Shown one piece after another: positions 1 through 64,000 of a stretch of 64,000 nt of DNA. The notes below the pieces were generated by a model. It was given only the letters and a program-made list of their open reading frames with translations, had not been told where the DNA came from and did not search any database. Numbering within the stretch: position 1 is the first letter of the stretch; every line of letters starts with the position of its first letter. The DNA comes from Candidatus Bathyarchaeota archaeon A05DMB-5 (GTDB taxonomy: Archaea > Thermoproteota > Bathyarchaeia > Bathyarchaeales > Bathycorpusculaceae): NCBI GenBank assembly GCA_019685655.1, contig JABFQP010000003.1, forward strand, positions 124,001 to 188,000, in the 5' to 3' direction. A program made the translations under genes and the position numbers.

Positions 1-1368
1 TACACTAAGCTTTTCCTCTGGAAAACTCTTCCTCGCAACAGCAGCCCAAACCCCCAACAACGGACTAATAGGCTCAACAGGACAATCCGAACCAGCAACA
101 ACAACCAACCCTTCCTTCACCAAAGTCTTAAACGGGTAAACCCAACGTGCTCTGGCATTGCCAACACGGTCAACAACCCAAAAGTCTGAAACAACAAAAT
201 GCGGCTGCACAGATGCTACTAAACCTAAACGTTTCATGCGCCTAATCAGTTGTGGATTAAGAACCGAACAATGCTCAATCCTATGCCTATGATTCACACG
301 CGGAAAAACACGCAAAGCCTTTCCATAAGCCTTCAAAACCGCTTCCACAGCGCAATCGCCTATAGCGTGAACAGCCAACTGCAAACCAGCCTTATGCCCT
401 TTCAAAACAAGCCTGTTAAGTTTCCTCTGCGAATAAAGCATAATACCACACGTTTCAGGCTTATCAGCATAAGGCTGCTTCAAAGCCGCAGTCCGTGCAC
501 CCAAAGAACCATCAGCGAAGAGCTTTACAAATCCTACTTTAATCATGTCATTCCCAAAACCTGAGAGCAAGCCTAAACTGATTAATTCGTCTAAAAGATT
601 CAGTGGAAAGCCTAAATAAACTCTTAAAGGCAGTTTTCCTTCAGCATAAAGCTTTTGTATTATGCGCATTTCTTCGGCAGAATTCAGAAGCCAATGAACA
701 CCGGTAAGTCCAGCTTCAACAGCTCTTTCACACGCCATAACGCATGCTTCTTCAAGCTCTTTTCGAGTTGGTTTAGGAATGCATTTCCAGACAAGTTCCA
801 TCGCGCTTTCTCGCAAAATTCCATTAGGCTCTCCATTGGCTCTGTCCAAGTCTATTTTTCCACCTTCAACAACAATTTCCTTAGTTATCCCCGCCAACTG
901 CAAAGCTTTAGTGTTAGCAACCGCTATGTGACCGCAAACGCGTGTTAGAAAGACAGGCTTGTCTGCAACTGCAGCGTCTAAATCCCAGCGTGTTGGAAGG
1001 CGTTTTTCAGCGAATTTTTCTTGGTCCCATCTGCCACCCAAAATCCAGCTTTTCTCAGAGTTTTCACATGCGTAATCTCGGAGTTTCTGTTGTATCGCTT
1101 TTATGGATTGTACATTGCGAAGGTCTAAAGTTTGCGGGAACTGCCCGAAGCTTGTCATGTGCACGTGGCAGTCAACGAGCCCAGGAATGACTGTCTTGTT
1201 TTTTGCGTTGATTACTTCTGTTTTGTTGCCTATGTATCTGCGAATTTCCTTGTTTGAACCTACTGCGACAATTTTTTCGTTATGAATGGCTACTGCTTCT
1301 GCACGTGGCTGTTTCTGGTTCAACGTTATAACTTTAGCGTTTAAAATTGCAAGTGTAGCTTTCAACAT
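1..1368 (-). CDS. YtcJ-type amidohydrolase, 3' end beyond window
   Basis: Metal-dependent amidohydrolase of the YtcJ (amidohydrolase 3) type, cut by the window edge after 456 codons. Translation from the ATG at 1366-1368 shows the N-terminal beta domain, the metal-binding HVH at residues 68-70 (VDCHVHM), then AVHAIGD, IEHCSVL and GSDCPVEP near residue 426, in the order expected for the metal ligands and catalytic Asp of the TIM-barrel hydrolases. Members usually have 520-550 residues, so roughly 70-90 are missing on the left. Family members hydrolyse exocyclic C-N bonds; the substrate cannot be read here. No signal peptide is visible, so it is probably cytoplasmic. A copy of the four-times-repeated promoter-like motif lies about 85 bases upstream. 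Confidence 0.88.
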   Translation of the reverse strand, partial: MLKATLAILNAKVITLNQKQPRAEAVAIHNEKIVAVGSNKEIRRYIGNKTEVINAKNKTVIPGLVDCHVHMTSFGQFPQTLDLRNVQSIKAIQQKLRDYACENSEKSWILGGRWDQEKFAEKRLPTRWDLDAAVADKPVFLTRVCGHIAVANTKALQLAGITKEIVVEGGKIDLDRANGEPNGILRESAMELVWKCIPKPTRKELEEACVMACERAVEAGLTGVHWLLNSAEEMRIIQKLYAEGKLPLRVYLGFPLNLLDELISLGLLSGFGNDMIKVGFVKLFADGSLGARTAALKQPYADKPETCGIMLYSQRKLNRLVLKGHKAGLQLAVHAIGDCAVEAVLKAYGKALRVFPRVNHRHRIEHCSVLNPQLIRRMKRLGLVASVQPHFVVSDFWVVDRVGNARARWVYPFKTLVKEGLVVVAGSDCPVEPISPLLGVWAAVARKSFPEEKLSV

Positions 1369-1758
1369 GCGTCAAAGTATGTTTGGAAGAGAAAATAAAA
1401 GTTTATTTTTTCGCTAACGAGAATTATTTGCCTATTTTTGTGCTGTGCTGAGGCTATAGCCCCCCTTATAAATAGGTTGAAACTTGTGTTCTAAAGGCTC
1501 ATTGGAATAGGGGTTTAATTGTTGTCTAAACCCAGTTTTGTCCAGGCTTTCTCTGTAAAACCAGTCTTTTCTCATAATTACGCTTATTTCTAAAGCGTGG
1601 GCTGGGGCTTTTCTTCGGTGTAGGCTGAATCTTTGGAGTTTGAGACCTAACTTTTCCAGCTTTTGAAAGCGAACCGTGCGTAGGCATTCGAACTTCACCG
1701 TTCCTAGCAAAAGCTTACAGTAACTCTTAAACCTTTTCGTATAACATTTCATTTGAAG
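1369..1758. other. Intergenic region between amidohydrolase and tRNA-Leu
   Basis: No convincing gene. A 116-codon open frame on the minus strand runs into the tRNA-Leu gene and has no recognisable domain, so it is rejected. The region holds copy A of the repeated promoter-like motif (1453-1481) and, on the plus strand, the A/T-rich leader of the tRNA gene. Confidence 0.5.
1453..1481 (-). promoter_or_regulatory. Repeated TATA-type promoter motif, copy A
   Basis: Read on the minus strand this is TTCAACCTATTTATAAGGGG followed by GG, then CTATAGC. The TTTATAAG core looks like an archaeal TATA box with a purine-poor BRE. The first 20 bases are identical to the copies at 11530, 52581 and 58139. 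It faces the amidohydrolase gene, with a predicted leader of about 85 bases. Confidence 0.55.
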
Positions 1759-1843
1759 GCGGGGGTCGCCGAGCATGGCCAAAGGCGTAGGCTTCAGGAG
1801 CCTATCCCGTAGGGGTTCGTGGGTTCAAATCCCATCCCCCGCA
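1759..1843 (+). tRNA. tRNA-Leu (CAG)
   Basis: An 85-base cloverleaf. The acceptor stem GCGGGGG (1759-1765) pairs with CCCCCGC (1836-1842), with discriminator A at 1843. The anticodon arm TAGGC-TTCAGGA-GCCTA gives anticodon CAG, and a long variable arm (TCCCGTAGGGG-like) marks a class II tRNA. The T arm is GTGGG-TTCAAAT-CCCAT, its last pair a G-T wobble. CCA is not encoded; CTTTT follows directly as a likely terminator. No intron is present. Fragments resembling its 3' end recur at 5521-5572 and 8231-8254. Confidence 0.95.
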
Positions 1844-2152
1844 CTTTTCGACGAATTCTCCTAACTTTTCAATAACGCTTTTGAAAGTTGGTCACATTTA
1901 GGAAAATTATTGTTCTTCAAATCATCGCTAACAGAATATAAGACTTGTTTATTTTGGAGTCTCATGGTTATTCTTATCCATAAATATGGCATTGGAAATT
2001 AACAAGTTTAGAAGAAGGTATTTTAGATTGTCTTCTTGCTTACGCAGGAAATTGCGAGGAATAATCAGAATCGCGAATAAATAATTATGTTTCATAAATC
2101 TTTTAGGTTTTATTCGCCAAAGTAGACGAAAAAACACGTGTGATGATCGGAT
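1844..2152. other. Intergenic region after tRNA-Leu
   Basis: A/T-rich. A 62-codon minus-strand frame here has no features of a real gene. Just before the next start is the 8-base palindrome ACACGTGT (about 2133-2140). I see no RNA gene or repeat. Confidence 0.45.
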
Positions 2153-3922
2153 ATGACAAAAACGAGTCTTTCAAGTATTGTTGCTATAAACCTTCTGATT
2201 GTGCTAGGTCTATTCAGCGTTTCCAGTTTAAATCTTGGCTATGGAGCTTCGGAAAATGTTAATGCTAATCCGCAGCTGGTTTATTGGCCACCTACTGAAG
2301 TATGGACTTGGCTTGATCAGCTTTTTATTTACTGCCCACGTGTTGATGCACACAGCATTGCATGGGGTCCGTCTGGAGAATCTCTCTTAATTTACGGTGG
2401 TGGAAGTCTTCTTTCTGTTAATACAAGCAGTGGGCAACTAATCAACAAGCTATCAAATTTCCATATTGACGGCGCGACATACTTTAACCGTTTTGCCATC
2501 TCCACGGACGAATCAAAAATATTCTTTGTAAATTTCAGCGTGCCGCACAGTGGCGTATTCTCGGTTAATTTAGATGGTTCCGGCTTAACTCAAATTGCAG
2601 AAGTTAACAGCAGCTCTTCATGTTCACCTGCAGCCATTGACTTGTCGCGGGACGGGGCATTCTTAGTTTACTCAGAATACTTTATCAACTACACTCAACC
2701 AGCCCCATATCATAGCAACATTTGGAAAGTTGATTTAGGTAGTATGGAAAAATCCTTAGTTGTTCGGTTATCTGAAAACGATAGCGGCAGTGCTATGATT
2801 ACTAGTGTAAGGGTTTCGCCTGCCAACGATAAGCTTGCTTTTACAACATGTAGAGACGTTTACATTGTTAATTTAGATGGCGCGGATTTGACCAAAGTTA
2901 CCAGCGTTGCAGATAACACCATTGCTGCGTGGATCGACTGGTCTCACAACGGGACTATGCTTATGTTTTCTGAGCTTAATGGGCAAAGTGGCGAATTTGC
3001 ACCAGAAACGCGGTGGTTGTACGAGTGGGGCAGTAACATCGCAGTTGTGGATGTGGATGGTGGCAACAAGCATGTAATTTACAATGTTGGCTATGCAGGC
3101 ATGTGGTCACCAATAGATGATTCTTTAATCGCATTTATAAATCTGAAAGCTCACGCTCCATACCTTTTGAGACTGGGTAAGCCAATAGATGCTGCACCGG
3201 ACAGTGATGGAGATGGATTAGACGATTATACAGAGATTAGTTCCACCTTCCTTAATCCAGGTGATCCGACAGACCTCTACGAAGACTATGATAATGACGG
3301 TTTAACAAATTTAGAAGAGATTAATTTATTAACAGCGATGAATCTGCCCGACACTGATCATGATGGACTCAGCGATGGCGTTGAAGTTAAGGTTTTCAGA
3401 ACGGACCCGTTGAAGGCGGATACGGATGGTGACGGTGTCAGCGACGGTCTTGAGGCTGCGGCAACTGGTTTAAGCGCCTTCGTCTCTGTTCTTCCTGAAG
3501 GTTGGATTCGCATGCAGCTTGAATGGTCAAATAAAACCATGTATGTAACGACAAACTCTTCTGTTCTCGGAGTGGTCTTCAACTCTACCAGCATGGCTTT
3601 AAGCATTTCCGTAGGCGGCCCAGATGGGACAACGGGCATAGCCAACATAACCATACCAATAGAAATGGTGAGTTCACTTTCAGCCGTTAAGGTAACATTG
3701 GACAACCACCCCATAGACTTCCAGATAAACAAGATAGGCAACAACGCCCAAATCTACGTGGAATATCACCATAGCTTCCACGAGTTGACGGCACATCTGC
3801 AAGGCGGCGGCATGGGAGGCGTAGACTTAACAGACCTTATGAGCTACTGGTGGCTAATACTGTCCGTTGCCATTGTGGCCATAGCAGCTGTAATAGCAGT
3901 AATCATCGTTAAACACAGATGA
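2153..3922 (+). CDS. Secreted beta-propeller protein with Ca-binding repeats and C-terminal anchor
   Basis: A 589-residue surface protein. Residues 1-31 form a Sec signal peptide. Residues about 60-340 contain repeated blade-like segments (GPSGESLLIYGG, NLDGSGLTQIAE, NLDGADLTKVTS, DVDGGNKHVIYN), as in TolB/PD40-type beta-propellers. Residues 350-435 carry four Asp-rich, thrombospondin-3/EF-hand-like repeats (DSDGDGLDD, DYDNDGLTN, DTDHDGLSD, DTDGDGVSD), which are expected to bind Ca. A beta-rich segment follows, then one transmembrane helix (about 562-586) with a basic tail. It is therefore likely anchored in the membrane and exposed outside. It lies 15 bases upstream of another anchored secreted protein, suggesting co-transcription. 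Its ligand is unknown; it could be an adhesin or a scaffold. Confidence 0.85.
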   Translation: MTKTSLSSIVAINLLIVLGLFSVSSLNLGYGASENVNANPQLVYWPPTEVWTWLDQLFIYCPRVDAHSIAWGPSGESLLIYGGGSLLSVNTSSGQLINKLSNFHIDGATYFNRFAISTDESKIFFVNFSVPHSGVFSVNLDGSGLTQIAEVNSSSSCSPAAIDLSRDGAFLVYSEYFINYTQPAPYHSNIWKVDLGSMEKSLVVRLSENDSGSAMITSVRVSPANDKLAFTTCRDVYIVNLDGADLTKVTSVADNTIAAWIDWSHNGTMLMFSELNGQSGEFAPETRWLYEWGSNIAVVDVDGGNKHVIYNVGYAGMWSPIDDSLIAFINLKAHAPYLLRLGKPIDAAPDSDGDGLDDYTEISSTFLNPGDPTDLYEDYDNDGLTNLEEINLLTAMNLPDTDHDGLSDGVEVKVFRTDPLKADTDGDGVSDGLEAAATGLSAFVSVLPEGWIRMQLEWSNKTMYVTTNSSVLGVVFNSTSMALSISVGGPDGTTGIANITIPIEMVSSLSAVKVTLDNHPIDFQINKIGNNAQIYVEYHHSFHELTAHLQGGGMGGVDLTDLMSYWWLILSVAIVAIAAVIAVIIVKHR

Positions 3923-3937
3923 TAAGGAGAGGGGCAA

Positions 3938-4609
3938 ATGCGGAGAGTCGCTGTATTTGTAGCAACCACTATACTGACCTTACTTTGCACAGCTTTTGTT
4001 TATGCAGAAGCGCAAGTTGGCATTAAAATAGGCGAATGGGTAAGGTGTGACTATACTGGCAACGGTGCCCCTCCCGGAGATGTACCACAATGGGTCCAAG
4101 TAGAATGCCTATCTGTTACAGTAACGACTGCGACTCTTAGAGTGATCAGTCACATGAGCAGCGGAACAGAACAAAACGAAATTGTGACGCTTGATGTCGT
4201 TAGTGGCACGGGAAACTCAACTTTCCAGATGCTTATACCAGCAAACTCAAAGACTGGAGACACAATCAAAATAGTTGGATATGGCGACTTAACTATTGCC
4301 GGAGAAACTACAGGAACATACGCCTGAGTAAGCAGAACGGTAGTTTATGCAAGTTTCTCGCAGAACGATATGCAATTTAGTTATCGCTGGGATAAGCAAA
4401 CCGGAGTCCTCCTTGAAATCACCCTAACACAAGGCTCAACATCGGCAACTTTCAAAGCTACCAGCACAAATATTTGGCAAGCATCATCGTCAAGCCCGCT
4501 AACGCTTCCAAGCCTACCAATAGAAATGCTCTCCATCAGCGTCTCAGTGGTAGCAGCAATAGTCATAGTAGCAACAGCAGTAATCTTCACTAAACATAAA
4601 AGAAGCTAA
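3938..4609 (+). pseudogene. Secreted membrane-anchored protein interrupted by in-frame TGA
   Basis: Two open frames, 3938-4327 and the one around 4370-4609, are in the same reading frame and separated by a single TGA at 4325-4327. Reading through it gives a continuous 223-residue protein: signal peptide (1-23), a beta-rich domain, and after the TGA a stretch beginning VSRTVVYASFSQND. It continues through the YRWDKQTGVLLE repeat-like segment to a C-terminal transmembrane helix with a KHKRS tail. The 129-residue upstream product alone would lose its membrane anchor. A TGG to TGA change (Trp to stop) would explain it. No selenocysteine or recoding signal is evident. An RBS-like GGAGAGG precedes the start. 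It is co-directional with, and 15 bases after, the propeller gene. Confidence 0.65.
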
Positions 4610-4842
4610 AACTCGATAAACTTGGAAAAACTTAAAATTCTCAATTCCCTTCGGCAGAATTTCTTAGACGACATAACCTGCCATTTAGAACTTGGAGTGT
4701 GTCTTCCTAAATCCTTTGTTTGGTCTGCAAAAATTCCGAGAATTTAAACCGATGTTTAAACCTAACCTATGACCTCCATTAGTCGCTGTTAACCGAATAC
4801 TTTAGGGGCAATTTTTTTAAGCTTTAGTTTGGAGTTTTAATT

Positions 4843-5370
4843 GTGAGAGAATTGTGGGATGAAGAAGAAAGAAGACCCACGCCGACGAAAACCTTGAAAA
4901 AAATAGTTTATGAGAGAGATAAGGGCAGATGTCGCATCTGTGGGGCGAAGGTTGACCCTTTCAATTTTGAAATTGGTCATGATAGGGCTCATTCAAAGGG
5001 TGGAAAATTGACTTTAAAGAACGCCATCCTGCTCTGCCCTACCTGTAACAGGTCAATGCAAACACTTTCATTGAAGCAAGTTAGAAAAAAGCTTGGCTTG
5101 CCTGAAACGCCGGAAGATAGAAGCAAGAAACTTTTGCAAAAGCTGAGTTTACGTGAACTTAAGTATCTCGCACAAAAACACAGAATTAAAGTTAAAGGTA
5201 GAGTTTCTGAAGATTGGTTTAGCAAGACCAAATTGCCCCCATCCAAGCGCCAATATGTTAACGTTCTGGCTAAGGAACTCAATGAAGCACAAATTAAACG
5301 TGAAATCAGGAACCTTCCAAAAACAGAACGCAAAAAGAAAAGAAAGAAAAGCGACACTTGGTTTTTCTAG
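4843..5370 (+). CDS. HNH endonuclease
   Basis: A 175-residue HNH nuclease starting at GTG. The HNH zinc-finger core lies at residues 30-68: CRIC (C30, C33), GHD (H46), H50, SKGGK, N60 and CPTC (C65, C68). The four cysteines are the structural zinc ligands; H46 and N60 match the catalytic His and Asn of the family. Residues 115-150 (LSLRELKYLAQKHRIKVKG) resemble a SAP-like helix-extended DNA-binding motif, and the tail is Lys/Arg rich. Proteins of this size occur as stand-alone homing-type or McrA-like nucleases. It has no methyltransferase partner here, and lies between tRNA-Leu and a tRNA-like remnant, which fits a mobile or defence gene. Confidence 0.9.
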   Translation: MRELWDEEERRPTPTKTLKKIVYERDKGRCRICGAKVDPFNFEIGHDRAHSKGGKLTLKNAILLCPTCNRSMQTLSLKQVRKKLGLPETPEDRSKKLLQKLSLRELKYLAQKHRIKVKGRVSEDWFSKTKLPPSKRQYVNVLAKELNEAQIKREIRNLPKTERKKKRKKSDTWFF

Positions 5371-5738
5371 GCGATTATCCGCTCGCTCTAAAAACAGCGA
5401 AGATTAATTATATTGGAATAAAAAAGAGTTTTACATTAGTTGGCCACCAATGTTCTCTTAGTTGTTGTTAACGGAAAACAGTAATTATTAAAAAGGATAA
5501 AAACAGAAAAAAGAGGGATTTGCGGGTGATTTCTCCAAGCTGTGGGGAGTGCAAATCCCACCCCCCGCACCAAGTCTTACTTGAGGATTTAAGACTGTCA
5601 ACGTCAGAAATGAGAATCGTTACTAAGGGTTAAAGTATCATTTAAGAGGAGTGTTCATACATTAGAACAAATTATGGCATTTTTCGTTTATTGAAAAGTT
5701 TATCTGTAAAAAAACTAAAATAGACTTTGAGGGAATAA
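5371..5738. other. Intergenic region with tRNA-like remnant
   Basis: Apart from the tRNA-like fragment at 5521-5572 there is no gene. T-rich sequence near 5455-5470 could end transcription of the HNH gene. A TATA-like stretch around 5690-5705 probably serves the rhodanese gene. Confidence 0.45.
5521..5572 (+). pseudogene. Truncated tRNA-like remnant
   Basis: TGCGGG at 5521-5526 can pair with CCCGCA near 5564-5569. Inside it GTGGG...CCCAC resembles a T arm, and CACCA ends the element. The T loop is too long (GAGTGCAAAT in place of TTCAAAT), and the D and anticodon arms are missing. It shares the CAAATCCCA and CCCCCGCAC blocks with the 3' half of tRNA-Leu at 1759-1843. Best read as a decayed tRNA end, as left by integration or recombination at a tRNA gene. 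Chance similarity is not excluded. Confidence 0.4.
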
Positions 5739-7142
5739 ATGAAAGCAAACTGTCATTTAGCTTTCATCACTCGCAAAGTAGTTTCTTGCGTCCTTCTCAT
5801 TGCTATGTTCTTGACTGCTTTCAATGTAGCACCCGCCTTCGCTCAGTCCGAGGGTTCAACCGTTCAAAGTTATGAAAACATAAGTGTAAACACAGCTCAC
5901 AGCATGATAATGAACAGTGCATTCCTAAACCTCGTTATCTTGGATGTTCGATGTCAATGCGAATATGACATAGGGCACTTATACGGCGCAATTCTGGTAC
6001 CCTATGATCAGCTTGAGGCGAGGATTGGTGAGCTTGAGGAATACCGAAACCACGAAATAATAATTTATTGCAGGTCAGGGTACAGAAGTCAAATAGCCTG
6101 CGAAATTCTCGCCGAGTATAACTTCACAGAAGTATACAACATGGTTGGCGGCATCATTGCCTGGATAGAGGCTGGCTACCCAATCTGGACAACATCGCAT
6201 TATGTCACGGTAAACTTTGTGGACGACGAAATTCTGTTGAAGATAGAACCTTTGCTTGTCCGTCTTTCATCTTGCGCTTCATGTGCACAGAATCAGACGT
6301 ATCCAAGCTGTAGCAATCCTTTGAACATAACGTCTACTGTGTTAGAGCAGAGAGAAAATTTCACAAAAATCTTAGTGACGTATGAAGTTAACGGTACCGA
6401 ACGTAATATCACTATTGCTGAAACCATGCTATGGAGTTATAAGGAATCTTCAGATGAAGCTAACAGAACAGTCACCTTTATTTTCACCGAGTTCACTGTA
6501 GATGATTCATCCATGCAATTCTATAGTCTGGACTATCTGGTCAATAGTGTTAATTACAATTTGACAACCCACACCACACTCTTAATCGTCAACACAGAAA
6601 GCTATAACGGCTCATTCACGTTCATTAACTATGCCCCAATAGAAAATTCCGAAGTCAAAACGCTGGAATTCGTCGAGATAAATTCTTCATTGACACTGTC
6701 TCAATTATATGCAGTGTTGGGCAAAGCAGCCAAAGAAATAGGAAAAGTCTACGAGAAAAGCGAAGATGCCAGCGTAATGCCTCTCGCTCAAGCCTACTCC
6801 AGAATGAATGAAGAAGCCAAACATCTCTCTAAACTGGTGGAGAAGCAACTCCTACAATACAACCATAAAATTCTCCATAGCTCAGCAATAATAATGGACA
6901 TGCTGACTCCTGGGGAAGATGGAGGCGGAGCCGGTCCACCTCCACCGCCAGCTGGGGGATGTGGTATAGCATGCTGCTTGGTTTGTGAAATTCTTTGTAA
7001 TGCTTTCCTTGGTGAAGTTTGCATTCTTGTATGCATCTTTACTGCAGGCTTTGCCTGTTGGATTTGTGATTTTCTGGCGACGTATCCGGAACTTGGAGGC
7101 ATAGGTTGCGACCTCTTTTGTCAATACATTGGATGGTGCTGA
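5739..7142 (+). CDS. Secreted rhodanese-domain protein with 12-Cys halocin C8-like tail
   Basis: A 467-residue exported protein. Residues 1-36 are a signal peptide ending AFA-QSEG. Residues 43-152 form a rhodanese domain with DVRCQCEYDIGH and the active-site loop CRSGYR (C111), so a persulfide-type Cys is intact. A middle domain with CASC and Asn-rich, potentially glycosylated segments follows, then a helical region (about 320-390). A GGGAGPPPPP linker (about 395-405) leads to residues 406-467, a hydrophobic tail with 12 cysteines in 62 residues. The tail resembles halocin C8-type archaeocins, which have 10 Cys in 76 residues at the C terminus of a longer precursor. It is followed by two tandem membrane proteins that could give self-protection. 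A non-toxic surface redox protein is the alternative. Confidence 0.75.
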   Translation: MKANCHLAFITRKVVSCVLLIAMFLTAFNVAPAFAQSEGSTVQSYENISVNTAHSMIMNSAFLNLVILDVRCQCEYDIGHLYGAILVPYDQLEARIGELEEYRNHEIIIYCRSGYRSQIACEILAEYNFTEVYNMVGGIIAWIEAGYPIWTTSHYVTVNFVDDEILLKIEPLLVRLSSCASCAQNQTYPSCSNPLNITSTVLEQRENFTKILVTYEVNGTERNITIAETMLWSYKESSDEANRTVTFIFTEFTVDDSSMQFYSLDYLVNSVNYNLTTHTTLLIVNTESYNGSFTFINYAPIENSEVKTLEFVEINSSLTLSQLYAVLGKAAKEIGKVYEKSEDASVMPLAQAYSRMNEEAKHLSKLVEKQLLQYNHKILHSSAIIMDMLTPGEDGGGAGPPPPPAGGCGIACCLVCEILCNAFLGEVCILVCIFTAGFACWICDFLATYPELGGIGCDLFCQYIGWC

Positions 7143-7189
7143 CAACGCTTTTAACAGTCTTCAAGCAAGCATAAACATGAGGGACTAAT

Positions 7190-7702
7190 ATGAGCGAAGA
7201 TGAGCATGGAAGGCTTGGAAAGCCTAAGTGGTGGAGACGCTTCTGGATTGAAGCAGCTATGGGGTCTGTGGTGTGTGTTATACTTTTTACTTTATACTTC
7301 TCAAATTACATCAACTCGTATGTATTCCAACGTGGTATAACTTTAATTTTCTCCATCTTCTGTTCTTATGCATTTGCATACATTGCAATAAAAGTACTCT
7401 CGGAAAAAGACCCATTAAAGCGATATAAAATAGTGTTCGTTTGGGGCGGAGTAACGACATCCATCGGTATCATTTTCTTGGTAAGCATTATACTGCGGAT
7501 TTTGAATTTACCTCCGCTACCTCAACTTCTTGACATGTGGACAGTAATCACCCTCACTGCCGTCATAGCCCCTACCATCGGTGGGCTTCTTGGATACTGT
7601 CTTGGAAAGAGAAGAAATTTCCGACTGCCATTTAAGAAAAACCTGAAACCTCATGAGGGCGAAAAGGTTGCAGAAACTCCGGTGGTGGAAGAGAACCGCT
7701 AA
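7190..7702 (+). CDS. Four-TM membrane protein downstream of Cys-tail protein
   Basis: A 170-residue integral membrane protein with hydrophobic helices near residues 24-42, 47-68, 82-104 and 115-139, flanked by a basic N terminus (KPKWWRRF) and a charged C-terminal tail. It starts at ATG 47 bases after the Cys-tail gene and is probably co-transcribed with it. The next gene is a diverged tandem copy: both have WW near the N terminus and a GKRRN motif after the last helix. I do not recognise the family. The position suggests an immunity or export partner of the preceding secreted protein, which is inference only. Confidence 0.65.
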   Translation: MSEDEHGRLGKPKWWRRFWIEAAMGSVVCVILFTLYFSNYINSYVFQRGITLIFSIFCSYAFAYIAIKVLSEKDPLKRYKIVFVWGGVTTSIGIIFLVSIILRILNLPPLPQLLDMWTVITLTAVIAPTIGGLLGYCLGKRRNFRLPFKKNLKPHEGEKVAETPVVEENR

Positions 7703-8215
7703 GAGTTTCTGGGTTCTTTTCTTTGTGCTACCCTATTTCGTAATATTGATAATTTTGGGCGTGTTAGCCGCTACGGGATTTGCGGAAACACACTTTTTCT
7801 TTGAATACATGATAGTTACAGCCTCACTGATAGCCTTCGCTTATTACATTCGGACCACTTCCTCGCTTGGGCTTTGGAGAGCAATCTGGATAATGGTAGG
7901 CGTAAGTGTTTAGTTAGGTTTCCTATCTTCCTGATTCTAAACTTCCTTTTGATAAGGACTCTAAGCCCAGTTACTGGCTTTCTGATACCTTTCTCCATCA
8001 CCATGGCAACAGCGGTTCTATTAGGAGTTTTTGTTGGAGACCGAATAGGCAAGAGACGCAATTATAGATCAATCATATGGAAAACTACCGAATGGTGGGC
8101 GGGGATGTTAAAGACTTGGTTTTCCGTCTTGACATACTACTCTGATGCAACACAACAGGGAACAAGTTTGATGCGATGGTTTAACCACGTACATCATTTT
8201 CTCAGCATCGCTTGA
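7653..8215 (+). pseudogene. Frameshifted tandem paralogue of the preceding membrane protein
   Basis: Two overlapping frames, 7653-7913 and 7874-8215, together reproduce the plan of the 7190-7702 product. The first gives WWKRTAKSFWVLFF and two helices. The second gives the last two helices ending GDRIGKRRNYRSIIWK, matching LGKRRNFRLPFKK upstream. The frame changes between about 7895 and 7920, so neither part is complete. This is either a genuine frameshift after gene duplication or a sequencing error. The start overlaps the preceding gene by about 50 bases, and no strong ribosome site is seen. The tail past the GKRRN motif (about 45 residues) has no counterpart in the upstream copy. Confidence 0.6.
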
Positions 8216-8583
8216 CAGTTTTAAATGACAGTGTAAACCTAATCCCCCGCACTTACCAATGCGCGCATAAATTTTGCTGTTAGAAAAGTGAACTATCGTT
8301 TAGAATTTAGCTGATGCTTTGCTAAGTCAGAAATTATGGCTAACGTAGAGCATCATTTTCATTTCTTTGACTGTCAAGTAATTAACTCTCTTGAAAGAGG
8401 TTCAACCCAAAATGTTTTCTTGTCAACTATAAAATAAAATCTTGCGGCTAGTTTCTATATGCGCCAAAAACGTGGAATATAAAAACACGCATGTAAACCC
8501 AAGCATTACGTTTATTTTAGTTTTTGCGTGGTGTATCCATAAATCTTAAAGCTCATGTGAACGATGTAATAGTAGGTATTGTA
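8216..8583. other. Intergenic region with tRNA-3'-end-like fragment
   Basis: Contains the 24-base fragment at 8231-8254 and otherwise A/T-rich sequence with no recognisable gene. Sequence around 8500-8520 (ACGTTTATTTTAG) may be the promoter of the flavodoxin gene. Confidence 0.45.
8231..8254 (+). repeat. tRNA-3'-end-like fragment
   Basis: GTGTAAACCTAATCCCCCGC followed by ACTT matches the end of tRNA-Leu (1824-1846), including an identical 13-base block ATCCCCCGCACTT. The 5' half of a tRNA is absent. Together with 5521-5572 it brackets the rhodanese/Cys-tail gene and the two membrane protein genes. Possibly an attachment-site remnant; the match is short, so coincidence is possible. Confidence 0.4.
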
Positions 8584-9051
8584 ATGGTAAAAGTGCTTGT
8601 CGTTTATGAGTCGAAGTATGGCAATACTAAACGTGTCGCAGAAGCAATTGTTGAGGGAATGAACGAAGCTGAAGAAGTAGAAGTTACAATTAGGGAACTC
8701 AAAGAGGTTGACCTTAACGCAATCTCAGCGTATGATGCTATTTTGATTGGTTCTCCAAACCATTTTGGTGGACCAACAAGAGGTATCAAGGGCTTTATTG
8801 ACAAGTTTGGCGAGTTACAGTTGCAAGGGAAAAAATTCGCTGTTTTTGACACGTATATGGGAGGAGATTTTGAGAAAGCCGCGAAGAAAATGGAGAAGCA
8901 AATAAACGAAAAAGTTCTGGGATTAAAACAGATAATTTCCGGGTTGTCAATAAAAGTTCAGGGGATGAAGGGACCTATTTTGGAAGGCGAGTTGCCTAGA
9001 TGCAGAGAGTTTGGACGGAAGATAGCGGCTCAGCTTAAGCTAGGTGGATGA
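8584..9051 (+). CDS. Flavodoxin
   Basis: A 155-residue flavodoxin, a soluble FMN electron carrier. It starts MVKVLVVYESKYGNTKRVAE; SKYGNT (residues 10-15) is the phosphate-binding loop, GSPNHFGG (about 58-65) supplies the first ring-stacking segment, and FDTYMGGDF (about 88-96) the second. The length is normal for a short-chain flavodoxin. An upstream in-frame extension to 8524 lacks family similarity, so ATG at 8584 is preferred. A small membrane protein starts 6 bases after the stop and is probably in the same transcript. The redox partner is not identifiable; pyruvate-type oxidoreductases such as Ior could use it. Confidence 0.9.
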   Translation: MVKVLVVYESKYGNTKRVAEAIVEGMNEAEEVEVTIRELKEVDLNAISAYDAILIGSPNHFGGPTRGIKGFIDKFGELQLQGKKFAVFDTYMGGDFEKAAKKMEKQINEKVLGLKQIISGLSIKVQGMKGPILEGELPRCREFGRKIAAQLKLGG

Positions 9052-9057
9052 TGGAGC

Positions 9058-9441
9058 ATGGTTGAGGGGAAAGTTGAAGGCTCAAGGTTGCAAACCCAAG
9101 GAATCATTCTTGTGGGTGTGCTGTGGCTGCTTCAATCGGTTGGTAGGCTTTCTTTTGCTTTCGTTGGTACGCCCGAAGGAATGGGTAAGTTTTTAGATGT
9201 GCCCATTTCTCCTACAACATCTCAAATATTGTTTGTTATGTTTCTTTTCTTAGGTGTTTGCGGGATTATTGCCGCTTTTGGTGTCTTGGCAAAGCAAAAA
9301 TGGGGCTTTTGGGCTATAATCATGGTTAGCATTGCAACTGTAGCCTTTGACATTTGGGGAATAACACTCCAATACACAGCAGCTCTCGGCTTAATCGTTC
9401 CAGTCATATCAATCTTCTACCTCTACCTTAAAAAATCATAA
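9058..9441 (+). CDS. Four-TM membrane protein
   Basis: A 127-residue membrane protein with four predicted helices (about 16-34, 57-78, 83-100 and 104-124) and a KK tail. The ATG lies 6 bases after the flavodoxin stop, so the two are likely translated from one mRNA. No conserved catalytic motif is visible. It resembles generic small DoxX/DUF-type membrane proteins only in topology, so I give no function. Confidence 0.7.
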   Translation: MVEGKVEGSRLQTQGIILVGVLWLLQSVGRLSFAFVGTPEGMGKFLDVPISPTTSQILFVMFLFLGVCGIIAAFGVLAKQKWGFWAIIMVSIATVAFDIWGITLQYTAALGLIVPVISIFYLYLKKS

Positions 9442-9515
9442 ATGCTAACAAACACAAACTAAAAACTTCTAATATTTACAGTATTTTTTAAATAAGAAAA
9501 AGGGGAATTTGGTTT

Positions 9516-10058
9516 TTAACTGGGTGGCGCTGCAGTTTCTGTTGGATGTTTCATGAAGGCGACAAAGGCTATTATTGCTGCGACTAATGCAATCCAGAAG
9601 CCGAAGGATAGATAGGTCGAATAGTCAATACCCAAGTAATTTCCGCTGGAAAACAGACCCACTGTTGGTCCTGTTCCTAGAAGAGGATTCGAAAGCTCAT
9701 TTTGCAAGCCTACGGCAAAGACTATTATTGCAATCAATGCGAGAACCCCACCACCTAAAAGCAGTTTCTTTCCGAGTGCTGTTACACTGCCGACAATCAG
9801 AAGCACACCACCTATAATGACTAGTGCAAGAGCTGTCCAACTGTACCAAATATTCAATGCGGTTGCTGGAGCTGGAGGATTAGTAAGATCAATTGTCATT
9901 GTCGTTCCCCCTGATGTATAGGTTGCTTTTGCTTGGTACAAGTATATTGAAGCGTCTCCTGACATTCCTGTCGCCGACTGCGCCATTGTCCACCATGGTA
10001 GTGCGATGCTGACGAAAGCCAATATGCCTGCTATTATTCCTATGTAGTTTATTTTCAA
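9516..10058 (-). CDS. Four-TM membrane protein with extracellular loop
   Basis: A 180-residue membrane protein. TTG at 10056-10058 is chosen because AAGGAGAG lies 6 bases upstream on the minus strand; a 24-codon upstream extension is unconvincing. Helix 1 (about 5-24, with LPWW) is followed by a 45-residue polar loop rich in Thr, Ser and Ala, then three more helices (about 70-90, 97-115, 145-170) and a short TETAAPPS tail. The helix-loop-three-helices plan occurs in many archaeal hypothetical membrane proteins. No function can be assigned. It converges with the membrane protein gene ending at 9441. Confidence 0.72.
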   Translation of the reverse strand: MKINYIGIIAGILAFVSIALPWWTMAQSATGMSGDASIYLYQAKATYTSGGTTMTIDLTNPPAPATALNIWYSWTALALVIIGGVLLIVGSVTALGKKLLLGGGVLALIAIIVFAVGLQNELSNPLLGTGPTVGLFSSGNYLGIDYSTYLSFGFWIALVAAIIAFVAFMKHPTETAAPPS

Positions 10059-10227
10059 ACAATTCTCTCCTTTTTCATTAAGCATTTTATATCTATGCAT
10101 ATAAAATTTGCTGAACAATTTTAAACACAAAGTGAAACCGTCTCCCCTTCCGAATTCTCAACTAAATTTTAAGCGATAAAATTTAAGTGAACTAAGCCTT
10201 TATTAATATAACAGTCGGTGAAAAAAA

Positions 10228-10644
10228 ATGGTGCAAGTCAAAAAAGTTAACCTTCTAAAAACCGTCAATATTGACAGCATCACTATTAGAAAAGACCATT
10301 ATTTTCCCAAAGCGTATGTTATTGACTTTCCTTTAGACTCAGAGCCAGACCACGTTTGGCAAGACATTTTTGAAAGAGAATGGAGAACAAGCAGACATTT
10401 GTGGGATAGAAAACTCTTCCTGATCGGTGACACGTTAAGGCTTGTTGCGACTCCTGAAGGTATGGAGGAGAAGATAAATTGGGTGAAAGAGGTTATTGCA
10501 GCAACGAATAAGGGCGTTGAAGATTACAATAGACGTATGAGTGTTACTGTGGATGCGAAGCCGGAAACGCAGCGAATAATAATTGAACATGATGAAGTTG
10601 TTGAAAGAATAAGAGCAGCATTGAAAAGAGTGCTTCAAGCTTAA
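10228..10644 (+). CDS. Conserved hypothetical cytoplasmic protein
   Basis: A 138-residue soluble protein with no signal or membrane segment. The N-terminal half is beta-rich (ITIRKDHYFPKAYVIDFPL) and includes an aromatic stretch VWQDIFEREWRTSRHLWDRK. The C-terminal half is helical and charged, ending VVERIRAALKRVLQA. I recognise no family. It stands alone, with a TATA-like sequence (TTTATTAATATAA, about 10198-10210) some 20-30 bases upstream, so the mRNA is probably nearly leaderless. Confidence 0.7.
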   Translation: MVQVKKVNLLKTVNIDSITIRKDHYFPKAYVIDFPLDSEPDHVWQDIFEREWRTSRHLWDRKLFLIGDTLRLVATPEGMEEKINWVKEVIAATNKGVEDYNRRMSVTVDAKPETQRIIIEHDEVVERIRAALKRVLQA

Positions 10645-10735
10645 GATTCCTGCAAATTTATGCGTGGATTCTATCTTTAGAAAATTCAGTGATAAGCTTG
10701 CGCCTTTTTGAATAAGAATTGCTTTTTGGCGTGTG

Positions 10736-10927
10736 TTATTTGAATATCCATTTTATCCACATGAGCGCTACTGCACCGCATGCGATGGCTCCTGAAGAGA
10801 TTAATATTGCTAGTTTTTGCCAGAAGTCAAGACCACCAGCGAAGAACGCGAGATAGAGCACTATAAAAGCTAGCCAACCTACGCCGATGATGACTGTTGC
10901 TGCTACTTTTGAACCTAATGAGTTCAT
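10736..10927 (-). CDS. Small two-TM membrane protein
   Basis: A 63-residue protein from ATG at 10925-10927 (an alternative ATG lies three codons upstream). Two hydrophobic helices (about 8-30 and 37-58) are joined by the short loop GGLDFWQK and end in WIKWIFK. Such miniature hairpin membrane proteins are common in archaea and have no known role. It is divergent from the desulforedoxin gene. Confidence 0.6.
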   Translation of the reverse strand: MNSLGSKVAATVIIGVGWLAFIVLYLAFFAGGLDFWQKLAILISSGAIACGAVALMWIKWIFK

Positions 10928-11057
10928 GATAATCACGTTGTTTAGAGAGCTAATATGTGTTGTGTTTGTTTTTCTTACGATTATTCGCGTTTGTTGGTTG
11001 TGTTAGAAAATAAATACTTAAAAGGGCAATAGGTGTTGTGTGCGAGGTGAAACATGT

Positions 11058-11174
11058 ATGACTAAGGTTGGAGATGTTTATCTCTGCGAAATATGTGGTA
11101 ATAAAGTTAAAGTTTTGGAAGCTGGTAAGGGCACGTTGGTTTGTTGTGGTAAACCAATGAAGCTTGTCAAGTAG
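11058..11174 (+). CDS. Desulforedoxin-type iron protein, 38 residues
   Basis: ATG at 11058 opens a 38-residue protein, [20 protein letters not shown] and onward. It has the desulforedoxin / desulfoferrodoxin N-terminal signature CxxC...CC (C10, C13, C29, C30) followed by GKPM, which forms a rubredoxin-like Fe(SCys)4 centre. The Cys spacing and the ending [10 protein letters not shown] are characteristic. Bacterial desulforedoxin is a homodimer of 36-residue chains; the superoxide-reducing domain of desulfoferrodoxin is absent here. A TATA-like AATAAATACTTAAAAG lies at about 11008-11024, and AGGTGA lies 8 bases before the start. Probable cytoplasmic electron carrier in oxygen defence. The next gene follows 34 bases later. 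Confidence 0.88.
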
Positions 11175-11208
11175 ATAGTTGGTGTTAAGAAAAAGGGCGG
11201 TGAATCGT

Positions 11209-11481
11209 GTGAGTGAAGTTCGGTATTATAAAGGAAAGTATAGGGTTAAGGTTTTGACGGAAAGTCGTGGAAACTGGATTGTGGAAGCTTTGGAATCTTT
11301 TGAGGACAAGTTTTATGGTGAAAAAGTGGAGGTTAAGATTGGAGAAAGGCGTATTGTTGCTCCTAACTTGCTTTTTAAAAGAAAAAGTTTGCCGGCACCG
11401 CCAAAAGAGCATGTTTACGAGTTGAAGATGGAGAAGAAGCTAAAGCATTTAATCGCAAAGGAAGAGAAAAATAGGCAATAA
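11209..11481 (+). CDS. Small basic hypothetical protein
   Basis: A 90-residue basic protein. GTG at 11209 is preferred because GGTGA lies 5 bases upstream; an upstream TTG at 11179 would add ten residues. The N-terminal 50 residues read as a beta-barrel-like fold (VRYYKGKYRVKVL, WIVEALESF, KVEVKIGERRIVAP), and the C terminus is a charged helix. It might bind RNA or DNA through an SH3-like fold, but I recognise no family. It follows the desulforedoxin gene and may be co-transcribed. Confidence 0.62.
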   Translation: MSEVRYYKGKYRVKVLTESRGNWIVEALESFEDKFYGEKVEVKIGERRIVAPNLLFKRKSLPAPPKEHVYELKMEKKLKHLIAKEEKNRQ

Positions 11482-11529
11482 ACGATTGTGATATGCCTTT
11501 TACTGTCTTTTCTTTTGCGCTCTGCGGAA

Positions 11530-11556
11530 GCTATAGCCCCTTATAAATAGGTTGAA
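11530..11556 (-). promoter_or_regulatory. Repeated TATA-type promoter motif, copy B
   Basis: On the minus strand: TTCAACCTATTTATAAGGGG then CTATAGC, identical in its first 20 bases to copies A, C and D, with the shortest G tract. It lies about 30 bases past the 3' end of tRNA-Ala and faces away from it. No minus-strand gene follows for about 600 bases, so it may drive a small RNA antisense to the 11209-11481 gene. Confidence 0.5.
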
Positions 11557-11584
11557 CTTTAACTTCTCACTCTGTTTATGCGTT

Positions 11585-11676
11585 TGGTGGACGGGGCGGG
11601 ATTCGAACCCGCGGCCTCCACGACTTTGGCGTATTGTTGCCAACGTGGCGATCATACCAGGCTGATCTACCCGCCC
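11585..11676 (-). tRNA. tRNA-Ala (GGC) with 14-nt intron
   Basis: Minus-strand cloverleaf starting GGGCGGG at 11676 and ending CCCGTCC-A-CCA at 11585, with CCA encoded. The acceptor contains the G3:U70 pair that identifies tRNA-Ala. The anticodon stem CCACG/CGTGG encloses TTGGCA, an intron at 11624-11637, then T, giving the mature loop TTGGCAT with anticodon GGC. The intron sits between positions 37 and 38. TTGG can pair with CCAA across a minimal bulge-helix-bulge, as needed for the archaeal splicing endonuclease. The T arm is GCGGG-TTCGAAT-CCCGC. Confidence 0.92.
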
Positions 11677-11715
11677 ATGTTAGAGTAACATTTTTGGATA
11701 TGCTATAAGCGTTTC

Positions 11716-13137
11716 TCAGCCGTAATGCAGATACTGTTTTAGTATGTTCTCGATTTTGTTTGGTTTGTCTGCTAAGCTTTTCCATAAATCTTTGTCCTTG
11801 TACGCCTTCAACTTTTCTATTATTTTGTCAATTAGTTGTTTTGGGAAAATGCCGTTTGCTTCGTAGAAGCGTCTGTCTTTTCGTAGGTGTTGGGCGGATT
11901 CATTGCATGAGCGTGGCAAGGCTTTAAGTCTTTTTCTTTTGCCGCTTACCGTTTCAACATGCAAGTTCTCAGCAATTTTCAACGTTTCTTCGGATTTTTC
12001 CAGTCCATAGTTAATGGCAACTGCTACTCCAGCAAAAAGCAGGTAAGCGTTTGCAAATGGGTCAGGCGCTCGGTACTCAAATGTTTCTCGGCAATTGTTT
12101 TTTTCTACAATTCCTTTCTTGAAGCTCCACCATAGTGGAATGCGAATCAAAGCTAGGCGGTTGCGGGCGCTCCAGCAAATGTTCATAGGCGACTCTTTGT
12201 GCGCAACAAAACGTAAGTATGATGCTGGTGTTGGGTTTCCAAATGCCGAAAGACTTGGTGCAAACTTTAGTATTCCACCAATCATTTTCAATGCGTCAGC
12301 GCTTAAAGTTCCGTTTGGATTAGCAACTATGTTTTCTCCATTTTTTAATCCGCACAAGTGAATGTGCAATCCGTTTCCTGCATGTTCCAAGGCTATTTTC
12401 GGCGAGAATGAAGCAGAGGCGCTGTATTTCGCGCATGTGTTACGAATTACCCATTTCGCAATGGCGATTGTTTCAGCCATGTCCGTTAGATTCTGTGGCA
12501 AAAATTCTATTTCCTGCTGTTCCATGAGCGTGTTATCCTTACTCAGTATCCAGCCGACTTCGCTGTGACCATACTTTGTGCTAATTCCAATGTTAGCCAG
12601 CGTTACTAAAATCTCGTTTCTTAGGCTTTCAAATTTCGCGAAAGGCGCAGACTCATGATAATTTTTGTCAGGCGTTCCGGGAAAAAGCATGTCGCTTTCC
12701 ACCTTGGAAATTACGTAAAACTCTAGCTCAGCCAGAGCCTTTAGAGCAACACCCCTTGAAGAATGCAGTTTTTCTTCCGCTCTAGCCAAAACGTTTTTGG
12801 GGGCAACATCCAAAGGTTTACCATGCTCATCCAAATAGTCACACAGAATATTTAATGCAGGCACGGGCAAAAAAGGATTCAAAAATGCTTTGTCAAGTCT
12901 TGGCACAATGTAAATATCACTCTTGCCAGGCTCAATGAAAGAGAAAAGGTTTGAACCATCAACTCTCTCGCCAAATTCCAAAATTTCGTAAATTCTACTC
13001 GTGTCACTTGCTGAAAAACTTAAAGTTTTTAATCGTCCATCTTCGGGGATGTGACACAAATTTACTATTCTAATGTTATTTTCTGTGACAAACTTGACTA
13101 CATCATTCTTTTCCGAGAAGTGTAATGCTCTTTGCAT
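11716..13137 (-). CDS. Glutamine synthetase family protein
   Basis: A 473-residue homologue of type I glutamine synthetase. Recognisable blocks are DGSNLFSF (like the DGSS loop), AELEFYV (metal-binding Glu pair), YGHSEVG...EIEFL (further metal ligands, with an insertion between), GNGLHIHL (ATP/metal His) and NPTPASYLRF with SARNRLALIRIP (substrate and phosphate Arg), plus EYRAPDPFANAYL. All main catalytic motifs are present, so it should be an active ATP-dependent ligase. Whether it makes glutamine or a gamma-glutamyl amide is open, because several blocks deviate from canonical GlnA (HSE for HHE). An inverted repeat lies between its TATA element and its start. It stands alone. Confidence 0.85.
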   Translation of the reverse strand: MQRALHFSEKNDVVKFVTENNIRIVNLCHIPEDGRLKTLSFSASDTSRIYEILEFGERVDGSNLFSFIEPGKSDIYIVPRLDKAFLNPFLPVPALNILCDYLDEHGKPLDVAPKNVLARAEEKLHSSRGVALKALAELEFYVISKVESDMLFPGTPDKNYHESAPFAKFESLRNEILVTLANIGISTKYGHSEVGWILSKDNTLMEQQEIEFLPQNLTDMAETIAIAKWVIRNTCAKYSASASFSPKIALEHAGNGLHIHLCGLKNGENIVANPNGTLSADALKMIGGILKFAPSLSAFGNPTPASYLRFVAHKESPMNICWSARNRLALIRIPLWWSFKKGIVEKNNCRETFEYRAPDPFANAYLLFAGVAVAINYGLEKSEETLKIAENLHVETVSGKRKRLKALPRSCNESAQHLRKDRRFYEANGIFPKQLIDKIIEKLKAYKDKDLWKSLADKPNKIENILKQYLHYG

Positions 13138-13444
13138 GGAACTCTCTCCGTAGGTACCTTACTCTTTTGAAAACCGCTATTTTAATCCTCTCATAGAACT
13201 TCATGAAAATCATGAAACGCCGCTTTTAAACTTAAATCTGTCCGCGCGTTTTCGCCAAAAATAGAGCAAATTTTGAAACTTATGCTGGATCAGTTTGACA
13301 CCTTGCTTTTGAGAAAAAATGGCAGAACATGCTTAAAAAACAAAAGAACAATTTTGGATACATGCGCTTTCGCATCTATGAACTGCAAAAAATTATAAGG
13401 ATTTCATCAGATATCATACGCTTTGAAAAAAGGAGTTAGATAAC
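13138..13444. other. Divergent intergenic region, GS homologue / Kelch protein
   Basis: No gene seen. On the minus strand AAGTTTAAAAG (about 13219-13229) is a plausible TATA element for the glutamine synthetase homologue, with the inverted repeat 13200-13216 just downstream. On the plus strand AAAAAAGGAG (13425-13434) is the ribosome site of the Kelch gene. Confidence 0.5.
13200..13216. promoter_or_regulatory. Inverted repeat, candidate operator
   Basis: TTCATGA-AAA-TCATGAA, a perfect 7-bp inverted repeat with a 3-base spacer. It lies about 65 bases upstream of the glutamine synthetase homologue, between its probable TATA box and transcription start, where a bound repressor would block initiation. 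The half-site is not one I can match to a named regulator. Confidence 0.5.
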
Positions 13445-14923
13445 TTGAAATTGAAAAACACAATTGTTTGTATTGGAATACTTATTGGTCTTCTAATGCT
13501 TGGATTATTTCCATTTAATCAAGGACTTGCAGAAACAATGCCCTCTCCGTCATGGAGAGTAAAGACCAACATGCCAACTGCAAGGTCACAAGCCGCGGTG
13601 ATAGCTGGAGACGATGGAAAAATCTACGTTATTGGCGGCTGGGACGGTAGCAATGTACTAAATACTGTTCAAGCATATGACCCGATGACAGAAACATGGG
13701 CTAACCGAGCACCGATACCTCACGGAGTCAGAGGAGCAGCTGTTACCAAAGGATCTGATGGAATAATCTATGTAATCAGCGGAGTCGATTCAGCATGGGA
13801 TCCTTTGAGCAACGTTCAAGCCTACAACACCACCTCGAATTCATGGACGAGTAAAGCGGATATACCAGTTAAAACTTGGATGGGCGCTGCAGCTACTGGA
13901 AACGACGGAAAAATCTATGTCATTGGCGGTGAATCATATGAGGTTGGACTCTATTACAGCAACCTAACACAGATATATGACCCTGCCACTGACACGTGGA
14001 CCAACGGCACTCAGATGCCCACAGGAAGATGCGAATTGGGCGTGGTTAAAGGGCCAGACGGATTAATTTATGCTTTTGGCGGATACAATGACACTGCATT
14101 GTCCGTTGTAGAAGCATACAATCCTTCTGCAGGGACATGGATTAAAAAAGCATCAATGCCTAAACCCAAACTAGAATTTGGAGTAGTCTTGGGACTAGAC
14201 AACAGAATTTATATCATAGGTGGAGGAGCTAACTATGGTAACAATGAGGCACCCTTCTATGACAGCGTTGAAGTTTATGACCCAAAAACTGACACATGGA
14301 GCACGCCAACATGGCAAGAGTCCTACCTGCCAACACGGAGAAAAGAACTAGGCGCCGCTGTCGGCAAAAACGGAAAAATCTACGCAATAGGCGGATGCAA
14401 CGGCGCTTATCTTCAAGCAAATGAAGAAGCAACGATTATAACACCAGAAAACATACGCCCCACAGCCTACATTGACTCGATAACGCCAAATCCAATAGTG
14501 GAAGGAGAAAACATTACATTCACTGGGCACGGCACAGATTCCGACGGTTCAATTGTTGCCTACGAGTGGAGATCCTCCATTGACGGCGTGATTGGCAATA
14601 CTGCAACATTTAAAACTTCAACCTTGTCAAAGGGAACTCACACGATATACTTCAGCGTGAAAGACAATTCAGGAGCATGGTCAAATGAGGCAGTAGCCAC
14701 TGTTACGGTTAATGTTCCAACGACTGAAGACCCACTTTATCAAGAATTGCAGCAGCAAAACTCAGACCTAACTGATAAAATAAATGGTTTAACACAGAAA
14801 CTTGACATGATGACATACGCGCTTCTTGGGGCAATAATAGTAGCCATCGTCCTCGGCATAGCCACAATAGCGTTGATGCTTCGAAAGAAAGCACCGCCTC
14901 CACCAAAGCCTCCCACCCAATAG
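13445..14923 (+). CDS. Kelch-repeat surface protein with PKD domain and membrane anchor
   Basis: A 492-residue exported protein starting at TTG with AAGGAG 10 bases upstream. Residues 1-30 are a signal peptide. Residues about 35-335 hold six Kelch repeats, seen as recurring pairs such as KIYVIGG...VQAYDP..ETW, IYVISG...VQAYN, KIYVIGGE and IYAFGGYN, forming a beta-propeller. Residues about 340-430 form a PKD/Ig-like domain (TAYIDSITPNPIVEGE, SDGSIVAYEW, FSVKDNSGAWSN). A short coiled coil (YQELQQQNSDLTDKINGL) leads to a transmembrane helix (about 455-478) and a Pro-rich tail. Probable extracellular binding or adhesion protein; ligand unknown. T-rich sequence after the stop (14940-14965) is a likely terminator. 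Confidence 0.9.
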   Translation: MKLKNTIVCIGILIGLLMLGLFPFNQGLAETMPSPSWRVKTNMPTARSQAAVIAGDDGKIYVIGGWDGSNVLNTVQAYDPMTETWANRAPIPHGVRGAAVTKGSDGIIYVISGVDSAWDPLSNVQAYNTTSNSWTSKADIPVKTWMGAAATGNDGKIYVIGGESYEVGLYYSNLTQIYDPATDTWTNGTQMPTGRCELGVVKGPDGLIYAFGGYNDTALSVVEAYNPSAGTWIKKASMPKPKLEFGVVLGLDNRIYIIGGGANYGNNEAPFYDSVEVYDPKTDTWSTPTWQESYLPTRRKELGAAVGKNGKIYAIGGCNGAYLQANEEATIITPENIRPTAYIDSITPNPIVEGENITFTGHGTDSDGSIVAYEWRSSIDGVIGNTATFKTSTLSKGTHTIYFSVKDNSGAWSNEAVATVTVNVPTTEDPLYQELQQQNSDLTDKINGLTQKLDMMTYALLGAIIVAIVLGIATIALMLRKKAPPPPKPPTQ

Positions 14924-15256
14924 TTTCCATAAGTATATTCCATTTTTTCTTTCTCGTTTTTAACCCAAACAACACACTAATTAACCAGCGAAAGATAGCG
15001 AACCTCAAAAATTGTTTGAAAAATGTTCTTTTGCACATGCTATTGATATGAACGGAAAAGAGCTATTCAAAAAACGAAAATGGAAACAGTATCCACTTGA
15101 ATAAAACCATGGAAAAAGACCATGCCTAACTCCAAGCATCATGCACTTTATTCTTAATAAGTATGGATACGTCTTCCTATGGATATGTTTTGAGGATTCG
15201 CTACGTTTATTTATAAAGAATGGGCATTATAGGTTGAAGAAAAGGGAGAAAGAGCG
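14924..15256. other. Intergenic region
   Basis: Pyrimidine tracts at about 14940-14965 probably terminate the Kelch transcript. TTTATTTATAAAG (15207-15219) is a strong TATA element for the coiled-coil gene that starts about 40 bases later. Minus-strand frames here look spurious. Confidence 0.5.
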
Positions 15257-15811
15257 ATGTCTAGAAAAGCTCCATCGAAGGACGAAGCCTTAGAAGCATT
15301 GGACTTTATAGTCAATGTCCTGAAGGAGCACGAGAAAGACTTGGATCGCTTGATAAGCGAGTTGGGAAACATAGCTGAAAAACTGGGTACTGCGGGCGAG
15401 TTTAGTGGAAAAATAGAGAAAGTAGAAGAAAGATTAACCACGCTGCAGAATGAAATTGCAAACTTAATCACTTACCTATCAACCACGCATGAGACATCCC
15501 AACTGCCAATCCAAACGCTTCAGGAACAGAAAACTGAAACGCGTCAAGCAAGAGAAACCCGTGGTCCGCCAGTGATTCTGCGTTGCAAGCAGTGGGAAGA
15601 TTTCTTGACACTCGCTTATCAAGCTGAAACATTGTCTTTCTTGTATCGCGAAGCTGAGAAGAGTTTTCAGGCGGATGCTTTGAAGAACGGGCAGATAATA
15701 ACCTATAGTGGTGAGCTTCCGAAGTATACTTCGCTTTTGAAGACGTGGCTTGCGAAGCAGTTGGATGTGCCGGAAAAGAAGATTTTGGAAGGTATTTTGG
15801 CTATCGGCTGA
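15257..15811 (+). CDS. Coiled-coil hypothetical protein
   Basis: A 184-residue soluble protein. Residues about 5-85 are strongly helical with heptad patterns (DFIVNVLKEHEKDLDRLISE, EKVEERLTTLQNEIANLI), indicating a coiled coil. After a polar linker (about 90-112) the C-terminal domain (113-184) begins PPVILRCKQWEDF and contains LAYQAETLSFLYREAE, ending KKILEGILAIG. The second domain looks compact and conserved, but I do not recognise it. GGGAG lies upstream of the ATG and a TATA box at about 15207-15219. Possibly an oligomeric scaffolding or sensory protein. Confidence 0.68.
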   Translation: MSRKAPSKDEALEALDFIVNVLKEHEKDLDRLISELGNIAEKLGTAGEFSGKIEKVEERLTTLQNEIANLITYLSTTHETSQLPIQTLQEQKTETRQARETRGPPVILRCKQWEDFLTLAYQAETLSFLYREAEKSFQADALKNGQIITYSGELPKYTSLLKTWLAKQLDVPEKKILEGILAIG

Positions 15812-16011
15812 GTTATGCGTTAATGTTTGTATGTTCTTTTTATTCAGTAATCTTTTTATAGCTGGCTTGTGTCTTAAGTCTTACGATGCAATTGGAGGGC
15901 TAAGGTTGAAGGCTAAGCCACAATCAGCCGAAAATCGGTTTTTCCGTTTTTCGAAGCCTTCTCCTTTCTCCTCGATGACGGAAAGTGGCTGGTTGGACTT
16001 GCCGACAAACA

Positions 16012-16197
16012 ATGAAAGCCCTCCACAAAAACGTTAAGGCGAATAAGCTAATGAGCGAAAACGAACGCGTAATACGAAAAATTCGCGAAGAATTCCTAAA
16101 ATTCGAAAAAACAATGGAAGAACTACACTTCCTCAGAAACGTAGCGCAAGACCTCAAGAGTTTCAGAAAAATGATGAAACTCAAGCGATACGACTAA
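16012..16197 (+). CDS. Small helical hypothetical protein
   Basis: A 61-residue, highly charged helical protein from the ATG at 16012. An internal ATG at 16051 (MSENERVIRK) would give 48 residues and has an AAGGCGA sequence nine bases upstream, so the exact start is unsure. The body VIRKIREEFLKFEKTMEELH and FRKMMKLKRYD has no domain I know. It ends 59 bases before the CysRS start, but CysRS has its own TATA element, so co-transcription is not implied. Confidence 0.5.
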   Translation: MKALHKNVKANKLMSENERVIRKIREEFLKFEKTMEELHFLRNVAQDLKSFRKMMKLKRYD

Positions 16198-16255
16198 AAA
16201 AAGTTAAGGTAAAATGCTTAAATAGGCTTCCATGTTATTTCTTTGGGAAAACCCA

Positions 16256-17680
16256 ATGAATACTTCAGCTGAAAACATGCACTTTTTCAACACTTTAACA
16301 CGGAAAAAAGAAAAATTCGTTTCCTTAGAAAAAGGCAAAGTGAAAATGTACACGTGCGGACCCACAGTTTACGATTACGCACACATAGGTAATTTCCGCG
16401 CTTTCGTTTTTGAAGACCTACTACGGCGGTGGCTTGAATACCGCGGTTTCCAAGTAACCCAAATCATGAATATTACAGACGTTGACGACAAAACAATCAA
16501 AGGCTCACGAAAAAAACAAATGCCAATAAAAGAATACACAGAATACTACACAAAAGCCTTCTTCGAAGACATAGAAGCCCTAAACATACAAAAAGCAACA
16601 CTTTACCCAAAAGCTACAGAGCATATCCCCGAAATGATAGCTCTAATCAAAAAGCTTTTGGAGAAAGGCTACGCCTACAAAGGCGAAGACGGCTCAATCT
16701 ACTACAGCATCACAAAATTCAAAGACTACGGAAAACTCTCAAAAATCAAAATTGAAGAACTCAAACCAGGCGCCAGAGTGAAAGTTGACGAGTACGAGAA
16801 AGAAGAAGCCCGCGATTTCGCACTATGGAAAGCATGGGACGAAGAAGACGGCGACGTTTTCTGGGAAACAGAACTTGGCAAAGGAAGACCCGGATGGCAC
16901 ATTGAATGTTCGGCAATGTCAATGAAATACCTTGGCGAAACATTTGACATCCATTGCGGCGGCGTGGACAACATGTTTCCACATCACGAAAACGAAATCG
17001 CCCAGAGCGAAGCAGCAACAGGAAAAAAATTCGTTAACTATTGGCTTCACAACGAGCATTTGCTGGTTGAAGGCAAAAGAATGGCTAAGCGCTACGGCAA
17101 CTATTACACTCTACGAGACTTACTAGCAAAGGGCTACAATCCCACAGCTATACGTTACCTGCTAATGTCAACCCATTATCGACAACAGTTAAACTTCACA
17201 TTCGAAGGATTAGAAGCAGCAAAAAACGCAGTAGACCGCCTAAAAAGTTTCACACATAGGCTCTTAGATGCGGATGGAAAAGAAAGCGGAGAAAAAATAA
17301 CGCAGCTAATGGCTCAAGTGCAAAAGAATTTCGAGGAAGCCATGGATGACGACTTAAACATAAACGTCGCACTAGCCGCACTATTCGATTTTGTCAGAGA
17401 AGTCAACAAGCTAATGGACAATAACCTACTCAGCAAGAAAGAAGCAGAAGAAGTCTACAACCTAATGCTACGTTTCGACAAAGTCTTAGGAGTAATAGGT
17501 GAAGCAAAAAAAGAAGAAAAACTCCCAAAAGAAGCCGAAGAACTCATCCACAAAAGAGAAGAAGCCAGAAAAGCAAAAGACTGGAAAACAGCAGACAAAA
17601 TCCGAGAACAACTCAAAGCCATGGGCGTGATTATTGAAGACACACCTCAAGGCGTGAAATGGAGAATCGAAAAACGCTAA
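16256..17680 (+). CDS. cysS: Cysteinyl-tRNA synthetase
   Basis: A 474-residue class I synthetase that charges tRNA-Cys. The active site is visible: zinc ligands C34 (TCGPTVYD), the Cys of WHIECSAM, and H and E of MFPHHENE; and the HIGH motif as HIGN (43-46). The KMSKS loop is divergent: residues 275-279 read RMAKR in GKRMAKRYGNYYT, keeping only the Met and the second Lys. The C-terminal helical domain and tail (to about 474) are of normal length. The ATG at 16256 is preferred over 16232 because GCTTAAATAG (16216-16225) predicts transcription starting near 16245. Confidence 0.95.
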   Translation: MNTSAENMHFFNTLTRKKEKFVSLEKGKVKMYTCGPTVYDYAHIGNFRAFVFEDLLRRWLEYRGFQVTQIMNITDVDDKTIKGSRKKQMPIKEYTEYYTKAFFEDIEALNIQKATLYPKATEHIPEMIALIKKLLEKGYAYKGEDGSIYYSITKFKDYGKLSKIKIEELKPGARVKVDEYEKEEARDFALWKAWDEEDGDVFWETELGKGRPGWHIECSAMSMKYLGETFDIHCGGVDNMFPHHENEIAQSEAATGKKFVNYWLHNEHLLVEGKRMAKRYGNYYTLRDLLAKGYNPTAIRYLLMSTHYRQQLNFTFEGLEAAKNAVDRLKSFTHRLLDADGKESGEKITQLMAQVQKNFEEAMDDDLNINVALAALFDFVREVNKLMDNNLLSKKEAEEVYNLMLRFDKVLGVIGEAKKEEKLPKEAEELIHKREEARKAKDWKTADKIREQLKAMGVIIEDTPQGVKWRIEKR

Positions 17681-17702
17681 ACTTACATTTCTCAATTACA
17701 CT

Positions 17703-18500
17703 TTAAACTTTAGTTTGGGCGTGAATATTCCAATCGTCAGTGGAATATTTTTCTTTACAGAGCCTCTCTGCGAGTTCACGCTCATAAGATGTCAATTCAC
17801 CTTCCAAAAGCGGAACTTTCAAAGCCTTCTCGAAACCCTCAACCAACGCTTGATACGCTTCACTTACTGAAACACTCTTTCCAAGCTCCATCCTCAACGA
17901 TGTTATCTTATTCTTCGCCACACCCACAACTTGCATGCACGTTCTTGCCCAAGGAACACGCAAAAAGGTGAACATTTTCTCCAAATCAACATCCAAAAGC
18001 AAAGTGCCATGCTGCAAAACAACTCCACTTTTGTGAGACTGCGCGCTTCCAGAAATTTTCCTACCTTTTACAGTAAGGTTTGGGCAAGTTTTCTCGTTGC
18101 CCATGTTAAAGTCAGCGGTTACTCCAAGAATCTTTAAGGCTTCTACTATGCCCTCGTAGACTTTCGCATAAACAGCAGTTATGTCTTTGGCGTTTAAAGT
18201 GTCTTTTTTGGCGATTACGCTGTAGGTAATTTCGCCTTCAGCATCGTGATAGACTGTGCCGCCTCCGGTTATTCGCCTAACCAAGCCGACACCATGTTTT
18301 CTACAACTGTCCAAGTAAACCTCATTGTTAACATCTTGAAATTTGCCTATCGAAACAGCAGAGGGATTCCAACAGTAAAACCTTAAAGTATTCGGAGACA
18401 CGTTGTTTATTCTTGCAGTTAATATAGCCTCGTCAACAGCCATATTCATGAACGCGTCATGAGTTTCGAGTTTTAGTAGCCGCCATTTGTCCATTTGCAA
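17703..18500 (-). CDS. lplA: Lipoate-protein ligase A family protein
   Basis: A 265-residue member of the biotin/lipoate A/B protein ligase fold. It has the diagnostic RRITGGGTVYHD motif (about 75-86), FYCWNPSAVSIG (41-52) for the lipoyl/adenylate pocket, and KISGSAQ with the catalytic Lys (about 148-154). HGTLLLDVDLEKM follows, as in LplA. It would attach lipoate to an acyl carrier domain, probably glycine cleavage H protein or a 2-oxoacid dehydrogenase E2. The small C-terminal accessory domain is present only in part, so a partner subunit or an octanoyltransferase activity is possible. It converges with cysS. Confidence 0.87.
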   Translation of the reverse strand: MQMDKWRLLKLETHDAFMNMAVDEAILTARINNVSPNTLRFYCWNPSAVSIGKFQDVNNEVYLDSCRKHGVGLVRRITGGGTVYHDAEGEITYSVIAKKDTLNAKDITAVYAKVYEGIVEALKILGVTADFNMGNEKTCPNLTVKGRKISGSAQSHKSGVVLQHGTLLLDVDLEKMFTFLRVPWARTCMQVVGVAKNKITSLRMELGKSVSVSEAYQALVEGFEKALKVPLLEGELTSYERELAERLCKEKYSTDDWNIHAQTKV

Positions 18501-18676
18501 GTCTCCGCTGCTTTATTTCCCTAATGCTTCGGTGACTAATTTTTATGTTTGTCTATTTGGGCTTCTCAATTAATTATGAATTTTTTCCGCAAAATTTTTC
18601 GATGCCATGGCAATTTTGCATGTTACAGTTTAAATATTAGTGTTGTGATTACTCGTAGCGAAGGGAAAAACTAAGT

Positions 18677-19117
18677 ATGGGTTCAAAATCGCCTAAAGGC
18701 GAATTCGCCGCAAGAAAACTCACTGAAAAACGGAACAAGTTCCGTTGGAGTAGCATGTACTATAAACGTCGAATGCTAATGCTGGATGTGAAGGCAGACC
18801 CGCTTGAAGGCGCACCTATGGCACGCGGCATAGTTCTCGAAAAAGTAGGCGTGGAAAGCAAGCAGCCTAACAGCGCCATACGCAAGTGCGTAAGAACCCA
18901 ACTCATAAAAAATGGACGGTCAATAACCGCTTTTCTGCCTGGAGACGGCGCATTAAATGTTGTCGACGAACATGACGAAGTAATTGTTGAAGGCATCGGC
19001 GGTTCACGTGGAAGAAGCATGGGAGACATTCCCGGCGTGCGTTGGAAAGTAATAATGGTTAACGGCGTCTCGTTGAACGAGCTTGTTTACGGAAGAAAAC
19101 AGAAACCTGCACGGTGA
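18677..19117 (+). CDS. rps12: 30S ribosomal protein S12 (uS12)
   Basis: A 146-residue archaeal/eukaryotic-length uS12, part of the decoding centre of the small subunit. The conserved [19 protein letters not shown] block and PGDGALN, plus the C-terminal [16 protein letters not shown], are clear. The archaeal type is shown by the long basic N terminus [18 protein letters not shown] element TTTAAATATT lies about 45 bases upstream. The S7 gene overlaps its end by four bases (translational coupling). The usual neighbours RNA polymerase, L30e and NusA are not upstream. Confidence 0.97.
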
Positions 19118-19710
19118 TGATGTTGAGCCAGAAGCAGCAAGAAGAGAAAGAAATTAAATTTTTTGAGAAATGGAGCTACAAAGACGTTCAAGTTAAAGAT
19201 TTAGGTTTACAAGGGTATATTTCTTTAAAACCGCTTGTTGTTCCGCATAGTATGGGAAGACATGAACACGCGCGTTTTCGCAAAGCAAACGTCAACATAG
19301 TCGAACGTTTAGTGAACAATCTGATGCGCCCCGGAAAAAACGCGGGTAAAAAAGCAAAAGCCATGAACATTGTAAAGCACGCGTTTGAAATTATCCATTT
19401 GCGAACTGGCAAAAACCCCATAGAAGTGCTTGTCAGAGCAGTGGAGAATTCTGCGCCTTGCGAAGACACAACACGCATCAGCTACGGCGGTATAGTTTAC
19501 CACTTATCCGTAGACATTGCTCCACAAAGACGCGTAGACTTAGCCTTAAGAAACATTTGCGAAGGAGCAAGACAAGCATCAATAAACAATCCACGTTCAA
19601 TAGAAGAATGCCTTGCAGAGGAACTTATTTTAGCTGCAAATCATGACATGAAAAGCTACGCAGTTTCAAAACGCCACGAAACAGAAAGAGTAGCCCAAGC
19701 ATCAAGATAG
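19114..19710 (+). CDS. rps7: 30S ribosomal protein S7 (uS7)
   Basis: A 198-residue archaeal uS7, which initiates assembly of the 30S head. The conserved [49 protein letters not shown] and [20 protein letters not shown] blocks are present. Start codons at 19114 (GTG), 19117 and 19120 (ATG) are clustered; GTG gives the 4-base overlap with S12. EF-2 normally follows S7 in archaeal str operons but is absent here. Instead a convergent GTPase gene lies downstream. Confidence 0.97.
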
Positions 19711-19728
19711 CGGCATAGAAACTCTTAA

Positions 19729-20904
19729 TTATTTTAGATGAATCTCAACTACGTCTCCATCTTCCAAAACAAACGATGCTCCCACTTTCTGTGGACTAAA
19801 AGTAAAGCGTTTAGCCCAAATTTTCGCAAAGTAAAAGTTTTCTTTGAAGTCGCTATGAATGTTTTTGGCTAAATCGTAAACCGTTGCGCCTTTCTTTAAG
19901 ACGAAGGGTTTCTTGGAATAATCTTTCATGTTCGGCTCTTTAGTGTAAACCCGTATAATATCAAGTGTCTTGAATAAAGTTTCACCTAACTTGTCTAAGC
20001 CATATCCACTGGTGCATGAAACTGCAAGAATTGGCAGTTTTTCGCCCACATAAGCCCTCAACAACTTAAAATTCCCCTCTGCACCAGCCAAGTCAATTTT
20101 GTTCGCAACAACAACCGCCGGCTTATACACAGTATTCTCAAAAATGGCATCTTCAACCTCGTCAAGTGTAGCTTCGCCTGAAATCTTAACCACAGCATCT
20201 CCAATCCGATAGCTTTTCAGAAGGTCCTCAACATCACGGAAACTACAGTCAACAAGTCTACCAAACACGATTATCCGCAAGCCGGCACCCATAAACTTAC
20301 GCTCAACCTCCACCTTCGCCTTAGGTTTGCTAACGAGAATTCGCGCTTTCTCTAACTCGTCTAAAATAAGAGACAACTGTTCCACGGAATTCTGCGACAA
20401 ATCCACCATCAAAACTAATCCATCAGCATTTCGTGCCAAAGCCAAAGTCTGAAGCCCCCACGCTCTACCTTCAGCAGAACCTTCAATCAACGCTGGAGCT
20501 TCTAAAAGCTGAAATTGAATATCTTCAAAATTCATTATGCCTGGAACTGGCTCTCGCGTGGTGTAAGGCGCCCATGAAACTTCAACTTTCGAGTTTGTAA
20601 CCGCTCCAAGCAAACTGCTTCTCCCAACATTCGTCACGCCCAAAAGCACAATTTGAGCCGCGCCTTCCTTCTCTATGAAATATTTCGGTCCTCCCTTTCC
20701 AGCGCGCTTTCGCTTTTTCTCTTCCATTTCCTTGCGCATCACTGCAATCTGCTTTTTTATTTGACCGCGAAGCTTCAAAGTGCCCTTGTGTTTCGGAACC
20801 AAACTTAGGAACTCTTGCATTCTCAGAAGTCTTTCCCGTGGATTTTTTGTAGCTTCAACTTCTGCCCATTTCTTTTTTGCATCAGGAGGCAAATTTGTCG
20901 GCAT
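19729..20904 (-). CDS. DRG/Obg-like GTPase with TGS domain, degenerate G1 and G3
   Basis: A 391-residue protein with the layout of DRG GTPases: helical N terminus (1-75), G domain (about 82-310) and C-terminal TGS domain (about 316-391, VLKKGATVYDLAKNIHSDF). G4 is intact (NKID, 268-271). G1 reads GVTNVGRSS (89-97), with Arg95 in place of the catalytic Lys. The usual G3 DxPG is EAPA (135-138). Canonical DRGs bind ribosome-associated factors and act in translation. Here nucleotide binding may be altered, although a conserved archaeal subfamily with these changes is possible. It sits between S7 and EF-1 alpha on the opposite strand. Confidence 0.88.
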   Translation of the reverse strand: MPTNLPPDAKKKWAEVEATKNPRERLLRMQEFLSLVPKHKGTLKLRGQIKKQIAVMRKEMEEKKRKRAGKGGPKYFIEKEGAAQIVLLGVTNVGRSSLLGAVTNSKVEVSWAPYTTREPVPGIMNFEDIQFQLLEAPALIEGSAEGRAWGLQTLALARNADGLVLMVDLSQNSVEQLSLILDELEKARILVSKPKAKVEVERKFMGAGLRIIVFGRLVDCSFRDVEDLLKSYRIGDAVVKISGEATLDEVEDAIFENTVYKPAVVVANKIDLAGAEGNFKLLRAYVGEKLPILAVSCTSGYGLDKLGETLFKTLDIIRVYTKEPNMKDYSKKPFVLKKGATVYDLAKNIHSDFKENFYFAKIWAKRFTFSPQKVGASFVLEDGDVVEIHLK

Positions 20905-21077
20905 AAACTAAACGCTTCCAATACTGATTTCGAAATTTTACTCTAATATTTGTTTCCGCGACACCATACTCGTCAAGCTGCAGTATCATAAAAAGATTAA
21001 AATAATTGAATGAACAGTTGTGTAAACGAATTCACTAAAATTTAGAGGAGAAAAATCAAAAATAAGGAGGAAAAAGA

Positions 21078-22382
21078 ATGAGCAGACCAGAAAAGCCGCA
21101 CTTAAACCTAGTAATCATGGGACATGTTGACCACGGAAAATCAACAACCACAGGACACTTGCTATACTTGGCAGGAGCCGTAGACGACAGAACAATAAAA
21201 GCGTTCGAAGAAGAAGCCAAAAAAATGGGCAAAGAAACCTTCAAGTTCGCATGGGTTCTCGACAACTTGAAAGAGGAAAGAGAAAGAGGCTTAACAATTG
21301 ACCTTCGATTCTTAAAGTTCGAAACCAAAAAATACTATTTCACAGTAATCGACGCACCAGGACACAGAGACTTCGTTAAAAACATGATAACCGGCGCAAG
21401 CCAAGCCGACGGTGCAATACTCTTTGTGTCAGCCAAAAGAGGCGAATTCGAAGCTGGCATCGGACCTGGCGGACAAACCCGAGAACACGCGTTCTTGGCT
21501 TTTACTTTGGGCGTTAACCAATTGACTGTAGCTATTAACAAGATGGATGATGTTTCTGTTAACTGGAGCCAAGACAGATACAACGAAGTCAAAAATGAAG
21601 TTGCAAGAATGCTTAAGATGGTTGGTTATAAGGTTGAGAAAATACCGTTCGTGCCAACATCCGGCTGGACTGGCGACAACCTTGTCAAGAAAAGCGACAA
21701 AATGCCCTGGTATACTGGACCAACATTAATTGATGCTTTAGACACTTTTGAGGTTCCTCCAAAACCAACAGGCAAACCATTACGCATTCCAATTCAAGAT
21801 GTTTACAGCATTACTGGTGTAGGCACAGTTCCAGTGGGTCGAGTGGAAACTGGAATATTGAAGGAAAACGATGTTGTCATATTCATGCCAGCAAACAAGC
21901 AAGGCGAAGTGAAATCTTTAGAAATGCACCACACAAGAATACCGAAAGCTGAGCCAGGCGACAACATTGGATTCAACGTTAGAGGCATTGCAAAAACAGA
22001 CATTCGCCGCGGAGACGTCTGTGGACACGTTACAAATCCGCCAACAGTAGCCAAAGAATTCATCGGGCAAATAATTGTCATCTATCACCCCACGGCTGTT
22101 GCAGCAGGATACACACCAGTTCTGCACTACCACACAGGACAAGTTGCATGCCGGTTCACTGAGCTAATAAAGAAAATTGATCCACGTTCTGGGCAAGTTG
22201 TAGAAGAAAAACCAACATTCTTGAAAACCGGCGACGCAGCCTGGGTAAGAATGGAGCCTTTGCATCCAATCGCCATCGAGACTTACACTGAATTTCCTGA
22301 ACTTGGAAGATTCGCAGTAAGAGACATGGGAACAACGATTGCCGCGGGTGTGGTTAAAGAGATCACGAAGAAAGGACCATAA
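21078..22382 (+). CDS. tuf: Translation elongation factor EF-1 alpha
   Basis: A 434-residue EF-1A, which delivers aminoacyl-tRNA to the ribosome. G1 is GHVDHGKST (15-23), G2 lies in RGLTIDL, G3 is DAPGHRD and G4 is NKMDD. Domains II and III follow with [28 protein letters not shown] and the C-terminal [17 protein letters not shown]. It has archaeal/eukaryotic features such as [23 protein letters not shown] lies 10 bases upstream of the ATG. Codon use is strongly biased, as expected for a highly expressed gene. S10, which usually follows in archaea, is not downstream. Confidence 0.98.
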
Positions 22383-22507
22383 AATTTCTTTTCTTCCATT
22401 TTTATATTTGTATTCCACGTTTTTTGAGTTCTGCGTGTTATGCTTAAGTTTTATCAATAAATAGCCTTAAGTTCTCATATAAAACCATTAGAAATAGAGT
22501 TGGTGTC

Positions 22508-23218
22508 ATGTCTGGAACTGAAACGTTGCTTCCATACTTGAAGGAAAAGAAAACCGAAGAGCAAGAGCAGCCGACAATAATTGTTGACAGTCGCGAGGCG
22601 AATACGGCTACAAAAATTGTTAAAGGTCTCAGAGAACGCGGCGTCAATGTTAAAATTGAAACTTTAGAGAAAGGCGACTACATCTTATCTGACATGTGTG
22701 CTGTGGAAAGAAAAACCGTTCAAGACTTTGTCTACACGCTTACTAGACGTTACCTTTTCGAGCAACTTTTCAAACTGAAAGAGGTTTATCCCAAATCGTT
22801 AATCGTTCTGGAAGGCTATCTGCCAATAATTTACAAATTTAGCCGAATCCAACCAGTCTCGGTTTGGGGCGCCATGTTTAACCTCGCAAAAAACGGCATA
22901 GCAATGGTCAACACAACCTCATACAAGGAAACAGTGGATTTTCTTTACGTGGCTGCTCGCCAAGAACAAATAGTTGAAAAACGGCATCCAACGATTCACC
23001 CAATCAAAAAGTGCGAAACAATAGAAGATGCCCAGATATACTTGATTGCAAGTTTGCCATTGGTTGGTAGAGAAAAAGCCATATCCATCCTCAAAACCTA
23101 CCAGACACCACTGAACGCGCTGATAAACGTGGACGACTGGCCCAAAACAGTTTATGGACTTGGACCGGTAATAAGCGGCAAAGTTAAAGAAGTGCTGAAC
23201 ACCCCTTTCAAGGAGTGA
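22508..23218 (+). CDS. XPF/ERCC4-family nuclease
   Basis: A 236-residue structure-specific endonuclease of the XPF/Mus81 type without the helicase domain. The nuclease motif is complete: VDSRE (26-30), GDY (56-58) and VERKTVQDF (66-74), matching GDxnERKxxxD. The C-terminal part (about 175-232) has two helix-hairpin-helix elements (LIASLPLVGREKAISIL, KTVYGLGPVISGKVKEVL) for DNA binding. Crenarchaeal-type short XPF proteins of this size act as dimers with PCNA on branched DNA. No C-terminal PIP box is obvious. Together with NurA-HerA it gives the window a repair component. Confidence 0.93.
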   Translation: MSGTETLLPYLKEKKTEEQEQPTIIVDSREANTATKIVKGLRERGVNVKIETLEKGDYILSDMCAVERKTVQDFVYTLTRRYLFEQLFKLKEVYPKSLIVLEGYLPIIYKFSRIQPVSVWGAMFNLAKNGIAMVNTTSYKETVDFLYVAARQEQIVEKRHPTIHPIKKCETIEDAQIYLIASLPLVGREKAISILKTYQTPLNALINVDDWPKTVYGLGPVISGKVKEVLNTPFKE

Positions 23219-23227
23219 AAAAGCTAT

Positions 23228-23569
23228 ATGGACGTGGAAGTTTCTCCGACGCGAAAAGTCAGCATACTAGGGTTAGACAAGCGTCCAGTCAACGATATCG
23301 TATGGTGTGCTACGACATTCGGCGCGAACAGGCTTTACTGGATAGATGGGTATGTTTTATGCTTGGAAGTTTACGAGAAATCCTTCGAGCATGAGCTGAA
23401 AAAGAAAGAGTTTCCAATAAGCCAAATCTGCTATGCGAAATTTCCGAAATACGAGAAAATTTATGAAGTGGAAAAGAGCCTTCAACTTCCAATAGTTAAC
23501 GTTTCGGACATGAAAATCTTCAAAAGCATTCTGGAGGTGATTTTGAAAGACGAAAACGAGCAAAAATAA
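23228..23569 (+). CDS. Hypothetical protein next to XPF nuclease
   Basis: A 113-residue soluble protein starting 10 bases after the XPF gene, so probably co-transcribed. It is mixed alpha/beta: ILGLDKRPVNDIVWCATTFG, WIDGYVLCLEVYE, ISQICYAKFPKYEKIYEV and a C-terminal helix FKSILEVILKDE. No catalytic or metal motif stands out and I do not recognise the family. A role with the nuclease is possible from position only. Confidence 0.65.
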   Translation: MDVEVSPTRKVSILGLDKRPVNDIVWCATTFGANRLYWIDGYVLCLEVYEKSFEHELKKKEFPISQICYAKFPKYEKIYEVEKSLQLPIVNVSDMKIFKSILEVILKDENEQK

Positions 23570-23584
23570 AATGGTTGAAGGCAC

Positions 23585-24193
23585 TTAATGTTTCAGTTTA
23601 TATTTTTGTGCGTATTCATAGCCAAGTTTGAATGCTTTAATGTTCGTGCCTAAATGTTTGGTGGGCACAAGTTCCTTCAAAGCTTCTAGGATGCTTTCAT
23701 CTTTTACTGGTATCTTTTTCGTAGCAGCTAAAGCACCGATTAACACAACATTTTCTGTTAGGATGTTTCCAGCTTCTTTGGCAAGTTTTGCAGCTTCCAC
23801 GATAATGATGTTCTTTGTGAAACTGCAAATCTTGTTGGTTATTTCTTTCAAGCTTGGGTATTCCATCTTTTTAGCAGTGAGCTCGGTTGGCGTAATCCTT
23901 TCATCACTCATTATAATGATTGTCTTTTCTGAGGCGAAGTTCAAACTGCGCAGAGTCTCTAATGGCTCAAATCCCAAGAGTATATCTGCTTTACCGTCGA
24001 GAAACGTGGGCGCCAAAACATTTTCTCCAATTCTCACGTTAGAAACTACTGCTCCGCCTCTCTGCGCCATTCCGTGAATCTCGCTTACTCGAACGTTCAA
24101 CCCTTCCTTAAGAGCCGCTGTTCCAAGAATTTCCGCTGCTAAAAGTATGCCTTGCCCGCCAACTCCAGTCAAAACAATGTTGAATCCCTTCAT
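23585..24193 (-). CDS. iorB: Indolepyruvate:ferredoxin oxidoreductase, beta subunit
   Basis: A 202-residue gamma-type subunit of 2-oxoacid oxidoreductases. It begins with GVGGQGILLAAEILG (10-24), and SEIHGMAQRGGAV (about 37-49) is the IorB signature. With IorA it converts aryl pyruvates (from Trp, Phe, Tyr) plus CoA to aryl-acetyl-CoA, reducing ferredoxin; it is cytoplasmic and oxygen sensitive. The ATG lies 13 bases after iorA, in the same transcript, so the subunit order is A then B. Downstream it converges with the hypothetical gene ending at 23569. Confidence 0.94.
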   Translation of the reverse strand: MKGFNIVLTGVGGQGILLAAEILGTAALKEGLNVRVSEIHGMAQRGGAVVSNVRIGENVLAPTFLDGKADILLGFEPLETLRSLNFASEKTIIIMSDERITPTELTAKKMEYPSLKEITNKICSFTKNIIIVEAAKLAKEAGNILTENVVLIGALAATKKIPVKDESILEALKELVPTKHLGTNIKAFKLGYEYAQKYKLKH

Positions 24194-24206
24194 TCATAGC
24201 ACTTCC

Positions 24207-26090
24207 TTAACCTATCTCCTCACATTTTATAGCTTGGTATGGACAAACTGAAGCGCACAATCCACATCCGATGCAAAGTGTTTCATTGATGCTTGCCTTT
24301 CCATCCACCAAAACCAAAGCTGGACAACCCAGCAATTTAATGCATGCCATACAATTCGTGCATTCCTCAGTTATTTTGCAAACCATTATTTTTGCGCCCT
24401 TTCGTCGTCTATCTCTAACAACCATTAAGGCACAAGGAGAACGGAAAACAACTACAGAAGGACCAGAATGCTGTAAGGCTTCCTTCAAAACTGCTGTTGC
24501 CTCTTTAACTTTGAACGGGTCAACAACTCTTACGAATTTTACACCGCATCCCTCAGCAACTTTTTCAATTAGCACCTTCTCGGTCGGAACACCCATGCCT
24601 GTCACGCCTGTTCCTGGGTGTGGTTGATGTCCAGTCATGGCGGTTGCTTGGTTGTCTAGAACGGCTAAGGTTATTTTGTGGTTGTTATAGACGGCGTTAA
24701 TTAGTCCTGGGATAGCTGCATGGAAAAATGTAGAGTCGCCAATAATTCCAATAGTGTCTCTTCCCGTCACTTTGCTTATGCCTTGGGCCATGCTCACGCT
24801 TGAACCCATACACAAGAAGCCATCACCAATGCTTAATGGCGGCGCAAATCCCAAAGCGTAACAGCCTATGTCGTTTGGGTAAACTGCTTTGCCATCCGTG
24901 GCTTTCCTTATCACGTAGAATGTGGCTCTGTGAGGGCATCCAGCGCATAATATTGGCGGTCTGCGCGGCAAATCTTTCAAAACTTCAGCGTATTTTCTGT
25001 CAATCTCTTTGAGGTCTATTGGCAATTTTCTTCTTGTTATCTTTGCTAAGCCAATCACTACCGCGCGTGTAGAAAGTTCGCCGTCTCTCGGAAAATACAG
25101 TGTACCCATTTTTCCATAAATCTTCACGTTTGGAGCGTAATCCTTGGCTATGGCTTTAATTTGCATTTCCAGATAAGGCTCAAGCTCTTCAACAACAACG
25201 ATTTTCTTGTGCTTTCTCAAAAAAGTTCCTATCAGTTTTTCTGGCAATGGATGAGTCATGCCCAGTTTGAGGATGCTGGCGTCTAAATCTAACGCATCTA
25301 TAGCTTCCATGGCGTAGTTGAAGGCTGCGCTTGCGGAGATTACGCCAAGCTTGCCACTTTTGCTTCTGCGCACTATGGTGTTGTATGGTGATGTTTCGCT
25401 GATTTCTTTAGCTTTCTCCGCTTTTGTCAATAGAACAGTGTGCATTGGTCTGGAATTCGCTGGAACCAGATTCATGCGTTTTATGTCTCTGACAAATTCG
25501 CCTTTGAGACTAGGTTTTGTAAGTTTGCCGTAAGTTACTGGTCCGCGTGTGTGACTCACTCGAGTTGTAGTCCTAAGCAAGACTGGAAGCTCTAATTTTT
25601 CGGAAATTTCAACAGCAGAAACTGTCATGTCTTTGGCTTCTTGGGCGTTTGAAGGCTCTAAGCATGGAAGATTTGCGAGTAAAGCGTAAAAACGGTTATC
25701 TTGCTCGTTCTGGGAACTGTAACATTCTGGGTCATCAGCCGTAACGATTACGCATCCGCCTTTTACACCCATGTACGCTAATGTCATAAGTGCGTCTGCA
25801 GCAACATTCAATCCTACATGCTTCATTGCAGAAAGCGACCGCACACCACAGTTTGCAGTTGCCGCAGCAACTTCCACAGCAACCATCTCGTTAATTGAAT
25901 ACTCCATATAAACGCCCGCTTCAGCCGCAATTTCAGAGATGGAATCCGCTATTTCAGACGCCGGCGTGCCCGGATAAGTGGTTACCACGCTTATGCCCGC
26001 TTCTAAGATTCCTCTGGCTATTGCTTCGTTGCCAAGCAAAAGCGCCCGTTTATTTGGCGCATCTTGTAATAGTAAACGTGAATCAGGCAA
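24207..26090 (-). CDS. iorA: Indolepyruvate:ferredoxin oxidoreductase, alpha subunit
   Basis: A 627-residue thiamine-diphosphate enzyme subunit. The N-terminal pyrimidine-binding domain has GNEAIARGILEAG and TTYPGTPASEI. The central TPP domain has GCPHR, ...YPNDIGCYALG, MGSSVSMAQG and GDSTFFHAA with the Mg-binding motif. The C terminus holds two 4Fe-4S clusters: C577, C580, C583, C589 and C606, C609, C612, C616. The start is TTG, supported by GAGGAG seven bases upstream. It works with IorB in aromatic amino acid fermentation. Tryptophanase is encoded divergently, so tryptophan could feed either enzyme. Confidence 0.95.
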   Translation of the reverse strand: MPDSRLLLQDAPNKRALLLGNEAIARGILEAGISVVTTYPGTPASEIADSISEIAAEAGVYMEYSINEMVAVEVAAATANCGVRSLSAMKHVGLNVAADALMTLAYMGVKGGCVIVTADDPECYSSQNEQDNRFYALLANLPCLEPSNAQEAKDMTVSAVEISEKLELPVLLRTTTRVSHTRGPVTYGKLTKPSLKGEFVRDIKRMNLVPANSRPMHTVLLTKAEKAKEISETSPYNTIVRRSKSGKLGVISASAAFNYAMEAIDALDLDASILKLGMTHPLPEKLIGTFLRKHKKIVVVEELEPYLEMQIKAIAKDYAPNVKIYGKMGTLYFPRDGELSTRAVVIGLAKITRRKLPIDLKEIDRKYAEVLKDLPRRPPILCAGCPHRATFYVIRKATDGKAVYPNDIGCYALGFAPPLSIGDGFLCMGSSVSMAQGISKVTGRDTIGIIGDSTFFHAAIPGLINAVYNNHKITLAVLDNQATAMTGHQPHPGTGVTGMGVPTEKVLIEKVAEGCGVKFVRVVDPFKVKEATAVLKEALQHSGPSVVVFRSPCALMVVRDRRRKGAKIMVCKITEECTNCMACIKLLGCPALVLVDGKASINETLCIGCGLCASVCPYQAIKCEEIG

Positions 26091-26239
26091 ACATTTTCTC
26101 CTCAGCGCGTGTAGAAGTCGTTCATTCTTTCGGCTTCAAATATAACTTTTGGTGATTCAACGCGAAAAGCAATCTTGAACCGAAAGAATTATTAAAACGC
26201 GGTTAGGATACACAGCTTTCATTCGTGAGGTTTGTAATA

Positions 26240-27685
26240 ATGTCCATAAAACTGTCTAATGGAAAAGAAATCCCAATTGAAATGCACAAGGCGCGGATGG
26301 TGCAGAAAATTTCTTTGCCACCAGTTGACCAACGTCTCAAAGCCATAGAAGAAGCGGGCTACAACACCTTCCAGCTTAAAACTAAAGACGTGTTTCTCGA
26401 CATGCTCACAGACAGCGGCGTAAACGCAATGAGCGACAACCAATACGCTGCCATGATGCGGGTTGACGACGCTTACGCAGGCAGCATGACCTTTTACGAG
26501 TTCGCAGACGCAGTAAAAGACGTTCTAGGATACAAATATGTAATGAATGTTCACCAAGGAAGAGCTGCAGAACATTTAATCTCCAAAGTGTTCGCGAAAC
26601 CCGGTGATGTGGTTCCGACAAACTATCATTTTACTACAACTAAGGTTCACATTGAATTGACTGGTGGAGCTGCATGCTTAGAAATTTATTATGATGAAGC
26701 GTTGAAAACGGAAAGCATTAACCCGTTTAAGGGCAACATGGACCCACAAAAACTGAAAAACGTGATTAAAAAGTATGGAAAAGAAAAAGTAGCTTACGTG
26801 CGCATGGAAGCAACAACTAACCTTCTTGGCGGTCAACCATTCTCAATGCAGAATCTCAAGGAAATCAAACAAATCTGTAAGGAGCACGGCTTAATTCTCG
26901 TTTTAGATGGAAGCCTAATCAGCGAAAACGCCTATTTAATAAAGCAGCGCGAAAAAGGCTACGAAAACAAAACAGTCGCGGAAATAGTCAAAGAAATGTG
27001 CAGTTACGCTGATATTTTCTACATGAGCGGAAGGAAAAACACGTGCGTCAGAGGCGGCTGCATAGCAACAAACAACAAGGAACTGTTTGAAAAGTTGCAG
27101 CCTTGGCTTCCAGTTTACGAAGGCTTCTTCACTTACGGCGGAATGTCTCAAAGGGAAGTCGCAGCTATGGCTGTTGGAATGCGCGAGATGGTAGACTTTG
27201 ATATGGCTGGTTGCGCAATAGAACAAATAAAATACTTTGTGAATAGACTGAAGGAAACTGGAATTCCAGTGGTTACGCCGCCAGGCGGATTGGCTTGCCA
27301 TTTGGACGCAAAGAAGTTTTTGCCACACATTCCCCAATCAGAATATCCAGCTGGCGCGTTGACAGCAGCACTCTACATTGTTTCGGGTATCCGAAGCATG
27401 GAAAGAGGCACAATTTCAATGGAAAGAGACAAAGATGGAAAGGAAGTCTTCGCGGATTTGGAATTGACTAGGCTTGCGCTTCCAAGAAGAGTCTACACTA
27501 TATCACACATTGAATATGCAGTGGATAGGATAAACTGGCTTTACAAGCACAGAAATTTGGTGAAAGGCTTAAAATTCGTTTTTGAACCGCCAGTGTTGCG
27601 TTTCTTCCTTGGAAAACTAGAAGCCTTAGACAACTGGGGAAGAAACCTAGCTGAAGTATGCAAAAAAGAAATAGGCGACCACTAA
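26240..27685 (+). CDS. tnaA: Tryptophanase / tyrosine phenol-lyase family
   Basis: A 481-residue PLP enzyme of the beta-eliminating lyase family. The Schiff-base Lys is K266 in MSGRKNTCVRGG; DGSLISENA upstream contributes cofactor contacts, and VHQGRAAEH and YEGFFTYGGMSQRE are typical blocks. Tryptophanase yields indole, pyruvate and ammonia; tyrosine phenol-lyase yields phenol. The family as a whole is certain and tryptophanase is the more likely. ATG 26240 follows GTGAGGT at a suitable distance; a GTG five codons upstream is less likely. It is divergent from iorAB, which points to joint control of aromatic amino acid catabolism. Confidence 0.92.
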   Translation: MSIKLSNGKEIPIEMHKARMVQKISLPPVDQRLKAIEEAGYNTFQLKTKDVFLDMLTDSGVNAMSDNQYAAMMRVDDAYAGSMTFYEFADAVKDVLGYKYVMNVHQGRAAEHLISKVFAKPGDVVPTNYHFTTTKVHIELTGGAACLEIYYDEALKTESINPFKGNMDPQKLKNVIKKYGKEKVAYVRMEATTNLLGGQPFSMQNLKEIKQICKEHGLILVLDGSLISENAYLIKQREKGYENKTVAEIVKEMCSYADIFYMSGRKNTCVRGGCIATNNKELFEKLQPWLPVYEGFFTYGGMSQREVAAMAVGMREMVDFDMAGCAIEQIKYFVNRLKETGIPVVTPPGGLACHLDAKKFLPHIPQSEYPAGALTAALYIVSGIRSMERGTISMERDKDGKEVFADLELTRLALPRRVYTISHIEYAVDRINWLYKHRNLVKGLKFVFEPPVLRFFLGKLEALDNWGRNLAEVCKKEIGDH

Positions 27686-27754
27686 ACTCTTTCCAACTTT
27701 ATTCTTTTTAATGTAACTCTAGAAAATAAAGGAAAGAAGTTCAGAGTTTTTTGT

Positions 27755-28537
27755 TTATTTGCCTTTGAATGTTGGTTTTCTTTTCTCTGTAAACGCCGCG
27801 ACGCCTTCTTGCAGGTCTTCTGTTGACGCAACCACGCCGAAGCCTTCACGTTCCAAAGCCAACGCAGCATCCAAGCTTATCTCTGAGCCCTTATTGATTA
27901 ATGCTTTAGCAACTTTAAGCGCTACAGGAGCTTTTGACGCTAACTCCAAAGCAAATTGCCTCACAGTTTCTCGAAACTTGTCAACGGGGACAACCATGTT
28001 CACAATACCAAGCTGCTCAGCCGTTTTCGCGTCAATCATCTTCCCCGTATAGACCAACTCTTTAGCTTTTCCAACACCCACCAAACGCGTAAGCCTCTGC
28101 GTCCCACCCCAACCAGGAATCAAGCCAATATTGATTTCTGTTTGTCCCATCCTAGCGTTTTCCGAAGCAACACGAAGGTCGCATGACATGGCAACTTCTA
28201 AGCCGCCGCCCAAAGCGTAACCGTTTATCGCCGCTATGGCAGGTTTCTCCAAATTTTCAAATGCGAGACAAAGTTTTTCACCCATCAACGAGAGCTCTCT
28301 TGCTTTCAACGCGTTCATTCCTTTCATGGCTTTGATGTCCGCGCCCGCTGAGAACGCTTTTTCCCCAGCGCCAGTTAATACAACAACGCGCACATTCTCA
28401 TCATTTCGAGCGTCTTCTACAGCTTGCAAAACCTCTTTTACAACTTCTTTGCTGAACGCGTTTAGTGCTTCTGGACGGTTCAAAGTGATTGTGGCTACGC
28501 CTTCGCTTTTCTCGTAAATTATAAGTTTAAACTCCAT
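27755..28537 (-). CDS. Enoyl-CoA hydratase/isomerase (crotonase) family
   Basis: A 260-residue crotonase. The oxyanion-hole segments are FSAGADIKAM (about 60-69) and NGYALGGGLEVAMSCD (about 105-120); the catalytic Glu lies in GGGLE and the second in QTEINIGLIPGWGGTQRL. It hydrates enoyl-CoA to 3-hydroxyacyl-CoA. ATG at 28537 (MEFKLIIYEK) is chosen; the longer frame overlaps the upstream gene. It follows the 3-hydroxyacyl-CoA dehydrogenase gene by 13 bases, so the two would act consecutively in acyl-CoA oxidation or its reverse. Confidence 0.92.
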   Translation of the reverse strand: MEFKLIIYEKSEGVATITLNRPEALNAFSKEVVKEVLQAVEDARNDENVRVVVLTGAGEKAFSAGADIKAMKGMNALKARELSLMGEKLCLAFENLEKPAIAAINGYALGGGLEVAMSCDLRVASENARMGQTEINIGLIPGWGGTQRLTRLVGVGKAKELVYTGKMIDAKTAEQLGIVNMVVPVDKFRETVRQFALELASKAPVALKVAKALINKGSEISLDAALALEREGFGVVASTEDLQEGVAAFTEKRKPTFKGK

Positions 28538-28550
28538 TTTACGTGCGCTC

Positions 28551-29411
28551 CTATTTTTGTGTCCAGTCATAGAAGCCCTTGCCAGTTTTTCTTCCAAGCA
28601 ACTGTGCCTTAACCATCTGCTTCAATCCGGTGTGCGGATGAAACTTCGGGTCTATTTCTTTCTCCAAAATTTCCGCAATGGCTAATGTTGTGTCCGCGCC
28701 TATGTAGTCCAAAAGCATAAGCGGTCCCATAGGCCAGTTTAAGCCCAGCTTTATGGCTTTGTCTATGTCGTCTCTGTCTGCCACGCCTTCCCAGTACAAG
28801 GCAACTGCTTCGTTTAAGGCTGGAATTAATATGCGATTCACGATGAAGCCAGGACAGTCTTTCTTGACTAGAACGGTTTCTTTTCCCATTTTCTGCGCAA
28901 CTGCAAGCACGGTTTGTATGGTTTCCTCGGAAGTTTTTGCGCCTTTGATGACTTCGATGAGTTTCATTAGTTGTGGCGGATTAAAGAAGTGCATTCCGCA
29001 GACTTTTTCTGGACGTTTGGTTGTTGAGCCCAATTCGGTTATGCTTATTGATGAAGTGTTTGAAGCGATTATTGCGTGGGCTGATGCGTATTGGTCTACT
29101 TCGCGGTATGTGGCTTTTTTGAGTTCAACGTTTTCTGTTACTGCTTCGATAATGAGGTCTACGTTGGAGACTGCTTCTTTCAAGTCTATTGTGGGGTGTA
29201 TTCTGCCAAGGGTTTCGTTGACTTGCGTTTCTGTCAGTTGCCCTTTTGCTTGAAACTTTTGTAAGCTAGTTTTTATCATTTGCATGCCGTTGTCTACGAA
29301 GCGTTGCTCGATGTCACGCAAGTTTACTTCGTATCCGGATTGTGCGGCTACTTGGCATATGCCGTGTCCCATTAAGCCGGCACCTAAAACTGCAATTTTC
29401 TTAACTTCCAT
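28551..29411 (-). CDS. 3-hydroxyacyl-CoA dehydrogenase
   Basis: A 286-residue NAD-dependent dehydrogenase of the 3-hydroxybutyryl-CoA type. The Rossmann fingerprint GAGLMG (10-15) is clear, the catalytic His is H141 in HFFNPPQLMKLIE, and SNTSS and GFIVNRIL match the family. The C-terminal helical domain ends RKTGKGFYDW as in bacterial Hbd. Length is normal for the single-function enzyme. First gene of a two-gene transcript with the crotonase. Thiolase and acyl-CoA dehydrogenase are not in the window. Confidence 0.94.
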   Translation of the reverse strand: MEVKKIAVLGAGLMGHGICQVAAQSGYEVNLRDIEQRFVDNGMQMIKTSLQKFQAKGQLTETQVNETLGRIHPTIDLKEAVSNVDLIIEAVTENVELKKATYREVDQYASAHAIIASNTSSISITELGSTTKRPEKVCGMHFFNPPQLMKLIEVIKGAKTSEETIQTVLAVAQKMGKETVLVKKDCPGFIVNRILIPALNEAVALYWEGVADRDDIDKAIKLGLNWPMGPLMLLDYIGADTTLAIAEILEKEIDPKFHPHTGLKQMVKAQLLGRKTGKGFYDWTQK

Positions 29412-29606
29412 AATGTTTTCACCTTTTGAATTTTGAAAAGTATTAGGTTGATGTTTTGTTAAAAAGGTTTTTCAAACAAAAACAGAATATTTAAGCGTCA
29501 ATTCGCAAGGTTCGAGCAAGCCAGAGCAGCCGCATACCAAATTTTCTGTAAAAAAACTAAAATTCTCGAGCAGCGCTTGTTTTGTTAGTGTTATCTGGCG
29601 AGCCAT

Positions 29607-30470
29607 ATGGCGATTGGCAAGTTTAAAATGAATCCGTATGTGAAAGACAACAAAGTGTTGGTTAGCAAAGTGAGCTGTACTGCAAATGTTAAGGAAAGCA
29701 TTTTAAAAGCAGTAAACTTGATTGGTGGCTTTAACAAAGTCGTTGAAAAAGGTGATGAGTTTCTTTTGAAGCCTAATTTTAACACTGCTGACCCTCCGCC
29801 TGCTTCGAGCGACCCAGAATTTGTTAAAGCAGTTATCGAATTGTTGCTTGAGCATGGTGCTGGAAAGGTTGTTATTGGTGAGTCTTCCATGTTTTCACTT
29901 CACACAAGAAATGTGCTTAAGGAAACTGGAATGATTAGCAAAGCTGAAGAAGCAGGCGCGGAACTTGTGTTTTTCGACGAAGGAAAATGGATTAAAATCT
30001 CCACAGGCGGCAATTACCTCAAAAAGGTCAGTTTACCCGAGACCGCGTTGAATGCGGCGAAACTTGTTTACGTCTGTTGTATGAAAACGCACAAGTTTGC
30101 AAAATTCACTTTAAGCTTGAAATTGGCTGTCGGTTTTATGAAGCCGAGCGAGCGGATGCTTTTGCACATGAGGTATTTGGAAGAAAAAATCGCTGATTTA
30201 AACCTCGTTGTGCATCCGAACTTAATAATAATGGATGGAAGAAAGTGTTTCATAAATGGCGGACCTGCATGCGGCGAACTCCAAGAACCAAACGTTATAC
30301 TTGCTTCTGGCGACAGAGTAGCCATTGATGTAGAAACATTAAAAATTATTGAAGGTTACGAAGGCGCTAGTCTTAAAGAAGACCCATGGAATTATACACA
30401 AATACGCAGAGCCGTGGAACTTGAGTTAGGCGTTAAAAACGAGCAGGAATACATGCTCATAAGCGGATAG
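29607..30470 (+). CDS. DUF362-domain protein
   Basis: A 287-residue member of the DUF362 family. Typical blocks are DEFLLKPNFNTADPP, HGAGKVVIGESS, KTHKFAKFTLSLKLAVGFM, NLIIMDGRKCFINGGPACGE and ASGDRVAIDVETLKIIEGYE. Members are often linked to iron-sulfur chemistry, but this copy lacks an appended ferredoxin domain and its own function is unknown. The codon at 29607 is read as ATG with a long leader; ATG 29628 (MNPYVKDNKV) is an alternative start. It is convergent with the HD-domain gene (7 bases apart). Confidence 0.88.
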   Translation: MAIGKFKMNPYVKDNKVLVSKVSCTANVKESILKAVNLIGGFNKVVEKGDEFLLKPNFNTADPPPASSDPEFVKAVIELLLEHGAGKVVIGESSMFSLHTRNVLKETGMISKAEEAGAELVFFDEGKWIKISTGGNYLKKVSLPETALNAAKLVYVCCMKTHKFAKFTLSLKLAVGFMKPSERMLLHMRYLEEKIADLNLVVHPNLIIMDGRKCFINGGPACGELQEPNVILASGDRVAIDVETLKIIEGYEGASLKEDPWNYTQIRRAVELELGVKNEQEYMLISG

Positions 30471-30477
30471 ATAGAAA

Positions 30478-31032
30478 TTATAAGCCTATCTCTGCTGCCA
30501 CATTTTTAAGTCCGTTAAGCGCAATTTCAAAAAACTTCTCCCTTGGAATCCCAATTTCTTCGCAGACAAGTATGCGTTCTCTCTCGGCTCCTCTTGCAAA
30601 ATCCTTGTCTTTAAACTTCTTCGCAACAGTTTCCACTTTCACGTCCGCCAACTTCTTTGACGGCATCACTAAGGCACATGCAACCAGCAACCCAGAAATT
30701 GCATCACTGGCAATTAACGCCTTCTCCATCCTTGTTTCAGGCATAACACCAGTATAACGAAAGTTGTGCGCCTTAATAGCCCTAACCAACTCTTCTGGGA
30801 TAAGTCCTTTGAGGATTTGTTCTGTTAGCAGACTATGCTTTTCCGGTATCGCCTCAGTCTTTTCATAGTCAATGTCATGTAACAATCCTATAAGCGCCCA
30901 TTGCTCTTCGTTTTCGCCCAAATATTTCGCTGTACTCCGCATTATAGCCTCAACTGCAAGCATGTGAAAGAAAACATTCCTTTTTGAAACATTATTTTTA
31001 ACTAGATTAATAGCTTCGTTGCGAGTTAACAT
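30478..31032 (-). CDS. HD-domain phosphohydrolase
   Basis: A 184-residue HD-superfamily protein. The metal-binding His and HD pair are HMLAVEAIM (H23) and LLHDIDYEK (about 50-58); KHSLLTEQIL supplies a further His and DAISGLLVA the last Asp. This is the short HDIG-type fold with H...HD...H...D order. Such proteins hydrolyse phosphate esters of nucleotides or cyclic di-nucleotides; the substrate is not deducible. Divergent from the small membrane protein gene at 31180. Confidence 0.88.
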   Translation of the reverse strand: MLTRNEAINLVKNNVSKRNVFFHMLAVEAIMRSTAKYLGENEEQWALIGLLHDIDYEKTEAIPEKHSLLTEQILKGLIPEELVRAIKAHNFRYTGVMPETRMEKALIASDAISGLLVACALVMPSKKLADVKVETVAKKFKDKDFARGAERERILVCEEIGIPREKFFEIALNGLKNVAAEIGL

Positions 31033-31179
31033 AACATCACCTGAACCCTTAACTTAATCGTTTCAAAAGAAGCATAAAGTACTATATAACGAGATTGCAG
31101 ATTTTCTGGGCTACAGCAAGCAAAAGGCGTCATGCAATAAAGATATATTCTTTGTGAACATACACATAAATTAGTGAAC

Positions 31180-31542
31180 ATGGACCTAAATTTTGAACCA
31201 TGGAAGAAAATAGGCATAGTTGTTCCATTCATATTCATTTTTGACGTTCTCATAGTTCTTTTTACAAGCGGAAGCCCTTTCTGGGGAAACAAACCCGCAA
31301 AAGTTGTTTTCAGCGACTTGCTTTTCTTTGAGGGAATAATAATCTTCGGAATAGGCGCCTTGATTGCATCTGGCTATTCAGCGCTACGCATAGAACGTTG
31401 GCAATCTCTGTACGCAAGTCCTGGTGGATACACGGAATATTTAAGGGAACAACGTAAAAAACAAGTTGCCTTCGGAATAGTCTGCATGCTTATTGGGGCT
31501 TTATTAATGCTTTTGGCTGTTGCGGTTTCATATCTAGGTTAA
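31180..31542 (+). CDS. Three-TM small membrane protein
   Basis: A 120-residue membrane protein with helices near residues 10-30, 48-68 and 95-118 and a charged cytoplasmic loop (RIERWQSLYASPGGYTEYLREQRKK). AGATATATTC (31141-31150) is a TATA element about 30 bases upstream of GTG 31174, so the mRNA is probably leaderless; either that GTG or ATG 31180 may be the start. I do not recognise the family. Confidence 0.65.
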   Translation: MDLNFEPWKKIGIVVPFIFIFDVLIVLFTSGSPFWGNKPAKVVFSDLLFFEGIIIFGIGALIASGYSALRIERWQSLYASPGGYTEYLREQRKKQVAFGIVCMLIGALLMLLAVAVSYLG

Positions 31543-31598
31543 TATCCGGGCATTGCTTGGCACTTTTCAGTGTAGCTTAAGAATGTTAGGGTGTTATG

Positions 31599-32516
31599 TT
31601 ATTCAAACTCACCATACATTTGGTCAGGCGCAAGAACGTCTGGATATTTATTTCTTAATAGAAGACGTGCAGCATAACACATGTGACACGCATCAGCATA
31701 GGCTTCCTCATGTGACAAACAGAACTTTTCAACCAAAGCCACAGGACCACTACGAACCAGAGGCTCAAGGATTGGATTTTCGTAGGGATTGTATTCTTCA
31801 ATTATTTTTGCAAAGGGCTTTTGCCAAGCGTTGCCGATTGAGATGCCTTGACAAACGTGCACATATCCGAGCGGGTCTATGTGAACTCTTTCTTGGTTAG
31901 CGAAGTTTTCGTAGGGGCATTTAGTGAATTCACGCCAAGGCTTTTTGGCTACACTTTGTGGCAATTTCGAAAAGGCTCTGCCTTTATACATTAACTCGCA
32001 TAAATCAACCTTTGCTCCTTCAATTTCTTTTGGGCACGGTTTTGCAGCGTGTGGGTCTTTGATGGCAAGTATGTCTGCTTTCATTTGCAGTACATGAGCC
32101 GCCTTCACAGCGTTCCTTACTGTTTCAGTTTCCCAGTTTTCTCCATGGTAAAAATCGCTACTTAAAGTCAATTCAACATTTTTGATTTCTGCTATGGGAC
32201 GTAGCCATTCCACAGCGTCGTCTGGACACGTAGCCCAGTAACAGTTTGAAAGAATTTCCACACGAAAACCAAATTCTGCCGCTTCTGAAGCGGCTTTGAC
32301 CATTATGGGATAGTATAGGAAAGGTTCGCCACCTTCTATGGCAATGTAATCTACAGTTGGCAGCTTTCTTGCCTCTTCCAAAATGTTTCTGATTTGTTCA
32401 AGTGTGAAGGTGCCTTTTGCTTTAGGGCTTCCCCAGACAAAACAGTGGTCACATTCCAAGTCGCACCGGTAAGTGAGGAGAAAATGAACCCCTTTTAAAC
32501 TCAACAAGAGCACCAA
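31599..32516 (-). CDS. Radical SAM protein
   Basis: A 305-residue radical S-adenosylmethionine enzyme. The cluster motif is YRCDLECDHCF (C18, C22, C25), followed by AIEGGEPFLYYP (the GGE SAM-binding motif). The C-terminal half has further cysteines (KCPYENF, HVCQGISIGN, CHMCYAARLL), suggesting an auxiliary Fe-S cluster as in SPASM/Twitch proteins. HIDPLGYVHVCQG is typical of that group. These enzymes modify peptides or cofactors; there is no precursor peptide next to it. The start may be ATG or an internal codon near CVHF; the chosen start follows a modest ribosome site. Convergent with the 31180 gene. Confidence 0.9.
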   Translation of the reverse strand: MVLLLSLKGVHFLLTYRCDLECDHCFVWGSPKAKGTFTLEQIRNILEEARKLPTVDYIAIEGGEPFLYYPIMVKAASEAAEFGFRVEILSNCYWATCPDDAVEWLRPIAEIKNVELTLSSDFYHGENWETETVRNAVKAAHVLQMKADILAIKDPHAAKPCPKEIEGAKVDLCELMYKGRAFSKLPQSVAKKPWREFTKCPYENFANQERVHIDPLGYVHVCQGISIGNAWQKPFAKIIEEYNPYENPILEPLVRSGPVALVEKFCLSHEEAYADACHMCYAARLLLRNKYPDVLAPDQMYGEFE

Positions 32517-32640
32517 GTAGATTTTAGTATGCTAGAATAGTTAAATCTTGCCGAAAAGTGCACATTGCGTGGGTGAATTAGGTAAAATATATAATTGTGG
32601 TCGGATTCCTTTTGCTTTCAATGTCAGGTGCAAGGCATTA

Positions 32641-33696
32641 ATGACTGTGACGAAGCCTAAAATTACTTGGAAAAGCGTTGTTTTGCCAGTCGTGGGCTTG
32701 GTGGCTTTTTTCTTGTATCTTTACTTTTTTAATGTAGATATTCCAGAAATAATTGCAATCGCTCAACACATTGACGTTTCTGTTTATTTTTTGGCAATCA
32801 TAACCGTTTTATTTGAGACGTTTTTCTTTTCTTTATCGTGGTATTTTTTGGTCACGTTTCTTTCAGTGAAGCTTTCCATTGTGAGGGCTTTCATGTATGT
32901 TTGGTATGGAATTTACATTGACATAATCATTCCGGCGGAGTCGATAAGTGGAGAAGTTTCAAGAGTCTACTTAATCGAGAGAGAGCAAATTGGGACGACT
33001 GGAAAAGTTGTTGCTTCCGTTGTTGTTCAACGATTAATGGGGATGGCTATCAATGTCATGTGTCTACTTCTAGGTGTAAGCGTCCTAATATTACAAGAAC
33101 GTGCCAGTGGAACCCTAATCAACCTAACACTGCTGTTAACTGCTGTAATTACTGTTTTTCTGGTACTGCTAATTCTCTTATGCTTCAAGGAGGCATGGAC
33201 GCTGAAGATTGTTGAAGGCGGAATAAGGCTAATTGAGTTTTTGACTCGTGGACACTGGAAACTTACAAGGATAAAGGATGAAGTAATAAAAATGACTAGA
33301 ATGTTTCACGGGTCAATCAAAGAATACGGTCACGCGCCTAAAAGTCTTTCTTTATCATTAGTTTTTAATGTCTTATCGTGGCTTCTCAGTTTCGGAGTAG
33401 CCTATCTAGTGTTTTTGTCCATGCGCTTCCCAATTAGTTGGAGCGTGATAGTTGTTACGTGTTCAATAATTGTCGCTATTCAATCAATTCCTTTAGGCAT
33501 TCCGTTTGAGGCTGGACTTCCAGAAATAACGATGGCGTCACTTTTTCAATGGCTAACCCCGAATATGACGATGGACATTGCGGCAACCGCAACAATTCTA
33601 ATACGTATTCTTACTGTTTGGCTTAGATTTTTCATAGGGTTCGCCGTGCAACAGTGGCTTGAAATTAAAGCAATAACAACGAAAAAGATGACTTAA
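32641..33696 (+). CDS. UPF0104/flippase-like integral membrane protein
   Basis: A 351-residue membrane protein with about eight helices in the lysylphosphatidylglycerol synthase TM / UPF0104 pattern. Key family features are EAISGE-like IIPAESISGEVSRVYLI (about 88-104), EVVVQRL-like VVASVVVQRLMGM, and the C-terminal IPLGIPFEAGLPE loop. Archaeal homologues (AglD-related) are linked to lipid-linked oligosaccharide handling in glycosylation. ATG 32641 is chosen because TATA element AAAATATATAATT (32584-32596) predicts transcription near 32615; AGGTGCAAGG precedes the start. The acetyltransferase gene follows without a gap. Confidence 0.87.
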   Translation: MTVTKPKITWKSVVLPVVGLVAFFLYLYFFNVDIPEIIAIAQHIDVSVYFLAIITVLFETFFFSLSWYFLVTFLSVKLSIVRAFMYVWYGIYIDIIIPAESISGEVSRVYLIEREQIGTTGKVVASVVVQRLMGMAINVMCLLLGVSVLILQERASGTLINLTLLLTAVITVFLVLLILLCFKEAWTLKIVEGGIRLIEFLTRGHWKLTRIKDEVIKMTRMFHGSIKEYGHAPKSLSLSLVFNVLSWLLSFGVAYLVFLSMRFPISWSVIVVTCSIIVAIQSIPLGIPFEAGLPEITMASLFQWLTPNMTMDIAATATILIRILTVWLRFFIGFAVQQWLEIKAITTKKMT

Positions 33697-34149
33697 ATGG
33701 AAGTAACAATCGAAGACGCGTCAATCCAACAGCTAGATAGGCTATATGAAATCGAAATGGAATGCTTCGACAAAGAAGCCTTCACGAAACAACAAATTGC
33801 CAATTTACTAACAAATTATAATTCCGTAGGTTTAGTTGCAAAAATAAGCGGCAAAATAGTCGGCTTCGTCATAGGCATGTTATACGTAGAAAGAACAGCA
33901 TTGGCAGGCCATATTCTAACAATAGACGTTTCAACCGCCTACCGAAAAAAAGGAATAGCACAAAAACTTCTACAAGGAATTGAAAAAATCTTTAAGGAAA
34001 AAGGCGCTAAAACATGCCATCTTGAAGTACGCGAAGACAACATTGTCGCGTTGAGGCTTTACCAGAAACTTGGATACAAGAAAGTTGCGCGTCTCAAAGG
34101 CTATTACAGAGACGCAAATGGAATATACTTAAGAAAGGACTTAGCTTAA
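33697..34149 (+). CDS. rimI: GNAT N-acetyltransferase, RimI-like
   Basis: A 150-residue GNAT acetyltransferase. The acetyl-CoA motif A is visible as ILTIDVSTAYRKKGIAQKLL (Q/RxxGxG/A), followed by CHLEVREDNIVALRLYQKLG, typical of RimI/NAT10-type N-terminal acetyltransferases. Probable substrate is protein N termini (archaeal NatA homologue). It starts directly after the flippase stop (TAA then ATG), so it is translationally linked, and overlaps the opposite-strand PPC gene by a few bases at its end. Confidence 0.9.
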   Translation: MEVTIEDASIQQLDRLYEIEMECFDKEAFTKQQIANLLTNYNSVGLVAKISGKIVGFVIGMLYVERTALAGHILTIDVSTAYRKKGIAQKLLQGIEKIFKEKGAKTCHLEVREDNIVALRLYQKLGYKKVARLKGYYRDANGIYLRKDLA

Positions 34150-34578
34150 CTTCAGCAGATTCAGCTTTGTTTTTTCGTCAAAGACTCTCTGTAAGTTCAC
34201 TCCAGCCCCCTCAATTATCACAAGCTCCGCTGTCGCGCCAACATGAGAATCCTTCATCAAATGTCCGCCATAAGCTCTGCCTTCCTCATCTGAAACAACC
34301 AGATGCGCATGAACTATTATCTCGCCTTTTTCATTAACAGCGATGTTTCCCATACCCGAGGCGATTTCTAATGGGCCATCCAATCGAATAGACTTGTATT
34401 GTCCTTCTTTGTAATATCCCAACACTGCATTTTTTAAGCTTCCAATAAAAATGAGAACCCCAGCTGTTACGCCGCTTTCTTCCACTCGCTTCTTTATGGC
34501 TTCAGCTAAATCCTCATTTTCCAGTATGCGCGAAAAATAAATTTTTCCAACTTGTCCCTTCAACATGTTCTCCACCAT
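34141..34578 (-). CDS. PPC/DUF296-domain protein
   Basis: A 145-residue PPC (plant and prokaryote conserved, DUF296) protein. The beta-barrel core has GVLIFIGSLKNAVLGYY, and the signature HAHLVVSDEEGRAYGGHL (about 97-114) with conserved His residues. Archaeal PPC proteins form trimers and bind metal; DNA binding through AT-hook regions is a plant feature and not present here. It overlaps the end of rimI by nine bases in convergent arrangement. Confidence 0.88.
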   Translation of the reverse strand: MVENMLKGQVGKIYFSRILENEDLAEAIKKRVEESGVTAGVLIFIGSLKNAVLGYYKEGQYKSIRLDGPLEIASGMGNIAVNEKGEIIVHAHLVVSDEEGRAYGGHLMKDSHVGATAELVIIEGAGVNLQRVFDEKTKLNLLKLS

Positions 34579-34658
34579 TTCTAATCATGTTTATTTCTGT
34601 GTCTTCATTTGCGTTTTGGTGTTTCTAAAGGTTTTGAGCGTAAACTCTAAAAGAGCCA

Positions 34659-34952
34659 ATGCCTAAGATTATTGGTTGTGAAGGCAATTTGACTGGGAGA
34701 AAGAGTAGCGACACGCAAGGCTTAGTTAGGGCTATTGTAGTTTTACTTCGCAACACAACATGGCGTTGCGGAAGACTAGAACGCTCAATAGTCAACCACT
34801 TACACAAAAGAACCGCGGGATTTGGAAAACCTGAAATGCCCGTGAAAGACATGCTTCAAACTTTCCAAGTGACTGGCAAAAAGAAGAACGAATTTTTGGA
34901 TGCAATCAAGCGACTGGAAAGAAGGAATATAATAAGAATCTTGAAGTTCTGA
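34659..34952 (+). CDS. Small basic protein, possible winged helix
   Basis: A 97-residue basic protein. The N-terminal third includes CEGNLTGRKSSDTQGLVRAI, and the rest is helical: RLERSIVNHLHKRT, VKDMLQTFQVTGKKKNEFLDA and IKRLERRNIIRILKF, the last resembling the recognition helix and wing of a winged-helix protein. Not recognised at family level. A TATA-like stretch is not obvious. Its start ATG at 34659 is the first in frame. Confidence 0.6.
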   Translation: MPKIIGCEGNLTGRKSSDTQGLVRAIVVLLRNTTWRCGRLERSIVNHLHKRTAGFGKPEMPVKDMLQTFQVTGKKKNEFLDAIKRLERRNIIRILKF

Positions 34953-34990
34953 ACATCCGTAAACTTAAATACTATTAGAAAAGCCCTTTT

Positions 34991-35443
34991 CTAGGATTTT
35001 TCCAAGAGTTCCTTTGCACTTGCAATCCATTTTTCAGTGATTTTTGGCGAAATCTTCAGTTTTGCGCCTAAATCGTTTGCTGAAGCCTTAGCTAAGTCTT
35101 CAACAGTGTGTATCCCTAGAGCCTTCAATTGTGCAGCTCTCTTTTCTTTTATGCCTTTTACCGTTGTAAGCTCAATTTTTGGCGGCGCCACCTCGACAAC
35201 TGTTTCAGGTTTTGCTTCTTGCACAATCTCCGTAGCAGTCGATACTGGCGGTGGTGGTGGAGATTCAATGGTCGCGGCTCTTGCCTTTGGTCTTTGAGCG
35301 TAGCCTAGACCTAGGAATAAGAGACCAAAAACTGTAGTGGTAACTGCTGAAAGTTCATAGTATTCAAAGCGGTAGGTAACAAAGATTGCAGTTATAACGA
35401 ACAATATTATTGCTACTCCGTAAAGGGCGTAATCTGAACGCAT
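34991..35443 (-). CDS. Membrane-anchored helix-hairpin-helix protein
   Basis: A 150-residue protein with two N-terminal helices (about 8-25 and 33-50), a Pro-rich linker (SPPPPPVSTATE) and a C-terminal domain (about 90-150) containing TTVKGIKEKRAAQLKALGI and DLAKASANDLGAKLKISPK. This is a helix-hairpin-helix fold like the C-terminal domains of topoisomerases, or the DUF4332 family. The fold suggests DNA or protein binding on the cytoplasmic side of the membrane; function unknown. Confidence 0.8.
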   Translation of the reverse strand: MRSDYALYGVAIILFVITAIFVTYRFEYYELSAVTTTVFGLLFLGLGYAQRPKARAATIESPPPPPVSTATEIVQEAKPETVVEVAPPKIELTTVKGIKEKRAAQLKALGIHTVEDLAKASANDLGAKLKISPKITEKWIASAKELLEKS

Positions 35444-35559
35444 ACTAGTCTTCTCCCTAACCCTCTATGTTCTATGGATTGGTTTAAATAATTTTCTGAA
35501 TTTTAAAAGGTGAAAAATGGAAATTTTGTTGTTTTTGTGTCTTTCTGCCCGTTTCAGTC

Positions 35560-36945
35560 TCATTGTTTAAGCAGTTTTTCTTCTGGCGGCGGTTTTCTTA
35601 TTAATCCTTCCTTCATCAGCAACTTCACGGATTCTCTGGCATTTTGAATTATCGCAACTGCTCTTTCGTAGAGTTCCTGCTTGCTAGGTTTAACTCGTGC
35701 TACACCTTGTTCAATGGATTTTAACGCGCATGCCACTGCCTCTCTTGGGAAAACTTCCCATTCTTCCATTCGTGGCAAAATGTCTTCTTCATGCATTCCC
35801 CGTTCTTCAGCAAACTTTGCCAGTTCTTGAGCTGCTGCAATGCACATGTCATCTGTGACTGTTTTCGCTTTCACGTCTAAGACGCCTCGGAAGATGGCTG
35901 GAAAACCGAGGCTATTGTTAACTTGGTTTGGAAAGTCGCTTCTGCCTGTGGCTATTATTCGTGCTCCTGCTTCTTTTGCTTCCCACGGCCATATTTCAGG
36001 TATTGGGTTTGCGCACGCAAAAATTATTGCGTCGTCAGCCATGGTCTTAACCCATTCGGGTTTTATTGTGCTTGGTCCTGGTTTTGATGCGGCTACCACT
36101 GCGTCTGCGTCTTTGAAGGCTTCGGCTATGTCACCTTTTCTGCCTTCAGCGTTTGTTTTTTGGGATAGCTCGTATTTCCATGGGTCTTCTTCTTTTGTTA
36201 TGTCCTTTCTGCCGGGGTAGATTATGCCTTTGGTGTCGACGAGTAAAATGTTGCCTGGTTTGATTCCCCATCTTATGAGGACGTAGGCTGTTCTGAGGTT
36301 GGCTGCGCCAGCGCCCACGAGGGTTATGAGGCTTTCTTTTGGTTTTTTGCCTACTATTTTGAAGGCGTTCATTAAGCCAGCCAATATTACTGTGGCTGTG
36401 CCTTGCTGGTCGTCATGCCAGACGGGAATTTGAAGACGTTCTCTAGCTTTTTCTAGAACGTAGAAACATTTCGGTTTCTCTATGTCTTCCAGGTTTATGC
36501 CGCCGAAAGTTGGCTCGATGAGTTCGCATGCGCGGACTATCTCGTCTGGGTCTTTGGTTTTTAGACATACTGGGAAAGCATCCACGCCGCCTAGGTATTT
36601 GAATAGTAGAGCTTTGCCTTCCATTACTGGCATGGCTGCTTCTGGACCGATGTCGCCTAAGCCTAAAACGCGGGTGCCATCGGACACTACAGCCACGTAG
36701 TTCCAGCGGTTTGTAAGCTCGAATGACTTGTCTTTGTCAGCTTGGATTTCTCTGCATGCTGCTGCTACGCCGGGCGTGTACCATATTGCGAAGTCGTCTG
36801 GGCTTGCTACAGCGCATTTTGGCATGATTTGGACTTTTCCGCTGTAGAATTTGTGTAAGGGTGGAGCTAATTGTGAGGGTTTTTTGGCTTTAGCCAGCAG
36901 TTCTTCCACGGTTGGTTTTCTTTTTTCTTCTTTTGGTTTAGACAT
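35560..36945 (-). CDS. Malic enzyme, NAD(P)-dependent
   Basis: A 461-residue malate dehydrogenase (decarboxylating), linking malate to pyruvate. The family blocks are AIWYTPGVAAACREIQ, VSDGTRVLGLGDIGPEAAMPVMEGKA, EPTFGGINLEDIEKPKCF with metal ligands, HDDQQGTA and the Rossmann GAGAANLRTAYVL (about 205-218). FACANPIPEIWPWEA follows. Coenzyme preference is unclear. An extended acidic/Pro-rich N terminus precedes the core, and the C terminus is longer than bacterial short-type enzymes. ATG at 36945 has GAGGAT upstream. It stands alone with a promoter to its right. Confidence 0.95.
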   Translation of the reverse strand: MSKPKEEKRKPTVEELLAKAKKPSQLAPPLHKFYSGKVQIMPKCAVASPDDFAIWYTPGVAAACREIQADKDKSFELTNRWNYVAVVSDGTRVLGLGDIGPEAAMPVMEGKALLFKYLGGVDAFPVCLKTKDPDEIVRACELIEPTFGGINLEDIEKPKCFYVLEKARERLQIPVWHDDQQGTATVILAGLMNAFKIVGKKPKESLITLVGAGAANLRTAYVLIRWGIKPGNILLVDTKGIIYPGRKDITKEEDPWKYELSQKTNAEGRKGDIAEAFKDADAVVAASKPGPSTIKPEWVKTMADDAIIFACANPIPEIWPWEAKEAGARIIATGRSDFPNQVNNSLGFPAIFRGVLDVKAKTVTDDMCIAAAQELAKFAEERGMHEEDILPRMEEWEVFPREAVACALKSIEQGVARVKPSKQELYERAVAIIQNARESVKLLMKEGLIRKPPPEEKLLKQ

Positions 36946-37157
36946 TTTATCATCCTCTTTGAATGAGATGTTGTTGTGTTTTTAAAATTGGTTTTAAAGG
37001 TTGCGGTTGATTTTATAATGAAGTATTACACAAATTACGCATTTACCTATGCGTCTTTACTGTGCACTGGTTATTTTGAATAAGGATTTATAGGTCATAA
37101 AACTTAATTTTGAACTCATCATGCTTTTTAACATTCTCTAACTGAATAAATCATTGG

Positions 37158-37919
37158 GTGTACCTCGTGTCATCAGTTTACAAGATTATCCTAGTACTGC
37201 TTGCTAGTTTAATAGTGCTGTATGCGTTTCAAGCGTACTATCCAACGTTTATGCATGTTTTTTCGAACAGTTTCCTCGCTATAATAGCAAGCGCAGCAGT
37301 TATATGCTCAGGGTTTTCTCTGCAAAAATATTGGCACAGAGCCAAGGAGCAGTTTTCAATCGTTTGGCTTTTCTTCACATTAGGATTATTTCTTTGGTTT
37401 GTTGGCGAAGCTATACGAGTTGGCTACACACTTGTGTGGAATGTGGAAATGCCTTTTCCGTCTTTGGCGGATGTTTTTTGGCTGGGTGGTTGCATACCGT
37501 TATTTATTGCGTTATACTTGTATGTTGAAATCTTCAAGTCGGTACTTTCCCGCGAAATATTTGCTGCTTCTGTGACAGTTACTCTAGGCTTAGCTCTTTT
37601 CGTCTCCATAAGCGTGATAACTCCAGTGGTTAGGACAGAAGACGTAGTTACACGAACTATGGGTTTTCTTTATCCCATATTGGACATGGCGTTGTTATCT
37701 ATGGCTTTTTTGGGTCTCTTAATTTTTCTTAAAGGAAGCCTTGGCAAATCGTGGGCGTTTATCTGTTCTGGTGTGCTTTTGAACGCGTGGGCTGACGTGC
37801 TTTTTAGCTACACAGAATTGCGAAGAACCTATTATGCGGGGCATCCGATAGAACTGCTCTATGCAGTTTCATACATGTTCTTTTTACTGGCATTCTACGT
37901 ACACGTAAAGGAGCTTTAG
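37158..37919 (+). CDS. Seven/eight-TM integral membrane protein
   Basis: A 253-residue membrane protein made almost entirely of helices (about 8-25, 35-52, 66-86, 108-126, 133-155, 170-190, 198-215, 225-247). There is a short periplasmic loop GYTLVWNVEMPFPSLADVFW, and ELRRTYYAG with ADVLFSYTEL in the last third, features reminiscent of 7TM sensor domains of archaeal signalling proteins. The start is GTG at 37158. It lies 11 bases upstream of a soluble protein that resembles a sensor output domain, so the pair may be a split signalling unit. Confidence 0.75.
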   Translation: MYLVSSVYKIILVLLASLIVLYAFQAYYPTFMHVFSNSFLAIIASAAVICSGFSLQKYWHRAKEQFSIVWLFFTLGLFLWFVGEAIRVGYTLVWNVEMPFPSLADVFWLGGCIPLFIALYLYVEIFKSVLSREIFAASVTVTLGLALFVSISVITPVVRTEDVVTRTMGFLYPILDMALLSMAFLGLLIFLKGSLGKSWAFICSGVLLNAWADVLFSYTELRRTYYAGHPIELLYAVSYMFFLLAFYVHVKEL

Positions 37920-37930
37920 GAGAAATAACC

Positions 37931-38326
37931 TTGACTGAAAACCGCACAAATTTCAAACGTCTTCTGTTCGAAGCTGTCGATGAGGGCTTATTAGTGCTTG
38001 GAAAAAGCGGGAGAAACGCAGTTTATTTTCATTTGCAAAGTTTGTATTCGCTGAAGAAAGAAGATGCTCTGGAAAAGCCTGATGTTTTTGTGAAAAGTTT
38101 AAGAAAGATTTTTGGGATAGGTGCTGGAGTAATCGAGAAGGCAATTTTGAAAAGTCTTTATGACAAGCTTGGCTTGGATTACAAAGAAAATAAAAATTGG
38201 GATTTTGCAACATACTTGAACGAGGCAAAAAACGCGGTTAAAAAAAAGCCCCACGGAGATTGTGGAAGTTTCCGATACAAGCGTAATTCTCTCTTGAATA
38301 GCCTATTCATAGTTTTCTTGCCATAA
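37931..38326 (+). CDS. Small protein resembling a NitrOD5-like output domain
   Basis: A 131-residue soluble protein. KRLLFEAVDEGLLVLGKSGRNAVYFHLQ, read with the following FGIGAGVIEKAILKSLYDKL, resembles the small archaeal output-domain family often attached to sensor kinases. I assign the name tentatively. The C-terminal tail (HGDCGSFRYKRNSLLNSLF) departs from that pattern. It starts at TTG 11 bases after the 7-TM gene and may work with it. It overlaps the opposite-strand acetyltransferase by 20 bases. Confidence 0.6.
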   Translation: MTENRTNFKRLLFEAVDEGLLVLGKSGRNAVYFHLQSLYSLKKEDALEKPDVFVKSLRKIFGIGAGVIEKAILKSLYDKLGLDYKENKNWDFATYLNEAKNAVKKKPHGDCGSFRYKRNSLLNSLFIVFLP

Positions 38327-39098
38327 ATCCTAGAAGAACATGTTGCGTTCGTTGGAAGCCTATTTTCTCGTATACGCGCCTTGCTGGAACGTTGTCCTTT
38401 GCAACCCAAAGCACGGCGTCTTTGTCTAAATTGATTATCTCTTTCACGATGGCAGAGACCACTGAAGTTGCGAGTCCTTTTCCTCTTAAAGAATCAACCG
38501 TGTATACTCCTCTGATAAGCGCAATTGTGTCTAATATTTCTAAAGTGGTCGCTGTAGATGCTAACGTGTAGTTGTCGTATGCACCATAAGCTATTCCCTT
38601 TCCAATGGCATCTTTGATTCTGTTTGCCCATTCTTCTCCAAAATTCTTTGCAACTTCTTTAATGTCTTCTATATCCAATTTTTTGATTCTATGCTGAATT
38701 AACGGTTTGAAAGTTTTTGCCGTTGTCTTCATGATCAGATACGTGGTGATTTTGCTTTTGCTTGCTTTGTCAGTTGGCTCTATTGGTTCGAAGAACTTTC
38801 TTACGATTGTGAGATGGTGAGGTTCTATAACGAATGTTGGCTCGCTCAAGTCAACATGGCGTATGAGTTGGGTTATGCTTTCTGCCGTTCCATACGTGTG
38901 AACAATTCTCTTGTCAAATTCAAAGAGATAACCGTATATTTCATGATTTTCGGTGGCGGTCCATATTTGAGTTTTGTTTCTATCATATCTTAAGTCGCAG
39001 ATTGTGAAGACATGTCGAATTTCGTCTTTTTGAAGAAACCTTAAGAACTCTTCTTCATTCGACTTTTCAAGTTGAACCGTCTTCAATTTGGTTGACAT
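38307..39098 (-). CDS. GNAT acetyltransferase with N-terminal extension
   Basis: A 263-residue protein. The C-terminal half (about 145-263) is a GNAT fold with IRGVYTVDSLRGKGLATSVV as acetyl-CoA motif A (RGKGLA) and WVAKDNVPARRVYEKIGF as motif B. The N-terminal half (DEIRHVFTICDLRYDRNKTQ) resembles a second, degenerate GNAT-like domain as in FR47-type proteins. The substrate is unknown. Convergent overlap with the preceding gene is 20 bases. Confidence 0.85.
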   Translation of the reverse strand: MSTKLKTVQLEKSNEEEFLRFLQKDEIRHVFTICDLRYDRNKTQIWTATENHEIYGYLFEFDKRIVHTYGTAESITQLIRHVDLSEPTFVIEPHHLTIVRKFFEPIEPTDKASKSKITTYLIMKTTAKTFKPLIQHRIKKLDIEDIKEVAKNFGEEWANRIKDAIGKGIAYGAYDNYTLASTATTLEILDTIALIRGVYTVDSLRGKGLATSVVSAIVKEIINLDKDAVLWVAKDNVPARRVYEKIGFQRTQHVLLGFMARKL

Positions 39099-39183
39099 CT
39101 TGTTTCACTGAAAACCTAAACTTACACGTAATTGTTGAGAGAAGAAAACGTTTGGGAAATTTTTTACACTCGAAACAACGCGT

Positions 39184-39660
39184 CTAGTATCGTCTTTGTC
39201 TGTAGCCGCCTCTTCTTTCTCGTCCGCCGAAGTCTCTTCTGCCGCGTCCTCTGAATGGGCGTCTTGGCTGCTCATAGACTTTTGTTGATAGATTGTTTTC
39301 TGTGTTGACTTCGCTTGCTAATGCTTCTTTTGCAACTTCCAACGTGCCATATCTGCCAACGTTTAGTCGCATGTTACCTTTGAAAAGTGTGATGTAGCCA
39401 TTTCCAACAGTTATGGTGTCGCCTTCGTTGACTTTTTCAATGTTGTCATCCCATAATGTCAAGTATACGCATCCTGTTTCGTCGCCGACTAACGCATCGC
39501 ATACGCGGTGTGGTGCGCCGTCTCTGCCTGCGGCGATGTTTCTGATTTCGCTTTTGGAGACAACTTTTGCCGTTACGTTTACCGCTCTTGAGGCGGGGGT
39601 TAATTCGCTTACTTTCACGTCTACAGGTTGTTTGGGTCCTGAAAAACCTTCAACTGCCAA
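39184..39660 (-). CDS. OB-fold ssDNA-binding-type protein with RG-rich tail
   Basis: A 158-residue single-stranded nucleic-acid-binding protein. Residues 10-105 form an OB fold (VSELTPASRAVNVTAKVV, GDETGCVYLTLWDD, NEGDTITVGNGYITLF). The tail (about 130-158) is Arg/Gly rich (RRPFRGRGRRDFGGRER), as in crenarchaeal SSB, which also has one OB fold and a flexible tail. Likely protects ssDNA or RNA and recruits partners. The start is TTG; an alternative start further in is possible. It is close to human SOSS-B type proteins in fold. Confidence 0.88.
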   Translation of the reverse strand: MAVEGFSGPKQPVDVKVSELTPASRAVNVTAKVVSKSEIRNIAAGRDGAPHRVCDALVGDETGCVYLTLWDDNIEKVNEGDTITVGNGYITLFKGNMRLNVGRYGTLEVAKEALASEVNTENNLSTKVYEQPRRPFRGRGRRDFGGRERRGGYRQRRY

Positions 39661-39834
39661 ATTTTTTCAACACCTTATATTTTGACAAAACACATAACAT
39701 TAAATTGACTCTTAAGGCTTGCGGTTATGCTTTTCTGATGTTAGAGTATTGAGGTTTAATTATTAGGTTTTGTCGTGTGTTGTGATTCATAAGTTATAAG
39801 TTAAAGTATAGTCTCTTGATATTCACGATAGAAA

Positions 39835-40074
39835 ATGAAAGCCGTCGCAATCATCAACCGCCGAATTCGCATGCTCTTCCACACGTTAGGCTTAAGCTGC
39901 TTAGGCGGCGCAATATTCCTACAAGTGCTCGTTTTCGCAGACATTGCAAACCGCGGATACTTCATGGCGGTTGAAAACAACCCTGCAATACTAACGTTCG
40001 AGATTATCCTAACAGCGTTTGCGCTTATCTACTTCATATACATATACCAACGTTTTATACGCTCAATAAGATGA
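39835..40074 (+). CDS. Small two-TM membrane protein
   Basis: A 79-residue protein with a basic N terminus (IINRRIRML), two helices (about 15-35 and 50-70) and a basic C terminus RFIRSIR. TATA-like AAGTTATAAGTTAAAG (about 39791-39806) lies about 35 bases upstream. Such small archaeal membrane proteins have no assigned function. Confidence 0.65.
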   Translation: MKAVAIINRRIRMLFHTLGLSCLGGAIFLQVLVFADIANRGYFMAVENNPAILTFEIILTAFALIYFIYIYQRFIRSIR

Positions 40075-40201
40075 ACCGGTTTTAACTTAATTTTTGGAGC
40101 TTTTCTCTAGTTTCTGCAAAAGGTTGCAAGAGAATGATGATAAACCTTAAATTGTCATCCATAAAACTCAATCATTAGTTTCTTTGTTAGGTTGTGAAAA
40201 A

Positions 40202-40894
40202 ATGAAAAAACTCAAACAGTTGTTTGTATTCCTTATCATACCTAGCCTCGCTTTAACACTCATGAAAAGTGCTGAGGCACAATCACCTAGCGAAATGGCA
40301 ACTTTCTTTGACTCGGAAGTTCCTGGAATAAAGGTACAGGTCAATGGAACGGCAGAAGCTATACCAGCAGACTACGTTAACATTACATTGAAACTGATAG
40401 GACAGGCAGACGTTTATTTAAAGCATTTCAACTTGAGCATATTTGGATTTATAAATGGCACAGAAAAAACTTTGATGACCAACATAACCGACAATAACAT
40501 CCCATTAGACAATGATTCACGAGAATACAATCACTCGTTCACGATACCAGAGGATGTTTGGGGAGTGACATATGGTGAACTCATATTAACTTACTCTGCA
40601 AAATATGACATCGTGACCGTGGATTTTGAAGCGTTGACATGTGGTTTCACATTAACAAACATCGAAAACGTTCGCTTTAAAGACATGAAAGAGCAACTTG
40701 AAAGTTTGAATGATGCTTATCAGCAGCTAAATACTACCTATTGGGAGCTTCAGCAGAATTATACTTCACTTCAAGAAAATCTGGGTCAGCTTGAGAGCAC
40801 ACGACAAGCGGTAATCGCCTTGGCGGTAGTTACCATTTTCTTTGTAGCCACAACTGTCTACTTGATTGTGCGAAAGCCAAAGCAGACGTGGTAG
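40202..40894 (+). CDS. Secreted membrane-anchored protein with coiled coil
   Basis: A 230-residue exported protein from ATG 40202; an upstream in-frame start at 40184 would only add residues before the signal peptide. A signal peptide (1-26, ending AEAQ), a beta-sandwich-like domain (about 35-150) with Asn-rich glycosylation-type sites, a heptad coiled coil (QLESLNDAYQQLNTTYWELQ) and a C-terminal transmembrane helix (about 203-223) follow in order. It fits a surface stalk protein. Unrecognised family, similar in layout to other anchored proteins in this window. Confidence 0.75.
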   Translation: MKKLKQLFVFLIIPSLALTLMKSAEAQSPSEMATFFDSEVPGIKVQVNGTAEAIPADYVNITLKLIGQADVYLKHFNLSIFGFINGTEKTLMTNITDNNIPLDNDSREYNHSFTIPEDVWGVTYGELILTYSAKYDIVTVDFEALTCGFTLTNIENVRFKDMKEQLESLNDAYQQLNTTYWELQQNYTSLQENLGQLESTRQAVIALAVVTIFFVATTVYLIVRKPKQTW

Positions 40895-40913
40895 TGCCTT
40901 AATCTTTCTAATT

Positions 40914-42257
40914 TTATTTTTTGTGCAGTTTCTGCGCAGCGATGAATGTCAAGCCCTTTTTTGTTAAAGCCTCAGCTGTTCGGTTCACAGCGTCGTGCTT
41001 GTCCAAATAATTACGAAGTAGTTTTGGCATTAACCCTTTTTCAAGGATATCCTTTTTAGGAATGAAATAATCCAAAATGTCTGATGGGTGCTCTCTGTTT
41101 TTGTCAATTTCAGGGATGCCTCCTTCATGTTTGGCGCTTATATTCTTGATGTGGTCTGCTATTTCTAGGAGTTCATTAAGGCGATCGTATGGTTGTCTTA
41201 CAATGCTTTTTTGGGTTTCTACTATGTGGTGTTCGATGCGAACAATGTCCTCGAAGTCGAAGGCTTTTCGAATATAAGCTGAAAGCTCAATTGTCTCGTT
41301 ATTGGCAGAGTTTGAAAGATTAAAGCCAATAAGCGGCGTCGTGCCATCATCTCGGCTAAAAAGTTTTGCAGTCGCCAGCGTCCAAAAGATGAAATAGGGG
41401 TTGTCATTACCTACATAAACCGAGATCTTGAATTCAATATCAACTCCAAGCTTATGCAACAAGTATCCAAGCATAATAGTTCCCGCATTTACATTCAAAA
41501 CTTGCTGAACGCCATACTCTGTATAGTAATAAAGTAATTCGTCAACCCACTTCAAAGCGTGCTCGTTCGGAACGCCAACACCACCAAAATAACCCGTAAT
41601 AGTTTCCGGTCCGCTCAAGTGAACATTTATTGGCTTGCCATCTGGTCCTGGCATAGTTCCTTTAGTATCAAGCGTTTCCACGAAAGAAGCGCCTATAATT
41701 TGCATTGCCGCCATACTTGCAAGCAAATCATCATCTTCCACTTGCTCTTTCATGTTACGAACACGAATATATCTGCCTGGCATGAGGTTTTGCTGCTTTA
41801 TCGCATATTTTGCTTCTTCAATCAGCCATGGGAAAAAGTTGAAGGCACTAATTTCCAATGTCACCGCGAAAGAATCGTCAAACCGCATGGAATCGGCTTT
41901 CTTCCCCAAAATTTTTCTTCTATAGTCAGATATGCTTATGAAGGAGTTTTCGTCGCGCTGCTTAACTAACCATTCAAGGTCCTTAACAAAAGGCGACTTC
42001 TTTTTCTCAAGACGCTTCATCAAGTTTTCAAGCTTGCGGGACTCCCTAGCCTTACGGTTAATCTCTTCCACACCGCCGTATTTTTCAACAAGCGCAAACA
42101 GACCGTTCGTGAGAGGATTATCTTTTCTAAGTAAGAACTCGTTAATTTCTTTCACGCTTTCCTCGTTTATTCGCAATCTTTCCTGAATCTTATCCAAAAT
42201 AGACACTTCCGCATAATCGTTAGTCTTCAGAGACTCTCGCAATTTAAGTATTTTCAC
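40914..42257 (-). CDS. Large cytoplasmic protein of unrecognised family
   Basis: A 447-residue protein with no signal or TM helix. An N-terminal helical region (1-110, charged) precedes a compact domain with strongly conserved-looking stretches: GTMPGPDGKPINVHLSGPET, TGYFGGVGVPNEHALKWVDE, VLNVNAGTIMLGYLLHKLG, ISVYVGNDNPYFIFW and IGFNLSNSANNETI. These read like a TIM-barrel or other alpha/beta enzyme with Gly-rich loops and Asp/Asn residues at strand ends. I do not recognise the family. The gene overlaps the next (surface protein) gene by one base, so the two are co-transcribed, which is odd for an enzyme and a surface protein. Confidence 0.7.
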   Translation of the reverse strand: MKILKLRESLKTNDYAEVSILDKIQERLRINEESVKEINEFLLRKDNPLTNGLFALVEKYGGVEEINRKARESRKLENLMKRLEKKKSPFVKDLEWLVKQRDENSFISISDYRRKILGKKADSMRFDDSFAVTLEISAFNFFPWLIEEAKYAIKQQNLMPGRYIRVRNMKEQVEDDDLLASMAAMQIIGASFVETLDTKGTMPGPDGKPINVHLSGPETITGYFGGVGVPNEHALKWVDELLYYYTEYGVQQVLNVNAGTIMLGYLLHKLGVDIEFKISVYVGNDNPYFIFWTLATAKLFSRDDGTTPLIGFNLSNSANNETIELSAYIRKAFDFEDIVRIEHHIVETQKSIVRQPYDRLNELLEIADHIKNISAKHEGGIPEIDKNREHPSDILDYFIPKKDILEKGLMPKLLRNYLDKHDAVNRTAEALTKKGLTFIAAQKLHKK

Positions 42258-43150
42258 TAAAACTGGAAAAATTGCGTATCTGTTGGCGGCGCAGGTGGTG
42301 GAGGTGCCGAGGGTTCCTCGCCTATGGTTGGCGGTTTTTCAAGTGCTAGTCTTTCTGCTTTCTTCTTTCGGTAAACGTGGACTGCAAGGTATACGAGTGC
42401 AGCTACTACGAGGATGATTGCTGAGTATACGCCTACTGTTAAAGCGTAAGTGAAGTAAGTAAAACGCACATTTGACGTGCTATATATGAATATTACATTG
42501 TAAGAAAGCGTTTTTGGAGAACCCGACTCCACATAATTAACAGTCCAACATTGCCTATCTTCCAACATGAGCCCAGTTTCACGGTCATATATTATCTCAA
42601 GCCTTCCATAATAATCAGCAGGTATTACACTTCCGTAGAGTGTAACGTTTTGGGAACAATTAAATTCAACATCATGCGCCGCCAACGTGTTGAAGAACAT
42701 CCATCCATAACACCTCAAGCCAGAACCAGCCAAAGTAACCGTCCCATTCAAAATTTTTAGCGACTCGCCAACTGCATGGCCCTCGCCAATCCACAAATCA
42801 AGGTATTCACCGTGAGGCGGAATTTCCGGCGTAGGCAAAAGTTCTTCAGCAAAAATTGCTGAGCGGTTGATTAAGCTTACATAGAAGGTCATTGAAGTTG
42901 AAGCTATTCCTCCGGTCCTAATCGTTTCTGTAACTTTAATGTATGTTGCATTGATAATGTCAGCAGTACTCAGCACAAGTTGCCCTTGTACAGAGCCATA
43001 TCCTAGAATGTTTACCGTGTAAGAATACTCAGCACGCAAAAACGGAAATGGCACTGTTTGCCTTCCTATGACGAGTGCGTAGGGAAAAAACACTACTATG
43101 AGAATTTCTGAAAGAATAATGAGGAATATGAAGATTTTACTGCGAGACAT
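42257..43150 (-). CDS. Secreted protein with C-terminal membrane anchor
   Basis: A 297-residue surface protein. An N-terminal signal (about 1-30) is followed by a beta-rich extracellular domain with several Asn-X-Ser/Thr sites and two cysteines, CYGWMFF and FNCSQNV, that could form a disulfide. A transmembrane helix (about 235-258) follows, then a cytoplasmic tail that is basic and then Pro-rich (PSAPPPPAPPTD). The first gene of a two-gene transcript with the unrecognised cytoplasmic protein. Function unknown. Confidence 0.75.
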   Translation of the reverse strand: MSRSKIFIFLIILSEILIVVFFPYALVIGRQTVPFPFLRAEYSYTVNILGYGSVQGQLVLSTADIINATYIKVTETIRTGGIASTSMTFYVSLINRSAIFAEELLPTPEIPPHGEYLDLWIGEGHAVGESLKILNGTVTLAGSGLRCYGWMFFNTLAAHDVEFNCSQNVTLYGSVIPADYYGRLEIIYDRETGLMLEDRQCWTVNYVESGSPKTLSYNVIFIYSTSNVRFTYFTYALTVGVYSAIILVVAALVYLAVHVYRKKKAERLALEKPPTIGEEPSAPPPPAPPTDTQFFQF

Positions 43151-43311
43151 TTGATGTTTATCTCAACTTGATTAAAACGTTACTTCTTCCGTGTAGAAAA
43201 AGTTTACCCAAAAATTAGTTTGCAGAGAAAGTGGCAAATTGTAATGTTATACTCTTCTTTTCAAAGCTTAAATGATATAAATGTATGGTTAACTAGTAGG
43301 TGACGATAACC

Positions 43312-44790
43312 ATGTATAGACCCGAAGGAATCTTGCCCGCTTTAGTCACACCATTCACGGACGATGGAACAGTAGTTGACGAAGAAAGACTACGCGTTTT
43401 AGTTAACCACTGCATTGAGTTAGGCGTTCACGGAGTTGTGCCATGCGGCACCACAGGCGAATTTGTAAACATGACAACAGAAGAGAAAAAACAAGTCATA
43501 AAAACTGTAGTCGACGAAGTCAACGGAAGAGTAAAAGTTGTCGCTGGAACTGGCGCAAGCGGAACAGACCAAGCTTTAGAAATGACAAAATATGCAAAAG
43601 ATGTGGGTGCTGACGCCGTTTTAATCGTGACACCATTCTATTTGAAACCCGCAGACCGTGGAATATACGAACATTACGATACAATCGCCAGTAAGGCTGA
43701 CATGCCAATAATTCTTTATAATATTCCTCAATGCACAGGTTTGCCGTTGCCTTGGCAAATGGTTGAAGACTTGGCTCAAATTCCAAACATAGTAGGCGTA
43801 AAAGACAGCAGCGGACAATTAAACTTCATATTGGCAGTGTTGGAAAAAGTAAGAGACAAAATAAACGTCTTATGCGGACACGACGAAGTGGTTGTGGCAG
43901 CATTAGCTGCAGGATGCACTGGCGCGATTCTTGCAAGCGCAAACGTGATACCCGACATTTGGGTGCAAGTCTACAATCACATTAAAAACGGGGAGTTGCA
44001 AAAAGCCCGCGAACTCCAATATAAGGTGCAGAAAATAGCCAGAATAATTGCTGGAAGTGGAGCAGTGGGCACAAAAGAAGCGTTAAACATGATGAAAATC
44101 AAAGTAGGACCAGTCCGAAAGCCATTAAGCGTAGGTGGCGAGTTAACCTACGAGGCAAGAGAAGAATTACGCTTAGACTTGGAAAAAATAGGAAAAATAA
44201 AGCCTAAAGCAGTAACGTTCGAAATCGCCGAAAAAACAATAGAACAGCGCTTCATGGCAGTAAACATAACGCCAGACATCATAAAAGACTTCAAACTACG
44301 CGTTGGCGAAGCCTTAGCTGGAGGAGGCGCAGAAGTAGCCCACATAGACCTTATCATCGGAAAAAGCGACGGTCCAGTCGGCGAAGCTTTCGCAAAGGCT
44401 AAAGCAGCACCAACACCGGGACACGAGCCACTATTAGCCATTTTGGAACCCAACCTCTCCGTTAAACCAGTAACACTTATCGTTCCAACAGTTACTATTA
44501 CGAGTATGCGTCAAGCGAGCATGGTTTACGGTCCAGCTCAAACAGCAGTTGCGAAGGCAGTGGTTGACAGCGTTGCAGATGGAACTATTCCGAAAGAAGC
44601 AGTTGAAGACTTGATTATCATTGCAAACGTGTTTGTGCATCCCACAGCAGTTGACAGACAAAGAGTGTACATAAACAATTACAAAGCCATGCGTCACGCA
44701 ATCCGCAAGGCAATAGAAGGCAGACCTAACATTGACGAGTTAATAGAGAACAAAGACCGCTCGAAGCACCCATTCAAATACACGCCATAG
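43312..44790 (+). CDS. Fusion: DHDPS/NAL-family aldolase plus formaldehyde-activating enzyme
   Basis: A 492-residue two-domain enzyme. Residues 1-292 are a class I aldolase of the DapA/NAL family: CGTTGEF (about 45-51), ILYNIP with the catalytic Tyr (Y136) and VGVKDSSG with the Schiff-base Lys (K164). The position of the DHDPS Arg that binds the aspartate-semialdehyde carboxylate is Cys (C141 in PQCTG), so the substrate probably differs. Residues about 326-476 are Fae: GEALAGGGAEVAHIDLIIG with the catalytic His (H344), then PGHEPLLAILEPNLSVKP and VFVHPTAVDRQRVYI. Fae condenses formaldehyde with tetrahydromethanopterin. ATG 43312 follows GGTGA; TATA element AATGATATAAATG is upstream. trmI follows 9 bases later. 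Whether it makes or consumes formaldehyde is inference. Confidence 0.92.
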   Translation: MYRPEGILPALVTPFTDDGTVVDEERLRVLVNHCIELGVHGVVPCGTTGEFVNMTTEEKKQVIKTVVDEVNGRVKVVAGTGASGTDQALEMTKYAKDVGADAVLIVTPFYLKPADRGIYEHYDTIASKADMPIILYNIPQCTGLPLPWQMVEDLAQIPNIVGVKDSSGQLNFILAVLEKVRDKINVLCGHDEVVVAALAAGCTGAILASANVIPDIWVQVYNHIKNGELQKARELQYKVQKIARIIAGSGAVGTKEALNMMKIKVGPVRKPLSVGGELTYEAREELRLDLEKIGKIKPKAVTFEIAEKTIEQRFMAVNITPDIIKDFKLRVGEALAGGGAEVAHIDLIIGKSDGPVGEAFAKAKAAPTPGHEPLLAILEPNLSVKPVTLIVPTVTITSMRQASMVYGPAQTAVAKAVVDSVADGTIPKEAVEDLIIIANVFVHPTAVDRQRVYINNYKAMRHAIRKAIEGRPNIDELIENKDRSKHPFKYTP

Positions 44791-44799
44791 TGAATTAAG

Positions 44800-45600
44800 T
44801 TGAAAAAACAAAAAATACGCGAAGGCGACTACATACTCCTCTACTTGAACCAACGAAAAACTTACATGGTAAAAGTTGAAGCTGGCAAAATTTTCCACAC
44901 ACACAAGGGCTTCATAAAATTTGACGACTTAATCGGCAAAGAATACGGCGCGGCAATTATCAGCAGTCTGGGCATTGAATTCGTGGTGTTGAAGCCTCTT
45001 CTCCGCGATTTCATAATGAAGTCAACTAGGCAAACGCAGATAACCTATCCAAAAGACATCGCCCTAATAGTAATGTTCAGTGGAATAGGACCGGGGAGTC
45101 GTGTCATCGAAGCTGGAACCGGCACTGGTGCATTAACAACAGCCCTAGCGCATTATGTCAAGCCAGAAGGCAAAGTTTACAGCTACGAAATCCGAGAGGA
45201 ATTCATAAAAACTGCAGAGAAAAACCTAAAACGTGCTGGTTTAATCGACTTTGTGGAATTAAAAAACAAAGATGTAACAGCTGGAATAGACGAAAATGAT
45301 GTAGACGCTGTGATTCTCGATTTAGCCACTCCATGGCTTGTCATTCCCCACACGTACAACGCATTGAAGCCTTGCGGAACACTAGTCTCATTCAGCCCAA
45401 CAATTGACCAAGTAGTCAAAACCGTTGAAGCTTTAAGGGAAAATTGCTTCGTAGACACAGAAACCATAGAATGTCTAATGCGGGGAATGCAGATAGAAAG
45501 GGGCAAAACAAGACCGCAAACTCTGATGACAGCTCACACGGGATACATAACATTCGCCAGAAAAGCAATTCGCAGTTTCGACGCTTCAGCAAAAGAATAA
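44800..45600 (+). CDS. trmI: tRNA (adenine-N1)-methyltransferase TrmI
   Basis: A 266-residue SAM-dependent enzyme that makes m1A at position 58 (and often 57) in archaeal tRNA. The N-terminal barrel has GDYILLYLNQRKTYMV and GKEYG. The methyltransferase core has ITYPKDIALIVMFSGIGPGS, motif I VIEAGTGTGALT, and VDAVILDLATPW (motif IV, about 168-179). The C terminus has GRTRPQT-like RGKTRPQTLMTAHTGYITFA, diagnostic of TrmI. It starts at TTG 9 bases after the aldolase-Fae gene, an unusual neighbour. Confidence 0.93.
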   Translation: MKKQKIREGDYILLYLNQRKTYMVKVEAGKIFHTHKGFIKFDDLIGKEYGAAIISSLGIEFVVLKPLLRDFIMKSTRQTQITYPKDIALIVMFSGIGPGSRVIEAGTGTGALTTALAHYVKPEGKVYSYEIREEFIKTAEKNLKRAGLIDFVELKNKDVTAGIDENDVDAVILDLATPWLVIPHTYNALKPCGTLVSFSPTIDQVVKTVEALRENCFVDTETIECLMRGMQIERGKTRPQTLMTAHTGYITFARKAIRSFDASAKE

Positions 45601-45679
45601 AAATTCCTACCGCTAAATTTCTATTTGCTTGTTATTGACCTAACGCTTCATTAAAAAAGAAAAAGAGGTTCTTTTGATT

Positions 45680-46411
45680 TTATGCAGTTTCTTTTTTAGG
45701 CGTTTGCTTTGAACCTTTCAACACGTTTCTCCACACTGGTATAATTCCTCTGTTAAACAGCAGCACTATTCCAAGCGAAACAAAGCATAACGGCAAGACA
45801 ACTATTAGCCCTTGAGCAATCCACAAAATGCTTGCAGAAAGAATCTTGACAACAGGCTCTAACGAAGCGTCTACACTAGCATCTGAAGGTTTCTTCTCCT
45901 TCAAGTTTATAGTAATTGATGAAAACTCTTCTTCTGGCGTAATGTCTGATGCATTTACTGTTTCAACACTGATGTTTATGTAAGTTACTGTTCCATTCAA
46001 GTCAATTATTGCCCTCGCGTTGAACGTGAAGGATGTCACATTTGCGGGAGGAATTTTGCAAAGCATCTGTCCACTCCACGCATCGTTCTGGTAAGTCATA
46101 TGTAAGGATTTTACGTAACCATCCTTTTCATCGGCAAGAACAGTAAGCCTATCAACAGCGTCTTCAAATGCGCCTTTTTCTAATTCGCCTTCAATGGTTT
46201 CCGTAATCACTTGATACTGCACCTGTGATGTTGGGGAAATGCTCTGAATACTTCTGAAATCCTTTCCACTATTTTCACTGCATATGTACAATGACGCAGA
46301 ATGCTGCTGTTCATGTCTCGTACTAAGGTAGATAGTCAAAAGCAAAACAGTCGTGCACAAGGCTACTGCGGCAACAATTTCCTTCTTTCTTATCAACATT
46401 TTTAACACCAA
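45680..46411 (-). CDS. DUF4349-like membrane protein
   Basis: A 243-residue protein with an N-terminal signal-anchor (about 9-28), a DUF4349-like extracellular domain and a C-terminal TM helix (about 195-222), with a basic tail. The domain has the layout YQVITETIEGELEKGAFEDA, DRLTVLADEKDGYV, SGQMLCKIPPANVTSF and NISVETVNASDITPEEEF. DUF4349 proteins are envelope proteins in bacteria, often regulated by stress sigma factors. Here the role is unknown. It lies 59 bases from the next small membrane protein gene on the same strand. Confidence 0.75.
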   Translation of the reverse strand: MVLKMLIRKKEIVAAVALCTTVLLLTIYLSTRHEQQHSASLYICSENSGKDFRSIQSISPTSQVQYQVITETIEGELEKGAFEDAVDRLTVLADEKDGYVKSLHMTYQNDAWSGQMLCKIPPANVTSFTFNARAIIDLNGTVTYINISVETVNASDITPEEEFSSITINLKEKKPSDASVDASLEPVVKILSASILWIAQGLIVVLPLCFVSLGIVLLFNRGIIPVWRNVLKGSKQTPKKETA

Positions 46412-46461
46412 AATTGTATTAGACGGTAAATTGCTATAATGCTACGTTTCAGAACATTATT

Positions 46462-46477
46462 GTACTAAATCTAGTAC
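46462..46477. other. Inverted repeat overlapping stop codon
   Basis: GTACT-AAATCT-AGTAC, a perfect 5-bp inverted repeat with a 6-base loop, spanning the stop codon of the 46471-46761 gene. It could be a short transcript hairpin; no poly-U follows, so it is not a clear terminator. Confidence 0.3.
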
Positions 46478-46761
46478 GGTGGCCTAAGCGATGGGAGTTC
46501 GCGGTAAGGCGTTCTTCGCTTAAGCAGTATGTACGCAATCAGTGCAACTACAAAACTTATGGCTAAGACTTCAATGTCTGCATGAGAATATGTAGGTGTA
46601 TCTGCACGTAAGCCTTCAAGGTCTCTCAACGATTTGGAAAGTACATGCGCTTCTGCATCCGTGTGTGCTGGTGTTATCTTCGCAAACGTAACTAGCGGAA
46701 CCAACGTTATTAGTAATCCAAGAATGACTGCAGTTACTGCGTAAAGCAGCACTTTTCTCAC
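46471..46761 (-). CDS. Small two-TM membrane protein
   Basis: A 96-residue protein with helix 1 (about 8-28), a polar outside loop with DAEAHVLSKSLRDLEGLRAD, helix 2 (about 64-82), then a basic tail RRTPYRELPSLRPPY. It lies between the membrane winged-helix regulator gene and the DUF4349-like gene on the same strand. A short inverted repeat GTACT...AGTAC (46462-46477) overlaps the stop codon and may form a hairpin in the transcript. No function known. Confidence 0.6.
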   Translation of the reverse strand: MRKVLLYAVTAVILGLLITLVPLVTFAKITPAHTDAEAHVLSKSLRDLEGLRADTPTYSHADIEVLAISFVVALIAYILLKRRTPYRELPSLRPPY

Positions 46762-46834
46762 TTATGAGGCCTCCACAAACAGTAATACATTCTAAGTCTT
46801 TTAATTCTACATTTTAGAACAGCATGGTAAACGC

Positions 46835-47293
46835 TCATAGTGGTCTAGCCCTCCACAATCGAACTGTTTCGATCCACAGAATCACTGTGGCAACTAAACC
46901 AAACGTTATGGTGTAAAAACTGGGAGTTACTTGGCTTATTATGCAGATGACTAAATAAGCAGTAAGCATGGTGGAGAAAAAGACAGAATAGAAAAGGTAT
47001 CTGGGCACGAGAAATCTGCCCATGCGTGTAAAGAAACGCAAAATCCCCACTTTCACTTCTTCTTCTAATACGTATTCGCCGGTTCCTTTTTTATTAACAA
47101 GCCCTAAGTCTTGCAGTTTCTCAAGGTGATGAACTGCTATGCTGGGACTGGAAAAGCCTAAAGCACGTTGAACCTCTCGAACGCCAACCATGTGTGTTGG
47201 TTGTTGCAACAGATACCAGTAGACGAGAAGAGTTTTACCCTTTAATTCGGATTCTAAAAAAGCTAGATCAAATTCGTGCGAAACATTTGACAT
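46835..47293 (-). CDS. Membrane-anchored winged-helix regulator
   Basis: A 152-residue protein. Residues about 20-80 form an ArsR/MarR-like winged helix: LLVYWYLLQQPTHMVGVREV, RALGFSSPSIAVHHLEKL (recognition helix) and LVNKKGTGEYVL (wing). Two transmembrane helices (about 95-118 and 123-145) follow, so DNA binding happens at the membrane. It is paralogous to the product of 63029-63514, with matching GVREVQRALGFSS and HHLEKL. It is divergent from an M28 peptidase/dockerin gene, a likely target. The ATG at 47293 has no strong ribosome site and may be leaderless. Confidence 0.85.
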   Translation of the reverse strand: MSNVSHEFDLAFLESELKGKTLLVYWYLLQQPTHMVGVREVQRALGFSSPSIAVHHLEKLQDLGLVNKKGTGEYVLEEEVKVGILRFFTRMGRFLVPRYLFYSVFFSTMLTAYLVICIISQVTPSFYTITFGLVATVILWIETVRLWRARPL

Positions 47294-47478
47294 GAACGGT
47301 TACCAACAATCATTATAAGATGACTGTTTAAAAGCTTAATCAAAGCTTCTTTAGAGCGATTTTCGAATGCTGTACTAAGGATTAGGATAAAATAGAACTA
47401 ACGCATTTAACGATAAAATTGTTTGAGGAGAAGCATTAATCTAACCGATTTACTCATTAGATAATAGGGGAGAGGAGC

Positions 47479-50316
47479 ATGTTTAACAGGACACCTTCAG
47501 TTATTTTGTGCATGTTATTATTAGCCGGCATGTTTGTTATGACAACAAATTTTCATTCAGTGAGGGCATGGACGGGAACTGTTTACATTAAGGCAAACGG
47601 CTCCATAGAACCGGCTGATGCACCAATATTACGTGACGGAGATGTCTATATTCTAATTGGCAATATCACTAGCAATGCCGACGGAATTGTTATAGAAAAA
47701 GATAATATGAAGTTAGACGGGGCTGGTTACATGGTTCAAGGAAACGGCGACGTCTATAAAGCCGGAGTTCTCCTTGTTGCCAGATACAACGTAACAATCA
47801 CAAACATGGAGATCACGAAATTCTATTATGGTATCCGCCTTGATACTTGCCAAAACTGCAGCATCATCGGAAACAACCTACATCAAACAATGCTGTATGG
47901 CAAAGCTAACCTTGATCTTGTTGATTCATTCTACAATACTATAGTTGGAAATAACTTGACAGACAATTGGATAGGCATCGGACTTTACGCGTCGAACTAT
48001 AATGTTATTCGCGAAAACAATGTAACAAAACACTCAACAGGCATTTACCTACAATCCTCTTACAACAATTCAATTCACCACAACAACTTTTTATTCAATA
48101 ATAATCAAGTCAATATTTACAACTCAGCGAATGCCTGGGATGACGGCTATCCATCCGGCGGCAACTTGTGGAGTGATTATTGGGGCGTAGACTTGTACAG
48201 TGGTCCTTATCAAAATGAGACTGGAAGCGACGGAATAGGCGACACGCCACGCGTAATCGACGAAAACAACATAGATCGTTATCCTTTTGTTTATCCCAGA
48301 GACCCATGCGAACAACAAATAGTTTCCCTTGTTAACGGTACACGCGCTTACAACCACGACTTAGAGCTAGAGAACATAGCACTTGAACATTACGCGTTTC
48401 GTTCAGGCGGCTCTGCGGGTGCAAATGAAACTGCATATTGGATTAAAGAACAATTTGAAAATTTTGGATTAGAAACATGGCTTGAACCTTTCGAATTTAC
48501 AACTTGGGACTTGATCAGTAAGCCTTCTCTTGTAATTGATGATGATGGAAATCCAAATACAACATATGACCAAAACGTGATAAACTCTTTTCAATGCGAG
48601 CATTACAGTTGGCCAACTTCTCCAAATGGAGCCTTTGGTGATCTCGTGATTTTACCTCTGCCTAATGCTGAGAGTTACTTTGAGATAGGTATGAATCCAA
48701 TTAACACAACCGCATGGAATGCCATAAACACTACAGGTAAGATAGTATTGATTGGTAGAGAAGTTCGTTGGAGTTCCAGTTGGCATAGTACATACAGAAA
48801 TAAGTTGATGGCGCAGCCGCCAGCCGCAATCGTTCACACGTGGTGGTATGATTGGATGTCATTCACACCTCCCATGTACAGTTCTGCTGGTGGACGCCCG
48901 ATAAGTTCCTTTGGAGACTACTATTGGGATTTGGGCATTCCAGTGGGCTCTGTAAACTATGAAGATGGCTTGTGGATTCGAAATAGAGAAAGTAGCGTGA
49001 ATGTCTCTGCTAATGTGTCTATCCGTTCAGTTATTGGTACAGGCACTCATTACAATGTTGTTGGAAGAATTAAAGGCTACATAGACCCAGATAAAATGAT
49101 AATCATTTCCGGTCATTACGACACGGTTATGTGTGCTGGCTTCTGTGACAACGGTGCAGGAACGGCAGGGGTAATAGAGCTTGCAAAAGTTTTTTCTGAT
49201 GCTGTTGAAAACGGCGTCTATAAACCTGCATATACGCTTCTGTTTGTAGCCTTTGCAAGTGAGGAGCTCTATCTGGTAGGCTCAATAAACTATGTGAAAC
49301 AGCACAAAAGCGACATGGTAAACGTTAAGGCTGTCATTAGTTTGGATTGCATAGGTAGTGATGAGTTTCGAGTTACTGAAACTGAGCCGGTGAACGGTTT
49401 TGATTTAGACCAAGTTGTGTTAGAAGCTGCTTTGGAACTTGGTGTATCTGGCGAGTTGGAATCGCCTGGTGGTTCTGATCAAGAGACATTTAGAAACCCA
49501 TCATGGGCCAACAGCATTTATTATCAATATTGGGGTCTTTATGCAAATATTTCTGATGCGACGCCGATTCCATCTAGTGCTTTGCTGATTTCATTTCCTC
49601 TTCTTTATAATGATGCTTGGTACATGGGCAGTCCAGGCTGGATTCACACAGAATATGACAATTCAACTTCTACGTTAACATTAGACTGGGTTGAAGCGGT
49701 GGATCTTGAAAAGCACATTCAAATAGCCGCGCTTACAACAGTGCGTATTTCACCTAATGTTCCTCCGTCACCTCGTAACATTGCCTTAACAAACGTTGTG
49801 CCTAGCAAAACTGTTTCAGGGCAATCCTCTTTGATGCAGATTAAAGTAACAATAGAGAATCAAGGAGGGTACATAGAACATGTAAATGTTACAGCGTATG
49901 CAAACGCTACAATTATCGCAACAATCGTGAATATTGCTGTCGCTAATGGAACCTCAGTTACGGTTGCTATCCCGTGGAACACTACAGAATTTGAAAAGGG
50001 CAATTATACCATACGGGCTTATGCTTGGCCTTTTCCAGACGAAACCTCTGCAACAGACAACAACTGCACATTCAATGGTCTTGTTTTGATAACGCTTCTT
50101 GGGGATGTGGATGGCGATTTTAAGGTTAAAATGGATGATATTATGTTTATTGTTGGAGCCTTCGGATCAATACTTAAAGCAGACGGGTGGTACTGGCACA
50201 CGCCACCCTGCATATTATGTCCTCATAACCCAAACTATGATGTAGACGGAAACGGCAGAGTAGACATGGGCGACATAATCATTGCATGTGACAACTTCGG
50301 AAAAACTTACCCGTGA
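47479..50316 (+). CDS. Secreted M28 peptidase with beta-helix, CARDB and dockerin domains
   Basis: A 945-residue exported protein. After the signal peptide (1-31), residues about 45-270 form a right-handed beta helix (NosD-type; GIRLDTCQNCSIIGNNL, GIYLQSSYNNSIHHNNF). Residues about 285-770 hold an M28 metallopeptidase domain with GHYDTV (H546, D548), CDNGAGTAG (D557) and ASEE (E595-E596), the pattern of the dinuclear zinc site. A CARDB-like domain (about 770-870) follows. Residues 872-945 are a two-repeat dockerin: GDVDGDFKVKMDDIMFIVGA and YDVDGNGRVDMGDIIIACDN. RBS GGGAGAGGAG precedes the ATG. The dockerin implies docking to a cohesin; a cohesin-like protein starts at 63544. Confidence 0.93.
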   Translation: MFNRTPSVILCMLLLAGMFVMTTNFHSVRAWTGTVYIKANGSIEPADAPILRDGDVYILIGNITSNADGIVIEKDNMKLDGAGYMVQGNGDVYKAGVLLVARYNVTITNMEITKFYYGIRLDTCQNCSIIGNNLHQTMLYGKANLDLVDSFYNTIVGNNLTDNWIGIGLYASNYNVIRENNVTKHSTGIYLQSSYNNSIHHNNFLFNNNQVNIYNSANAWDDGYPSGGNLWSDYWGVDLYSGPYQNETGSDGIGDTPRVIDENNIDRYPFVYPRDPCEQQIVSLVNGTRAYNHDLELENIALEHYAFRSGGSAGANETAYWIKEQFENFGLETWLEPFEFTTWDLISKPSLVIDDDGNPNTTYDQNVINSFQCEHYSWPTSPNGAFGDLVILPLPNAESYFEIGMNPINTTAWNAINTTGKIVLIGREVRWSSSWHSTYRNKLMAQPPAAIVHTWWYDWMSFTPPMYSSAGGRPISSFGDYYWDLGIPVGSVNYEDGLWIRNRESSVNVSANVSIRSVIGTGTHYNVVGRIKGYIDPDKMIIISGHYDTVMCAGFCDNGAGTAGVIELAKVFSDAVENGVYKPAYTLLFVAFASEELYLVGSINYVKQHKSDMVNVKAVISLDCIGSDEFRVTETEPVNGFDLDQVVLEAALELGVSGELESPGGSDQETFRNPSWANSIYYQYWGLYANISDATPIPSSALLISFPLLYNDAWYMGSPGWIHTEYDNSTSTLTLDWVEAVDLEKHIQIAALTTVRISPNVPPSPRNIALTNVVPSKTVSGQSSLMQIKVTIENQGGYIEHVNVTAYANATIIATIVNIAVANGTSVTVAIPWNTTEFEKGNYTIRAYAWPFPDETSATDNNCTFNGLVLITLLGDVDGDFKVKMDDIMFIVGAFGSILKADGWYWHTPPCILCPHNPNYDVDGNGRVDMGDIIIACDNFGKTYP

Positions 50317-50690
50317 TATCTCTCTTATGATTGTAAAATTTAAGTGAGTGCCGTCCGAGTAACTCTGAGATTTCATCCGTGTATTATTGTCAAGCTAATG
50401 CCTTCTCATCATCCGGCAACAAAATATTAGGAAAATCGAAAATAAAAATATTCTTCGGTTAAGCTGACAATTGTCAGTTAGGGCGTAGTTTTTAGCGTCT
50501 AGAACCAACTAACAAAAATCATAAATATAATTGTTAGGATAATTTTATTCTTGTAAGGAAGAGGGATACTTTCTATTGTTGGCTTGATTGGCTTCTGTGA
50601 CTAGCCTCTCAGAAGTCGATGAACTGATTTCTTTCAAAGGTTTGCTCCTTCTTCCTTAAGTGAATAAAGGAGGAGAAAGGAGGAAAAAGG
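50317..50690. other. Intergenic region between dockerin genes
   Basis: No gene. Contains a 14-bp palindrome CTGACAATTGTCAG (50464-50477) and a TATA-like CATAAATATAATTG (about 50519-50532). Upstream of the next gene are three Shine-Dalgarno-like runs in a row, AAAGGAGGAGAAAGGAGG and then AAAAAGG, within 50666-50690. Confidence 0.55.
50464..50477. promoter_or_regulatory. 14-bp palindrome, candidate operator
   Basis: CTGACAATTGTCAG is a perfect 14-bp palindrome, about 50 bases upstream of the probable TATA box of the 50691 gene. A binding site for a dimeric regulator is plausible. No second copy was noticed. Confidence 0.4.
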
Positions 50691-52412
50691 ATGAAAGACA
50701 AAACAATTTCCGGTGTAGCGCTCACACTGTTGCTTATGGGAACATTGGCGACGACATTCAAAGCACACCAGACAACCGGTAAAACTTGGTATGTAGGTCC
50801 ACCTCCGTCTGACTTTACCAGTATACAAGAGGCTATAAACAACGAATCTGTCTTAGATGGTGATATAATAGAGGTAAAGTGGAAAGACACACCTTATTAT
50901 GAGAGCATAAGGATCAACAAATCTCTTGTAATTAGACGCTATTCATATGATCCGCCCGGATACTATCCTACTGTCGACGGCGTAAATAAACAAAAACCAG
51001 TGTTTAATGTGACCTCTTTAAATGTTGAGATCAACGGTTTTATAATTAGAAATGGTCAATATGGCGTTTATTTACGCTCTGATAATACTAGGATCATAAA
51101 CAACACCGTCATCTATAACACAAACGGCATTTTTCTCGAACAAACTTTCAACTGTACATTACAGAATAACAAGTTGAATGCTAATGAGAGAAACTTCGGA
51201 GTTTCCGGTTATACGCTAGAACATTATATTCATGATATAGATGCTTCAAACGCGATAGAAGGAAAACCCATACGTTACTGGATAAATCATCAATACGGAA
51301 AAATTTCAGATGCTGGATATGTAGCAATAATAAATTCCACAAATATAATAGTTGAGGGCGCCTTATTAAGAAACAATATTCAAGGAGTTTTGGTTGTCTG
51401 GTCAAAGAATATTACACTACGTAACTTAGAATTAATCAACAATTACTATGGTGTTTTGTTTGAGTCTACTACTGACTCACGGATGGAAAATATCTCAGTC
51501 AATGGTGACGAAGGTATTAGTCTTCTATCTTCTAGTAATAACGCAATTACCCAATGTAATATTCTACATGATGGATACTCTGGAATATACTTGTCATCAT
51601 CTCAAAATAATACGATTAGCGACAATTTAATAAAAAGCATGTATATAAACCATGGTTCCGGCATTATTCTGAGTGAAAGCGATAACAATTTCGTAGTTGG
51701 CAACAATATAATAGATAACTGGTATAGTGTATCTCTATGTTGCAACGGAACTCTATTCTATCATAATAATTTCATCAACAACCCAGCAGGAGTTTTGTCT
51801 ATGCCAACTTCTACGAATCCATGGAACTTGACACGAGAAGGAAATTACTGGGATGATATAACAGGATTTTCTCTGGTTGACAACGATGGAGATGGCATCA
51901 CTGACCCTCCATGCAAAAAGCAGATTAATCCGTACAATGTCGACTATCACCCTTTAAATGAAACATGGAGCTCCACTAGAGAAATTAACGTCACATTATG
52001 GCATATACTAAGCCCACCAGGAGACAAACAATACTTCGTTGTTTTAAATAGCGACCATGTTACTGCATCGAGAAAATTCAAGCCAAATTGGACACAAGCC
52101 TATGGCTTAATAACTTTCAACATCACAGCAAGCACAAATGGATCCTGCTCACTTAACATTCCAAGAGCTAGGCTAGATGTTCCAATCGAGTTGAAAATCA
52201 ACGGCACCTTAATTGACCCCAACAATTATGACTTAATCATAGCAAATGCGACCCATCTGATTCTCCGCTTTAACTATTCAGAAGGAAGGCATATGATTGA
52301 AATCAAAGGATACAAACTCGGCTTTGCCATAGGCGACATAAACGGCGACGGAAAGGTTAACATGGACGACATAATGATAGTAATCGATGCTTTCGGAAAA
52401 AAATACCCATAA
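50691..52412 (+). CDS. Secreted beta-helix protein with dockerin
   Basis: A 573-residue exported protein. A signal peptide (1-28) precedes a right-handed parallel beta helix (about 40-420) of the NosD/pectate-lyase-like type, with recurring NNTVIYNTNGIFLEQ, NNYYGVLFEST and NNTISDNLIKSM segments. A beta-sandwich (about 430-545) and a half dockerin (IGDINGDGKVNMDDIMIVID, about 548-573) follow. It has one Ca-binding repeat, where a full dockerin has two. It might bind polysaccharide or act as lyase; no catalytic set is identifiable. A strong, repeated Shine-Dalgarno precedes the ATG. Confidence 0.9.
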   Translation: MKDKTISGVALTLLLMGTLATTFKAHQTTGKTWYVGPPPSDFTSIQEAINNESVLDGDIIEVKWKDTPYYESIRINKSLVIRRYSYDPPGYYPTVDGVNKQKPVFNVTSLNVEINGFIIRNGQYGVYLRSDNTRIINNTVIYNTNGIFLEQTFNCTLQNNKLNANERNFGVSGYTLEHYIHDIDASNAIEGKPIRYWINHQYGKISDAGYVAIINSTNIIVEGALLRNNIQGVLVVWSKNITLRNLELINNYYGVLFESTTDSRMENISVNGDEGISLLSSSNNAITQCNILHDGYSGIYLSSSQNNTISDNLIKSMYINHGSGIILSESDNNFVVGNNIIDNWYSVSLCCNGTLFYHNNFINNPAGVLSMPTSTNPWNLTREGNYWDDITGFSLVDNDGDGITDPPCKKQINPYNVDYHPLNETWSSTREINVTLWHILSPPGDKQYFVVLNSDHVTASRKFKPNWTQAYGLITFNITASTNGSCSLNIPRARLDVPIELKINGTLIDPNNYDLIIANATHLILRFNYSEGRHMIEIKGYKLGFAIGDINGDGKVNMDDIMIVIDAFGKKYP

Positions 52413-52726
52413 ACACCAATACAACTTAGTCTATCCAATTTCTTTCTTTTTCCACTCGATCAAAACTCTCTTGAACATGCTTACTTATCGCCCGAAATAT
52501 TCTGCAACTCCCTAAAAAGATCCTGGTGCAAGAAAAACACCAAAATTCTCTACAACTCTCTAAATGGTTTCAAACTAAGATTCAACCTATTTATAAGGGG
52601 GACTATACTTTTCCAAAAGCACCAAATGAATAGTCAAAAATGTGGATTTTAGATTCATATTTTCTGTTCATAAGACAGTTAAATACCCATAGCCTATTTG
52701 TGTGCATAATCGTTGGAGGAAACTCC
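52413..52726. other. Intergenic region with promoter motif copy D
   Basis: No gene apart from a non-coding 5' extension of the small gene at 52727. Holds copy D of the repeated motif at 52581-52607. Sequence 52430-52450 is T-rich and may terminate the dockerin transcript. Confidence 0.45.
52581..52607 (+). promoter_or_regulatory. Repeated TATA-type promoter motif, copy D
   Basis: TTCAACCTATTTATAAGGGG, then GACTATA. The identity with copy C extends to ACTTTTCCAAAA (through 52617), in total about 38 bases with two differences. It lies about 120 bases upstream of the TTG start of a 60-residue protein. Confidence 0.55.
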
Positions 52727-52909
52727 TTGAAACATGACATAACACCAAAGCAAAGAAAAGAACTGCAAACAAAAATGACCAAGGTTTTCAAAGAAAACAT
52801 GAAAGGACTCAAGACAGAATTACAAAAAATATTGGTAGATGACATGGTCACAGCCTTCCAAAATAGAATAAACGTGTTAAACAGAGCACAAGCGAAAAGA
52901 AGCTACTAA
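52727..52909 (+). CDS. Small helical protein, 60 residues
   Basis: TTG at 52727 is favoured by GGAGGA seven bases upstream. The product MKHDITPKQRKELQTKMTKV... is a charged helix throughout, ending NVLNRAQAKRSY. No domain is recognised. It stands upstream of the winged-helix gene 52997 by 87 bases, and that gene has its own TATA element. Copy D of the repeated motif upstream would drive it. Confidence 0.6.
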   Translation: MKHDITPKQRKELQTKMTKVFKENMKGLKTELQKILVDDMVTAFQNRINVLNRAQAKRSY

Positions 52910-52996
52910 TGGGGACTAAAGAGGAAAAAGACGTAGTTTGAAACCATAAAAGCTTTATATAAAAAGGGTGAAAATATCGCCAAGAGGTTTAGGATA

Positions 52997-53290
52997 ATGA
53001 GACGATCCAAACTTGAAATGTATATTGACATCCTTAAGGTGCTTGCCCACCGTGGTCCATTAAAGCTAACCCACATCATGTATAAAGCTAATGTTAACTG
53101 CAGCGTACTGAAACAATATTTAGACTTTTTAATAAAACAACAACTTGTTGAAGAACGCACAATCGGAAAACGCAGAGTTGTCTACGCCATAACACAAAGA
53201 GGCATTACAGTCCTCAAGTACTTCCGCGAACTCAAACAAGTCTTACCAATCGTTGAAGAATTAAGAAACAGAGCACCTGTACCATACTAA
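52997..53290 (+). CDS. Winged-helix transcriptional regulator
   Basis: A 97-residue single-domain winged-helix protein. Helices EMYIDILKVLAHRGPLKLTH and IMYKANVNCSVLKQYLDFLI (recognition helix) are followed by the wing VEERTIGKRRVVYAITQRG and a C-terminal helix VLKYFRELKQVLP. This is the archaeal HTH_45-like/MarR-like small DNA-binding protein type. AGCTTTATATAAAAAG (52950-52965) is a strong TATA element about 35 bases upstream, so the mRNA leader is short. Target unknown; adjacent genes include an ATPase with its own HTH partner. Confidence 0.88.
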   Translation: MRRSKLEMYIDILKVLAHRGPLKLTHIMYKANVNCSVLKQYLDFLIKQQLVEERTIGKRRVVYAITQRGITVLKYFRELKQVLPIVEELRNRAPVPY

Positions 53291-53578
53291 CCATCTAAAT
53301 TTTTTAAACGTAGCACTCTTTCACGAAATTATATACTTTTAAAACACAAAAAAATCTGCTTTCTAATCACTTCCAAAAGCGACGAAAAACAAACAACCAT
53401 CTTACTTCTAAACGCATACAATACAACATCTCAATTCAAAAAGACGCTGAAAAAATCTGGCATTTAACGTAAGTAGTGAACGTTTACTTTAAGAATCATT
53501 ATGGATGTTTCGCAAGACTTAATAAACGCTTTACGCTCTAAACTATTGTACACATGTAAAACACATAGGGGAATCAGC

Positions 53579-53956
53579 GTGGCTAAACAGGAATCTCTTG
53601 GAAAAAAACCCTTACAAGTGCTAGAGAAAATCAGAGAAAATCTGGAGAGGTTAAACGAGAAAATGGAAGTTATGATTGAGTTGCAAAAGCATGGCAGAAA
53701 GGACATTCAACCTCTTCCAGAAACGCCTTTGGATGTCATGACCCTGCTTTCTATGCCAGACCACTTAAGAAAAACAGCAATGACCGTGTGCAGGCTCGGA
53801 CGCGCTACAGCCGACGAAATAGCCCAACAAACGCACAGGGCTAGAGCTGTGGAAAGCGCATATCTTAATCAGCTTGTTATTATGGGGTATCTGAAAAAAG
53901 AAAGGAAAGGACGAAAAGCGTATTTCTACGTAGATAGAGAAAGTCAAGGAGGGTAA
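53579..53956 (+). CDS. Coiled-coil HTH protein upstream of ParA/MinD-like ATPase
   Basis: A 125-residue protein from GTG 53579, which has GGGGA at a suitable distance. An ATG at 53501 would add 26 residues with no visible ribosome site. Residues about 5-45 form a coiled coil (LQVLEKIRENLERLNEKMEV). Residues about 55-120 form a winged helix: MPDHLRKTAMTVCRLGRATA, DEIAQQTHRARAVESAYLNQ and LKKERKGRKAYFYV. The ATPase gene starts 3 bases after its stop, so the two form a transcript and probably a complex, as in ParA with a DNA-binding partner. Confidence 0.75.
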   Translation: MAKQESLGKKPLQVLEKIRENLERLNEKMEVMIELQKHGRKDIQPLPETPLDVMTLLSMPDHLRKTAMTVCRLGRATADEIAQQTHRARAVESAYLNQLVIMGYLKKERKGRKAYFYVDRESQGG

Positions 53957-53959
53957 ACA

Positions 53960-54736
53960 TTGGGAAAAATAATTGCGGTTCATTCTTATAAGGGCGGAAC
54001 AGGAAAAACTCTTCTTTCAGTTAATTTAGCCGCAACATTCGTTAAGCTTGAAAAGAAAGTTTGCCTACTTGATCTTGACTTCCGAGCCCCAAGCCTTGTC
54101 ACGCTCTTGAAGATTGAGAAGACTGAACATTGGTTAAATGATTATTTGAATGGAACATGCGAAATCGACAAGGTCTTAGTAGACTTAAGCGACAAAATCC
54201 ACAATGGCGGAAAGCTTTTTGTGGGATTTGCTAATCCAGCAACAGAAGCAATCAGAGACATGACCGCGAAAGACAGAAAATGGGAAATGCGCGCTCTAGG
54301 AAGACTCTTATCTCTCAGAACTTCTCTTTTAAATGACAAAGGCTTTGACTATCTAATTTTTGACACGAGCCCTGGCTTGCAGTACTCTTCTATAAACGCT
54401 ATTGTAGGCGCTGATATTGTGCTTGTGGCAACAACGTTTGATAGGTCTGATGTTGATGGCACTCGACGTATGTTACGGGAGCTTTACGACTTGTTCGAGA
54501 AGAAGACGGAAATTGTGCTGAACAAAGTTTTGCAGGATGTTACTTCAAAGTCTGGAAAAGAAACGATGCAAGCCAAAGTTAAAGATTTGTATATGGTTCC
54601 TTTGTTAGGAGTTATTCCTTGTTTCTGTGATATTTTAAGGGGAGAAGGAAACATCATTTTTGCTCAAGAGAAACCGGAGCATCCATTCACTAAAATCTTG
54701 GGAGAAATAGCAGGTAAAATAGATAAAATGCCTTAA
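53960..54736 (+). CDS. ParA/MinD-like deviant Walker ATPase
   Basis: A 258-residue member of the MinD/ParA superfamily. The deviant Walker A motif is KGGTGKT (11-17). Switch/Walker B regions are LLDLDFRAPS and DYLIFDTSPG, and NKV (LNKVLQ) supplies the base-specific loop. It starts at TTG with AAGGAGGG directly upstream. It lacks an obvious C-terminal membrane amphipathic helix, so it is a soluble positioning or regulatory ATPase. Its partner is probably the HTH protein encoded just upstream; no centromere-like repeats were noticed. Confidence 0.92.
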   Translation: MGKIIAVHSYKGGTGKTLLSVNLAATFVKLEKKVCLLDLDFRAPSLVTLLKIEKTEHWLNDYLNGTCEIDKVLVDLSDKIHNGGKLFVGFANPATEAIRDMTAKDRKWEMRALGRLLSLRTSLLNDKGFDYLIFDTSPGLQYSSINAIVGADIVLVATTFDRSDVDGTRRMLRELYDLFEKKTEIVLNKVLQDVTSKSGKETMQAKVKDLYMVPLLGVIPCFCDILRGEGNIIFAQEKPEHPFTKILGEIAGKIDKMP

Positions 54737-54739
54737 GCA

Positions 54740-54859
54740 TTATTGTCCTGCTATTTTATTTACTAACTGATAGATTTTGCAGGTTTTGCACTTCTCGTAT
54801 TCTTTTTCTTTGCATTGCTTGCATATTAGACGGTTTAGCTCTCTGATTTCGGAGTTCAT
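54740..54859 (-). CDS. 39-residue Cys4 microprotein
   Basis: A short minus-strand gene that encodes 39 residues with ICKQC and KCKTC (C13, C16, C24, C27), a likely zinc-binding treble or ribbon. The product starts MNSEIREL and ends LVNKIAGQ. GAGAAGGGAGA lies eight bases before the ATG, a strong Shine-Dalgarno, which is the main evidence that it is real. Convergent with the ATPase gene (stop codons 3 bases apart). Too short for most gene finders. Function unknown. Confidence 0.72.
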   Translation of the reverse strand: MNSEIRELNRLICKQCKEKEYEKCKTCKIYQLVNKIAGQ

Positions 54860-55012
54860 TGTTTCTCCCTTCTCAGTGAATAAATAAGTCCTATTTTTTG
54901 GTAATATACTGTATTCCGTTCTCGTAATATTTCATACACTGAACGTATATAACATCATACGCTTAATCAAAATACACGATAATTTTATATCCGCTTTAAA
55001 TGTAAACATCTG

Positions 55013-55357
55013 ATGTGGTGTTTAGGTTTGAACAAAAGCGTAGCTTTAACAGCGTTGGCATGGGGTTTGTTTTTTGTTCTCATCGGCGTTAGTTGGGCAG
55101 TTTATGAATATTATCAAGTCCGTATGACCGAGTATGTTGCTTTGGGAGTGGGGCTTATTTTGATTGGGTTGTGCATTGCAAGGGCTGGGTTAGGTATGGG
55201 TTTGAATAAGTTTAGCTTGTTTATTGGAATAATTGCCTTTGCATTTGGCGGAGCAGCATTGATGGGTTATGAACTGCCATTATTACAAACAATTATAGTG
55301 TTGATTGGTTTGTTCATAATTGCTGAAGCTGTGAGGTCGCTAACAAAATCTCGGTAA
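55013..55357 (+). CDS. Four-TM small membrane protein
   Basis: A 114-residue membrane protein with helices near 9-27, 39-56, 65-83 and 88-106. TTTTATAT (54983-54990) lies about 25 bases before the ATG, so a leaderless transcript from ATG 55013 is the best reading; TTG 55028 is an alternative. The mobA homologue follows 33 bases later. No functional motif. Confidence 0.7.
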   Translation: MWCLGLNKSVALTALAWGLFFVLIGVSWAVYEYYQVRMTEYVALGVGLILIGLCIARAGLGMGLNKFSLFIGIIAFAFGGAALMGYELPLLQTIIVLIGLFIIAEAVRSLTKSR

Positions 55358-55390
55358 GCATAGCATTCCATTGAAACTGGAGACTCGCCT

Positions 55391-56020
55391 TTGAATAGGT
55401 CAGCAATTATTCTCGCAGGCGGATTTTCAAGCAGACTCGGACAAGATAAGGGATTGCTGCAGTTAGCAAACAAACCTCTTGTAAATCATGTTTTGGATGC
55501 TGTTTCTTCCATTGTTGATGAGCAGATAGTTGTTGTTAGTTCTAACTCGCAAGCTGATAACTATAGGAAAATGCTAGATTCGAGTGCGAAGGTTGTCGTT
55601 GACGATGGAAAGTTGCGTGGTCCGCTTGTGGGTGCAAAAACAGGTTTTAAAATGGCGTCTGGAGATTTTTCTCTTCTTCTTCCATGTGACGTGCCTTTTC
55701 TTTCAAAAGATGTTCTTTCTCTTCTTTTTGAATTATGCATAAATAGAGCGGCTGTGATTCCAAGATGGCCGAATGGTTACATAGAGCCTTTGCATGCGGT
55801 TTATCAGACGAGGATGGCTTTGGAAGTTGCTGAAAGTGCGTTGAGAATGGGTGAAGTGAATATGCGGTCTATGGTGGATAAGTTGAAGGGTGTGCGTTTT
55901 GTTTCTACGCTTGTATTGCAGCAACTAGACCCAGAACTTAGAACATTCTTTAACGTTAACACTCTGCTTGACCTTAAGAAAGCTGAAAACATTCTTAAAG
56001 TGCGAAAGAGCAGAGTTTAA
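55391..56020 (+). CDS. mobA: Molybdenum cofactor guanylyltransferase MobA-like
   Basis: A 209-residue nucleotidyltransferase. The N-terminal LAGGFSSRLGQDK (8-20) is the NTP-binding signature of MobA, and VVDDGKLRGPLVGAKTGF and LLLPCDVPFLS (with Mg-binding Asp) match the family. It attaches GMP to molybdopterin (or tungstopterin) for bis-MGD enzymes. The C-terminal third is longer than minimal MobA. TTG is the start; no strong ribosome site is seen. No molybdoenzyme is encoded nearby. Confidence 0.88.
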   Translation: MNRSAIILAGGFSSRLGQDKGLLQLANKPLVNHVLDAVSSIVDEQIVVVSSNSQADNYRKMLDSSAKVVVDDGKLRGPLVGAKTGFKMASGDFSLLLPCDVPFLSKDVLSLLFELCINRAAVIPRWPNGYIEPLHAVYQTRMALEVAESALRMGEVNMRSMVDKLKGVRFVSTLVLQQLDPELRTFFNVNTLLDLKKAENILKVRKSRV

Positions 56021-56029
56021 TTGACCTTT

Positions 56030-57325
56030 TTAGGCGGCTTTGTTTTGTTTTGCGTATTTTTCCGTTTCTGCGAAGAGTTTTTCTATGTCAGCTTTTGAGT
56101 GTGCCGTGCTAAGGGCTCCTGTGTGCGTTGGTAGGAAGAAAATGCCATTAGCTATCAATTTTAAATCATAATCGATAAGTTTTTTTCTGTCTGCTTTGAA
56201 AACTGCGGTGGCGTCTTTGACGGTTTCTCGTGTGAACTGAATGTTAAAGAGTGAGCTTGCGCCGACAACTTGCACGTCAATACCATGCGCTTCAAAGATT
56301 TCTCTTAATTGTTCTCGTATTTTGTTTCCCAACTTGTTCAGCTTGTCTATTAATTGGCCATCTTCCAAGATTTTTAATGTGGCTAAACCAGCAGTCATGG
56401 TTATCGGATTTGCCGTGAATGTTCCGCCGTGAAATGAGAAATGTGGGCGTTCATAAATGCGCGAATCTATTCTTTCCATGATTTCGCGTGGTCCACAGAA
56501 GGCGCCGACTGGAAAACCTCCTCCAAGAATCTTCCCGAAAACTGTCAAGTCTGCTTTTACGCCGTAAAATTGTTGAGCACCACCAGGAGCCAAGCGGAAT
56601 CCTGTGATTACTTCGTCAAAAATTAACAGTGTACCTTTTTCGTCGCAGAATTCTCTTAATCCTTTCAAAAACTCTTTTTCCGCTGGAATTCCTCCACCTG
56701 CGCCTAATATTGGTTCGATGATTATGGCTGCGACTTCTGTGTTTTTCAGTTTTTTCTTTACTCCTTCTAAGTTGTTAAAGGGTAAGCAAATGGTGTCTTC
56801 TAATGCGCCTTCTGTTAATCCTGCAGATTCTGGGATGTCAAATGGGTGTTTTACGCCTACGTGAAGTGCGTCGTAGCCTCCGTGCCATCCTCCTTCGAAT
56901 TTTGCGATTTTCTTTTTGCCCGTGTATGCTCGTGCCAGTCGTGTGGCGTACATGTTTGCTTCTGTTCCGGAGTTTGTGAAGCGGGTCATTTGGGCATTGG
57001 GAACCATTTTTGCGATTTGTTCTGCGAGTGCGATTTCTAGTTCGTGGGATGTTCCGTAGTGGGTTCCGTTTTCTAGTTGTTTTTTCACTGCGTTTGTGAT
57101 TGCGGGTGGGCTGTGTCCAAGTATGAGTGCGGTGTGTCCGAGCCAGAAGTCGATGTATTCGTTTCCGTCTACGTCGTAGAGTTTGCTTCCTTTTGCTTTT
57201 GCGGTGTAAAATGGGTATGGTTCGAAGAATCTTATTCCGTATGAAACTCCAGCGGGAAGAACTTTTCTGGCGCGTTCATGTAACTTTTTTGAGGTGGGAG
57301 TTTTTGATGTGTAATCTTCAAACAT
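56030..57325 (-). CDS. Glutamate-1-semialdehyde aminomutase-like class III aminotransferase
   Basis: A 431-residue PLP enzyme. FTNSGTEANMYATRLARAYT contacts the cofactor phosphate, FDEVITGFR (236-244) holds the Asp that binds the pyridine nitrogen, and K265 in VFGKILGGGFPVGAF is the Schiff-base Lys. HGGTFTANPITMTAG matches HemL. HemL converts glutamate-1-semialdehyde to 5-aminolevulinate for tetrapyrroles, but other HemL-like proteins exist, and no other tetrapyrrole gene is in the window. The HAD gene upstream overlaps it by eight bases, so the two are translated together. Confidence 0.85.
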   Translation of the reverse strand: MFEDYTSKTPTSKKLHERARKVLPAGVSYGIRFFEPYPFYTAKAKGSKLYDVDGNEYIDFWLGHTALILGHSPPAITNAVKKQLENGTHYGTSHELEIALAEQIAKMVPNAQMTRFTNSGTEANMYATRLARAYTGKKKIAKFEGGWHGGYDALHVGVKHPFDIPESAGLTEGALEDTICLPFNNLEGVKKKLKNTEVAAIIIEPILGAGGGIPAEKEFLKGLREFCDEKGTLLIFDEVITGFRLAPGGAQQFYGVKADLTVFGKILGGGFPVGAFCGPREIMERIDSRIYERPHFSFHGGTFTANPITMTAGLATLKILEDGQLIDKLNKLGNKIREQLREIFEAHGIDVQVVGASSLFNIQFTRETVKDATAVFKADRKKLIDYDLKLIANGIFFLPTHTGALSTAHSKADIEKLFAETEKYAKQNKAA

Positions 57326-58034
57326 TTTTATGCCCTTCTGGTTTTTTGTTCGTAGTGAATTTTCTTATTATATTTTCTATGGCTTCATTTAAGTTGTTTA
57401 CAATGGCATCCGCTTGTGGACATTCTGGTTTCTTTTTATCTCTGTCTAAGAGTATGGCGCGAATGCCTAGTCGTTTAGGGAGAAGTATATCTACTTGCAC
57501 GTCATCGCCTATCATGACGGTTTCTTCGGGTTTTACGTTCAAAATTTCTAGGACTTTTTTGTACATTTTTGGGTTGGTCTTGTCGCATTCGGCTTCGTAG
57601 CCAGTCATTATACAGTCAAAATATTCTTTGATTGGCTCTATTGCCTTTTTAAATTGGAAGTAAGCGATTGTTGTGACTATGGCTGTTTTGAACCTTTGCT
57701 TCTTCGCTTTTTTCACAGCTTCGGCAGCGTCCCACTGTAATAGGTATGGTCTGTTTTCAAGGCGTTTAACGATGGTCTCTAGTGTTTCATGGTCAACTTT
57801 AACTTTCAATCTCCACAGAATCCTTCTGAAATAGGAACGCCAGCTCTTGTAGCCATGTTTCGGGTAGTCTACAAAAGCAACAAACATCCACGCTGCTCTT
57901 AGCTGTTGCGGAGAAACTTCGTAGCCTCGACTGAAAAGGTAATCTGAAAGCTCTTCGCTGGTTACTTCATCCTCTTTTCTAACATAAGCCAGCGTCCAAT
58001 GCAAATCAAATAAAACTGCTTTTATCTTGGTCAA
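57318..58034 (-). CDS. HAD-superfamily protein with unusual motif I
   Basis: A 238-residue HAD fold protein. Motif I is FDLHWTLA: the nucleophile D10 is kept, but the usual second Asp (DxDxT) is His12. Motif II is TTIAYFQF-like, motif III Lys lies in TNPKMYKK and motif IV is IGDDVQVDILLPKR. The cap is helical (type C1). HAD phosphatases normally need the second Asp as general acid/base, so either His replaces it or catalysis differs. Copy C of the repeated promoter-like motif lies about 105 bases upstream. Overlap with the aminomutase gene suggests one transcript. Confidence 0.87.
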   Translation of the reverse strand: MTKIKAVLFDLHWTLAYVRKEDEVTSEELSDYLFSRGYEVSPQQLRAAWMFVAFVDYPKHGYKSWRSYFRRILWRLKVKVDHETLETIVKRLENRPYLLQWDAAEAVKKAKKQRFKTAIVTTIAYFQFKKAIEPIKEYFDCIMTGYEAECDKTNPKMYKKVLEILNVKPEETVMIGDDVQVDILLPKRLGIRAILLDRDKKKPECPQADAIVNNLNEAIENIIRKFTTNKKPEGHKNV

Positions 58035-58138
58035 TTAGTTCACTGCATCTAGTTAAGGTGTAGTTTTCCTATTAATTTGCTTTGTAAAGTTTCTTAATTC
58101 TTTCAGTTTTCTATAAGATGTAGTGCGGTTTTGGAAAA

Positions 58139-58167
58139 GTATAGCCCCCCCTTATAAATAGGTTGAA
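58139..58167 (-). promoter_or_regulatory. Repeated TATA-type promoter motif, copy C
   Basis: On the minus strand TTCAACCTATTTATAAGGGG, three more G, then CTATAC and TTTTCCAAAA (to 58129). The tail matches copy D exactly. It sits 30 bases after the phosphatase gene and about 105 bases before the HAD gene. Confidence 0.55.
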
Positions 58168-58196
58168 CTTCTGGTTTCTAGCGTGTGTTTTGAGTT

Positions 58197-58601
58197 TTAT
58201 TGTGTTTTGGCTAGTTGTGTTACTTTTTCTTTGATTTGTTCGTAGATTTTCCATGCGTTTTCTTTGTTCATGAAGTATGGGTCTTTGATGTTCCACACTG
58301 TTATTTTGTCTTTGCATTCTGGGCATAGGCGCAACACGTAATCTTTATGCCGATTTTCCATTGCCACGATAACGTCATACTCCATTAGCCGTTTATTGCC
58401 TACGCTTTCTGGCTTGCTCTTCAAATACTGCTCTGCACCTTCCTTCATTAAATATTCTCTAACCTCTTCTGCAATAGGAATAGCCACATGCACACCAGCA
58501 GAATCCACCTTCCAATCAGGCTTAAACTTTCGTAACAAAGCCTCAGCTAAGGGGCTTCTATGCGCGTTACCAGAACACACAAACAACACATGCACGCTCA
58601 A
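58197..58601 (-). CDS. Low-molecular-weight protein-tyrosine-phosphatase family
   Basis: A 134-residue phosphatase/arsenate-reductase fold. The P-loop is CSGNAHRS (C9 to S16), matching C(X)5R with His where bacterial enzymes have Cys (CxGNxCRS). The Asp general acid is in NIKDPYF (about 107). DSAGVHVA and VAMENRHKDYV match the family. It dephosphorylates protein tyrosine or, in related enzymes, reduces arsenate; the missing second Cys argues against arsenate reduction. The TAA stop and copy C of the repeated motif lie just downstream. Confidence 0.9.
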   Translation of the reverse strand: MSVHVLFVCSGNAHRSPLAEALLRKFKPDWKVDSAGVHVAIPIAEEVREYLMKEGAEQYLKSKPESVGNKRLMEYDVIVAMENRHKDYVLRLCPECKDKITVWNIKDPYFMNKENAWKIYEQIKEKVTQLAKTQ

Positions 58602-58678
58602 CCACCCATGCCTTAACTATTCATTGAAGTTTTATAAACACAAACCACAAAATAAAACAATAGAGGAAGAAAAGGAGC

Positions 58679-58942
58679 ATGACAGTAGAAGCCTACATCC
58701 TATTCAAAGTCGCCTCAGGCAGAGAAAGAGAAGCCTGCCAACAAATCGCAAAAATAAAAGAAGTCACAACAGCAAGCGTAGTCTACGGCGAATACGACTT
58801 AATAGCAAGAGTCACCGTTCCAGAACTCCACGCACTAGAAGACTTCCTAGCCGAAAAAATAAGGAAAGTACCAAGCATCACCCTAACATCCACAATGGTC
58901 ATAGCCCAAGAATGCAAAGGACAAAAACAAACCAAAAAATAA
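58679..58942 (+). CDS. Stand-alone AsnC/Lrp ligand-binding (RAM) domain protein
   Basis: An 87-residue protein corresponding to the effector-binding domain of Lrp/AsnC regulators without the DNA-binding part. YILFKVASGREREACQQIAK, VVYGEYDLIARVTVPEL and LTSTMVIAQE give the beta-alpha-beta-beta-alpha-beta pattern. Stand-alone RAM proteins form oligomers and bind amino acids, modulating full-length Lrp proteins. GGAGC precedes the ATG. It is divergent from the phosphatase gene. Confidence 0.92.
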   Translation: MTVEAYILFKVASGREREACQQIAKIKEVTTASVVYGEYDLIARVTVPELHALEDFLAEKIRKVPSITLTSTMVIAQECKGQKQTKK

Positions 58943-59019
58943 ACAACAAAACGCAATCGCAATCCTTTCAGAATATAAATACCTGCAAATTTTCCTTCCT
59001 AGAAAACAGCTTGCCAACC

Positions 59020-59604
59020 TTAAAAATGCTCGTAGGATACAAATTCATCCAATGCTTTTCTCGAAGGCGCAGGCGGCTCAACAGTAGCATATCCCAACTG
59101 AACTATTGCGGCAATTCGGAATTTTTCAGGCACACCTAAAATCGCCTTTACTGCATTCTCTTCTTCCAAATCATAAAAAGTGTAAATGCAACTACTCAAA
59201 CCCTCAGCGGTAGCAGCCAACAACATGTTTTCAACAGCAAGCCAAGCTGAACCCAAAGCAAGTTCTTCCCTAATCCATCCGGGAATCTCATAACAAACAA
59301 CAACCAAAACTGGAATCTTCGCCATGCTCGACTTGTCCCAAGACCCGCCACGAGCAGCCAAGTAACGCGCACGCTCTGGAGGAAACTTCGCCCAAGCCTT
59401 ACGACTAGCTTCCGTACAAACCCTTGCAATCTTCTCCTTAACACCAGTGTCAGTCACAACTACAAAACGCCACGGCTGAGTGTTACCAGCAGAAGGCGCC
59501 CAACGTCCAGCATCCAGAATCTTCCTTAACGCTTCCTTGGGCACGGGCGATGCCTTAAACTTTCTAATACTTCTCCTCTTAACCACAACCTCATCAAAGT
59601 CCAT
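59020..59604 (-). CDS. Nitroreductase family flavoprotein
   Basis: A 194-residue FMN-dependent oxidoreductase. The family blocks are VVVKRRSIRKFKASPVPKEAL, RWAPSAGNTQPWRFVVV (FMN-binding), and WLAVENMLLAATAEGLSSCI with the C-terminal GYATVEPPAP. The RRSIRKF and PSAGNTQPW motifs are diagnostic. Substrates may be quinones, nitro compounds or flavins. It lies downstream of the small winged-helix gene on the same strand (13 bases apart), suggesting co-transcription. Confidence 0.93.
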   Translation of the reverse strand: MDFDEVVVKRRSIRKFKASPVPKEALRKILDAGRWAPSAGNTQPWRFVVVTDTGVKEKIARVCTEASRKAWAKFPPERARYLAARGGSWDKSSMAKIPVLVVVCYEIPGWIREELALGSAWLAVENMLLAATAEGLSSCIYTFYDLEEENAVKAILGVPEKFRIAAIVQLGYATVEPPAPSRKALDEFVSYEHF

Positions 59605-59617
59605 AGTACATCATCTT

Positions 59618-60019
59618 TTAAGGCGGAGGTCTCTTCTGAGCATACTGATACCTCCGCGGTTTACCTTCCCTAGTTAGCACGCCGTCCTTAACCAAATCTA
59701 TAAGCGCATGAGCCACCGCAGTTCGGTCATAATGAAAACCACGCTTTGCCATTTCACTGTGCACTTCACTTAAGCCCTTAGGCGTTGAGAACCACCCTTC
59801 CTTCCAGAGTTTCTCAATAACTGTTTTGCAAGTTTCTGCTCTTGGCTGCGCTTGAGCTCTCTCGCTTATCAGCGACGTTTCTTTCAGCTTTTCAGTTACT
59901 GTGGAAAGAATTTTGTCCACTGTTGCTTGTAACTGGTCTTCTTGGCATTCTATTTCGAATTCCACGTCGCCTATCTTCATTTTTACGCGTATTGGCGGTT
60001 TTTGGCTTGTTTCTGTCAA
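59618..60019 (-). CDS. Winged-helix protein upstream of nitroreductase
   Basis: A 133-residue protein from TTG 60019, which has GGTGA directly upstream; longer starts to 60163 run past the predicted promoter. The N-terminal part holds two beta strands (MKIGDVEFEIECQ) and a helix. Residues about 70-130 (TVIEKLWKEGWFSTPKGLSE, KRGFHYDRTAVAHALIDLVK, TREGKPRRYQYA) are a winged helix as in archaeal small regulators. Its promoter TATA element AGGTATATTTAAG is in the divergent region with nurA, where two inverted repeats lie, so it may regulate both. Confidence 0.78.
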   Translation of the reverse strand: MTETSQKPPIRVKMKIGDVEFEIECQEDQLQATVDKILSTVTEKLKETSLISERAQAQPRAETCKTVIEKLWKEGWFSTPKGLSEVHSEMAKRGFHYDRTAVAHALIDLVKDGVLTREGKPRRYQYAQKRPPP

Positions 60020-60081
60020 TTTTTCACCTTGTTGCTTATTGTATTGTGCATCTTGTTCATGCACAACACTTAAATATACCT

Positions 60082-60099
60082 TACGCAAACAATTGCGTA
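60082..60099. promoter_or_regulatory. Inverted repeat 1, divergent nurA region
   Basis: TACGCAA-ACAA-TTGCGTA, a perfect 7-bp inverted repeat with a 4-base spacer. Directly adjacent to the TATA element of the winged-helix gene and to inverted repeat 2. Candidate operator. Confidence 0.45.
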
Positions 60100-60103
60100 T
60101 TGG

Positions 60104-60120
60104 TGAATCAAGGTGATTCA
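60104..60120. promoter_or_regulatory. Inverted repeat 2, divergent nurA region
   Basis: TGAATCA-AGG-TGATTCA, a perfect 7-bp inverted repeat with a 3-base spacer, starting 5 bases after inverted repeat 1. It overlaps GTG 60113, an in-frame alternative start of nurA that is less likely. Confidence 0.45.
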
Positions 60121-60178
60121 ACAACACACTATAACAACAACACAGAAATATAATTTTCCACACCCAACCACCGACACA

Positions 60179-61183
60179 ATGTTACCCCAACGCCTCATTC
60201 AACTAAGCCTACACACACTAAAAACCGTCCAAAACAACACTATTCAACTAAACCAACAAACCATTCAACAACCGAACATGGAAACACATACCATACAATT
60301 AAGCCCAAAACCCATCACGTTAAAGCCAAACCGTACACCAACAACAATCGCAGCAGTCGACACCTCAAACATAAAAATCGGCGAAACTCCAACAGGCATA
60401 ATTGCCGCCGTCAGAGGCGCAGCACTCTGGAAACAAAATAAGCACTACCACTACACACGCCTAGGACCATTCATATTCCACATAACAGAAGAAAACAAAC
60501 GCCAACTCTACCAAACACTCGCAAACGCCTACCTCGACACAAACAACACAATACATGCATACCCACTAAACCTCACACAAATGCCAAACCGCATCGCAAA
60601 CCTACTCGAAAAATGGCTCCAAACAACACTCACAAAAACCCTAACAAACAGCCTAATCCTCCTCGACGGCTCACTAACTGCAGGAACACCAGACACGCCA
60701 ACGCCACTAATGAAAGAAACATTAATCAATGCGAGAAAACGAAACAACACAGTCCTAGCCTTCTCAAAAATGACAAACCTAAGAGCAAATGGCTACCTAA
60801 TAACAGACGCCCTACCACCACACACACCGCCCTACATACTAGAAACTTATGGCTTTAAACCAAAACCGCCAACCGTGCTATTAGGCGAAGTTTACGTGGC
60901 AAAACTAACAAACGGAAACTACGCCTTCAGACTCGACATAGACAAAGAAATCCCACATGAACAAAAAATAGAATCCGTCCAAAAACTTCTGGGAAACGAC
61001 CACCTCCAACAAAGCTACCCAGAAACACTACGCTTAGCCCATATACTCTGCACTTTCACCGCTAACGAAGTTATAGCCATGCAACACTTCACCACACGCC
61101 ACTACAACCTCAAAATAGTCAACCGCCCAGACATGCACCGCCTACTATTCGGACCATACGGCAAAGGAGACCTAAACGCATGA
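60179..61183 (+). CDS. nurA: NurA 5'-3' nuclease
   Basis: A 334-residue NurA protein, the nuclease that works with HerA in DNA end resection. The metal-binding Asp is D61 in IAAVDTSN, and D163 lies in LILLDGSLTA. SKMTNLRANGYLITDALPP and the C-terminal IMNRPDMHRLL-like segment (IVNRPDMHRLLFGPYG) match the family. ATG 60179 is chosen because AAATATAAT (60146-60154) lies about 25-30 bases upstream, suggesting a leaderless mRNA; an in-frame GTG at 60113 lies within an inverted repeat. The nurA stop overlaps the herA ATG by four bases (ATGA). Confidence 0.93.
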   Translation: MLPQRLIQLSLHTLKTVQNNTIQLNQQTIQQPNMETHTIQLSPKPITLKPNRTPTTIAAVDTSNIKIGETPTGIIAAVRGAALWKQNKHYHYTRLGPFIFHITEENKRQLYQTLANAYLDTNNTIHAYPLNLTQMPNRIANLLEKWLQTTLTKTLTNSLILLDGSLTAGTPDTPTPLMKETLINARKRNNTVLAFSKMTNLRANGYLITDALPPHTPPYILETYGFKPKPPTVLLGEVYVAKLTNGNYAFRLDIDKEIPHEQKIESVQKLLGNDHLQQSYPETLRLAHILCTFTANEVIAMQHFTTRHYNLKIVNRPDMHRLLFGPYGKGDLNA

Positions 61184-62640
61184 AACTCTACAAAAAAGAA
61201 GGCAACATTCTCCAAATCCTAAGCTTCCCAAACGAAACCGCCGAAAAAGGCGATTACTTGCTTGTCGAAGACGCAGACGCCGGAAAAGCCCTAATTGCGC
61301 AAGTAATCGACATGCAATTCGCAAGTATCCCAGGCGTTTTAGAAGAACTATTGCGTAGCCTGCCTGACGGCGGAGAACTCGTCCAAGGCGAAGATTTCGA
61401 CCCGCTGGAAATCGCGCCACACATCACCTACATTCAAGACGCAAGCTTACTCATCTGCAAAATCCGCGCAACAATAGAAGGCGAAACCCTAACACCAAGT
61501 AGCAGCTGGCTTCCGTCACGTTCACAGTCAACAATAAAAAAGCTCCCAATTCCAACACTGCTTAAACTGACGAAAGTTGACGGAAAACTCCCAATAATCA
61601 TGGGGAGCACAAAAGATGCTTCGCCATTAACAATTGACGCTTCATCACTAGACGGAAGACTAAACATCATAACAGGCAAAAAAGAAACAGGCAAATCACA
61701 CCTAAGCAAACTTTTAATGCTAAACCTAATTGGCTACGGAGCCACAATTGTCGTTTTCGACCTAAACGGCGAATACCACAGCCTAGGCATGACATCAGAC
61801 GGAAAAAGAAACACTTACTACGACAAAATTCATGTTTTAACGCCTGCACAAAACTTCAAAGTAGCCCTAAAACAGCTAAACCTTCAAGTCTTACTAGGCA
61901 TACTCATCCACGCACTTCATCTGCCCGGCACATCAGCTCGCGAGTTCCGACGCATATGGCAATCACTCAAAGAACGCGACATGCTCAATTTGCATGAGCT
62001 CGGCGAAGCCATACGCAACTGGCACTGCAACCAACATGTTCGCGATGCTCTTTTCTCACGTTACCACGCGCTGGTTAACTCGGGCTTCTTCACAGACGAA
62101 ACAGGCGGAACCATGCTACTGGAGGAATGCCTATTCAAAGCCAAAGAACACGGCGGAGCCATCATAATAAATCTTCGCAATACATCAACAATCGACCGCC
62201 AAATAGTCGTCGAATACGTCCTAGGAAAACTCGTAGAACTGCTCACAAGTTGGAAACTTAAAGCGGCTTTTCTATTTGCTGAAGAAGCACATCTTTACCT
62301 TCGTGAAACCTACTGGGACGACATCGTCACACGCATGCGCCACTTCGGAATATTCACAACCTTCATAACAAACCAGCCGGACACAATCCGCGAAAACATT
62401 TACCGCCAAGCAGACAACATATTCCTCTTCAACTTTACAAACGAACACGACTTAGAAGTGGTTTCACGAGCAGCCCGCGTAGACGCAGAAACAGTCAAAT
62501 CCATCGCCAGAGACTTGCCGCCACACTATTGCCTAACGCTTGGAAAAGTTGTAAAAGATTTCCCAATGGTCGTAAAAGTTAAGACTTTAGACGTGAAAAC
62601 AATGGGAGAAACACGGCTTTTCTTCAAAAACGCCGACTAA
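61180..62640 (+). CDS. herA: HerA-family helicase/translocase
   Basis: A 486-residue HerA ATPase, a hexameric DNA translocase partner of NurA in double-strand break repair. The N-terminal HAS-barrel (about 1-90) includes GDYLLVEDADAGKALIA. The P-loop is GKKETGKS (166-173), in which the usual Gly-rich GSTGSGKS is altered but GKS is kept. Walker B is AAFLFAEEAH (about 361-370). NQPDTIRENIYRQADNI contains the arginine finger region. The 4-base overlap with nurA gives translational coupling. A hairpin lies 40 bases after the stop. Confidence 0.94.
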   Translation: MKLYKKEGNILQILSFPNETAEKGDYLLVEDADAGKALIAQVIDMQFASIPGVLEELLRSLPDGGELVQGEDFDPLEIAPHITYIQDASLLICKIRATIEGETLTPSSSWLPSRSQSTIKKLPIPTLLKLTKVDGKLPIIMGSTKDASPLTIDASSLDGRLNIITGKKETGKSHLSKLLMLNLIGYGATIVVFDLNGEYHSLGMTSDGKRNTYYDKIHVLTPAQNFKVALKQLNLQVLLGILIHALHLPGTSAREFRRIWQSLKERDMLNLHELGEAIRNWHCNQHVRDALFSRYHALVNSGFFTDETGGTMLLEECLFKAKEHGGAIIINLRNTSTIDRQIVVEYVLGKLVELLTSWKLKAAFLFAEEAHLYLRETYWDDIVTRMRHFGIFTTFITNQPDTIRENIYRQADNIFLFNFTNEHDLEVVSRAARVDAETVKSIARDLPPHYCLTLGKVVKDFPMVVKVKTLDVKTMGETRLFFKNAD

Positions 62641-62679
62641 AATGCACATTAAAAACTTAACTTTTCATCTCCCTAAAAA

Positions 62680-62733
62680 GAGTGAAAGAGGACACAGATG
62701 CGCATTTTTGGGTGCGGGTGTCCTCTCCAACTC
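62680..62733 (+). ncRNA. Hairpin or structured RNA candidate
   Basis: GAGT (62680-62683) pairs with ACTC (62730-62733), then AGAGGACAC (62687-62695) with GTGTCCTCT (62718-62726), with a symmetric 3x3 internal loop between them. An inner stem CGCA/TGCG (62701-62704 and 62713-62716) closes an eight-base loop. It lies 40 bases after herA and no U tract follows, so it need not be a terminator. It could be an mRNA 3' structure or a small RNA; no known family is recognised. Confidence 0.4.
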
Positions 62734-62928
62734 TTAAGTTCTCTATTGTTTCCAAAATCAAGCTAAACAAAAAAGTGATTATAAAGGATTATGAAGCGAC
62801 AATTTGAATCAGTAAAATCTGCAATTTCGAATCGAACCTCGAACATTAACCAGAAAATATTTAGTGAATAAAACGCAAAAATCTTGAAAACAGCATATTT
62901 AAGCCTTAATATGCACGTTTTTTGCGTG

Positions 62929-62955
62929 TTCGAACATTTTAAATGACCGTTCGAA
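62929..62955. promoter_or_regulatory. Inverted repeat around TATA-like element, candidate operator
   Basis: TTCGAAC (62929-62935) and GTTCGAA (62949-62955) form a perfect 7-bp inverted repeat with a 13-base spacer containing ATTTTAAAT. It lies about 75-100 bases before the regulator at 63029. AAATGACCGTTCGA (62941-62954) recurs exactly at 63473-63486 upstream of the cohesin gene. Confidence 0.55.
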
Positions 62956-63028
62956 AGTATCGTTTTAATAAACCAATAATACTATAGCATTTTGGAGGAG
63001 GTATAGTTCAACAAAAAGGTGTACGCTG

Positions 63029-63514
63029 TTGCCTTCTGATAGCGAAAAGAAGTATGAAGAAATTTCAAAAAGCACACTACTTGTATATTTATATCTTCTC
63101 AAGAAAAGACGGAACTGCGGGGTCAGAGAGATACAAAGGGCACTGGGTTTTTCAAGCTCAAGCTCTGCTCATTATCATCTTGAAAAATTGGTGCAAGAAG
63201 ACATTCTGACCAGAGATTTATATGGAAATTACAAAATCAAGTATGGCGCAAAAGTTGAATTAATCAATCGCTTCTTTGTCATCCATGGTTTCCTGTTACC
63301 TAAACCACTTATTTATGCAACTATAACCACCATAATGTGTCTACTCTATATGTCAATCTTCTGGAATCTCCTTACGCCAACTGTTATACTTGCTTTACTT
63401 CCAGGAGTCTTGGCTTCAGGAATTTTTTGGTACGACACGGTTAAAACATGGTTAAGTTTGCCGTCATTCAAAAATGACCGTTCGATAACCGCGAAAAATC
63501 GTTCGAATATGTAG
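63029..63514 (+). CDS. Membrane-anchored winged-helix regulator, paralogue of 46835-47293
   Basis: A 161-residue protein with an N-terminal winged helix: LLVYLYLLKKRRNCGVREI, RALGFSSSSSAHYHLEKL and ILTRDLYGNYKIKYG. It is clearly paralogous to the regulator at 46835-47293. Two transmembrane helices follow (about 95-115 and 122-142) and a basic tail. The start is TTG with AAGGTG seven bases upstream. An inverted repeat containing TTCGAA surrounds its TATA-like element and recurs at its 3' end before the cohesin gene, which suggests it controls itself and that gene. The signal it senses is unknown. Confidence 0.86.
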   Translation: MPSDSEKKYEEISKSTLLVYLYLLKKRRNCGVREIQRALGFSSSSSAHYHLEKLVQEDILTRDLYGNYKIKYGAKVELINRFFVIHGFLLPKPLIYATITTIMCLLYMSIFWNLLTPTVILALLPGVLASGIFWYDTVKTWLSLPSFKNDRSITAKNRSNM

Positions 63515-63543
63515 ATTAAAATTTCTGAAAAGAAATTAGAAGA

Positions 63544-64000
63544 ATGAAGAACGTGAGAAAAATGGTAAAGAGGTTAAGGCATGTTAGGGCAAATCTGTTG
63601 ATGAGAAGATTATTCGCTTTAGTCCTCTGCACTTTTCTAGTAATTTTTTCACATGTGATTACAAGCACAGTCACTGCAGAAGAGGCGCCAACCACAACAA
63701 TTTTCACTGACCCATTAGTGCTTCAACCAACCGAACTCAATCAGAACTTCAATGTGAACATAAACATATCTAACGTAGTAGACCTTTATGCATGGCAAGC
63801 GGGCATCACATTTAATCCGAACATTTTGGAATGCACAGGCTTTTACGAAGGCGCTTTCTTAAAGGATGGAAGCATGGCCTCAACCATTTTTGTGAAACAT
63901 TACAAGGACATGGACAACACGTTAGGAATAGTGTATTTCCGAGGTTGTTGTCTTCTTGGACCAGTGCAGGGGGTAAATGGAAGCGGGCAGTTAGCGTACG
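63544..64000 (+). CDS. Cohesin-domain secreted protein, 3' end beyond window
   Basis: An exported protein cut by the right edge after 152 codons. A basic N terminus (MKNVRKMVKRLRHVR) and hydrophobic core (about 22-44) form the signal peptide, ending in TAEEAPT. Residues about 48 onward match a cohesin: FTDPLVLQPTELNQNFNVNI, LYAWQAGITFNPNILECTGF, YEGAFLKDGSMAS, VYFRGC and GVNGSGQLAY, the order of beta strands seen in cohesin modules. A cohesin would bind dockerins, and two dockerin-bearing proteins are encoded at 47479 and 50691. The remaining domains are not visible. Site AAATGACCGTTCGA (63473-63486) lies about 60 bases upstream. Confidence 0.85.
   Translation, partial: MKNVRKMVKRLRHVRANLLMRRLFALVLCTFLVIFSHVITSTVTAEEAPTTTIFTDPLVLQPTELNQNFNVNINISNVVDLYAWQAGITFNPNILECTGFYEGAFLKDGSMASTIFVKHYKDMDNTLGIVYFRGCCLLGPVQGVNGSGQLAY

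Follow-up and report, generated by a model that had tools for sequence, protein, structure and literature searches.

A fused class I aldolase and formaldehyde-activating enzyme in Bathyarchaeia with a possible link to homoserine and threonine synthesis

In the window, the whole 64,000 nt stretch of the Candidatus Bathyarchaeota archaeon A05DMB-5 contig that was analyzed here, one gene joins a DHDPS/NAL-type aldolase to a formaldehyde-activating enzyme (Fae) domain (Table 1). The gene is a single open frame of 492 codons that runs uninterrupted across both domains, with no stop between them, as a sequence-only reading of this locus had described. The ATG at 43312 agrees with the conserved start of the homologues, and an in-frame GTG lies upstream at position 43300. 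The TrmI-like downstream neighbor was considered and set aside, since its conserved position is probably plain synteny.

Table 1 Features of the fusion locus (positions in the window).
Feature	Position	Strand	Remarks
447-aa partner protein, helices and TIM-barrel-like fold (predicted)	40914..42257	-	no more than 6 kb from the fusion in 33/47 loci
297-aa protein, no Pfam match	42257..43150	-	between partner and fusion here; outside the conserved pair
Aldolase-Fae fusion gene	43312..44790	+	492 aa, stop included in coordinates
Class I DHDPS/NAL-type aldolase domain, residues 1-292	43312..44187	+	Pfam PF00701; alignments to 2yxg and 16 homologues
Inter-domain linker, ~residues 293-330	44188..44301	+	gap between Pfam domains; conserved at codon level
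Fae domain, residues 331-488	44302..44775	+	PF08714/TIGR03126; alignment to 1y5y; comparison with 16 Fae/Fae-Hps
tRNA methyltransferase, TrmI/GCD14-like	44800..45600	+	downstream neighbor conserved in 27 loci

Both halves were recognized by independent profiles. The Pfam family PF00701 (DHDPS) matched residues 5-291 (E 7e-83) and PF08714 (Fae) residues 331-488 (E 2e-63), while in NCBIfam the protein scored 251 bits against dapA TIGR00674 (cut-off 206) and 222 bits against one_C_fae TIGR03126 (cut-off 118). The model of the Fae-Hps fusion, NF009833, gave 183 bits, below its cut-off of 274, with only the Fae part of the model covered; a C-terminal hexulose-phosphate synthase domain was not found in this test, which separates the protein from Fae-Hps. 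We confirm that the gene encodes one protein, a class I aldolase followed by a complete Fae domain, and the fusion that had been proposed from the letters is real.

A single scan of GTDB contigs yielded 49 homologous loci, about 45 of which carry the full-length fusion at 53-90% identity, so the further genomes that the sequence-only reading had suggested listing are numerous. Nearly all loci with the fusion are labeled Bathyarchaeota or Bathyarchaeia (L038 is labeled Thermoproteota only), and two assembly copies are damaged, by frame-shifts in L047 and by one TGA in L032. The fusion occurs in at least 41 of 163 Bathyarchaeia genomes, a count verified in part, and no full-length copy was found outside Bathyarchaeia among 398 sampled Thermoproteota genomes. 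One genome, G016, was dropped from the carriers, its second Fae standing in a frame without an aldolase domain. The possibility that an artefact of assembly or gene calling joined two separate genes, which had been named as a potential refutation, is practically ruled out by these copies in independent assemblies, among them closed chromosomes, by the conserved linker and by the grouping of the fusions in one clade.

Nucleotide differences between the homologues concentrate at third codon positions in the aldolase, the linker and the Fae part, with a several-fold excess over first and second positions in both domains. Together with the conserved linker, this excess indicates that purifying selection keeps the two domains in one frame. 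When aldolase domains were placed in a maximum-likelihood tree, a branch with 100/99 support separated all 36 fusions from 10 stand-alone relatives, a pattern that agrees with a single origin of the fusion. The Fae-domain tree, with few outgroup rows and long branches, gives nothing about origin. In L043 the aldolase-Fae genes are duplicated in tandem (6782-8176 and 8181-9683), the first copy having a shortened Fae domain that lost the AHID histidine.

The aldolase domain has the hallmarks of the class I Schiff-base DHDPS/NAL superfamily, namely the KDxSG lysine, the YNxP tyrosine and the GTTGE threonines, and its catalytic residues Thr47/Thr48, Tyr110, Tyr136, Lys164 and Gly189 align with those of the Methanocaldococcus jannaschii DHDPS 2yxg. 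K164, Y136, T48, Y110 and G189 are invariant in an alignment of 16 diverse homologues, which bears out the earlier statement that Tyr136 and Lys164 are in place. The position of the DHDPS arginine after YNxPx, Arg in 2yxg, is occupied by Cys141 in the fusion and by Cys, Ala, Leu or Val in every fusion homologue read, a departure from true DHDPS; four stand-alone archaeal relatives in other genomes retain the arginine. This residue (Arg138 in E. coli) is the one that we take to bind the carboxylate of aspartate semialdehyde (ASA) in true DHDPS, and its absence indicates that the acceptor of the aldolase is not ASA. If the protein were an ordinary lysine-pathway DHDPS to which a Fae had been joined by chance at the C-terminus, it would share the fold, the Schiff-base lysine and the catalytic Tyr and Thr, and the dapA score above the cut-off would be explained. 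We regard this reading as very improbable, given the missing ASA-binding arginine and the lack of true Asd, and hence of an ASA source, in 28 of the 31 carriers compared below as well as in the host. The fusion further differs from DapA (TIGR00674) by the C-terminal Fae itself.

The Fae domain aligns over its whole length with the Methylorubrum extorquens Fae 1y5y, including the histidine of the AHID motif, so the catalytic His claimed from the sequence stands. Comparing 43 fusion rows (one degenerate L043 copy excluded) with 16 Fae and Fae-Hps sequences, we found that 43/43 fusion rows retain His344 and Gln410, along with most of the positions that are invariant in Fae. However, Thr393 is present in all 43 where the 16 others have Lys, the conserved active-site lysine of Fae (Lys66 in Fae-Hps numbering), and E372, N455, H462 and R471 are further invariant, fusion-specific differences. 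Judged by these residues, Fae activity is likely, and Thr393 and the changes at positions 372, 455, 462 and 471 keep it from being assured. The same changes, which include Lys-to-Thr and Tyr-to-Asn, would also fit a Fae-like domain that has lost Fae chemistry and instead binds a different ligand or has a regulatory role, attached to a keto-acid aldolase with an unrelated specificity; the L043 copy without its AHID histidine would fit this too. This alternative seems unlikely to us in view of the conserved His344 and Gln410, the domain score far over the Fae cut-off and the presence of the H4MPT-pathway gene Mch in nearly all carriers.

The closest known protein is Fae-Hps (PRK13307/NF009833), a bifunctional 5,6,7,8-tetrahydromethanopterin hydro-lyase/3-hexulose-6-phosphate synthase, which likewise joins Fae to an aldolase with formaldehyde as C1 substrate or product. 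The logic is the same, but the aldolase is different: that of Fae-Hps is an Hps of the OMP-decarboxylase fold, the domain order is reversed, with Fae first, and the Fae of the new fusion is a clearly distinct subfamily with Thr393 in place of Lys. The sole other Fae of the host is a Fae-Hps fusion. In L050 (G000:C1:274428-274904) and other Bathyarchaeia, Fae-Hps is extended at the N-terminus by ~100 residues, part of which resembles a helix-turn-helix (SGTAQILNIHRDTLYAWL...).

Since an aldolase that makes or breaks 4-hydroxy-2-oxobutanoate (HOB) might change the homoserine metabolism of its carriers, we compared pathway genes in 61 Bathyarchaeia genomes, 31 with a verified fusion and 30 without one. 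Homoserine dehydrogenase was found in 1/31 carriers versus 29/30 non-carriers (Fisher p 4e-15, although the shared ancestry of the genomes means that such p-values do not represent independent trials), true Asd, counted only at ≥139 bits, in 3/31 versus 27/30, and homoserine kinase (ThrB, or TIGR02535 above its cut-off) in 3/31 versus 29/30. The H4MPT C1 marker Mch is near-universal (28/31 versus 30/30). PanB showed no comparable loss in carriers (11/31 versus 3/30); this ketopantoate hydroxymethyltransferase is absent from 47 of the 61 genomes, with and without the fusion alike, and with so patchy and not inversely linked a distribution, replacement of PanB (formaldehyde + 2-oxoisovalerate to ketopantoate) was rejected as the main role of the fusion. 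By genus, homoserine dehydrogenase occurs in 1/25 with the fusion and 18/18 without, and the contrast holds inside families f1 (0/10 versus 11/11) and f4 (0/4 versus 3/3), so it does not reflect one ancient split.

The lone exception among the 31 carriers is G159, whose assembly measures 3.1 Mb and is 5% contaminated. Among 27 named fusion genomes, which partly overlap the 31, seven have homoserine dehydrogenase (L012, L014, L032, L034, L036, L038 and L042, the last being G159), so the fusion does not exclude this gene absolutely. Five of these seven branch deep in the fusion tree, and it is possible that the fusion was acquired first and homoserine dehydrogenase lost later. Both known homoserine kinases are absent from most carriers, which leaves one step unaccounted for, and in family f6 the downstream route is incomplete, as a convincing threonine synthase is mostly absent there.

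Gene order provided a second link to threonine synthesis. In G146, whose genome lacks homoserine dehydrogenase and true Asd, the fusion, homoserine kinase (NF002288, 298 bits, cut-off 194) and threonine synthase (376 bits, cut-off 167) follow each other consecutively on one strand; this operon was found in a single lineage only. The genome G077, which has no fusion, carries the order ThrB-ThrC-HomDH-aspartokinase, and G020 and G154 retain homoserine kinase and threonine synthase but no homoserine dehydrogenase. A PLP gene downstream of the fusion in L022/G130, assigned by clustering to threonine synthase, proved to be a relative of threonine/hydroxyaspartate ammonia-lyase and was discarded. 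A threonine-synthase-like PLP protein of G127 (L215:3056-9692) lies amid carbamoyltransferase and carbamate-kinase-like genes, so that some of the ThrC-family matches in the genomes compared may be catabolic. A DUF39/methanogenesis-marker-16-like protein with a ferredoxin, a type that we take to be linked to homocysteine synthesis from ASA, is found close to the fusion in G019 and close to the ThrB-ThrC-HomDH genes in G077 (L081:7848-9725, L080:4409-6365). In family f23, the gene directly downstream of the fusion encodes a methylthioadenosine-phosphorylase-like protein or an MTA/SAH-deaminase-type amidohydrolase (L040:9578-10438, L041:7911-8819, L121:3719-4573, L122:1999-3432), a hint that the fusion may be connected with methionine/SAM recycling.

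At about even probability, we propose that the fusion builds HOB from pyruvate and Fae-supplied formaldehyde and feeds homoserine and threonine synthesis. The Fae domain would exchange formaldehyde with (methylene-)tetrahydromethanopterin (H4MPT), freeing or holding it; the Schiff base of Lys164 with pyruvate would give an enamine that attacks formaldehyde, and HOB would leave. An unspecific aminotransferase could then convert HOB to homoserine, and homoserine would go on to threonine and possibly methionine, replacing the route through aspartate, ASA and homoserine dehydrogenase, while the joining of the domains would keep the pool of free formaldehyde small. The HOB-aldolase activity (pyruvate + formaldehyde/HOB) is suggested by genome context, and we likewise infer which substrates the enzyme uses, in which direction it runs on balance and that HOB is transaminated. 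In engineered E. coli the sequence from pyruvate and formaldehyde through HOB and homoserine to threonine works, and each step after formaldehyde has a precedent there with other enzymes (PMC8879981). The proposed chemistry is that of the synthetic homoserine cycle, with its HOB aldolase and HOB aminotransferase, but the cycle was engineered with the promiscuous RhmA and free formaldehyde (PMC8879981), whereas in the fusion the class I aldolase is a natural one and would be coupled to H4MPT by its Fae domain.

The direction of the reaction is the weakest step of this proposal. The missing homoserine dehydrogenase and Asd and the fusion-ThrB-ThrC operon favor synthesis; the link to formaldehyde and HOB drawn in the sequence-only reading is thus kept as the best chemical reading, but not its emphasis on an aldolase that releases formaldehyde for capture by Fae, as the gene losses and the operon favor C1 supply to the aldolase. 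Synthesis is further consistent with the conserved Schiff-base lysine, Tyr and Thr, the lost ASA arginine, ThrB/ThrC without homoserine dehydrogenase in G020 and G154 and two threonine-synthase-family genes above a cut-off in the host. Against it stand the homoserine dehydrogenase in 7/27 carriers, the mostly absent kinases, the threonine synthase gap in f6, the restriction of the operon to one lineage, Thr393 in place of the Fae lysine and a possible auxotrophy of the host.

This last point is a serious confounder of the gene losses. In the host genome, which has the C1 marker Mch, tblastn found no aspartokinase, Asd, homoserine dehydrogenase, ThrB or DUF39-type homocysteine gene, nor any convincing HisG/A/B/F/H or CarB (carbamoyl-phosphate synthase). 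The window holds an indolepyruvate ferredoxin oxidoreductase alpha gene (24207-26090, minus strand) beside a relative of tryptophanase/tyrosine phenol-lyase (26225-27685, plus strand), and with these genes the host looks like a peptide or amino-acid fermenter; the missing His genes, CarB and aspartokinase together with the fermentation genes mean that general auxotrophy could explain the losses. A fermentative host may leave room for a catabolic role, in which the aldolase splits HOB or a close relative to pyruvate and formaldehyde, Fae loads H4MPT for the Wood-Ljungdahl methyl branch and the loss of the aspartate-family pathway merely reflects a peptide-fermenting lifestyle. The absent biosynthetic genes and the two fermentation genes of the host fit this role, as do the genes for 2-oxoacid:ferredoxin oxidoreductase or aldehyde ferredoxin oxidoreductase that some lineages carry close to the fusion, and the precedent of Fae-Hps, in which an aldolase is combined with formaldehyde capture. 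We nevertheless consider it rather unlikely in view of the operon in G146 and the retention of ThrB/ThrC without homoserine dehydrogenase in three lineages; an environmental source of HOB or homoserine is also not evident. Alternatively, the fusion could act as a formaldehyde sink with no role in homoserine synthesis, condensing formaldehyde from Fae-Hps or methyl metabolism with pyruvate to HOB. Formaldehyde is indeed expected in the host, since Fae-Hps is its second Fae, but a sink would leave unexplained both the ThrB-ThrC operon and the tendency of the fusion to occur in other genomes than homoserine dehydrogenase and Asd, and we think it quite improbable.

The best neighborhood signal of the fusion is the 447-aa partner protein, which had no match in Pfam, NCBIfam or PDB sequences. 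Like the lost arginine of the aldolase and Thr393 of the Fae domain, this conserved neighbor had escaped the sequence-only reading. Across the 33 of 47 loci the two genes are arranged divergently, codirectionally or otherwise. The long form occurs in 37/163 Bathyarchaeia genomes, and among those checked only G132, a MAG of 86% completeness, is without the fusion (G032, G089 and G161 stood outside this one-by-one check). A shorter relative in other lineages (profile-profile E 5e-5 to the long form) lies directly upstream of the fusion on the same strand in L023, L029, L043, G134 and G030. The AlphaFold model of the 447-aa protein starts with helices and continues as an alternating barrel of eight strands; a Foldseek search with it gave no match at E≤0.001 and weak similarity to generic TIM barrels (MTHFR, DHPS, glycosidases), and the model of the shorter relative is poor. 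The long and short families share FK(I/V)S and GxxNP motifs, and distant relatives (L042:9595-10638, L043:5721-6677, L084:9715-10644) have no library match.

The earlier remark that no fusion of Fae to a DapA-type aldolase is established agrees with the searched open literature, where no paper names DHDPS and formaldehyde-activating enzyme together, an absence that is no proof of novelty. A survey of archaeal fusions mentions neither formaldehyde nor DapA in its main text (PMC11237513). The usual homoserine genes are mostly missing from the carriers, which suggests that homoserine and threonine are made there from pyruvate and a one-carbon unit by a natural pathway not yet described. Somewhat more tentatively than the function itself, we suggest a natural aspartate-independent pathway, fed by HOB made from H4MPT-bound formaldehyde, tied to the archaeal Wood-Ljungdahl methyl branch and possibly involving a new TIM-barrel-like enzyme family. 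The presence of Fae in Bathyarchaeia has so far been taken to indicate that formaldehyde or methanol is used. In a large share of cases, however, these genes are aldolase fusions whose distribution runs counter to the usual homoserine pathway, and the uncultured archaea that bear them are a widespread group. If the proposal is true, nature would have its own version of the synthetic homoserine cycle, known until now only as an engineered pathway; amino-acid synthesis would be connected to the Wood-Ljungdahl methyl branch, and there would be a simple reason, open to testing, for which automatic reconstruction would call many such archaea threonine auxotrophs.
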